32,200 nucleotides of DNA from an uncultured Prevotellaceae bacterium (GTDB lineage Bacteria > Bacteroidota > Bacteroidia > Bacteroidales > Bacteroidaceae): positions 1 to 32,200 of the forward strand of contig OMSJ01000015.1 of NCBI GenBank assembly GCA_900313705.1, read 5' to 3'. The number at the start of each line of letters is the position of its first letter. The first letter of the stretch is position 1. A program made the translations under genes and the position numbers. The notes beneath the pieces were generated by a model. The model did not search any database, was not told the DNA's origin, and worked only from the letters and a program-made list of their open reading frames with translations. Positions 1 to 32,200 of this stretch are shown here, piece by piece.

Positions 1-594
1 ACGGGTGGCAGCATGATGTATCTTGATGCTGTCTGCAATGGCATAGACGACATTCCTTCGGTCGATGCTGAGGTGCGCGAGACGCTTCGCCATAGGCTCG
101 AAGGCGGCGAGATAGACGAGATGCGCAACGAGCTGCGTCTGCTCGACCCGGACTATTACCATTCGGCAGATACGCGCAATCCAAAGCGCGTGGTACATGC
201 ATTGGAAGTCTGCTATACGTCAGGCCGACCCTATTCGTCTTTCCTGACCAAGGAGCGCAAGCCGCGTCCTTTCCGTATCGTCAAGATTGGGTTGCGCCGC
301 GAGCGTCAGGAACTCTTTGAGCGAATCAACAGGCGCGTGGACATGATGATGGAGGAGGGCTTGCTCGACGAGGTGCGCCGACTCTATCCTCTCCGGAAGG
401 AGAATGCGCTGAATACGGTCGGCTACAAGGAGCTCTTCCGATACCTCGACGGCGAATGGGAGCTGCCTTTTGCCTTGGAAAAGATAAAGAAGAACACGCG
501 CGACTACGCCAAGAAGCAGATGACGTGGTTTGCCCACGACAGCGAAATACAATGGTTCCATCCAGCGAATGTTAAAATAAGTACGTGTACTTAG
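1..594 (+). CDS. miaA: tRNA dimethylallyltransferase MiaA, 3' part only
   Basis: MiaA transfers a dimethylallyl group to N6 of A37 in tRNAs that read UNN codons. The window opens inside the gene, in frame at base 1 ([11 protein letters not shown]); about 197 codons remain and the N-terminal P-loop is outside. Visible family motifs are the GGS(M)MYLDAV start, the [11 protein letters not shown] segment, NTVGYKEL and the C-terminal [19 protein letters not shown]. The last residues (about KISTCT) and the TAG stop lie inside the first unit of a 22-bp palindromic tandem array, so the array supplies the end of the protein. The next gene on the same strand starts about 90 bp later. Confidence 0.95.
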
Positions 595-664
595 GCGGAT
601 AAGTACACGTACTTATGGCGATAAGTACGAGGACTTATGAAGATAAGTACGGGGACTTTTGATA
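577..664. repeat. Tandem array of four 22-bp imperfect palindromes (ATAAGTAC type)
   Basis: Units run 577-598, 599-620, 621-642 and 643-664, each starting ATAAGTAC. The first three carry a near-mirrored ACTTA(T) half; the fourth is degenerate (ACTTTT). There are no unique spacers. The array covers the miaA stop codon and ends 17 bp before the pbp1A start. Two other intergenic arrays in this window have the same period but other sequences. Confidence 0.9.
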
Positions 665-681
665 AACGTAACGAAAGAACT

Positions 682-3090
682 ATGGAAATTAATCTAAAGA
701 AGTTATTCTTTTCCGGCTCTTGGTACAAGAAGACAGCCGTCTGGCTTGCCGCCATCGCTGCCATCATCATATTGTTCTTTGTAGCGGTCGATTTCAACTT
801 CTGCTATCTCTTCGGACGTTCTCCGGGCTTTGATGACATCAAGGACCCTGTTGTCAACGAAGCATCGGAGGTCTATACTTGCGACGAAGTCTTGATGGGG
901 CGCTACTTTAACGAGAACCGTACGCCTGTCGCCTATGAGGAGATATCGCCCATCCTGATACGTACCCTTATCGATACAGAGGACGAGCGTTTCTATCAGC
1001 ATCATGGCATTGATGTCGTCGGTCTTTTCTCTGCCGTGAAGGACATCTTTCGTGGTCATGCCCGAGGTGCCAGCACAATCACACAGCAGTTGGCAAAGAA
1101 CATGTTCCGTGTCCGCACGCAGTATTCCACAGGCTTGCTGGGACATCTGCCGGGCATCGGGATATTGATCATGAAGGCTAAGGAGTGGATTGTGGCGCTG
1201 AAGCTTGAGTGGGTGTTCACGAAGGAAGAGATACTGACCATGTACCTCAATACGGTCGATTTCGGCAGCAATGCCTACGGTATCAAGACGGCAGCCCGCG
1301 CTTATTTTGGCACGATGCCCGATGCCCTCAACTACGAGCAGGCAGCCACCCTGGTGGGGCTGCTCAAGGCTACCAGCTACTACAACCCGCGGCTCAACCC
1401 CCATAACAGTCTCCAGCGCCGCAACACAGTCTTGCAGCTTGTCTATGACCATCATCATCTTTTCATCGACGGTCAGGAGGCAACGGCTTCCCAACTGGAT
1501 TCGCTGACAGCGTTGCCCGTTGCGCTCAAGATGCGTGTCAATGAGAGTTATCAGGACGGCATGGCACCCTATTTCCGCGAGGCGCTCAAGAGTCACATCG
1601 ACGACCTCTGCACGGAGGGCCATGTGCCTGGTTACGATGCTGTCAACAAACTGGACCTTGATGCCGACGGACTGCGCATCTATACTTCTATCGACTCGCG
1701 TATGCAGGCCTATGCCGAGGCAGCGGTGAGGAAGCAGATGCAGGTTACGCAGCAACGTTTCGCTGAGCACTGGGGCCGTACCAACCCGTGGCAGAACGCT
1801 CGGCATCAGGAGATACAGGGCTTTGCCGAGGACATAGCCCGTCGTTCACCATACGGCAGATACCTCGACGCGAAGTTCGAAGGCAATGCCGACTCCGTTG
1901 ACTACTACCTCAACCAGCCCCATCAGGTGCGGCTCTTCAGCTACGACGGCCCTGTAGAGCGAGAGATGAGTACCATCGACTCTGTCCGCTACATGCTGCG
2001 CTTCCTGCATACAGGCTTTGTGGCTATTGAGCCGGACACGCGTTTCGTCCGTGCCTGGGTGGGCGACATCGACTTCCGTTCATGGCAGGTCGATAACGTC
2101 CGTGCCGTCCATCAGCCGGGTTCCACCTTCAAGCTCTTTGTCTATACCGAGGCCATGAACCAGGGACTCAATCCCATCGACCATCGTCCGGACTCCTACA
2201 TCGCTTTCGTCGATACCGTTGCCGGCAAACCCAAAGTATGGGCTCCGCACAATGCCAACGGATATTTCACCGACGAAGAGGTCTCGCTCAAGAGTGCCTT
2301 TGCCATGAGCCTCAACTCGGTTGCCGTGCGCGTGGGCATGGAGTGCGGCGTACACAATATCGCCAAGACTGCCTATGCGATGGGCATTCAGAGCAAGCTG
2401 CAGGAGACGCGCTCTATGGTGCTCGGAAGCAGCGAGGTCAATCTTTTGGAGCTTGTCAACAGCTATTGTACGGTGGCCAACGATGGTCGCTATAACATAC
2501 CGCTTCTCGTGGAGCGCATCGAAGACAGGGACGGCAACCTGATTTATCAGGCACACAAGAAAGAGAAGAAGGCCATTCCCTATCGTTCTGCCTACCTCAT
2601 GCAGAGGATGCTGGTGGGCGGTCTGTCCGGAACGTCTGGTGGCCTTTGGCACTACATCCGTCCCTTCTATGCCGATACCGAGTTTGGTGGCAAGACGGGC
2701 ACCAGCAACAATCATGCCGATGCTTGGTTCGTCGGTGTAACGCCCGGCCTTGTGGGTGGAGCATGGGTGGGCGGAGAGTACCCCAGCATCCATTTCCGCA
2801 CGGGGCAGCTCGGTCAGGGCAGCAAGACGGCGCTCCCCATCTTCGGTGAGTTCATTCAGCAGGTGCTCTCCGACGAACACTTCAGCAAATATCGCGTCAA
2901 GTTCCCTCCGGCAAAGGGGCTCGACCCTCGTCTCTGGACGGGCTCAAGCTATTCCTACCATCGACCTGACACGGCATCCTTCGACTACGACTTCTCCGCG
3001 TCATCCAATCGCGGGGAGCCTGCTGCATCCTCCACTACCGAGGAAGTACAGGTTGAGACTATAGAACAGGAAGAAAGCATAGAGGAGTGA
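682..3090 (+). CDS. Penicillin-binding protein 1A-type (glycosyltransferase 51 plus transpeptidase)
   Basis: This is a bifunctional class A PBP, 802 residues, that polymerises and crosslinks peptidoglycan at the periplasmic face. A short cytoplasmic tail is followed by one membrane segment at about residues 18-38. The GT51 domain shows EDERFYQHHG (E100 region) and GASTITQQLAKN (about 129-140). The transpeptidase domain shows STFK (nucleophile S481), SLN (543-545) and KTGTS (671-675). The start is placed at 682 (MEINLKK) rather than the in-frame ATG at 637, because 637 lies inside the 22-bp repeat array and would add 15 residues of repeat-encoded sequence. The acidic C-terminal tail is low complexity. 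It is convergent with queA, with only 7 bp between the stops. Confidence 0.95.
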   Translation: MEINLKKLFFSGSWYKKTAVWLAAIAAIIILFFVAVDFNFCYLFGRSPGFDDIKDPVVNEASEVYTCDEVLMGRYFNENRTPVAYEEISPILIRTLIDTEDERFYQHHGIDVVGLFSAVKDIFRGHARGASTITQQLAKNMFRVRTQYSTGLLGHLPGIGILIMKAKEWIVALKLEWVFTKEEILTMYLNTVDFGSNAYGIKTAARAYFGTMPDALNYEQAATLVGLLKATSYYNPRLNPHNSLQRRNTVLQLVYDHHHLFIDGQEATASQLDSLTALPVALKMRVNESYQDGMAPYFREALKSHIDDLCTEGHVPGYDAVNKLDLDADGLRIYTSIDSRMQAYAEAAVRKQMQVTQQRFAEHWGRTNPWQNARHQEIQGFAEDIARRSPYGRYLDAKFEGNADSVDYYLNQPHQVRLFSYDGPVEREMSTIDSVRYMLRFLHTGFVAIEPDTRFVRAWVGDIDFRSWQVDNVRAVHQPGSTFKLFVYTEAMNQGLNPIDHRPDSYIAFVDTVAGKPKVWAPHNANGYFTDEEVSLKSAFAMSLNSVAVRVGMECGVHNIAKTAYAMGIQSKLQETRSMVLGSSEVNLLELVNSYCTVANDGRYNIPLLVERIEDRDGNLIYQAHKKEKKAIPYRSAYLMQRMLVGGLSGTSGGLWHYIRPFYADTEFGGKTGTSNNHADAWFVGVTPGLVGGAWVGGEYPSIHFRTGQLGQGSKTALPIFGEFIQQVLSDEHFSKYRVKFPPAKGLDPRLWTGSSYSYHRPDTASFDYDFSASSNRGEPAASSTTEEVQVETIEQEESIEE

Positions 3091-3097
3091 AAGGCTT

Positions 3098-4420
3098 TCA
3101 AGGCACGAGCAGCGAGCTGTCGCCGTAGCTGAGGAAGCGGAAGTCGTGGGCAAGGGCATAGTCATAGACCTCGTGCCAGTTATCACCGATGAAGGCGCTG
3201 ACCAGCAGCAGCAAGGTGCTCTGCGGCTGGTGGAAGTTCGTTATCATGCGGCGTACGATGTGGTACTTGTAGCCAGGTGCAATGATAATCTGCGTGCTGG
3301 AGTGCAGCACTTCCTCCCCTCGCTCGTCCATATAATGGAGCAAGGCTTCGAGAGCTTCCGTCGTGGAGAGGGAATTGTCGTATTCGTAAGGCATCCACTG
3401 GGGGACGTGAAGGGAAGAGTCTTCGTTCTTCTTCCTTAATTCTTCATTCCCTGCCAGCACACCCATGTAATACAGACTTTCGAGGGTTCGGACGCTTGTC
3501 GTGCCTACGGCAATTGCTTCGCCGTTATGGGCCAGCAGTCGTTCGATGGTGTGGCGATGCACGGCAATGTGTTCGGTGTGCATGTCGTGCCCGCCGATGT
3601 CCTCGCTCTTGACGGGGCGGAAGGTGCCGGCTCCCACGTGCAGCGTCACCTCTTCGCGTTCGATGCCACGGGCGTCGATGTCGTCGAGGACACGCTTCGT
3701 GAAGTGCAGTCCTGCTGTCGGAGCCGCTACGGAGCCCTTTATCTTGGAATAGACCGTCTGGTAGGTAGTCTTGTCGCTCTCTTGCGTCTTGCGGTTGAGG
3801 TAGGGTGGGATGGGAAGTTCGCCGATGGCATCGATGACCTCGGCAAAGGTGATGGGACATTGACCTTTGCCCATTGACCGTTGGTCGTTATCTGCGTCAG
3901 TCACTCCCCACTCAAACTTAATCTCCTGGCTTGTGCCGTGCGTACCGACGCGTTCCGCAGAGAGTTTGATTCTTGAATTTTGAATTTTGAATTCTCTTGT
4001 CAGCTTCCCTTCTTTCCATTTCTTCAGGTTGCCTACGAGGCAGTACCACGAGCAACTGCCGCGTCGGGCGAAGTTCTCCTGATACTCCACCGGCTCAGCA
4101 GGTTCCAGGAGGAAGATTTCGATGAGGGCGCCGAGGCGATTGCCATTAGCGATTTCCCCTGCACTAAGTTCTCCCCCTAAAGGGGTTTGGGGCGTCTTCC
4201 TGAAGTGCAGCCTCGCCTGTATGACGCGGGTATTGTTGAAGACCATGAGTGCCCCTTCAGGCAGCAGCGAGGGTAGGGAACGGAACTGCGTCTCGCTGAT
4301 GCGTCCGCCCTCATAGACGAGCAGCTTGCTGCTGTCGCGTTCAGGGAGCGGGAACTTTGCTATGCGTTCATCGGGCAGAGGGTAGTTATAGTCGCGGATT
4401 TGTATGTGTTTTGTGTCCAT
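3098..4420 (-). CDS. queA: S-adenosylmethionine:tRNA ribosyltransferase-isomerase QueA, with repeat-derived insertions
   Basis: QueA transfers and isomerises the ribosyl part of SAM onto preQ1-modified tRNA to give epoxyqueuosine. Family signatures are YPLPDERIAKFPL at the N-terminus, FNNTRVIQARL, CSWYCLVGNLKKWKEG, ELPIPPYLNRKTQESDKTTYQTVYSKIKGSVAAPTAGLHFT, EVTLHVGAGTF and HNGEAIAVGTTSVRTLES. The start at 4420 (MDTKHIQ) is preferred over an in-frame ATG at 4441 because that ATG lies against the likely -7 box (4439-4446). At 440 residues it is clearly longer than the usual roughly 350. Part of the excess is repeat DNA: a half palindromic element near 4169-4198, TTGAATT heptamers at 3973-3993 and ATTGACC heptamers at 3859-3886, all read through in frame. 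Confidence 0.95.
   Translation of the reverse strand: MDTKHIQIRDYNYPLPDERIAKFPLPERDSSKLLVYEGGRISETQFRSLPSLLPEGALMVFNNTRVIQARLHFRKTPQTPLGGELSAGEIANGNRLGALIEIFLLEPAEPVEYQENFARRGSCSWYCLVGNLKKWKEGKLTREFKIQNSRIKLSAERVGTHGTSQEIKFEWGVTDADNDQRSMGKGQCPITFAEVIDAIGELPIPPYLNRKTQESDKTTYQTVYSKIKGSVAAPTAGLHFTKRVLDDIDARGIEREEVTLHVGAGTFRPVKSEDIGGHDMHTEHIAVHRHTIERLLAHNGEAIAVGTTSVRTLESLYYMGVLAGNEELRKKNEDSSLHVPQWMPYEYDNSLSTTEALEALLHYMDERGEEVLHSSTQIIIAPGYKYHIVRRMITNFHQPQSTLLLLVSAFIGDNWHEVYDYALAHDFRFLSYGDSSLLVP
3859..3886 (-). repeat. GGTCAAT-type heptamer repeat inside queA
   Basis: Four heptamers (ATTGACC, TTTGCCC, ATTGACC, GTTGGTC on the + strand) encode part of the atypical stretch DADNDQRSMGKGQCPITF. The same heptamer family occurs in ten copies inside the DUF3822 gene at 25598-25667. 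Confidence 0.75.
3973..3993 (-). repeat. TTGAATT heptamer triplet inside queA
   Basis: Three consecutive TTGAATT heptamers (+ strand) encode the segment EFKIQNSRI in QueA, in frame. 3 x 7 bp is 21 bp, so this copy number keeps the frame. Confidence 0.75.
4169..4198 (-). repeat. Half of the palindromic element, in frame inside queA
   Basis: On the reverse strand the sequence begins AAGACGCCCC and continues into a CCCCTTTAGGGGGAG palindrome. This matches one end plus palindrome of the elements in rfbD and alaS in degenerate form. It encodes KTPQTPLGGEL in QueA. The second half is not recognisable. Confidence 0.6.
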
Positions 4421-4438
4421 CAGGTCATAATGTTTGTG

Positions 4439-4446
4439 CAAAGGTA
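4439..4446 (-). promoter_or_regulatory. Likely -7 box of queA (TACCTTTG)
   Basis: The reverse strand reads TACCTTTG, matching the Bacteroidetes TAnnTTTG -7 consensus, 19 bp before the chosen queA start at 4420. No good -33 TTTG is visible. It supports 4420 over 4441 as the start. Confidence 0.55.
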
Positions 4447-4466
4447 CAACTTTTTTTGTGAAAAGC

Positions 4467-4497
4467 TTGCAGGAATCAGGGGAATGTTGTACCTTTG
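4467..4497 (+). promoter_or_regulatory. Bacteroidetes-type promoter of tRNA-Val
   Basis: TTG at 4467-4469 is followed after 20 bp by TACCTTTG at 4490-4497, matching the -33/-7 consensus. The tRNA begins 17 bp further on. The identical -7 octamer faces the other way for queA, so the two genes share a divergent promoter region. Confidence 0.7.
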
Positions 4498-4514
4498 CAC
4501 CGCAATTCGCAAAG

Positions 4515-4589
4515 GGGCGCTTAGCTCAGCTGGTTCAGAGCGTCTGCCTTACAAGCAGAGGGTCGGGGGTTCGAATCCCTCAGCGCCCA
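4515..4589 (+). tRNA. tRNA-Val (anticodon UAC)
   Basis: The cloverleaf can be drawn by eye. Acceptor stem GGGCGCT pairs with AGCGCCC (4582-4588). The D arm GCTC...GAGC and anticodon stem TCTGC/GCAGA flank the loop CTTACAA, giving anticodon TAC. The T arm is GGGGG TTCGAAT CCCTC with one G-U pair. The discriminator is A4589. CCA is not encoded (the sequence continues CAAAA), so it must be added by nucleotidyltransferase. Confidence 0.97.
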
Positions 4590-4590
4590 C

Positions 4591-4637
4591 AAAAACAGGG
4601 AGCAGGACTTGATGGTCTTGCTCCCTGTTTTTGTTTT
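4591..4637 (+). terminator. Intrinsic terminator of tRNA-Val
   Basis: AAAAACAGGGAGCAGGAC pairs with GTCTTGCTCCCTGTTTTT across a 6-base loop, one non-Watson-Crick pair, with a T-rich right side. It directly follows the tRNA. Confidence 0.88.
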
Positions 4638-4811
4638 GTACCTGTCCGCGCTCAGCCTCGCCAGCCAGACGGCCCTGCTCTGCTACCTCGGAGCGTGGGT
4701 CCCGTTTGTCGCGTTGCCAACGCGACCCTCCCCCTCAGTGAGCCTTATCAAAGACCTATGCCTAGTTGCCCGGCGACCCACGTGGCGTTTTCTGATGGGG
4801 CAGTGGCTCCC
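4638..4811. other. Intergenic stretch without a recognisable feature
   Basis: About 170 bp between the tRNA terminator and the stop of the reverse-strand regulator. No gene, promoter or clear repeat is visible here on either strand. Confidence 0.5.
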
Positions 4812-5156
4812 TTACAGCTCTCCCAACTCGCGGCTGATGTCCTGCAGTTCTGCACGAATGGATTGCAGGCGTCCGATGATCTCCGACGTGTCGCTTGCTG
4901 CCTTGTGGTTCTTGTTCAGCACGGCTTTTGCTGCGGCAATCTTCATGCCGCGCACCTTGAGCAGGTTATAGACGATGCGTACCTCCCCAATGTCCTCCTT
5001 AGTGTATTGTCGCACGCCGCGTCCGCTCTTGCGAGGCTTGATGTTTGGAAACTCCTTTTCCCAGTAGCGCAGCAACGACTCTGCCACCCCGAACTGTTCT
5101 GCCACTTCGGAGATGCCGTAGTATTTCTTTAAGTCTTTATTCGGATTGTATGCCAT
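4812..5156 (-). CDS. MerR-family HTH transcriptional regulator
   Basis: A 114-residue protein with an N-terminal MerR winged helix-turn-helix (about residues 12-82: YYGISEVAEQFGVAESLLRYWEKEFPNIKP, then GVRQYTKEDIGEVRIVYNLLKVRGMKIAAAKAVL), followed by a short helical tail likely to dimerise (SEIIGRLQSIRAELQDISRELGEL). There is no C-terminal effector-binding domain and no cysteine metal site, so a metal-responsive role is not supported. It belongs to the short, conserved MerR-like type in Bacteroidetes; its target is unknown. It has its own promoter at 5225-5255 and is divergent from alaS. Confidence 0.88.
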   Translation of the reverse strand: MAYNPNKDLKKYYGISEVAEQFGVAESLLRYWEKEFPNIKPRKSGRGVRQYTKEDIGEVRIVYNLLKVRGMKIAAAKAVLNKNHKAASDTSEIIGRLQSIRAELQDISRELGEL

Positions 5157-5224
5157 GTTAATTTACGATTTGGCGATTTACTATTTGCAATTAACTTTGT
5201 AATTCAGAATGCACAATTTCGTTG

Positions 5225-5255
5225 CAAAAGTATAAAATTAAACTCAAAAAACAAA
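5225..5255 (-). promoter_or_regulatory. Promoter of the MerR-like gene
   Basis: On the reverse strand TTTG (5255-5252), 19 bp, then TACTTTTG (5232-5225). Both boxes and the spacing fit the Bacteroidetes consensus. The start codon is about 69 bp downstream. Confidence 0.75.
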
Positions 5256-5285
5256 GTACATGGCGCTTAATTCATAATAATTTCG

Positions 5286-5293
5286 TAAATTTG
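5286..5293 (+). promoter_or_regulatory. Likely -7 box of alaS (TAAATTTG)
   Basis: TAAATTTG matches TAnnTTTG; the -33 region is weak. It predicts a leader of roughly 85 nt before the alaS start. Confidence 0.6.
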
Positions 5294-5305
5294 CACGCAT
5301 TTTAG

Positions 5306-5348
5306 ACCCCATCATCCCCTTCTGGGGTGAGATAAGGGTAAATGATGA
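5306..5348 (+). promoter_or_regulatory. Structured alaS leader with two competing pairings
   Basis: ACCCCA (5306-5311) can pair with TGGGGT (5323-5328). Alternatively ATCAT...CCCTT (5311-5320 region) can pair with AAGGG...ATGAT (5335-5348). The pairings share bases and exclude each other. There is no T-box motif. The role is speculative. Confidence 0.3.
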
Positions 5349-5384
5349 AATCCTTAAACGTAAATCTATAAATCACAAATAACT

Positions 5385-8171
5385 ATGTTGACAGCAAATG
5401 AAATTCGCAATTCGTTTCTGAAATACTTCGAATCGAAAGGGCACAAGATTGTACCTTCTGCACCTATGGTGGTGAAGGACGACCCGACCCTGATGTTCAC
5501 CAATGCAGGCATGAACCAGTGGAAAGACATCATCCTTGGCACCCGTGACCCGGAGCCCCGCCGCCGTGCCGACTCGCAGAAATGCCTGCGCGTCAGCGGA
5601 AAGCACAACGACCTGGAGGAGGTAGGACATGACACCTACCACCACACCATGTTCGAAATGCTTGGCAACTGGTCGTTTGGCGACTACTTCAAGGAAGGTG
5701 CCATCGACATGGCGTGGGAATACCTCGTGGATGTGTTGAAGCTCGACCCCAAGGACCTCTATGTCACCGTCTTCGAGGGCTCACCCGAGGAAAACCTTGT
5801 CCGCGACGATGAAGCTGCAGGCTACTGGCTGAAGCACGTTCCCGCAGACCACATCATCAACGGTAACAAGCACGACAACTTCTGGGAAATGGGCGACACA
5901 GGTCCATGCGGTCCCTGCTCCGAGATACACCTCGACAGCCGTACGCCCGAAGAGAAAGCCAAAGTGCCCGGACGTGAGCTCGTCAACAAGGACGACCCGC
6001 AGGTCATCGAGATCTGGAACATCGTCTTCATGCAGTACGAGCGCAAGGCCGACGGACACCTCGAGCCTCTCGGCATGAACGTCATCGACACGGGTATGGG
6101 CTTCGAACGCCTCGTCCGTGCCATCCAGGGCAAGCACTCCAACTACGACACCGACGTCTTCCAGCCCATCATCCGCGCCATCGAGCAGCTTACAGGGCTG
6201 AAGTATTATTCCGAATACTCAGATAATTCCGATTACTCTGAGGACGTCAACGTTGCCATGCGCGTCGTTGCCGACCACCTGCGCACCATTGCATTCAGCA
6301 TTGCGGACGGTCAGTTGCCGGGCAACGCAAAGGCAGGTTACGTCATCCGCCGCATCCTGCGCCGTGCCGTGCGCTACGCCTATACCTTCCTCGGACAGAA
6401 GGAAGCCTTCGTCTATCGTCTGCTGCCCGTCCTCATTCAGGAGATGGGAGCAACCTATCCCGAACTGGAAGGTCAGCGCGAACTCATTACGAAGGTGATG
6501 AAGGAAGAGGAAGAGAGTTTCCTGCGTACACTCGAGACGGGCATCAAGCTCCTGGACGGTGTGATGAAGGAGGCAAAGGCTGCCGGACAGACAGAGATTG
6601 CCGGCGAAAAGGCTTTCACCCTCTTCGACACCTACGGCTTCCCCCTCGACCTCACAGAACTCATCTGTCGCGAGAACGGTCTCACAGTCGATGAGGCCGG
6701 CTTCAACGTCGAGATGCAGAAACAGAAGGAACGCGCCCGTAACGCTGCACAGGTTGAGGCAGGCGACTGGCAGACTCCAGACCCCTCTAAATCTCCCCTT
6801 AAAGGGGAGACTTGCGGCAATGAATCCTCCCCCTTTAAGGGGGACACAGAGGGGGTCTGCCAGTTCGTGGGTTACGACTTCACGGAATACACTTGCCACA
6901 TCGTCAAGTATCGCGAGGTGAAGCAGAAGAAGGGCGTTGTCTATGAAGCCATCTTCGACCAGACACCTTTCTACGGAGAGATGGGCGGCGAGGTCGGCGA
7001 CTCTGGCGTCATCTGTAACGAGCAGGAGACCATCAAGGTCCTCGATACCAAGAAGGAGAATGGCGTAAGCATCCATATCCTGGAGCGCATCCCACAGAAT
7101 CCCGCTGCTGAGTTCATGGCTTGCGTGGATGTGGAACGCCGCCGTGCTATCGAGGCCAACCACACTTGCACGCACCTCCTCGACCAAGCCCTCAAGGAGG
7201 TTCTTGGCGACCATGTGGAGCAGAAAGGTTCACTCGTAACGCCCGACTACCTGCGTTTCGACTTCTCGCACTTCGAGAAGGTAACGCCCGAACAAATCCG
7301 CGAGGTGGAGCACCTCGTCAACGAGCGCATCCGTCAGAACCTGCCTCTGCAGGAATATCGCGACACACCCATCGAGGAAGCTAAGAAGCTGGGCGCCATC
7401 GCTCTCTTCGGCGAGAAGTACGGCGACAAGGTGCGCGTCATACAGTTCGGTTCGAGCGTTGAGTTCTGCGGCGGCTGCCATGCCAGCAGCACAGGCTGCA
7501 TCGGCATGGTGCGCATCCTCTCCGAAAGCAGCGTGGCAGCTGGTGTGCGTCGTATCGAAGCCATCACAGGCAAAGCCGTCGAGGAACAGATGGACAGATT
7601 GCAGGACATGATAACAGGCTTGCGAGGTCTCTTCAACAATGCTCCCGACCTGGTCGGCACCATACAAAAGGCTATCAGCGACAACGCTGACCTGCGCAAA
7701 CAGGTGGAGGACGTCATGCGTGAGCGTGCTGCTGACCTCAAGAAGCAGATGCTTGCTGAGCAAAAGGAGATAAACGGCCTGAAGGTGCTGAGCGCCATCA
7801 CGCCTCTTGGCCCCGAGTTCGTGAAGGACATCGCCTTCCAGCTCCGCGCAGAAGTAGAGAATAGCATCGTCGTCATCGGTTCCGTGGCAGGCGGCAAGCC
7901 CCTCCTCACCGCAGCCGCTTCAGATGGTGCTGTAGCTGCAGGTGTGAACATCGGCAAGAACATCCGCGAAGCTGCCCAGCTCATGCAGGGCGGCGGTGGC
8001 GGTCAGCCCCACTTCGCCACAGCCGGCGGCAAGAACCCCGACAGTGCAACTCGGCCTTTCTCAGTTAAGGTCACACGGGACGTTCTGTTTTCTCCTTTTC
8101 GCTTGCAAGGAAGAGATTTTGCTCTACTGGCAAGAAATAGGGAGGAAAATGTGGGAAGAGTGCTTCGTTGA
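5385..8171 (+). CDS. alaS: Alanine-tRNA ligase, with two in-frame insertions and an atypical C-terminus
   Basis: This class II synthetase charges tRNA-Ala and edits mischarged Ser and Gly. The catalytic N-terminus starts [20 protein letters not shown] and carries [11 protein letters not shown] and [13 protein letters not shown]. The editing domain has HTCTH (H593, H597) and CGGCH (C695-H699), the expected zinc ligands. The C-terminal [18 protein letters not shown] is normal up to about residue 886. Oddities: residues 275-287 ([12 protein letters not shown]) come from an 18-bp tandem duplication. Residues about 465-492 (SPLKGE...SPFKGDTEG) are a palindromic element read in frame between AGDW and QFVGYD. 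Residues 887-928 look nothing like an AlaRS end and no other frame restores one. The core looks functional. Confidence 0.95.
6208..6243 (+). repeat. 18-bp tandem duplication inside alaS
   Basis: ATTCCGAATACTCAGATA (6208-6225) is followed by ATTCCGATTACTCTGAGG (6226-6243), 14 of 18 bases alike and in frame. It encodes most of [13 protein letters not shown] in a surface region between LTGLKY and [11 protein letters not shown]. Confidence 0.7.
6778..6859 (+). mobile_element. 82-bp MITE-like palindromic element, in frame in alaS
   Basis: The ends are CAGACCCCTCT and AGAGGGGGTCTG, inverted. Inside lie two palindromes (CTCCCCTTAAAGGGGAG and CTCCCCCTTTAAGGGGG) separated by a short spacer containing GGCAATGAATCCTCCCC. 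The rfbD copy has GGGAATGAAGCCTCCCC at the same place, which shows common descent. It carries no stop codon in the alaS frame. Confidence 0.8.
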
Positions 8172-8229
8172 CTGCTTATGACGGCATCTGACGAATGTCG
8201 GGTCGGCAGATGCAGCAGGGGATGTTGTT

Positions 8230-8295
8230 TGCATCATCGCGATGCTGCAATTGCATCGTCGCGATGGTGCAATTGCATTGTCGCGATGCTGCAAA
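8230..8295. repeat. Tandem array of three 22-bp palindromes (TCGCGA core)
   Basis: Units are 8230-8251, 8252-8273 and 8274-8295. Each centres on TCGCGATG and is flanked by TGCA halves, giving TGCAATTGCA-like junctions. The period equals that of the arrays at 577 and 22841, but the sequence differs. Confidence 0.9.
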
Positions 8296-8370
8296 GAAGT
8301 TGACAGGCGGGGATGACGATGGAGACGGGCGAAGGTGAGGATTTCGACGGGTTGGGATGACTTTTGGGAC

Positions 8371-8402
8371 AAAAAAAGCCGCTCTGCTGGGTGCAGGCGG
8401 CT
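8371..8402 (-). terminator. Intrinsic terminator after the CHASE2 gene
   Basis: The reverse strand reads AGCCGCCTGC, loop ACCCA, GCAGAGCGGCT, then seven T. The stem is 10 bp with one bulged base. It ends the reverse-strand block that starts at 18249. Confidence 0.85.
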
Positions 8403-8435
8403 GGACGGTTGCTCATGCTATTCGTGCTATTCATG

Positions 8436-9623
8436 CTATTTTCGTTCCTTCCATAACTTGTAGTAGTCCTCACATGCTGCATAGAAGCTGCGCGACGTGG
8501 CAAGGAATGCCATCGCTGCTATCGACCATCCGATTTCCATGCTGACGTTGTACATGCAGAAGAAGAGGAAGGTGAACCACATGATAAGGGCAATCCACAT
8601 GAAGGTTACCAGACCAAGCAGGTATGCTGAACCCATCACGTGATAGACGAGGGGGCTCTTGCTCCTTGAGGTCCAGCCAAGGTACAGCAGTTGCATCATG
8701 TTTGTCAGCATGACAAGGAGGATGGCTATGATGACCTGCATCCACATAGGTGGCTCGATAATCTGGCTGTGTTCTAGCAGTGTCTGGGTGGCATAGGCCA
8801 GCAACTCGACACCGGCAATTTTGCCGAGGGGGGTATAGTGCATGTCGGTCTCCTCGGCCATGCTGCCAAAGAAGACGATGCGTCCCTCTATCTCCTGCTT
8901 GTGCTGAAGGATGGAGTCGGGGTGGATGATGGTGAAGTTGGTGGGCGCGAATTTGATGTTCACGTTGTCGTCATCTGTCCTCACCAGCTTGTCGCCGACA
9001 TAGATGTTCACCACCTCTCCCACCAACGACGGGACCTTCTTGCCGTTCAGAGTCCAGCCCAGTTTCATCTGACGCTTGATGCCGTTGTAGATGTTGTCGC
9101 CTTGCATGTTGCAGACGCCCTCGTGAATGGGTATCTCGTTGGCAAAGAAGGAGTGCATCTCGCGGGTATATCCGATTTCCTCGTCCTCCTCGTCGAAGAG
9201 TTCATAGGAGAACACAATGTTGTCGCGGTACTTTTCTACCACTTTTTTGAGTACGTTGTCGGCAGTCTCGTTGCCTTTGGGCTTCCCGTCGGCAGCCAGC
9301 TCCTTGTTCTCGTTCTTGAAGCGGCAGTCCATGCCGACCACAATCGGATGGCATGACTCGATTGCCTCGAGCGCTTGGGCTATCTCTTGGCGGTCGTGCA
9401 GGGAGGTCAAATCCACGATGCTGATGTATCGGTTCTCCCTCTCAGGCATCATCTGGTAGTACTTGTCGGTGATGGAGAAGTTCTCGATAACCTCGGATAT
9501 GGGATTCAGGAAGGAGAGGTTCAGCGCAATCTGCGCATAGCCCCATACGATGACAAAAGAAAACCCTACAACCACTAAGGCTTTCTGGATTTGTAGGAGT
9601 ACATCCTTACAGTTCTTCTTCAT
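8436..9623 (-). CDS. CHASE2-domain membrane protein without output domain
   Basis: A 395-residue inner-membrane protein. One N-terminal membrane segment (about 15-35) is followed by an extracytoplasmic CHASE2-like domain (about 60-285: ISIVDLTSLHDRQEIAQALEAI, PIVVGMDCRF, IVFFGSMAEETDMHYTPLGKIAGVELLAYATQTLL). Three or more hydrophobic helices (about 295-385) and a short basic cytoplasmic tail complete it. CHASE2 usually senses for an attached kinase, cyclase or phosphatase; none is attached here, so signal output must be through a partner or the helices themselves. It is the last gene of the reverse-strand block and lies 49 bp after the small secreted protein gene. The CHASE2 call rests on the motif pattern. 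Confidence 0.85.
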   Translation of the reverse strand: MKKNCKDVLLQIQKALVVVGFSFVIVWGYAQIALNLSFLNPISEVIENFSITDKYYQMMPERENRYISIVDLTSLHDRQEIAQALEAIESCHPIVVGMDCRFKNENKELAADGKPKGNETADNVLKKVVEKYRDNIVFSYELFDEEDEEIGYTREMHSFFANEIPIHEGVCNMQGDNIYNGIKRQMKLGWTLNGKKVPSLVGEVVNIYVGDKLVRTDDDNVNIKFAPTNFTIIHPDSILQHKQEIEGRIVFFGSMAEETDMHYTPLGKIAGVELLAYATQTLLEHSQIIEPPMWMQVIIAILLVMLTNMMQLLYLGWTSRSKSPLVYHVMGSAYLLGLVTFMWIALIMWFTFLFFCMYNVSMEIGWSIAAMAFLATSRSFYAACEDYYKLWKERK

Positions 9624-9672
9624 TCTCTGCTAAGAGGCTATTGATGCCCATACATCTATGTCCAGGAAGGGG

Positions 9673-10161
9673 CTATCTCTTCAGTAAGTAATACAGGTTG
9701 ACTTCTGTGGTACCGTCTTTCAGTCTGCGGCTGAGGCTGACTGCAGGTGTGACAGGTTTTACGGTCTGCTCCACTTGGGTCAGTGAGTTGACGTCCGAAG
9801 AGGTGCCTGAAGAGGAGGACATAATCATCTGGGTGAAGACCTTGACGGTGATACCTTTCTGTGAGGCCTGTGCTACGGACGCATTAAGCTGTGCCTGCCT
9901 GTATGCCTTGTTGGGATTCTTGTCGCTGCCTGTTCCTATCACTTGCTGCAGGTTCCCGGCGTCAGCATCCCACTGCAGATAGTACTGCATCATGGCATCC
10001 TCCAGGGTCATGGCCTTGTCGTAGGTTGTCCAGCCGTCTCGCTTCAACTGTTTGCATACCTTCTTGTAGCTTTTAGCAGCTTCCTTGCTGAGGTTGCCTG
10101 CCATACAACAGGTGCCAGCAAGGAAGCACAGGGACAAGAAGAGAAGTATTCTCCTTTTCAT
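9673..10161 (-). CDS. Small secreted protein, paralogue of the 12180-12818 product
   Basis: A 162-residue protein with signal peptide MKRRILLFLSLCFLAGTCCMA. It shares an architecture with the product at 12180-12818: an early lysine-rich segment ending in GW (KVCKQLKRDGW against KRLQKAGW), a leucine-led short helix with LExAxxxxY, then a GxxxxxNxxxxRxxAxxxA pattern and a loose beta-rich end. The function is not known. The pattern of short N-terminal helices followed by V-x-G...A...A recalls LPP20-like small envelope proteins, but this is a weak resemblance. It sits between the transglutaminase-like and CHASE2 genes, 21 bp from the former. Confidence 0.75.
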   Translation of the reverse strand: MKRRILLFLSLCFLAGTCCMAGNLSKEAAKSYKKVCKQLKRDGWTTYDKAMTLEDAMMQYYLQWDADAGNLQQVIGTGSDKNPNKAYRQAQLNASVAQASQKGITVKVFTQMIMSSSSGTSSDVNSLTQVEQTVKPVTPAVSLSRRLKDGTTEVNLYYLLKR

Positions 10162-10182
10162 AATTGGCCTTGTTAGAGTTTC

Positions 10183-12105
10183 TTATTCCAGTACGATGAC
10201 GGTGGCAGTGCTGTTGTCGTTCATCGACTCGCCTACACGGGCACCACCTACGATGTTGTGGTTCTCGTCAACCACGACGAAGGTGGGGTCGCAGACGGTA
10301 AAGCGTTCGCCTTCCGCATCAATGTATTCACCCTTTACTTCTTCGTTGAAGCAGACGCCTGATGCAAGGTGACCAGGATAGTAAACCAGTATGCACTTCA
10401 GGCCCAGGAGGTCTCTTATGAGACGGGTGAACAGGATGCTGCGGTCCTCGCAGTCGCAGGAGGGATAGAAGAGTGTCTCCTCGGCAAAGAAGGCACGGTC
10501 ATAGCCCCACACTTCTGTGTCATACTCGTACTTGAAGCCCGTCTGTATCCAGTTGAGGATGCATTCCGCTGCTTGCACCTTGGACTTGCCCTCTATCATC
10601 TTCTTCAGCTGCGGGTAGAGCTGCTGCTTCACCTCGGGCTGCATCTCCGTGTTGGCATACATGGCCCATCGCGTCATGAAGTTGTTGTTGAAGTATGACG
10701 ATGGGTATGAGGAATAGTAGTCAATCAGGTTCTTGTTGACCGACACTTCGGCATTGTAGCCGGAATAAGCGGGTGAATTGATGGGACGAAGCGTTGACTT
10801 GTTGTCCGAGAAGCGTGGAGACTCCGTCATAATCAGTGACATCTCCTGCTCCTTCGGGAACTTAGCACCGCAGAAGTCCACAATCTCTTCCTCGCCGTCC
10901 AGCAGATAGTAGTGGTCGCCGTCCATCTCCAGATAGCTGTAACCGTACAGATGGAACTGTGTAGATACCATGAGCAGCAGCTTGTCCTTGGACTTGGCAA
11001 AGCGCAACTTATAGCCTGACAGTGCATACATCATGCCGTGCAGCAGCGTTGCTTCGTTGGTGCCCTTTCCGCACAGGGAAGCACATCCCTCTTTGAGCAT
11101 CTGATAATATGCCCAGTCGTTGAGGTGATAGGTGCTGCGCAGTTGGAGGAAGTCGTACAGTACATTCTCATACTTTTTGTCGGACAACAGAGTTATGGCA
11201 TCTGCAATGGCCTTCTCCTTGAGGCTCTTCAGTTGGAATGCACAGTCGTCGGACCACCTTACCTTCATGTCCGTACCAAAGAACTTGAACGTGTGGTACT
11301 GTTCTGTCAGTTCTTCATTCTCTTTGACAGGAGCCACGACTTGCGGGAGAGGCTTGGGCTGAGGCAGCGGCAAGATGGTTACCTTCGGGGATGTCTTTTC
11401 TTTGTTGCCAAAATCAGGAATGATGGGCTTCCCATCTTTCAACTCAATGACAATAGGTTCAATCTTTTCGTCCTTCGGCTTTTCCTCAGCGGGCTGGAGC
11501 TTCTCTTCTTTCCAGGGATTGCGTACGAAATTGGCATAGTCCTTCATCAACGAGTCCTTGAATGCTTCGTAGTCCTCCCACAGGGAATTGGTGAAGTTGT
11601 CGAAGTCGTTCCACATGTTATCTACCTCCTCCTGATATGCCTTCGCAAAGTCGGAGTAATCATTCTTTGTTCCGCAGACAACGAGGTTGTCATTAGCACC
11701 CTGCTTCGCAATCTTCATGTCGCGTGTGACGGTCGCTGCATCGCTGCAATTGCGAACCAGCACTTGTCCGCCGCCTTTGATTTGCTTCCAGAGGAAGGAC
11801 ACGAATTCGGTGGTCAGTTCCTGTATGGTGTTCCTGTCGTCGGCAATCATGCTTTTCACCGTTGCCGTTCCGGACCGCTCCAGTGTGAAGGATTTCTTGT
11901 TATCCTTGTCGAACAGGACGATGTAGCTGTTCTCAGGGATTTTCAGCATAGTGCTGTGTTCGAGGACATCTCTCACCTTCACCAGTCTTGACTTGCCGCC
12001 AGTGACGTCCTCCACCTTCCCGTTGACACCATATACAATCAGTGTCTGGGAACTTGCTGCATTTGCCATCAGGACAAGCAGGAATGCCAGTATTGCCCTC
12101 TTCAT
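10183..12105 (-). CDS. Secreted protein with FecR-like N-terminus and transglutaminase-like domain
   Basis: 640 residues with the start chosen at 12105 (MKRAILAFLLVLMANAASSQ), which gives a clean signal peptide; an upstream in-frame ATG at 12174 would bury it. The N-terminal part (IVYGVNGKVEDVTGG...LKIPENSYIVLFD) resembles the beta-stranded FecR/SH3-like repeat seen in envelope proteins. A charged Lys/Glu/Pro-rich linker follows (about 180-270). The C-terminal part is transglutaminase-like: C552 in CDCEDRSILFTRL, H579 in YPGHLASGV and D606 in VCDPTF form the expected Cys-His-Asp triad. Such domains act as cysteine proteases or crosslinkers. All of this would act outside the cytoplasm. The gene lies in the caspase block. 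Confidence 0.85.
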   Translation of the reverse strand: MKRAILAFLLVLMANAASSQTLIVYGVNGKVEDVTGGKSRLVKVRDVLEHSTMLKIPENSYIVLFDKDNKKSFTLERSGTATVKSMIADDRNTIQELTTEFVSFLWKQIKGGGQVLVRNCSDAATVTRDMKIAKQGANDNLVVCGTKNDYSDFAKAYQEEVDNMWNDFDNFTNSLWEDYEAFKDSLMKDYANFVRNPWKEEKLQPAEEKPKDEKIEPIVIELKDGKPIIPDFGNKEKTSPKVTILPLPQPKPLPQVVAPVKENEELTEQYHTFKFFGTDMKVRWSDDCAFQLKSLKEKAIADAITLLSDKKYENVLYDFLQLRSTYHLNDWAYYQMLKEGCASLCGKGTNEATLLHGMMYALSGYKLRFAKSKDKLLLMVSTQFHLYGYSYLEMDGDHYYLLDGEEEIVDFCGAKFPKEQEMSLIMTESPRFSDNKSTLRPINSPAYSGYNAEVSVNKNLIDYYSSYPSSYFNNNFMTRWAMYANTEMQPEVKQQLYPQLKKMIEGKSKVQAAECILNWIQTGFKYEYDTEVWGYDRAFFAEETLFYPSCDCEDRSILFTRLIRDLLGLKCILVYYPGHLASGVCFNEEVKGEYIDAEGERFTVCDPTFVVVDENHNIVGGARVGESMNDNSTATVIVLE

Positions 12106-12179
12106 ATATTCTTTTGCCATAGCACTCTTCATAACCTTGGTCTTACGGTATCGAGGATATTGGTGCAGTTGCATGAAGC

Positions 12180-12818
12180 TTAATTGCCTTCAAATTCGTC
12201 TGTAATGAAGTTCTTCAGCTTTTCTTCGTGTTCACGTGCGAGATTGCTGTTCTTGATAATATTCTCAAGAGCCTGGAGGCGTGCCTTAACAGCAGAACTT
12301 TTGTTGATGACGAAGAATGCCTGCATGTCAACGCGGTTGGGTGACACTTCCTTGATTACTTCGAAGGATGGCTGCAGTTCACCCTTGATTTCCTTCTCGA
12401 CAGATGCACCATAAGCAGCGCAGAAGTTCTCAACTTCTTCGTTGTCCTTCAGCTTCAGCTCCTGAACGATTTTACCTTTTATGTTTGTGACGCTTCTGGT
12501 GGCGTAGGTGGTGTAAGCACTGTTAATGGCCTGCTGCCTCAACAGGTTCTTATTCCTGGCATCACTGACCGTTGCGATACCTACCACTTCGCCGTCACCT
12601 ATTCTGTTTCCCTGCTCGTACTGCTTCTCATAGTGTGACAGCAGAGCATACTCCAGTGAACGGGACGAGCCGAAGATTTGCCAGCCTGCCTTTTGCAGTC
12701 TCTTCTGTTGTTTCTTGCACTCCTTCTTCCATTCCTTGGGCAGAATGGTATTCTGAGCGTTTGACACTGCTGAACCCATAATCAGCATGGAGAATAACAA
12801 AATAACAATCTTTTTCAT
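12180..12818 (-). CDS. Secreted protein, larger paralogue of the 9673-10161 product
   Basis: 212 residues with signal peptide MKKIVILLFSMLIMGSAVSNAQ. The part up to about residue 110 aligns by eye with the 162-residue product at 9673-10161 (KECKKQQKRLQKAGW, RSLEYALLSHYEKQY, then a VVGIATVSDARNKNLLRQQAINSAY segment). The rest is a charged alpha/beta region with a predicted helical end. The function is unknown. Two copies flanking the transglutaminase-like gene suggest that the pair arose by duplication inside this locus. A 125-bp gap upstream separates it from the DUF4384 gene; no promoter consensus is evident there. Confidence 0.78.
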   Translation of the reverse strand: MKKIVILLFSMLIMGSAVSNAQNTILPKEWKKECKKQQKRLQKAGWQIFGSSRSLEYALLSHYEKQYEQGNRIGDGEVVGIATVSDARNKNLLRQQAINSAYTTYATRSVTNIKGKIVQELKLKDNEEVENFCAAYGASVEKEIKGELQPSFEVIKEVSPNRVDMQAFFVINKSSAVKARLQALENIIKNSNLAREHEEKLKNFITDEFEGN

Positions 12819-12943
12819 AGCTACTGTATTTATTAGTTTATTGTTCTGTTTGCTTGTTTTCGATTAATCGTATAAATGGTGGGAGGTCCCCGTCGGTTGC
12901 TTTAGGCCGGTCTTACACCTAACGGCTCACTGAAGGGCCTTAT

Positions 12944-13837
12944 TTAATCTGCGGGATTGATGACGACGTATTTCGTCTGCACGGACATCTTCTTGTCTCT
13001 GCTGCGAGTGCGCATAATCCATTTCTGGAAGTTAGCCCATGACAGCATACGCGGGTAAATCGTACCGTCGTCCGTCTTGCGGAACGTGTCGTCAGCTTTG
13101 GTGAACTCTTGAGGGGAGAAGATAAAATAGAACTGGTTCAAGTCCTGATGATTATCCTCGGTTGTCATGGCATACTCGTCGATAACGTCTGTGTTCTCAT
13201 CCTCGTTATACACTTTCCGACTGAAGAAGGTGTATTCCCTCCCATGTCTAATAGGATACATGCCATCCTTGTCGTCGGCATAGGGCAACAGGCAATAGGC
13301 AGTCTCGCTGTCAAGGAGATAGATGGCAAGGAAACCATCCACAGGAGAAGTGAAGTGGATGAAGAACTGATTGCCTGCGGTAAACTCGGTGCTCTCTAAT
13401 GACAGCTTGGGCTCATTTCGCAGAATCTTAGCCTCAAAGCCGATAGGATTGTTGGTTATCTCGCGTGCCTTCCCTCTCACGGTGGCTGTTACGCAGAACC
13501 CGCCATCTTCCAATACCGTGGTAATTTTGGGCTCTTCCAGGTCGGCAATCCATTCGCCGTTAGCCTCGCCTTCACCGCCCATAGAAACAAATTTGGATTT
13601 TGTTATGTTGTTCTTGGTAATAAGGCTCGACGCTGAAGCACCGCTGACGATGGTGCCGAAGCGTTCGCGCAAGGCTTCGTTCTTCGCACAATTCACGGCA
13701 TTCCGCTCAGCCTGCTCACGGCTTTCGTTGTAAGAGGCATGATAGACGTATGTGTGTGTGACATTCACGTCATTCTGTGCCTGTGCGCAAGCACACATTA
13801 TTATATATATTAATATGAATGCAAGGACATGCTTCAT
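12944..13837 (-). CDS. Secreted DUF4384-domain protein
   Basis: 297 residues. Signal peptide MKHVLAFILIYIIMCACAQAQ. The N-terminal part (about 25-125) has the A-rich helix EQAERNAVNCAKNEALRERFGTIVSG typical of LPP20/FlgT-like N-terminal domains. The centre (about 140-240) fits DUF4384: FIHFTSPVDGFLAIYLLDSETAYCLLPY, then a YTFF strand and FYFIFSPQEF. DUF4384 is known from bacterial proteins that often travel with caspase-like peptidases or kinases, matching the neighbour here. It starts 18 bp after... the caspase gene ends at 13856, so the two are almost certainly co-transcribed. Confidence 0.82.
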   Translation of the reverse strand: MKHVLAFILIYIIMCACAQAQNDVNVTHTYVYHASYNESREQAERNAVNCAKNEALRERFGTIVSGASASSLITKNNITKSKFVSMGGEGEANGEWIADLEEPKITTVLEDGGFCVTATVRGKAREITNNPIGFEAKILRNEPKLSLESTEFTAGNQFFIHFTSPVDGFLAIYLLDSETAYCLLPYADDKDGMYPIRHGREYTFFSRKVYNEDENTDVIDEYAMTTEDNHQDLNQFYFIFSPQEFTKADDTFRKTDDGTIYPRMLSWANFQKWIMRTRSRDKKMSVQTKYVVINPAD

Positions 13838-13855
13838 AGTGGTCAGGTGTAGAAG

Positions 13856-16387
13856 TTATTTATCAAGCCTCCAGTTGCCCCATTCAGATGGAGGTAGGGC
13901 ACTTCGCGTGGTTGGAGTCTGCAACTTCCCGCTCGGGAGGCGGATGCTTTGTTGCTTTACGTTTTTGTTGATGTACTCAGCCAAATGTCTGTAGGTCGTT
14001 TTACCCTTGTCTTCTTGTAGCTTCTTGAGCAGGAAATACGTAAACAACCCGTGCTTCTGGTTCTTATAGGGGTAGGCAGTCTCGTCGCCCGAACATGCTG
14101 CAAAGATAACCATGTTGCTGGCAGGAGCCTCTTCTTTTGGCACGATGATTACGCCACGGGCCTCCTTATCCATGATGTTACCATCTTTCTTGGCACCACT
14201 GAAACATGCGTCGAGGAAGACCGTGACGGAACCTGGATTGTAGGCAATCAGTTCCTGATAGAACTTGGAGAGCTTATAGGATGTGGACATGTTACGCGGA
14301 GAGGCATCGACCGGCAAAAGGTATGCTTCTTTCGAACTGGGGTCTGGCTGTCCGTGACCGGAATAATAGACCAAAAGCTTCATGCCCTCGAAAGCGGCTT
14401 CCAGGTTCTTGATCTTGTCTATGGCCTCAATCATGTCACTATAGGTGGCGTCGAATGCAGGGACGATGTTCTCTTCAGGTACGCCGAGCACATCCTGGCA
14501 ATAGCGTTTGAATGACTTTCCATCGTTGAGTGCAAAGGGAACGCCTTCGACTTTCTTGTAGTTCTCGTTGGCAATAATGAGAGCAAAGGTGTTTGTATTC
14601 TGCTCCTTTGTCTTTGGTACATTGACGTCAACCGACGACTCACCTACATTGATTGCCTCCTCGAGTTCGCTCTTTTTCTCGGGCTTATCAGGTGTGACAT
14701 TCGGCCCGACAGCCGCGAGGAGGTCGTTGTCGTTCCATTCGGGCTTGGCAATCTTTATCTTGCCGTATTCCAATTCCTCGTTTGCATCGTAGGTGTAGTA
14801 CTGTCCGTTAGGAGTGGTAAATACAGCTTTTGCCAACAGCAACTTGCCCGAGCTGTTCACCTTAAACTGCGGGGACTGGATTCTTACGCCACTCCAGTTG
14901 TCCTTGAAGTTCTTGGCTTCGTTGCCGGCAAGAGGTACCTTCAAGTAGATGTCGCCCTGTTTGGTCCTAATGCAATAGGTCTCGTGGTCAGGGTCGTATG
15001 GCTTTATGGTCAAGTCTTCCAGGTTATAGGTGTCGCTGAACTCACGGATGAAGTCTTCCTCCAGTGTCCTTTTGGTTTGAGTAATCAGCTCTTTTCTGGC
15101 TTCCGGATTGACGCGTTTCATGTATTCTTCAGCGGGCTCGAACTCGCCGCGTCGTTCCCACTCTGTCAAGGTCCTTTCCAATTTGGCTTTACCCCAGTCG
15201 TTGAAGTTCGGCGCGGTCTTGGCAGAATTGCGAGCGACGTTGGCATATAGGCCAGTGTCTTGAGAAGCCTGTTGGCGAATGGCATCGGCATCAGAACTGC
15301 GTCCCACTTGAGTAAGTGCTTCAGATAATGCCTGAATGACCAGCGGATCGGCTCTCACTACTTCCAGGTTCTTGCTGAGGGGCTCGAGCAGGGCAATGGC
15401 CTTGTTGAAATGTTCTGTTGCCTTATCGCGAAGTTCCTTGAACCTTGCTGCATCCGATACATTGTTGGTCTCGTTAATGATTGCTCCCGCATAGTTGAAG
15501 TGACACAATGCCAACTTCTTTGCTCGGTTCGGGTCGTTGGGGTTTTGCTCATAGAACTCCGTGTAGATGGGCAGGGCGTCGGCAAAGCGGTCGTTCTGAT
15601 AATCTATGTCCGCCTTAAAGCGTCGGAGCTCGGGGTCATTCGGAGCAAGGGCAATCGCCTTGTTGAACATTTCCTTTGCCTTTTCCTTCTCATTGAATTG
15701 AGTGTAAAGGTTAATGGCCTGTTTCAGCATCTTCATGCTATGGGGGTAGTTCATAATGCCCTCGTCCAGAACGGCCATTTCCTCATCGACCCGCTTCAAC
15801 AAGTCCAAGTCGGCAGCAAGGAACTCATAACAGATTTGTTGATTCTTCTTCTCTCCCAGTTCAATGTATTCCCGCAGATAAAGGACAGCAGCCTCATAGT
15901 CGCGTGAGTTGTGTGACTCTGCTGCCACGATGAAGACATACGCAGGGTACTGCTCGTTCCGGGGGAAACGTTCTCCTTCGAAGATGGGAAGTTCGGGGAT
16001 GTTAAGATAACATTCGAGATACTTATATGCTAACTTGTTATTCCCGGAACTGCTAAGGATTATGCCAGCCGCTTCAAACTCGGGACGCAACTTGCGCAGC
16101 TTCTCCTTTATGTCGTCCAGCTGTGTCTTGTCAGCGTTCTCCATGCATTTGACATAGCCTTTGAAGCAATCCATCAGGGTCTGATAGAGTTGGTCCTTGT
16201 TGACGGTCTGGTCACCTTTCATCTCAAAGTATCTGGCAAATGCGGCTTCCGCCATAGCGTGCTGAGCCTCTGCGGGAGATACAGACAAGGTGTCCGTCAT
16301 TGCCGTCGGGGAATCAGCCTCCAATGTCTGTGCATGTGAATAGCCGAAGAAAGGAAGTATTCCGAGAAGGATGAGGAATCGTTTCAT
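13856..16387 (-). CDS. Secreted TPR protein with C-terminal caspase (peptidase C14) domain
   Basis: 843 residues. Signal peptide MKRFLILLGILPFFGYSHAQ predicts export. A long helical TPR-like array fills about residues 40-375 (for example ALAPNDPELRRFKADIDYQNDRFADALPIYTEFYEQNPNDPNRAKKL read over 210-300). A linking beta domain lies at about 420-560. The caspase domain covers about 599-820: NTFALIIANENYKKVEGVPFALNDG, the catalytic histidine H678 in YYSGHGQPD, and the nucleophile C728 in FLDACFSGA. The dyad spacing fits bacterial orthocaspases, which cut after basic residues. TPRs would bind the partner or substrate. The export signal is unusual because bacterial caspases are often thought of as cytoplasmic. 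Confidence 0.92.
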   Translation of the reverse strand: MKRFLILLGILPFFGYSHAQTLEADSPTAMTDTLSVSPAEAQHAMAEAAFARYFEMKGDQTVNKDQLYQTLMDCFKGYVKCMENADKTQLDDIKEKLRKLRPEFEAAGIILSSSGNNKLAYKYLECYLNIPELPIFEGERFPRNEQYPAYVFIVAAESHNSRDYEAAVLYLREYIELGEKKNQQICYEFLAADLDLLKRVDEEMAVLDEGIMNYPHSMKMLKQAINLYTQFNEKEKAKEMFNKAIALAPNDPELRRFKADIDYQNDRFADALPIYTEFYEQNPNDPNRAKKLALCHFNYAGAIINETNNVSDAARFKELRDKATEHFNKAIALLEPLSKNLEVVRADPLVIQALSEALTQVGRSSDADAIRQQASQDTGLYANVARNSAKTAPNFNDWGKAKLERTLTEWERRGEFEPAEEYMKRVNPEARKELITQTKRTLEEDFIREFSDTYNLEDLTIKPYDPDHETYCIRTKQGDIYLKVPLAGNEAKNFKDNWSGVRIQSPQFKVNSSGKLLLAKAVFTTPNGQYYTYDANEELEYGKIKIAKPEWNDNDLLAAVGPNVTPDKPEKKSELEEAINVGESSVDVNVPKTKEQNTNTFALIIANENYKKVEGVPFALNDGKSFKRYCQDVLGVPEENIVPAFDATYSDMIEAIDKIKNLEAAFEGMKLLVYYSGHGQPDPSSKEAYLLPVDASPRNMSTSYKLSKFYQELIAYNPGSVTVFLDACFSGAKKDGNIMDKEARGVIIVPKEEAPASNMVIFAACSGDETAYPYKNQKHGLFTYFLLKKLQEDKGKTTYRHLAEYINKNVKQQSIRLPSGKLQTPTTRSALPPSEWGNWRLDK

Positions 16388-16412
16388 CGTTATGTTGGTT
16401 GAAAAGGGGGAA

Positions 16413-16444
16413 AGCCTGCCCGCAGAAGGAGCTGCGGGCAGGCT
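16413..16444 (-). terminator. Perfect 13-bp hairpin between the barrel and caspase genes
   Basis: AGCCTGCCCGCAG (16413-16425), six-base loop, CTGCGGGCAGGCT (16432-16444). In transcription direction it is followed by TTTCCCCCTTTTC, only moderately T-rich, so it may be a leaky terminator or an mRNA-stabilising stem that sets the ratio between the upstream barrel gene and the downstream genes. Confidence 0.7.
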
Positions 16445-16461
16445 GTCTAATGGAGAGTTCT

Positions 16462-18249
16462 TTAGAATGTGGTATCGTGGAAGATGAAGTCAACCGATAC
16501 TCTGCGGTATTGTCCACCCTCGTTGGGAGACACTTCCAGGTTGTAGGTTTCCTTCACGTTCATGTTCTTCAGTGAAGATACATTCTTATTAATATACTTC
16601 TGTACGCTGATGGCACGGAGCAGTGACAGTTGCTCATTGGTCGTGATGCCTGCTGCCTTGTTGACTGAGAGCTTTTGCTGCTTGCCGTTGACCGTGACGG
16701 TCTTTTCGACGGTGTCTCCGTAAACTCCATTGTACTTGAGGCTTCCATTGATTTGCTTAGCATCGGCCATACCGCGGTATCTGATTTCTACCGACTTGCC
16801 TGCTTCGAAGTGCTTTGCAAAGTCGCTGCCCATCTGCTTGGCGATGAGGTTCAGCATTGCCTTTGATGCAGGCGACTTTTCTGCTTCGTACTGGCCAACG
16901 GGGAAGTCATCCTTCACGCTGAATTCATCCTTCACGGTATATTTGTATCTAACCGTGTAGTCGTTTGTGCCTTTCTCGTTGGTTGACTTCTGTGTTTCAC
17001 GTGTTATGGTCGTGTTCTTGAGGTTGTATGTCTTTTCCTCTATTGTCTGAGGCTCAGCCTGAGCTGTCAGGTTAGAATTGTTGCTGGCCATGAGCTTAGC
17101 TTCCTGTTCTTTCAACTGATAGTCAGCCAGTGAGATAAAGCCTTCGGCATCTGTAGCTGGGCCGGCATTCGCTTTGTTGTAGATATACTTCTGACCAGTC
17201 TTGACATCGATAGCTTCCGTATATATAACCTCGAACTGGTTGTCGGCGGTGATGTCGTATTTCGTGTTCTCGAATCGCAGGTTCTTGAGGTCGAGGCTTG
17301 CTGCTTCGGCAATAGGCACGGTGAGGATAATGCTTGGCATGTTCTCGGATGCAATCATCAGAGCCTGTGTGCCAGCGTTGTATTGTGCGCCGTTGGCAGT
17401 GATGCCCATGCTTCTGGTCATTGCGGCATCTGTAGCATATTCGCGTCCGAAAGCGAGGCGTTGTGTCTCGATGGCTTCATCTGTCGTACGAGCCAGGTAG
17501 TCAGCCTTGCTCTCGCCCTTCATTCGCTTCATCCAGGTGTTCATGCGCTCGGTGACAGCAAGATCCTTTTCCTCGCTAAGTGTGGTGGGCACTTTCTTGG
17601 CAACGCGCCTGTCTCCCCATACCTTCTTGGAGTGGCCGAAGTTATACGATACTCCGAAGAGCAGCGATGAGAACCAGTCGTCGGAACCTTTCTCACGTCC
17701 GTTGTAATAGTCAGCCGTATTGTTCACGCGGTATTCAAGAGACAGCGTAAGGGGCTTCAGGATTCGGTATTCCAGGCCAAGTCCGAGGCGCAGGTTATGT
17801 GAGAAGCTGGATTGCGTGTTGCGTCTGATGTTACCTTTGTCGGTCAGGTAATTCAGACCAACGCCGGCCAACAGATAAAAGTTGAGCTTAGGGTTGTTCC
17901 CCTTGACGAAGAGGGGTGAAAGGTTGAACAAACCGTCAATGTTGAAGTTGAGGTAGTTGAATTTTTCGTACTTGTTTGTGTCATCATAGAAGGCAGTTGA
18001 CTTGAATCCTTCTGCGCCAAAGCGTGCTCCCAATCCAGGAGCGAACCAGCGGCCAATGTTGAGGCCGAAGTTTGGCTGTACCAGGTCGGAAAGAGAGCCT
18101 GAGGTGAACGGGATGTGCAGGCCGCCTTGCAGTTGCCCGAAATAGTAGGCACGGAAGCCATTTGGGTCGTCAGATGTGTTTTGTGCATTAACAACGAAAG
18201 GAGTCAGTGCCAATGCTACGACCAACGTGAGATTTTTTAGTTTTTTCAT
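16462..18249 (-). CDS. Outer-membrane beta-barrel protein with divergent OmpA-like C-terminus
   Basis: 595 residues. Signal peptide MKKLKNLTLVVALALTPFVVNAQ. The N-terminal part (about 35-210) is a small beta-barrel of alternating strands (GLHIPFTSG, YLLAGVGLNYLTD, LRLGLGLEYRILKPLTLSLEYRVNN, LLFGVSYNFG). The C-terminal part resembles OmpA-type peptidoglycan-binding domains only in outline: the helix LSLLRAISVQKYINKNV mimics LSxxRAxSVxxYL and the protein ends in strand VDFIFHD. The usual NxLSxxR motif is not convincing, so peptidoglycan binding is uncertain. It is the first gene of the block and follows a good promoter at 18294-18325. Confidence 0.8.
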   Translation of the reverse strand: MKKLKNLTLVVALALTPFVVNAQNTSDDPNGFRAYYFGQLQGGLHIPFTSGSLSDLVQPNFGLNIGRWFAPGLGARFGAEGFKSTAFYDDTNKYEKFNYLNFNIDGLFNLSPLFVKGNNPKLNFYLLAGVGLNYLTDKGNIRRNTQSSFSHNLRLGLGLEYRILKPLTLSLEYRVNNTADYYNGREKGSDDWFSSLLFGVSYNFGHSKKVWGDRRVAKKVPTTLSEEKDLAVTERMNTWMKRMKGESKADYLARTTDEAIETQRLAFGREYATDAAMTRSMGITANGAQYNAGTQALMIASENMPSIILTVPIAEAASLDLKNLRFENTKYDITADNQFEVIYTEAIDVKTGQKYIYNKANAGPATDAEGFISLADYQLKEQEAKLMASNNSNLTAQAEPQTIEEKTYNLKNTTITRETQKSTNEKGTNDYTVRYKYTVKDEFSVKDDFPVGQYEAEKSPASKAMLNLIAKQMGSDFAKHFEAGKSVEIRYRGMADAKQINGSLKYNGVYGDTVEKTVTVNGKQQKLSVNKAAGITTNEQLSLLRAISVQKYINKNVSSLKNMNVKETYNLEVSPNEGGQYRRVSVDFIFHDTTF

Positions 18250-18293
18250 TGTTGAGGGTATTATGTGGTTTCTTTTTTACAGATTTTTGCATA

Positions 18294-18325
18294 CAAAGGT
18301 ACGAACATTATTTATGATGTTGCAA
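18294..18325 (-). promoter_or_regulatory. Promoter of the barrel-caspase-CHASE2 block
   Basis: The reverse strand reads TTG (18325-18323), 21 bp, then TACCTTTG (18301-18294), fitting the Bacteroidetes consensus. The leader is about 40-45 nt to the start at 18249. Confidence 0.7.
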
Positions 18326-18396
18326 CTTTTTTACAAAAAAAACTACTTTTACTCTCTTTTTTGTCTTAAAATGAGGCACGTTTCTCTTTTTTTCTC

Positions 18397-18404
18397 TAAT
18401 TTTG
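18397..18404 (+). promoter_or_regulatory. Likely -7 box of the coiled-coil lipoprotein gene (TAATTTTG)
   Basis: TAATTTTG matches TAnnTTTG; the -33 side is weak. It lies 39 bp before the start at 18444. The AT-rich region 18250-18443 is the divergent control region shared with the barrel gene. Confidence 0.6.
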
Positions 18405-18443
18405 CAGTGAAATATCGTTCAATAACATTAATTAACTACTACA

Positions 18444-19322
18444 ATGAAGAAACATTTCTATCTTGTTATCTGTGTGGCTCTTTCGACTATGGCTGTTCTT
18501 TCCTTCCAGGCATGTAAGGGAGATCAGACGGAAGCCTTGCAATCACAAGTTGATTCGTTGACTGCCACCATCGAACAGAACAATCAGGAGCTGGAGTTTT
18601 ACCAGAGTTGCCTGTTCTTGGTTTCCGACGGTCTGGACAGCATTGCCAGGGCCGACAAGAACCTGATGACTGTGGCATCCAGCCGAGAGAAGACCATTAC
18701 CCGCGAAAGCATCAAACAGGATTTGGCTGCTTATGCAGACTTGCTGACCCGCCAGCGTGAACGCATCAACCAGTTGGAAGCTCAGATGGGCGAGGGAGGC
18801 AAGGAGCGTGAACGCATGAAGGGCCTTATCGGTATCCTGAGCAAGCAGATTGAGGAGAAGGATGCTACCATTCAGAAGTTGCAGAAGAAGGTGGAGACGC
18901 AGGACTTCAACGTGGCTCTGCTTCAGGACGAAATCAATGGTCTTTATACGAAGATAGCGACCCTTAAGCATGAGAACAAGTCAAAGGATGAGGCGATTAA
19001 GGTTGCTCAGGAGATGCTGAACGAAGGCTATTACATCATTGGCTCAAGCAGCGAACTGAAGAAGTTGGGTGTGCTCAGTAGCCGTTTCTTGGGTAAGTCC
19101 AAGGTCAACGTTGACCAGATAGATGAAAGCATCTTTACGAAGATTGATACGCGCGACTTCTTGCAGTTGACCATTCCGAGCAAGAAGGTCACCATCAAGT
19201 CCCAGCATCCGTCAACGTCCTACAAGCTCACGACTGACAAGAAGAGCGGCACGACGACGCTGGACATCGTTGACGAGTTGGATTTCTGGAGCGTTACGCG
19301 TTTCCTCATTATTCAGAAGTAA
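18444..19322 (+). CDS. Coiled-coil lipoprotein
   Basis: 292 residues. The N-terminus MKKHFYLVICVALSTMAVLSFQAC has a hydrophobic core and a cysteine (C24) in a Bacteroidetes-acceptable lipobox, so it is likely lipid-anchored. Residues about 28-190 are heptad-rich coiled coil (for example EQNNQELEFYQ, RQRERINQLEAQM, EKDATIQKLQKKVE). The C-terminal 90 residues (SSELKKLGVLSSRFLGKSKVN to VTRFLIIQK) form a compact beta-rich domain containing LTIPSKKVTIKSQHP. No function is assigned. Its divergent position next to the caspase block could mean that it works with the barrel protein in the envelope. It is followed by the terminator at 19372-19408. Confidence 0.82.
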   Translation: MKKHFYLVICVALSTMAVLSFQACKGDQTEALQSQVDSLTATIEQNNQELEFYQSCLFLVSDGLDSIARADKNLMTVASSREKTITRESIKQDLAAYADLLTRQRERINQLEAQMGEGGKERERMKGLIGILSKQIEEKDATIQKLQKKVETQDFNVALLQDEINGLYTKIATLKHENKSKDEAIKVAQEMLNEGYYIIGSSSELKKLGVLSSRFLGKSKVNVDQIDESIFTKIDTRDFLQLTIPSKKVTIKSQHPSTSYKLTTDKKSGTTTLDIVDELDFWSVTRFLIIQK

Positions 19323-19371
19323 AAGCGTTTGACGCAAGTGTCAATGGGTCGGGCTTCGACTCATAGATATA

Positions 19372-19408
19372 AAGAACCCCGCGAGCAGGAGATGCTCGCG
19401 GGGTTCTT
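19372..19408. terminator. Bidirectional intrinsic terminator
   Basis: A perfect 16-bp stem, AAGAACCCCGCGAGCA (19372-19387) with TGCTCGCGGGGTTCTT (19393-19408) and a 5-base loop. It lies between convergent genes, the lipoprotein (+) and rfbB (-), with a T-rich tail forward and A/T-rich flank in reverse. Confidence 0.9.
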
Positions 19409-19447
19409 CTTATGTCGGTATTTGCCGACTCCTGTGGCGGAGCGGAC

Positions 19448-20623
19448 TTAGCGGTTCTTGTACATTTCGTCGTAGTACTTCTCGTAGTCGCCGCTGGTGA
19501 TGTTGTCCATCCATTCTTCGTTCTCGAGGTACCACTTGACGGTCTTCTCGATGCCCTCTTCGAACTGTAGCGACGGCTCCCAGCCCAGCTCCTTCTGCAG
19601 CTTGGTGGAGTCGATGGCATAGCGTGCGTCGTGGCCCAGACGGTCTGTGACGTAGGTGATGAGGTCGAGGTCGGCTCCTTCGGGACGGCCCAGCAAGCGG
19701 TCCACCGTCTTGATGACTGTCTTGATGATGTCGATGTTCTTCCACTCGTTGAAGCCGCCGATGTTGTACGTCTCGGCTATCTGTCCGTGGTGGAAGATAG
19801 TGTCGATGGCGCGGGCGTGGTCCACGACGTAGAGCCAGTCGCGCACGTTCTCGCCCTTACCATAGACGGGGAGTGGCTTGCGATGGCGAATGTTGTTGAT
19901 GAAGAGGGGTATCAGTTTCTCTGGGAACTGGTAGGGGCCATAGTTGTTGGAGCAGTTGGTGACGATGGTCGGCATTCCGTAGGTGTCGTGGAAAGCGCGG
20001 ACGAAGTGGTCGCTGGAGGCTTTCGAAGCGGAGTATGGGCTGTGGGGGTTGTACTTCGTTGTCTCATAGAAGAAGTCCTTGCCGTAGGCCAGGTGATGCT
20101 CCGAACTGCTGGCTGTCGTGGTGAACGGCGGCTTGATGCCTTCGGGATTGGTCATTTCGAGAGCCCCATACACCTCGTCGGTGGAGATGTGGTAGAAGCG
20201 TTTGCCTTCGTACTTCTCTGGAAGGCTTTCCCAATAGAGCTTGGCGGCCTGCAGGAGGGAGAGTGTGCCCATGACGTTTGTGCGGGCGAAGGTGAAGGGA
20301 TCCTTGATGCTGCGGTCCACGTGGCTCTCTGCTGCGAGGTGGATGATGCCGTCCACCTTCTCGTCCTGCATCAGCTTCAGGAACGCGTCGAAGTCGCAGA
20401 TGTCCATCTTCACGAACTTGTAGTTGGGCTTGTCCTCGACGTCCTTGAGGTTGGCGAGGTTGCCGGCATAGGTCAACTTGTCGAGGTTGATGATTTTGTA
20501 CTCAGGGTATTTGTTCACGAAGAGGCGTACGACGTGGCTTCCGATGAAACCCGCTCCGCCTGTGATAACGATGGAAAGACCCTCTCGGTCCCCCTTAAAG
20601 GGGGAAGAACTGTTGATACTCAT
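19448..20623 (-). CDS. rfbB: dTDP-glucose 4,6-dehydratase RfbB, start supplied by a palindromic element
   Basis: RfbB converts dTDP-glucose to dTDP-4-keto-6-deoxyglucose, the second step to dTDP-L-rhamnose. Seen: Rossmann motif GGAGFIGS (22-29), the TDEVYG signature with D149/E150, YSASK (Y197, K201) and the ending EEGIEKTVKWYLENEEW. The first 16 residues (SINSSSPFKGDREGL) are not family sequence; they are encoded by the end and palindrome of the element at 20575-21041, and the start ATG lies one base after the DUF559 stop. A native RfbB normally begins just before IVITGGAGF. The enzyme core looks complete. Last gene of the rhamnose operon. Confidence 0.95.
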   Translation of the reverse strand: MSINSSSPFKGDREGLSIVITGGAGFIGSHVVRLFVNKYPEYKIINLDKLTYAGNLANLKDVEDKPNYKFVKMDICDFDAFLKLMQDEKVDGIIHLAAESHVDRSIKDPFTFARTNVMGTLSLLQAAKLYWESLPEKYEGKRFYHISTDEVYGALEMTNPEGIKPPFTTTASSSEHHLAYGKDFFYETTKYNPHSPYSASKASSDHFVRAFHDTYGMPTIVTNCSNNYGPYQFPEKLIPLFINNIRHRKPLPVYGKGENVRDWLYVVDHARAIDTIFHHGQIAETYNIGGFNEWKNIDIIKTVIKTVDRLLGRPEGADLDLITYVTDRLGHDARYAIDSTKLQKELGWEPSLQFEEGIEKTVKWYLENEEWMDNITSGDYEKYYDEMYKNR

Positions 20624-21041
20624 ATTAGATTAGATGCTTTTTTAATTCGTTAATCATATTGTCTGTGTCATATAAGACTTGTTCGTTGGTGAACCGCAGA
20701 ACCTTGTATCCTTTTTGTTCCAGCCAGTTTTGTCTCGTTTCGTCCTCCTTTTGTTGTTCTTCTGTGAAGTGGTATCCTCCGTCTATCTCCACTATCAACA
20801 TTGATTTCCGAAAGAAGAAGTCAACGATATACTCTCCAATAATGTATTGCCTTCTGCACTTTTGTCCCAATCCGCTACCTTTAGCCATTTGCCAGAAAAC
20901 AGATTCTGCTTCTGTCTGATTGCTTCGGTTTGCCTTTGAATGGTTCTTTAGGAGTTCATATTCTATTATGTCTGCCGTTTGCCATTCCATTGTTTTCAGC
21001 TTGTGTTCTCCCCCTTTAAGGGGGAGTTAGAGAGGGTCTTT
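20575..21041. mobile_element. Putative 467-bp DUF559-carrying element with inverted ends
   Basis: Left end AAAGACCCTCTC (20575-20586), right end GAGAGGGTCTTT (21030-21041), a perfect 12-bp inverted pair. Each is followed inward by the same palindrome in inverted form (CCCCCTTAAAGGGGG at 20590-20604 and CTCCCCCTTTAAGGGGGAG at 21008-21026). The DUF559 gene fills the interior. No target duplication was checked. Elements with these ends but no gene occur in alaS and rfbD. Mobility is inferred, not shown. Confidence 0.65.
20625..20990 (-). CDS. DUF559 endonuclease-fold protein inside the rhamnose operon
   Basis: 121 residues of the DUF559 family, related to Vsr/PD-(D/E)XK nucleases. Seen: TEAESVFWQMAKGSGLGQKCRRQYIIGEYIVDFFFRKSMLIVEIDGGYHFTEEQ read as separate motifs, with VDFFF and VEIDGGYH as the likely acidic active-site strands, then a C-terminal LEQKGYKVLRFTNEQVL. 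It is a known short standalone family; whether members cut DNA is not settled. Its TAA stop ends one base before the rfbB ATG, and it starts 36 bp after the rfbC stop. It has no role in rhamnose synthesis, so its place there is best explained as an insertion. See the element entry. Confidence 0.9.
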   Translation of the reverse strand: MEWQTADIIEYELLKNHSKANRSNQTEAESVFWQMAKGSGLGQKCRRQYIIGEYIVDFFFRKSMLIVEIDGGYHFTEEQQKEDETRQNWLEQKGYKVLRFTNEQVLYDTDNMINELKKHLI

Positions 21042-21587
21042 GAAGGGACTTTCAAAGTCTTTGAGCAGGGGATGCTTCGTGTCCTTTTCGCTCAGGATGG
21101 CCTTCTCTGTGGGGATGCGCCAGTCGATGCCGAGGCTGAGGTCAGTGATGGAGATGCCGCCGTCGGCTTCGGGGTGGTAGAACTCATCGCACTTATACTG
21201 GAAGACGGCTGTCTCGCTCAGCACGGCGAAACCATGTGCGAAGCCCTTCGAGATGAAGAACTGCCGATGGTTGTCTTCCGTGAGTTCGACGGCGACGTGC
21301 TGCCCGTAGGTGGGCGACCCTTTGCGTATATCGACGGCTACGTCGAGGACGGCTCCCCGGACGCATCGAACCAGTTTGCTCTGCGTGAAGGGCGGGCGCT
21401 GGAAGTGCAGTCCGCGCATGACGCCGTACTGCGACATGCTTTCATTGTCCTGCACGAACTGGATGGGGCCTACTTTCTCTTCGAACTCCCTCTGCGAGAA
21501 GGATTCGAAGAAGTACCCGCGGGCATCCTTGAATATCTTGGGCTCTATGATGAGTAAGCCTTCTATTGGGGTTTTGATTATTTGCAT
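21027..21587 (-). CDS. rfbC: dTDP-4-dehydrorhamnose 3,5-epimerase RfbC
   Basis: A cupin-fold epimerase that acts on dTDP-4-keto-6-deoxyglucose, the third step to dTDP-L-rhamnose. Seen: KIFKDARGYFFESF, catalytic H61 in MRGLHFQRPP, VRGAVLDVAVDIRKGSPTYG (D82, D86) and FQYKCDEFYHP (Y131). The last four codons and TAA stop (KDPL stop) are made by the right end of the DUF559 element, so the native C-terminus was trimmed or extended by it. 186 residues is the usual size. It is 106 bp after rfbD, across a heptamer inverted repeat. Confidence 0.95.
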   Translation of the reverse strand: MQIIKTPIEGLLIIEPKIFKDARGYFFESFSQREFEEKVGPIQFVQDNESMSQYGVMRGLHFQRPPFTQSKLVRCVRGAVLDVAVDIRKGSPTYGQHVAVELTEDNHRQFFISKGFAHGFAVLSETAVFQYKCDEFYHPEADGGISITDLSLGIDWRIPTEKAILSEKDTKHPLLKDFESPFKDPL

Positions 21588-21606
21588 GTTATATTTGTTT
21601 GTGGTG

Positions 21607-21698
21607 GTTAGTGGTTAGTGGTTAGAGGTTAGAGAATTGTTCTTGCAGCTTGGCAGGGAGTCATGGTATTCTCTAACCTCTAACCCCTAACCACTAAC
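21607..21698. repeat. Inverted repeat built from TTAGTGG-type heptamers between rfbD and rfbC
   Basis: The left arm 21607-21637 and right arm 21668-21698 are 31-bp inverted copies with one mismatch. The left arm is heptamers of GGTTAGT/GGTTAGA type. The rfbD stop TAG (21694-21696) lies in the right arm. In mRNA this forms a strong intercistronic stem. Confidence 0.85.
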
Positions 21699-22677
21699 TT
21701 CTTTTTTCTGAGATGATGTTCTTAATGCACTTTTCCAGCGAATCGACCCAGTACGGCACCTTGATGCCGAAGGTCTCGCGGATGCAGCGTTTGTCGAGGA
21801 CGGAGTAGGCGGGACGCTTCACGGGGCTGGGATATTCTGAGGAATAGCAGGGTTGCACGTCGCAGTCCTTGTGTCCGGCGATGCGGGCAATCATCTGCGT
21901 GAAGTCGTACCACGAGCAGACGCCTTCGTTGGAGTAGTGGTAGATGCCTTGTACGGGCTTCTGGAGGATGACTTGTATCGCGCGAGCCAGGTCGAGGGCA
22001 TACGTCGGGGTGCCGCATTGGTCGAAGACAACCTTGAGCTGCGGCTTGGTGGCCGTGAGCTGGAGCATCGTCTTGCAGAAGTTCTTACCGAACTCGCTGT
22101 AGAGCCACGCCGTGCGGATGATGATGAAGCCGCCAGAACCCTCTAAACCTCCAGACCCTTCCAAACCTCCCCTTAAAGGGGAGGCTTCATTCCCTGGATT
22201 CTCCCCCTTTAAGGGGGAGTTAGAGAGGGTCTTTATTATTCGCTCCTCTCCCATCTTCTTCGTTTCGCCATAGACGCCGGTGGGCGTGCCCTGCTGGTCG
22301 GGGCGACAAGGCGTGTTGTAAGGCTCCTTGCCGAAGACGTAGTCGGTGGAAATCTGCACGAGCCATCCGCCCACTTCCTTCATGGCCTTGGCCAGGTTCT
22401 CGGGCGCTGTGGCGTTGAGTTTCTCGGCGAGAGCGCGGTTCTCGGGCGCCTCGGCAGCATCGACGTTGGTCCATGCGGCGCAGTTCACGATGGCATCTAC
22501 GTTGTTTTCCCTCACCATCGTGCGGATGGCATCGAGGTCGGTGATGTCGAGGAATACGGTCTCTACGCCCTCTTGCTGAGTGACGTCGGTGAAGATATAG
22601 CGGTCGGCAGAGTCACGGGCAACGATGCGCATTTCGTTGCCCAACTGTCCGTTTGCACCTGTGACGAGTATGTTCAT
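21694..22677 (-). CDS. rfbD: dTDP-4-dehydrorhamnose reductase RfbD, with in-frame element
   Basis: RfbD makes dTDP-L-rhamnose with NAD(P)H. Seen: GANGQLG (7-13), NCAAWTNVDAAE, STDYVFG (110-116), YGETK (Y136, K140), IIRTAWLYSEFGKNF, and the C-terminal RPAYSVLDK. Residues about 149-182 (NSPLKGENPGNEASPLRGGLEGSGG...) are an insertion encoded by the element at 22134-22234, placed between KKMGEERIIKT and FIIIRTAW, with no stop in that frame. 327 residues is longer than the usual roughly 285-295, matching the insertion. It is the first gene of the operon; rfbA is not upstream of it in this window. An in-frame insertion in an otherwise intact Rossmann enzyme suggests the loop tolerates it. Confidence 0.95.
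   Translation of the reverse strand: MNILVTGANGQLGNEMRIVARDSADRYIFTDVTQQEGVETVFLDITDLDAIRTMVRENNVDAIVNCAAWTNVDAAEAPENRALAEKLNATAPENLAKAMKEVGGWLVQISTDYVFGKEPYNTPCRPDQQGTPTGVYGETKKMGEERIIKTLSNSPLKGENPGNEASPLRGGLEGSGGLEGSGGFIIIRTAWLYSEFGKNFCKTMLQLTATKPQLKVVFDQCGTPTYALDLARAIQVILQKPVQGIYHYSNEGVCSWYDFTQMIARIAGHKDCDVQPCYSSEYPSPVKRPAYSVLDKRCIRETFGIKVPYWVDSLEKCIKNIISEKRS
22134..22234 (-). mobile_element. About 101-bp MITE-like palindromic element, in frame in rfbD
   Basis: On the reverse strand it opens AAAGACCCTCTC (22234-22223), identical to the DUF559 element end, then CTCCCCCTTAAAGGGGGAG, a spacer with GGGAATGAAGCCTCCCC, and a second palindrome. The far end is imperfect because a roughly 20-bp stretch ending GGTTCTGG / GGGTCTGG is duplicated. 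The spacer matches the alaS copy. Confidence 0.8.
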
Positions 22678-22704
22678 TTCTTCTTTTACAATCTATTCTG
22701 CCTA

Positions 22705-22712
22705 CAAAGTTA
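22705..22712 (-). promoter_or_regulatory. Likely -7 box of the rhamnose operon (TAACTTTG)
   Basis: The reverse strand reads TAACTTTG, 27 bp before the rfbD start. The -33 side is weak. Confidence 0.5.
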
Positions 22713-22827
22713 GCAAAAATATCTGTAACTCCTATCATGCAAGGCTTTTTTTTTGACCTTGTTTGTAAGGGAAAGACATTTCGCGACCGCTTTCGGCATG
22801 AAGTAGCGTCCGACGTGGCAGGGAGTA

Positions 22828-22901
22828 TAGTTTGATTGTACATGAACTTGCAATTGCATGTTCATGTATATGCAATTGCAAGTTCATGTACAATCAAACT
22901 A
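22828..22901. repeat. Perfect 32-bp inverted repeat containing two 22-bp units
   Basis: The left arm 22828-22859 and right arm 22870-22901 are exact reverse complements with a 10-base loop. Inside, 22-bp units 22841-22862 and 22863-22884 share most bases and each holds TGCAATTGCA (22849-22858 and 22871-22880). It lies between the helicase stop and the rhamnose operon promoter; there is no T tract after it, so it is not a classical terminator. Confidence 0.92.
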
Positions 22902-22937
22902 CTGTCCGTGTTGAGTGCGCCCATTCATCGGGCGTGG

Positions 22938-24515
22938 TCAGGCATCGGAGAGCGCCGAGTCGGGCCAGTTGACGAGATAGACTTGCTCCGTAGCGCGGGT
23001 GATGGCGGTGTAGAGCCAGCGGAAGTAGTCGGGCGAGAGCATCTCCTCCGTGATGTATCCCTGGTCGATATAGACGTGTTCCCATTGTCCGCCCTGCGCC
23101 TTGTGGCAGGTGACGGCATAGGCATACTTGATTTGCAGGGCGTTGTAGTAGGGGTCTTCGCGCAACTTCTTCATCCTGTCGCGCCGGTTTGTCAGCTCGG
23201 GATAGTCGTCCCAGACGCCCTGGAAGAGCGCTTCCTGCTGCTCTTTGGTCAGGGCAGGCGCTTCGCTCTGCAGAGTGTCGAGCAGGATGGTGACGTCCAT
23301 CTCCTTGTTGTCGTAGTCGGGGAACACAATCGTGGCGTCGGCAAACCTAAACCCGTAGAACGACCGCTCGTTCCTCAATCGCCGCACCACCGCAACGTCG
23401 CCGTTGGCGATGAAAGAGAAAGGGGCAAGGGGCAAGGGGCAGGGGGCAAGAGGATTGCTGCTTTCATGCTCCTTGCCCCTTGCTCCTTGCCCCTCTATGG
23501 TATTCTCTTGCTCCTTGCCCCTTGCTCCTTGCCCCTCTATGGTATTCTCTTGCTCCTTGCCCCTTGCTCCTTGCCCCTGTTCTCGGTCAGTCCAGAAGTA
23601 GTTATTCTTCGCCACCATGATGAAGTCTCCGCTGGAGAGCTCTTCCTCAAGGTCAAGGATGCGGCTCCGAATACCATTATTAAATATGTTGGCCCGCTTG
23701 TTGCTGCGCGTCACGACTATCGTGCCGTCGGTGCCGTACTTGCGATAGCTGTCCTCGAGGGCTTCGATGAGTTCGTCGCCCGGGAGCACCCTGACATCGG
23801 GGAAGCTCTTGCCCCTGAGCTTGGGGAACTCGAACATTTCACCTTCCTGGATGAGGCTGCGGAGCATCGTGGCGTTCCAGAGGATGCCCGACTCCTCGAG
23901 CTGGCGCACCACTTCCGTCAGGCAGCACTCCGTCACCTCCATGCCGTAGCCCTCGAGCATCATCTTGTCCAGCGCAGGACTCTCTTCCTCGCCGACGGGC
24001 GGCAACTGCGCCGTGTCGCCCACAAGGATGAGGCGGCAGCCTTCGCAGGAATAGACGTAGTGCATCAGGTCGTCGAGCAAACGCCCTGTCCCGAAGATGG
24101 AGCTGCCGCCCGACTCGTTGGCTATCATCGATGCCTCGTCCACGATGAAGAGCGTGTCCTGCCTGAGGTTGACGTCGTTCTGGAAGACATCCATCTCCGT
24201 GATGGACTTCTGCCTGTATATCTTCCTATGTATAGTATATGCGGGCGCGCCTGCGTACGAGGACAAGACCTTAGCGGCGCGTCCCGTCGGAGCAAGCAGC
24301 ATGATGCGCTGCCCGAGCTGTTGCATCGTGCGCACCAAAGCAGCCAGAAGCGACGTCTTGCCCGTGCCGGCATAGCCCTTGAGCAGGAATACTTCATCCT
24401 GCTCTCGCGACAACACAAAGTCGGAGAGCAAGGAAATGACTTTTTCCTGCTCTTTCGTCGGATTATGGACGAAGTTCTCCCTTATAAGGAGCCCTAAATC
24501 TTCACTTATTGCCAT
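22938..24515 (-). CDS. ATP-dependent RecD-like DNA helicase, with a repeat insertion
   Basis: A 525-residue superfamily 1B helicase. Walker A GYAGTGKTS (47-55), PTGRAAKVLS, Walker B VDEASM (125-130), the QLPPVGE motif, and the C-terminal UvrD-like motifs VTCHKAQGGQWEHVYID and YTAITRATEQVYLVNW are present. Such stand-alone RecD-like helicases help in DNA repair or plasmid/phage interplay. Residues about 311-366 are an insertion made of heptamer repeats (GQGARGKEQENTIE repeated) between KNNYFWTDRE and FSFIANGDVAVV. It is convergent with nothing; downstream lies the 32-bp inverted repeat and the rhamnose operon. Confidence 0.93.
   Translation of the reverse strand: MAISEDLGLLIRENFVHNPTKEQEKVISLLSDFVLSREQDEVFLLKGYAGTGKTSLLAALVRTMQQLGQRIMLLAPTGRAAKVLSSYAGAPAYTIHRKIYRQKSITEMDVFQNDVNLRQDTLFIVDEASMIANESGGSSIFGTGRLLDDLMHYVYSCEGCRLILVGDTAQLPPVGEEESPALDKMMLEGYGMEVTECCLTEVVRQLEESGILWNATMLRSLIQEGEMFEFPKLRGKSFPDVRVLPGDELIEALEDSYRKYGTDGTIVVTRSNKRANIFNNGIRSRILDLEEELSSGDFIMVAKNNYFWTDREQGQGARGKEQENTIEGQGARGKEQENTIEGQGARGKEHESSNPLAPCPLPLAPFSFIANGDVAVVRRLRNERSFYGFRFADATIVFPDYDNKEMDVTILLDTLQSEAPALTKEQQEALFQGVWDDYPELTNRRDRMKKLREDPYYNALQIKYAYAVTCHKAQGGQWEHVYIDQGYITEEMLSPDYFRWLYTAITRATEQVYLVNWPDSALSDA
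23422..23578 (-). repeat. Heptamer repeat array with 42-bp higher-order units, inside the helicase gene
   Basis: On the + strand four GGGGCAA-type heptamers (23422-23449), a short spacer, then inverted CTCCTTG/CCCCTTG heptamers in two complete 42-bp units (23469-23510, 23511-23552) and a partial third (23553-23578). 42 bp is both 6 heptamers and 14 codons, so unit number keeps the frame. The two halves are inverted and could form a stem. Confidence 0.88.
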
Positions 24516-24564
24516 TCTTTTATAAAAAAAAGACTGTTTTGTCGTAAATGTGAATAATTATTTT

Positions 24565-24572
24565 TACTTTTG
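24565..24572 (+). promoter_or_regulatory. Likely -7 box (TACTTTTG) of the pseudopilin-like gene
   Basis: TACTTTTG, 36 bp before the start at 24609. A TTTG at 24538-24541 is at 23 bp, wider than usual. Confidence 0.55.
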
Positions 24573-24608
24573 CGATGCGAAATTACAAAATAAATCACAT
24601 ATAACGCT

Positions 24609-25298
24609 ATGAAAAAGGGAATAAATGTTATTTTAGGTATCTGTGCAGTCGGTTTGCTCTTCGTTTGCTGGCGCAGTATTCGTGATACCGAAGACTTCGA
24701 CGCAACCGTCGCAGCCAGAGAGAATGTGGTTAAAGCACGCCTGATGGAGATCCGCAGTGCAGAGGAAGCTTACAAGGCTCAGCACGACGGAGTCTATTGC
24801 TCAGACTGGTCTGTCCTCATCAACTTCGTCAAGAACGGTAAGCTGCCCGTTATTATGAAGCAGGGCGTGCTCACCGAAGACCAGATGGAGAAAGGCCTCA
24901 CCGAAAGCAAGGCAGCAGCCATCGTCAACAGCGGCGACCAGGCTGCCATCGCAGCTAACGGACTCCAGAACTTCCGTCGCGACACCATTTGGGTTTCCCT
25001 ACAGGACTCCCTCTACAACTATGAAGGGTTCGAGGCAGACTCCATGCGCTACATTCCCTTCTCACAGGGCGACACCTTCGAACTCGTTGCCTGCCCCAAC
25101 ACCACACGCTCGGGCAGCATCATCCAGGTCATGGAGTGCAACGCACCGGACAGCAGCTTCCTCAAGGGAATGGGAAAGGCCGGCAACCGCCTCATCTACA
25201 ACCGCAACGAAGAAGCTAACGCCAAGGGCGCATACGCAGGTCTGAAGATTGGCGATGCCGGTAACAACTGGAACAACAATGCCGGCAACTGGGAGTAA
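24609..25298 (+). CDS. Membrane-anchored protein with pseudopilin-like features
   Basis: 229 residues. N-terminal membrane segment (about 5-22: INVILGICAVGLLFVCW). After it, RLMEIRSAEEAYKAQHDGVYCSDWSVLINFVKNGKLP resembles the N-terminal half of type II/IV pseudopilins, where an extended helix is followed by an early loop. No prepilin peptidase site is visible. The C-terminal part is polar with many Asn/Gly (GDAGNNWNNNAGNWE). Its function is unknown; the same order followed by DUF3822 and rsmD is what I would expect for a conserved Bacteroidetes trio. Its end overlaps the next gene. Confidence 0.75.
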   Translation: MKKGINVILGICAVGLLFVCWRSIRDTEDFDATVAARENVVKARLMEIRSAEEAYKAQHDGVYCSDWSVLINFVKNGKLPVIMKQGVLTEDQMEKGLTESKAAAIVNSGDQAAIAANGLQNFRRDTIWVSLQDSLYNYEGFEADSMRYIPFSQGDTFELVACPNTTRSGSIIQVMECNAPDSSFLKGMGKAGNRLIYNRNEEANAKGAYAGLKIGDAGNNWNNNAGNWE

Positions 25299-26091
25299 TT
25301 CATTCACAAACTATAGACTGTCCATCCGCCTCGGTGCGGATGGATTTTCTTTTTCTGTAGGCAGCACGCCCGACGGCTCTGTCGTGCAGGAAGACCGCTT
25401 TCCCGTCACCGACCCGGCAGCAATGGCCGACGTCCTAAGGCAGGCTCTGCGGAAACCCTACCTCATGGACTACCGCTTCCAGAGCGTAGAGCTCGTCACG
25501 GAAGGCCCCTCCACCATCGTACCCCTCGAACACTTCAACAAGAGCGACATGCTGGCCTTCTACCGGCTCTGCTTCCCTCCATCTGCCACCGTCCAAGGCT
25601 CAACGGTCAATGCTCAACGGTCAATGGTCAATGGTCAACGGTCAATGGTCAATGGTCAATGGTCAATGGCCGACATGCAGTACCAGATACTCTCGTCCGT
25701 CGAAGCAGTCATGCTTTTCCGCTTAGACCAGAGCCTCCTCCGCATCGTGCAGGAATGCTATCCCGACGTCAAGGCGTGCTGCGCAGACGCACAGGAACTG
25801 GAACGGATAGCAGCCATGCAGGAGAAACGTCCTGCGCCTGAGGATGCGCAGCAGCAAGACGTGCATCTCCATGTCGCAGAGCACAGCATCTTCATCGCCG
25901 TCTTCGCCCGAAGCAAGTTGCTCTACGCAGCTTCTCAGCCTGCAGCGAACGACGCCGACCGCACCTTCCTGCTCCTCGGCATCTGGAAAGCCCTCGACCT
26001 GAACCCACAACGCGACGTCCTCCATCTCGAAGGCGCATCAAGAGAACTGCAGAAGACCATCGGAGAGTACATACTTAATGTTGACTATTAG
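25279..26091 (+). CDS. DUF3822 family protein, with a heptamer-repeat insertion
   Basis: About 270 residues with start at 25279 (MPATGSNSFTNYRLSIRLG), overlapping the upstream gene by 20 nt; an in-frame ATG at 25249 gives 10 more. DUF3822 is a Bacteroidetes family of unknown function. Seen: RLSIRLGADGFSFSV near the start, PLEHFNKSDMLAFYRLCFP, the acidic DVKACCADAQELERI and the C-terminal SRELQKTIGEYILNVDY. Residues about 107-132 (GSTVNAQRSMVNGQRSMVNGQWSM in part) are encoded by heptamer repeats and are not expected in the family. Confidence 0.85.
   Translation: MPATGSNSFTNYRLSIRLGADGFSFSVGSTPDGSVVQEDRFPVTDPAAMADVLRQALRKPYLMDYRFQSVELVTEGPSTIVPLEHFNKSDMLAFYRLCFPPSATVQGSTVNAQRSMVNGQRSMVNGQWSMADMQYQILSSVEAVMLFRLDQSLLRIVQECYPDVKACCADAQELERIAAMQEKRPAPEDAQQQDVHLHVAEHSIFIAVFARSKLLYAASQPAANDADRTFLLLGIWKALDLNPQRDVLHLEGASRELQKTIGEYILNVDY
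25598..25667 (+). repeat. Ten tandem GGTCAAT-type heptamers inside the DUF3822 gene
   Basis: Ten consecutive heptamers with GGTCAAT as consensus (GCTCAAC and GGTCAAC variants). Three heptamers equal seven codons, so the protein shows the repeat MVNGQRS. A change of one or two heptamers would shift the frame. Confidence 0.92.
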
Positions 26092-26239
26092 AAAATGGAG
26101 AAAGAAGAAGATAAATGAAGATAGAAGGAGATAGAAGACGTTAGTCTTGCCCATGTTAACTTCCTAAGGTGTTGTCCTCTATCTTCGCCGCTGAAAGCGG
26201 CATATCTTCCTCTAACTCCCTCTATCTTCTTTTTATATT
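26092..26239. repeat. Inverted repeat and hairpin between the DUF3822 and rsmD genes
   Basis: AGATAGAAGGAGATAGAAGA (26119-26138) and its near complement at 26208-26227 (17 of 20) face each other around a loop holding GCCGCTGAAAGCGGC (26186-26200). No gene lies here. Confidence 0.65.
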
Positions 26240-26773
26240 ATGCGAGTCATCACCGGCAAATACAAAGGCAGGCACTTCGAAGTGCCGCGCTCGTTCTCAG
26301 CACGTCCCACGACAGACTTCGCCAAGGAGAACCTCTTCAACGTCTTGCAAGGCTACATCGACTTCAGCGAAGCACCGACGGCCCTCGACCTCTTCTCCGG
26401 CACGGGCAGCATCACGCTGGAGCTCGTCAGCCGAGGTTGCGGACGCGTCATCAGCGTGGAGCTCGATGTCCGTCACCATCGCCTCATCAAGCAGTTCCTC
26501 GACAAGTTGCAGGACACCGCAGCCCTCCCCATTCGCGCCGATGCCCTTCAGTACGTGACAAAGTGCCGCGAGCAGTTCGACTTCATCTTTGCCGACCCGC
26601 CTTACGTCCTGCCGCAAATCCCCGAACTGCCCGACATCATCCTCAGCCGCAACCTCCTAAAGCCCGACGGTCTCTTTGTCCTCGAGCACGGCAAGCAGAA
26701 CGACTTCTCCCAGCATCCCCGCTTCCTCGAGCACCGCGCCTACGGCAGTGTCAACTTCTCCTTCTTCCAGTAA
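26240..26773 (+). CDS. rsmD: 16S rRNA m2G966 methyltransferase RsmD
   Basis: 177 residues. MRVITGKYKGRHFEVPRSFSARPTTDFAKENLFNVL is the family start; DLFSGTGS (50-57) binds SAM and DPPY (119-122) is the catalytic motif. It methylates N2 of G966 in 16S rRNA. It is convergent with the big secreted protein gene. Confidence 0.95.
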   Translation: MRVITGKYKGRHFEVPRSFSARPTTDFAKENLFNVLQGYIDFSEAPTALDLFSGTGSITLELVSRGCGRVISVELDVRHHRLIKQFLDKLQDTAALPIRADALQYVTKCREQFDFIFADPPYVLPQIPELPDIILSRNLLKPDGLFVLEHGKQNDFSQHPRFLEHRAYGSVNFSFFQ

Positions 26774-26841
26774 ACTTTCGTCAGAAAGCGAGCTTTCCGC
26801 CAACTTTCGCCTCGTGTACGCGCTTATATTAATATAATGTA

Positions 26842-26885
26842 GAGGGCGCACCTCTTCGCTGTGATTGGCGAAGGGATGCACCCTC
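26842..26885. terminator. Imperfect hairpin between convergent rsmD and the secreted protein gene
   Basis: GAGGGCGCACCTCTTCGC pairs imperfectly with GCGAAGGGATGCACCCTC. A likely bidirectional terminator, though no strong T tract follows on either strand. Confidence 0.5.
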
Positions 26886-26907
26886 GGCATAGAGTGCCCA
26901 CAAGCAC

Positions 26908-29900
26908 TTAGTTCTTGCGTCGGAACAACACTTTCTTGTTGTCGATGATGTTGATGCCTTCCTGCGGCTCGTCGTGCCTGCGGCCAGAGAGGTCGTAGAT
27001 GCGGGTGTCGCCCGCGGAACCGATGCTCGAAGCAGGCAGTTCATCTACGTTGACTTCGTAGTCACCGTCGTGTGCCTTGAAGTTGCACTCGCGCTGAAGC
27101 ACCTTCTTCTCCACGTTGCCCGCCGAATCGACCGCCAACACACAGAAGCCATAGTCGATGTCATCGTAGAAGCGATAGCAGAAGGTGCTGTCGGGAGCAA
27201 TGTCCGTAGCTATTTCCCACCACGGCGCATTCTGTCCTGCCTGCACATAGAAGCGGTACTTCCAGATGCCGGATGCGTTGTCCTCGCCGAAGAAGTGGAA
27301 GGAGATCGTGCTGTCGTTCTCGTTTACCACTTCGTCAATGAAGCTGCTCGGCGCAACGGCATCCACGATGTTCGTCCAAGTGGGAGTCAGGATGGCTTCC
27401 TCATAGTCGAAGACGATGCCGGCACGGTTTTTGATTTGCGTGCCGTCAGCCTTGCCCTGCTTCACGCCCACCTCGAACATCACTTCGCCGATGCCCGACG
27501 TGCCGTTGTAGTTGACGGGCAGGATGCCCTGCATCAAGTCGTCCGTCGGCTCCATCGTCATCGGGTCGAGGCTCTGGAAAATCCACTGTGCGATGCCAGT
27601 CTTCTGGTTGAACGTTCCATCCACTTGAGCGATGGCGTAGATTTCAGGCCGCATGTCGATAGTCTTTACGAAAGAAATCGTGTTGTTCTGGCTTACGACA
27701 TCCGCCGCATCGAGGAATGCTTCTCTTTCGCCAATCTTGATGCCAGTTGGCATGAACTTGGTCAAGTCAAAGTAACGGCTATCCAGCGTGTCTTTTATGA
27801 CAATCGTATGCGCCGCCGCCGTCGCAAACGTCGTGTCGTTCTCGAACTCAATTGTGTAGTTCACGCGAGCCACACTGTCCGCAATGAACTTGCTCCCGGA
27901 CTCTGACAGATAGCCGATTATGTCATTGGGGTCAGAAGGAGGTTGAGGAGAGGAAGTGCCGCCGCCACCATCTGGATTGGGAGGACAATTCGGAATCTTC
28001 TCTGTAAAGGCTTTTATACAATTCCCAACATCAGCACCAATACTGAAAGCATCTATCCCCTTCGTGTACTTATTCCCATTTGCCATAGCTTTGGCTAAAT
28101 TCTTGAAATCCCCTGCAGGTAAATATGCAGATGCACATGTTATTAATGTCTCGGTAATGGATATGCCAGTAAGAACAGTTTGTAACTCCTCCCAGAAATT
28201 CTTTTGTATACTATTGTCGTCACACATTGCCATTCCTGTCACTGTAACAACATTACTAACAACTCCAGCTATGCATTCTGCTGTAGCACTGACTGCTTTT
28301 ACTGGTGGATTAGGTACCAAATCCGCAATCATGTTGACAACTGATATCCCATCGGACACGACATTAGCAACACATTCCCATCTGTCCCTTACACAGCAAT
28401 ATCTGTCTTTTAAACTTGGAGTTTTGAATCGCACATTTGCTACATCAATACTCATCTTATTGACAGTAGTCCAATCTTTAGGCACAGAGAAGTATGAGAG
28501 AACTTCCTCCTTTGCTGAAATTGTCAATCGGAGCATCTTTGTCTCTAATGGTGCAATGTTAGTAAAGAAATAATTACTGCGCACATAAACGCTATCACCA
28601 AAAATTTCCCCATCTTTCGCCCAAAACTTAAGGAAATAATGATCGTCACCAGCGGCTTCGGAATAGACTTTCAGCTCTTCAAAGTCACTGACTGAAAGTG
28701 AATCAGTAACCACATTGTCGAACAACCCTGGCAGTCCCAGTCCCTCGTATTCAATATGGGATATACCGTCCTGTGATTTTGTCTTCAGCCATGTGTAAAT
28801 AGGCACCGCATACGCCGTCATATTGCCCTTGTTGGTAATCTTGATGGTGTATGTCGTTGATGTGCCACGCAGGAAGGTTGATGGGAAGGTGACGTCTGTT
28901 GCCAATTCGATGTCAACGGCTTCTTCGACTGTCACGACATTGGCAACGGGCTTGTCCTCTTCTGTGAAGTGGAACACGGCATTATAATCACCAAGCGTTG
29001 CGGCGGTAAAGTCGAAGGTCACGGCTGTCTCGGCATCGCTGTCATGACTGACATCAACAGAATGTATTGTGTCGCCTGGGGCAATGACCAAGTCAACTGC
29101 ATACAGGTCGCGGAAGCCGTTGCCCTTGAAGGTGATGGTGCTGCAACCGCCGTTGCCAACGGTATGCACATCCCAGTCGACCACGTCGTACTTGTCCATG
29201 TGCATGTACTCCAACTTCATCGTGCTCTGCGAACCTGTCACGTCATGCACGGCAAGGTAGTATGTGCCATCCTCCCAAGTATGGATGCCACCCCACTTAA
29301 CCGAAGCCGATTCTGAAGTCTTGAACACCTCCGCACCCGAAGGAGCAAAGACTTGCACCGTGGCTGGTTGGCTGAGCTTAAACGCCACCGTGTCGCCTGC
29401 CTCCGCCTCGAACGACAGCCATTGAATATTGTTTCGTTTTGGGCGGATGAAAGATTTGATTGTGTTGGGTTCGAGAGGAATAACGTCTGTCAGAGCTTGT
29501 TTAGTGCGGTAGTCTGTATACTGCTGAACTAAGTCTGAAAAACGGCCATCGGTAAGATGGAAGCGTAGGCGAATATCGTTTTGTGCATAGATGACTGGCG
29601 AAGTGTCTTCCACAGCAAAGTGGAAACAACTGCTACGAATCGGCTTCTCTGCCACTGGCAGCAAGCTGATAAGTTGCACGGTGGATTGTTCGCTTGGCAA
29701 TTCACCCACGGTGGAAAATCCTTCGCTATTCACCCAATATTCATATTTGCTAAACGACGGCAGTTCCCTCTCCGTCAGCTTCAGGAAGAGCTGCGAGGTG
29801 ACGGGCGAGTCATCTCCAGCCACAACGTGAAACGTGTGTATGCCATCTTTTAATGCTGAAATATCGACTGCGAAGAGGCCATCGCCAAGCGGCCTGTTGA

Positions 29901-30420
29901 CAACATTGACAAAATCATCGTCTATCCAATAACGCACATTGCCGTTGAAGTTGGGAGCATCTGTTTGTGCTGAGAGACGAACAAATATTTGTGACATTAC
30001 GGAAGAGGCATTCTCGCCTGCCACAACATGGAGCGTGTGGATACCAAACTTCAATTCCGAGACATCAATGGTAAAGATGCCGCCATCGAGCGGAGTGCTA
30101 ATGATGTTTGCGAAGTTGTCATCTATCCAGTAGCGGATTGTGCCGTCGAAGTCGGATGCAGTAGCTTGCTCTGAAAGCTTCACGAAGAGCTGCGATGTGA
30201 CGGGTGATGGTTTGTCGCCCATTATCTGGGCATGTAGGACGTGAATGCCATCGTTTGTCCCACTCACGTTGATGCTGCTCGTCCAAGAGTTGCCTTCCAG
30301 TCCGACCATTTGCCGTGCTGTGTAGGCATCGTCAAGCCAATATGAGAGAACGGTCTGTCCTCGTGCCGCGAGTACACACACACAGCAAAGAAGCATAAGT
30401 GAAGTAATCTGTCGGTGCAT
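26908..30420 (-). CDS. Large secreted repeat protein with DUF7619-like domain and 'IYDLSGRR' tail
   Basis: 1170 residues. Signal peptide MHRQITSLMLLCCVCVLAARG. Residues about 22-215 hold three to four repeats of roughly 55-60 residues, each with YWIDD or YWLDD, GIHTLHVVAGE-like strands and VTSQLFVKLSEQ. A beta-rich middle (CARDB-like FLRGTSTTYTIKITNKGNMTAYAVP) follows, then a helical, Cys-rich stretch at about 685-840. GGGGTSSPQPPSDPNDI precedes the DUF7619-like VARVNYTIEFENDTTFATAAAHTIVIKDTLD. The end SSIGSAGDTRIYDLSGRR...GINIIDNKKVLFRRKN is a tail common on Bacteroidales secreted proteins. Probably cell-surface. It starts 5 bp after the beta-helix gene stop. Confidence 0.85.
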   Translation of the reverse strand: MHRQITSLMLLCCVCVLAARGQTVLSYWLDDAYTARQMVGLEGNSWTSSINVSGTNDGIHVLHAQIMGDKPSPVTSQLFVKLSEQATASDFDGTIRYWIDDNFANIISTPLDGGIFTIDVSELKFGIHTLHVVAGENASSVMSQIFVRLSAQTDAPNFNGNVRYWIDDDFVNVVNRPLGDGLFAVDISALKDGIHTFHVVAGDDSPVTSQLFLKLTERELPSFSKYEYWVNSEGFSTVGELPSEQSTVQLISLLPVAEKPIRSSCFHFAVEDTSPVIYAQNDIRLRFHLTDGRFSDLVQQYTDYRTKQALTDVIPLEPNTIKSFIRPKRNNIQWLSFEAEAGDTVAFKLSQPATVQVFAPSGAEVFKTSESASVKWGGIHTWEDGTYYLAVHDVTGSQSTMKLEYMHMDKYDVVDWDVHTVGNGGCSTITFKGNGFRDLYAVDLVIAPGDTIHSVDVSHDSDAETAVTFDFTAATLGDYNAVFHFTEEDKPVANVVTVEEAVDIELATDVTFPSTFLRGTSTTYTIKITNKGNMTAYAVPIYTWLKTKSQDGISHIEYEGLGLPGLFDNVVTDSLSVSDFEELKVYSEAAGDDHYFLKFWAKDGEIFGDSVYVRSNYFFTNIAPLETKMLRLTISAKEEVLSYFSVPKDWTTVNKMSIDVANVRFKTPSLKDRYCCVRDRWECVANVVSDGISVVNMIADLVPNPPVKAVSATAECIAGVVSNVVTVTGMAMCDDNSIQKNFWEELQTVLTGISITETLITCASAYLPAGDFKNLAKAMANGNKYTKGIDAFSIGADVGNCIKAFTEKIPNCPPNPDGGGGTSSPQPPSDPNDIIGYLSESGSKFIADSVARVNYTIEFENDTTFATAAAHTIVIKDTLDSRYFDLTKFMPTGIKIGEREAFLDAADVVSQNNTISFVKTIDMRPEIYAIAQVDGTFNQKTGIAQWIFQSLDPMTMEPTDDLMQGILPVNYNGTSGIGEVMFEVGVKQGKADGTQIKNRAGIVFDYEEAILTPTWTNIVDAVAPSSFIDEVVNENDSTISFHFFGEDNASGIWKYRFYVQAGQNAPWWEIATDIAPDSTFCYRFYDDIDYGFCVLAVDSAGNVEKKVLQRECNFKAHDGDYEVNVDELPASSIGSAGDTRIYDLSGRRHDEPQEGINIIDNKKVLFRRKN

Positions 30421-30425
30421 GGTGC

Positions 30426-31514
30426 TTACTGTTCAGGTGTTGTCACTTCGATGTTCACGCTCAGTTTGCCGTCAGCCGTAGGACGTTTTGCGACCTCGCA
30501 TTTTGTAATGCGCGGCGCGGAGGGAACAGGGTCGTAGGGATACATGCCACCATATACACCAACCTCTGTGCCGTCATCGCCCAAATAATTTCCTCTTATC
30601 TCATCCGTCAGGATAAGGTCATTAGCAAACATCACAGGGTAGTATTGATTTGGGTTAACTTCACGCAAAAAAACGCCAGATGCATTTTCATGTTTTCCAA
30701 GGGATACATTATTAGCAGAAGAGTTTAGGCCATTAAAAAGGGACTGAGTGCCGCCGTAATCAGAACGATGATAAAAGCAGATGCAATTGTTAGCAACATT
30801 TGTGGTGGGTAATGGAAATCCAAAAGTTGCTCCTAAAATACAATTTTGAAAAACACTATTTTGGGGAGAATAGGTATTTTGTAGGTAATGACTACCATAT
30901 CCAGCAGTAGTATAACCAACACCAACTGGATAGCTTACATAACAATTTATGAAGGTTGCAGAAGCAGCACTATCCCATTGCGAAATTGCAACATAACAAT
31001 TTATAAACAAAGGATTGCCTCTATAGTGATTAAATTTTGTAATCATACACTGCGTGAAGGTCACATCACGAAGTTGCCATTTATAAGTTTCTGAACCACA
31101 GAAGCCACATTTTGTGAAGTTTGCATTTATAAGGGTACAGTCATAAGGAACATAAGAAGTACCACCAAAGAACACACCCTCTACATCAAGAATATGCTCT
31201 GTGTCAGAAGGTGACGAAATTTTAAAAAACTGGGAGCCTATTAATTCTGTCCTCACAATACCTTTTTCTGCGTCTGTCTCCATGCCAGCTCCCTTTATGG
31301 TAACGGCTTTCGTAATAGACTCGCATTTGAATACACCGCTGGAGAGGGTAATAAGGTCTCCGTTCTCGGCGGCGGCATGGGCTTGAACGAAGGCATTCTC
31401 GCCATAATAGACAGACATATTCCCCTCATGCGTGAGGGTTGCTACTAATGTGTTTTGTGCATAACTCATGGTTGCCACTACAAGCGCAACCAAAGAAAGA
31501 AACATTCTTTTCAT
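30426..31514 (-). CDS. Secreted parallel beta-helix protein
   Basis: 362 residues. Signal peptide MKRMFLSLVALVVATMSYAQ. The body is built of short repeating strands with conserved N, C and F positions (CTLINANFTKCGFCGSE, VTFTQCMITKFN, NPLFINCYVAIS, SATFINCYVSYP), typical of right-handed parallel beta helices. Residues about 55-70 (GDLITLSSGVFKCESITKAVTIKGAG) resemble the start of pectate-lyase-like or adhesin folds. It ends in a basic/polar tail without the IYDLSGRR motif. It shares an operon with the following 1170-residue protein (5-bp gap). Confidence 0.82.
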   Translation of the reverse strand: MKRMFLSLVALVVATMSYAQNTLVATLTHEGNMSVYYGENAFVQAHAAAENGDLITLSSGVFKCESITKAVTIKGAGMETDAEKGIVRTELIGSQFFKISSPSDTEHILDVEGVFFGGTSYVPYDCTLINANFTKCGFCGSETYKWQLRDVTFTQCMITKFNHYRGNPLFINCYVAISQWDSAASATFINCYVSYPVGVGYTTAGYGSHYLQNTYSPQNSVFQNCILGATFGFPLPTTNVANNCICFYHRSDYGGTQSLFNGLNSSANNVSLGKHENASGVFLREVNPNQYYPVMFANDLILTDEIRGNYLGDDGTEVGVYGGMYPYDPVPSAPRITKCEVAKRPTADGKLSVNIEVTTPEQ

Positions 31515-32013
31515 AACTTTTAATTTCTGATTGGTTTATAATAATGTTAATTAAAAAAGGGATTGTCGTTTGGCGTTTCTCAGGACACAATAAAAATAGG
31601 TGCAAGTCTTCCTGATTTGCTGTCCTGAAGGTATCGCCAAACACCTGAATATACACAAATGGAATAACTCGCACCTACGCCGGTGCAAGTATTCACATCT
31701 TACATTGGTATATTCGTGTCGGATTAATTTTGGCGAATTTCTCAGGACACTGACCGCAAGAGTAAACACTCTATCTTCTTATGTCTTTATGTCTTCTATG
31801 TCATTGTTGTCTGTTCTGTAATCTTTATTATTGAAGTTTTGGAAGCTTTGCTTCCTTTTGGGGGCAAGGAGCAAGAGGATAGCATTAACGCCTGTCTCCC
31901 CAGAGTCCCTTTTTTCCTATTTACCCTTCTTATGTTTCCTCTTGCCCCTTGCTGTTGGCTATTGTCGAGTTTTGTTTCCTCGCTGAGGATGCGCTTTAGG
32001 GGTTCCTCTCTTG
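31515..32013. other. Repeat-rich intergenic region upstream of the beta-helix operon
   Basis: About 500 bp without a credible gene. Three similar blocks, TTTGGCG...TCAGGACAC, lie at 31569-31588, inverted at 31622-31641 and direct at 31729-31750. A nested stem joins GAATATAC (31647) with GGTATATTC (31707-31715) and ACTCGCACC with GGTGCAAGT around a TACGCC loop. A GGAAGC-TTT-GCTTCC hairpin is at 31841-31855 and GGGGCAA/GGAGCAA heptamers at 31861-31878 face inverted copies at 31938-31953. No TAnnTTTG box was found for the operon. Confidence 0.6.
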
Positions 32014-32199
32014 TTATGTTGCGAAGCTTCCATTATGGAGCTCGTCGATAGGGAAGTACAGGTCGCGGTTTTTGCCCCAGGCAATGTTGCCCATGTCGTC
32101 AATATAAAACTTCTTGAACTTCTTCTCGTCAAGGTAGCGATTGTACTGAGGATGAGGGTTTGCCGCAATCCATGAACCGAAGTTGATGGTTACTACTGC
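32014..32199 (-). CDS. Unrecognised protein, C-terminal 61 residues
   Basis: The reverse strand is open from the window edge to TAA at 32016-32014. Sequence pieces AVVTINFGSWIAANPHPQYN, RYLDEKKFKKFYIDDMGNIA and WGKNRDLYFPIDELHNG read like a real protein end, with codon use like the neighbours. The pattern with WGxxRDLxFPIDEL recalls short DUF2442-like proteins, but this is uncertain. The N-terminal part is outside the window. Confidence 0.6.
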   Translation of the reverse strand, partial: AVVTINFGSWIAANPHPQYNRYLDEKKFKKFYIDDMGNIAWGKNRDLYFPIDELHNGSFAT

Positions 32200-32200
32200 T

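Follow-up and report, generated by a model that had tools for sequence, protein, structure and literature searches.

A gene for a DUF559 protein lies between rfbC and rfbB in the DNA of an uncultured Prevotellaceae bacterium, enclosed by inverted repeats, and this arrangement raises the question of whether gene and repeats together constitute a mobile element and whether the DUF559 protein moves it. The stretch analysed, hereafter the window, extends over 32,200 nucleotides and carries the following features:

20575..21041, minus strand: the whole element, REP - DUF559 - inverted REP, with AGACC..GGTCT as conserved edges (20577-21039), shared by homologous copies elsewhere that lie at unrelated sites
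20575..20607, plus strand: left REP unit, tail outside and hairpin inside, through which rfbB reads in frame
20625..20990, minus strand: DUF559 (PF04480) gene, 121 aa, from open reading frame and Pfam match
21008..21041, minus strand: right REP unit, inverted, with the rfbC stop codon (21027-21029) within it
19448..20623, minus strand: rfbB, dTDP-glucose 4,6-dehydratase, by position and an Epimerase/GDP_Man_Dehyd match
21027..21587, minus strand: rfbC, dTDP-4-dehydrorhamnose 3,5-epimerase, from open reading frame and Pfam, terminating in the right REP
6779..6858, plus strand: gene-less REP doublet in alaS, in frame and translated
22153..22232, minus strand: gene-less REP doublet in rfbD, in frame, with an additional partial unit at 22135-22152

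A preliminary description of this DNA had placed the DUF559 gene between a 12-mer and its exact inverted copy, each backed inwards by a palindrome, and this proved accurate: AAAGACCCTCTC occurs exactly at 20575-20586 (plus strand) and 21030-21041 (minus strand), with the palindromes CCCCCTTAAAGGGGG at 20590-20604 and CCCCCTTTAAGGGGG at 21010-21024 and the DUF559 reading frame between them. For the copies in alaS and rfbD, which were said to carry the same ends and palindromes, the in-frame palindrome pairs were confirmed and the exact 12-mer was found at only one of the four outer ends (22223-22234), the other three being variants of it. The palindromes, allowing up to two mismatches, occur six times in the window against 0.04 expected from shuffles; at the same tolerance the 12-mer taken alone is not significant in the window (4 against 3.2 expected, three of the four exact). 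Throughout the assembly to which the window belongs (G000, 2.83 Mb, 80.5% complete) the palindrome core is present in 153 copies with at most one mismatch, as against 2 of the reversed pattern, and a second DUF559 copy, interrupted by an internal stop, has inverted units of a second type on both sides. The ATG of rfbB (20621-20623) lies inside the element, which supplies this start codon and about 15 codons, the left repeat being translated as SSPFKGDREGL; congeners with an empty site show a short start ahead of (I)VITGG.

Each repeat unit consists of a hairpin and a tail that mirrors the G-strand of the hairpin, and it is a known and widespread bacterial repeat, the intrastrand triplex motif. 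Its cross-phylum form, ACCCTCACCCC-NNN-CCCTCTCCC-loop-GGGAGAGGG, is the G/C-rich motif (TM) described by Holder et al. 2015 (PMC4666352). The mirrored third block was recovered, at a score of at least 0.85, in 113 of 141 units from the bacterial family and 96 of 125 from mixed phyla, where shuffled tails gave 10 and 9, in a test that covers units with a G-rich tail and lets A-to-T pass in the third block; outward-pointing tails are found in 122 of the 141 and 69 of the 125. As described in that source, TM or TM_ECO (earlier PIT) shares with the present repeats the sequence of their cross-phylum form, the three-block architecture (a C-block, a G-block and a third block that mirrors the latter) and the paired inverted copies, and differs in being known in E. 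coli without a mobility gene nearby, whereas here it is tied to a nuclease gene. The authors of PMC4666352 report 23 copies in E. coli MG1655 at unstable sites, term their origin unclear, and state that neither a transposase nor an integrase remnant was found in the vicinity; they also report triplex formation by TM_ECO single strands in vitro, without in vivo support.

The preliminary description expected such ends to accompany DUF559 genes elsewhere, and for most of the genes scored they do. A flank score was defined as the best inverted match between the 250 bp to the left and to the right of a gene, with a threshold of 16 chosen here, and it was applied to five samples which are best-scoring lists rather than random draws. 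The family test took in 108 of 126 strong places, with 90 of 99 genes used in the first set (five at contig or locus edges and four duplicates were dropped) and 18 of 20 in a further one; 29 of 30 genes came from other Bacteroidota (the 30 best of the phylum search), 28 of the 30 best from the cyanobacterial phylum, and a mixed sample comprised the best 80 of 579 relatives retrieved with one peptide pattern. Judged by record titles, this last sample covers about 15 or more phyla, including Methanophagales archaea, cyanobacteria, proteobacteria, planctomycetes and candidate phyla. Pooled over the five samples, matching inverted flanks were found for 187 of 245 DUF559 genes and at 10 of 1,220 sham positions. 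The individual values were 72/90 against 1/445 shams of the same loci in the first family set, 14/18 against 0/90 in the further family loci, 19/29 against 1/145 in other Bacteroidota, 57/80 against 6/400 in the mixed phyla (14/27 for loci with Bacteroidota titles and 43/53 for the remainder) and 25/28 against 2/140 in the cyanobacterial phylum; a single gene, entered in two samples as L247 and L289, is below threshold in both. A GC-rich hairpin on both sides was seen in 131 of 198 cases (67/90 family, 45/80 mixed, 19/28 cyanobacterial) and in 1 of 167 control pairs.

Exchanging the right flanks among the first family loci reduced the passing pairs to 82 of 450, and this excess of real over swapped pairs implies that each gene tends toward its own version of the repeat. 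Repeat and protein similarity were correlated over 83 loci (Mantel rho 0.40, the top of 500 permutations being 0.16, with copies at orthologous sites uncorrected), and also after removal of six members, and these six only, of a second DUF559 subfamily (rho 0.30 against 0.19). This second subfamily (RRxLRKxxTPAEATLW-like; L048, L068, L096, L099-L107) has other hairpins on its flanks, such as CTCTGTTTATAGAG and CCTAAGTTAGG, and in those of its loci that were judged for read-through no long frame crosses the right repeat. In searches of open-licence PMC papers, no account linking DUF559 to these repeats was found.

The limits of the unit emerged from copies at different places. Genome G021 carries two DUF559 copies, L075 and L087, which lie at unrelated sites separated by about 2.5 kb and match over 508 bp with 87% DNA identity, and L047, from another genome of genus g21, matches L075 across 508 bp. 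Both matches start and stop at the outer repeat edges, (A)GACC..GGTC(T), and no homology was detected in the 1 kb outside them; by their sequences, L087 and L047 occupy one common site and L075 another. Since homology between copies at unrelated sites ends at the repeat edges, repeat, gene and repeat form a discrete unit. More generally, of 183 DUF559 pairs with at least 60% amino acid identity, 139 occupy non-homologous sites, 42 share a site, and 2 show a match on a single side. Even the most similar copies at separate sites reach just 87% DNA identity, and no recent event was therefore seen. An apparent recent transposition in G166, the near-identical pair L249/L250, was rejected as one locus on two contigs, an assembly duplicate, and L115/L120 were set aside as a boundary pair, their flanks being repeat arrays that are partly homologous.

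The rfbC-rfbB junction itself was compared among ten congeners and, as the preliminary description had anticipated for a mobile element, seven are empty (spacing 32-51 bp), two carry the element (472 bp) and one, L151, retains a deletion stub (164 bp); the gene order is not fixed. The stub comprises both ends and only the first DUF559 codons, an internal deletion, and it shows a route by which a gene-less copy can arise. Further junctions, readable in only part of 30 loci, are empty in L167 and hold other repeats in L159 and L164. Relative to the empty sites the element replaces the stretch that holds the stop codon of rfbC and the start codon of rfbB and brings new ones, and no target-site duplication is visible at this one site.

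Among 77 family elements with enough room for a judgement, a same-strand frame of at least 100 codons ends at the left unit in 54 (22 on the opposite strand), and one of at least 120 codons stays open through the right unit in 62 (21 on the opposite strand). Moreover, the whole element can occur as a stop-free in-frame insert, with DUF559 recognised by Pfam within LeuRS (L111, L114), HsdM (L130) and MetH (L119) and within HsdR at two places (L116 at one; L118, L122 and L131 at the other), which provides cases of a selfish nuclease domain carried without splicing in housekeeping and restriction enzymes. Only three of these eight, L118, L122 and L130, pass the flank threshold; the other five, L111, L114, L116, L119 and L131, are among the 58 of 245 genes that score below it, and their ends are thus more decayed or diverged. 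The in-frame domains resemble an intein without splicing. A separate observation concerns the HsdR of L131 (175-3315, plus strand), in which the DUF559 domain (443-547) is accompanied by a GIY-YIG nuclease domain (251-317), placing two homing-type kinds of nuclease within one restriction enzyme.

The DUF559 protein of the window matches PF04480 with E 8.5e-29, the domain spanning residues 15-119 of 121, and residues invariant among 42 homologues include T26, E29, D57, E68, D70, G71, H74, D83, R86 and R99. Profile comparison links DUF559 to NGO0050 (3hrl; E 3.5e-32) and to the homing endonuclease I-Bth0305I (3r3p; E 6.4e-8), and a Foldseek search with an AlphaFold2 model (42 sequences, pLDDT 90, pTM 0.82) ranked the same two first and second (E 2.6e-6, and E 6e-5 with TMt 0.77, respectively), with weaker matches, at E above 0.001, to PvuRts1I, an R2 retrotransposon protein, Vsr, TnsA and others. 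PF04480 was found in all 31 aligned proteins, and the Y1 transposase family is absent from the 12 families listed for them.

The preliminary description had likened the arrangement to that of RAYT transposases and REP sequences, which is apt as a likeness, although DUF559 is no RAYT. As described in PMC3116915 and PMC3733652, REPIN-RAYT systems likewise show inverted REP doublets with a hairpin and a conserved tail, many gene-less copies, an enzyme gene beside or between its own repeat type, and covariation of repeat and enzyme. They differ in that the enzyme is a Y1 transposase rather than a DUF559 nuclease, in that RAYTs are described as single-copy whereas DUF559 is often multi-copy, and in their GTAG tag, where the ends here are of the AGACCC, AGCCCC, GGCCTC or CCCTCACCCC types. 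CGTC-tagged REPs are reported in PMC3733652 as lacking a dedicated transposase. With the EDxHD homing endonucleases (I-Bth0305I, PDB 3r3p; PMC3943268) DUF559 shares the catalytic domain, by profile and fold; it differs as a bare domain of 121 aa that has repeat ends and, by comparison with what is described there, neither an extended DNA-binding region nor an intron or intein. A cyanobacterial DUF559 gene has been assigned to the EDxHD homing family in PMC9403480, the available part of which does not mention repeats. The DUF559 element works in the manner of both systems, yet it lacks the RAYT features of Y1 domain, GTAG tag and single copy, and the extended DNA-binding region of homing enzymes, and we count it as a member of neither group. 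Palindromic repeats that lie in frame in protein genes and are translated have been described for Rickettsia palindromic elements (PMC10969869, which in its available part leaves a nuclease gene unmentioned), and such insertion in reading frames was found here in rfbD, LeuRS, HsdR, HsdM and MetH.

We consider that the block between rfbC and rfbB is probably a mobile element of about 470-510 bp, with DUF559 between inverted REPs as the putative mobilising nuclease of a REP-like family. Sequence comparison has established its boundaries, its empty and deleted sites, its presence at different sites, the match of repeat type to DUF559 type and, as detailed below, a repeat load that follows DUF559. 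Thus the association and the unit proposed in the preliminary description are upheld by comparison, while the action of the enzyme on the element, that is, DUF559 itself doing the moving, is what we infer. DUF559 may recognise the folded REP, or a site nearby, and then break DNA, whereupon repair would copy the element across, with a short target stretch replaced and not duplicated; the gene-less doublets would be the non-autonomous counterpart of the element, in the role that REPINs have for RAYT genes. Because its ends are able to provide stop and start codons and to be translated through, insertions between operon genes or within genes are tolerated. Against this reading weigh the 58 genes below the flank threshold, the outward tail in only 69 of 125 units beyond the family, the one-sided repeats at E. 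coli ycjD and the exceptions in repeat load given below; moreover, hydrolytic nucleases are not known to transpose DNA on their own. A wider proposal, for which we find the case evenly balanced, is that DUF559 nucleases are dedicated mobilisers for REPs of the triplex type in bacteria and archaea alike, forming a second class of REP enzyme that is free of transposases, in which a homing domain takes a folded repeat, hairpin or triplex, as its address and in which spread through coding sequences is possible because the element ends are translatable.

The main rival, which we consider unlikely, holds that DUF559 is a free-standing homing endonuclease that invades existing REP doublets, cutting them and being copied in with the REP arms as homology, and that the repeats spread by another route. 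The homing type of the nuclease domain is in keeping with this, as is the preponderance of gene-less palindromes over gene-bearing copies (153 sites and two DUF559 genes in G000). The seven empty rfbC|rfbB sites argue against it, since none holds a doublet, and so does the gene-less L151, a deletion product in which the DUF559 start is retained. A second line of evidence is the repeat load, measured as the excess of CTCCCN{2,10}GGGAG over the same pattern read backwards. DUF559 is present in 70 of 201 family genomes at E ≤ 0.001, with strong matches in 61, of which 32 hold two to seven strong places. Up to ten matches per genome were recorded overall. The load climbs with copy number, against the expectation of the rival, the correlations being uncorrected for phylogeny: the family median is 47 in the 61 genomes with DUF559 and 2 in the 140 without (rho 0.62), that of the Bacteroidota sample 8 (n=125) and 2 (n=170; rho 0.45), and that of the cyanobacterial phylum 24 (n=73) and 2.5 (n=72; rho 0.52). 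High loads are similarly distributed, with an excess of at least 80 in 25/61 against 3/140 family genomes, of at least 20 in 33/125 against 7/170 of the Bacteroidota sample, and of at least 40 in 29/73 against 4/72 of the cyanobacterial phylum; within genus g1 the range is 9 to 294 in nine DUF559 genomes and -7 to 16 in four without. Repeat-rich genomes without DUF559 do occur, as the homing rival allows: three in the family lack a strong match (G071, 163; G017, 148; G145, 126), in which DUF559 may have been lost, may be absent from the assembly, or may be replaced by another mover, and 10 of the 72 cyanobacterial genomes without it have an excess of at least 20. Conversely, DUF559 occurs without excess in 15 of 61 family genomes (under 15), 12 of 73 of the cyanobacterial phylum (under 5) and 6 of 20 genomes of other phyla.

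It is rather improbable that the REPs are moved by another enzyme, such as a RAYT-type Y1 transposase, with DUF559 as cargo. Similar REPINs go together with RAYTs in other bacteria (PMC3116915), and G000 has one strong Y1_Tnp match, but Y1_Tnp does not predict the load: the 34 genomes that match it strongly have a median excess of 15 and the 167 others one of 5 (p 0.40). By contrast, DUF559 is predictive where strong Y1 is absent (median 40, n=49, against 2 in 118 genomes with neither). Moreover, G078, second-highest in repeat excess, has no Y1_Tnp match, and a single DUF559 reading frame fills the element of the window. Highly improbable, in our view, is a nuclease of the host, for repair or specific to DNA structure (Vsr-like), with triplex or hairpin DNA as its substrate and retained beside the repeats without any mobile element; Vsr is among the weaker fold matches and instability of TM sites has been reported for E. 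coli (PMC4666352), whereas the patchy and multi-copy occurrence of DUF559, the sharp boundaries at different sites and the in-frame copies within LeuRS, HsdR, HsdM and MetH speak against it. An origin by chance, or as ordinary terminator hairpins next to a gene of vertical descent, is refuted as a general account and has almost no prospect of being correct, given the flank scores of real and sham positions, the same-strand frames that cross the right repeat in 62 of 77 elements and the gene-less copies within alaS and rfbD, even though termination has been presumed for the TM copies of Enterobacter sp. 638 (PMC2869309).

The pairing of DUF559 with these repeats across many bacteria and some archaea suggests that an enzyme family helps to spread a widespread repeat class of unexplained origin. 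If this is true, it would explain where TM repeats come from and why TM sites are unstable, with YcjD as the E. coli member, and the link would also account for translated repeat peptides, such as PLPLGEDLGEG, within bacterial proteins. DUF559 is still without a function in Pfam, and the link renders the question testable in laboratory E. coli, through ycjD, and with a purified protein of 120 residues.

YcjD of MG1655 is a DUF559 protein (E 1.4e-49); the E. coli genome used as a control in the profile searches, its strain not given, had no PF04480 match despite this. In MG1655 a degenerate repeat unit is found at the stop codon of ycjD, with a clear copy of TM some 160 bp beyond, so that repeats occur on one side of the gene only, and the module of both repeats and ycjD (about 640 bp, L269:1664-2321) fills the fabI-sapF gap. 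In two further E. coli strains, which lack ycjD, an efflux operon takes its place, with homology breaking at the module edges. They had been considered as empty sites and were rejected as such, the difference being a replacement in one direction or the other. The presence of ycjD in place of eefRABCD is described in PMC12817139. Coverage of ycjD and its flanks reached at least 80% in 3364 of 5426 E. coli genomes, and that of the fabI side in 5372.

Other repeats also enter coding sequences in and around the window. The helicase reading frame (AAA_30 / UvrD_C_2; 22938-24515, minus strand) contains a translated repeat, EQGQGARGKEQENTIEGQGARGKEQENTIE..PLAPCPLPLAPF, which differs from the AGACCC family. 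The loop of rfbD is a hot spot, with the same insert in L140, another repeat in three congeners, a third in two, and a short form in seven. A DUF3822 reading frame (25249-26091, plus strand) bears NAQRSMVNGQRSMVNGQWSM, and the similar MVNGQWSMVNGG occupies the rfbD loop in L141 and L151, which suggests that these soft spots admit yet another family of repeats.
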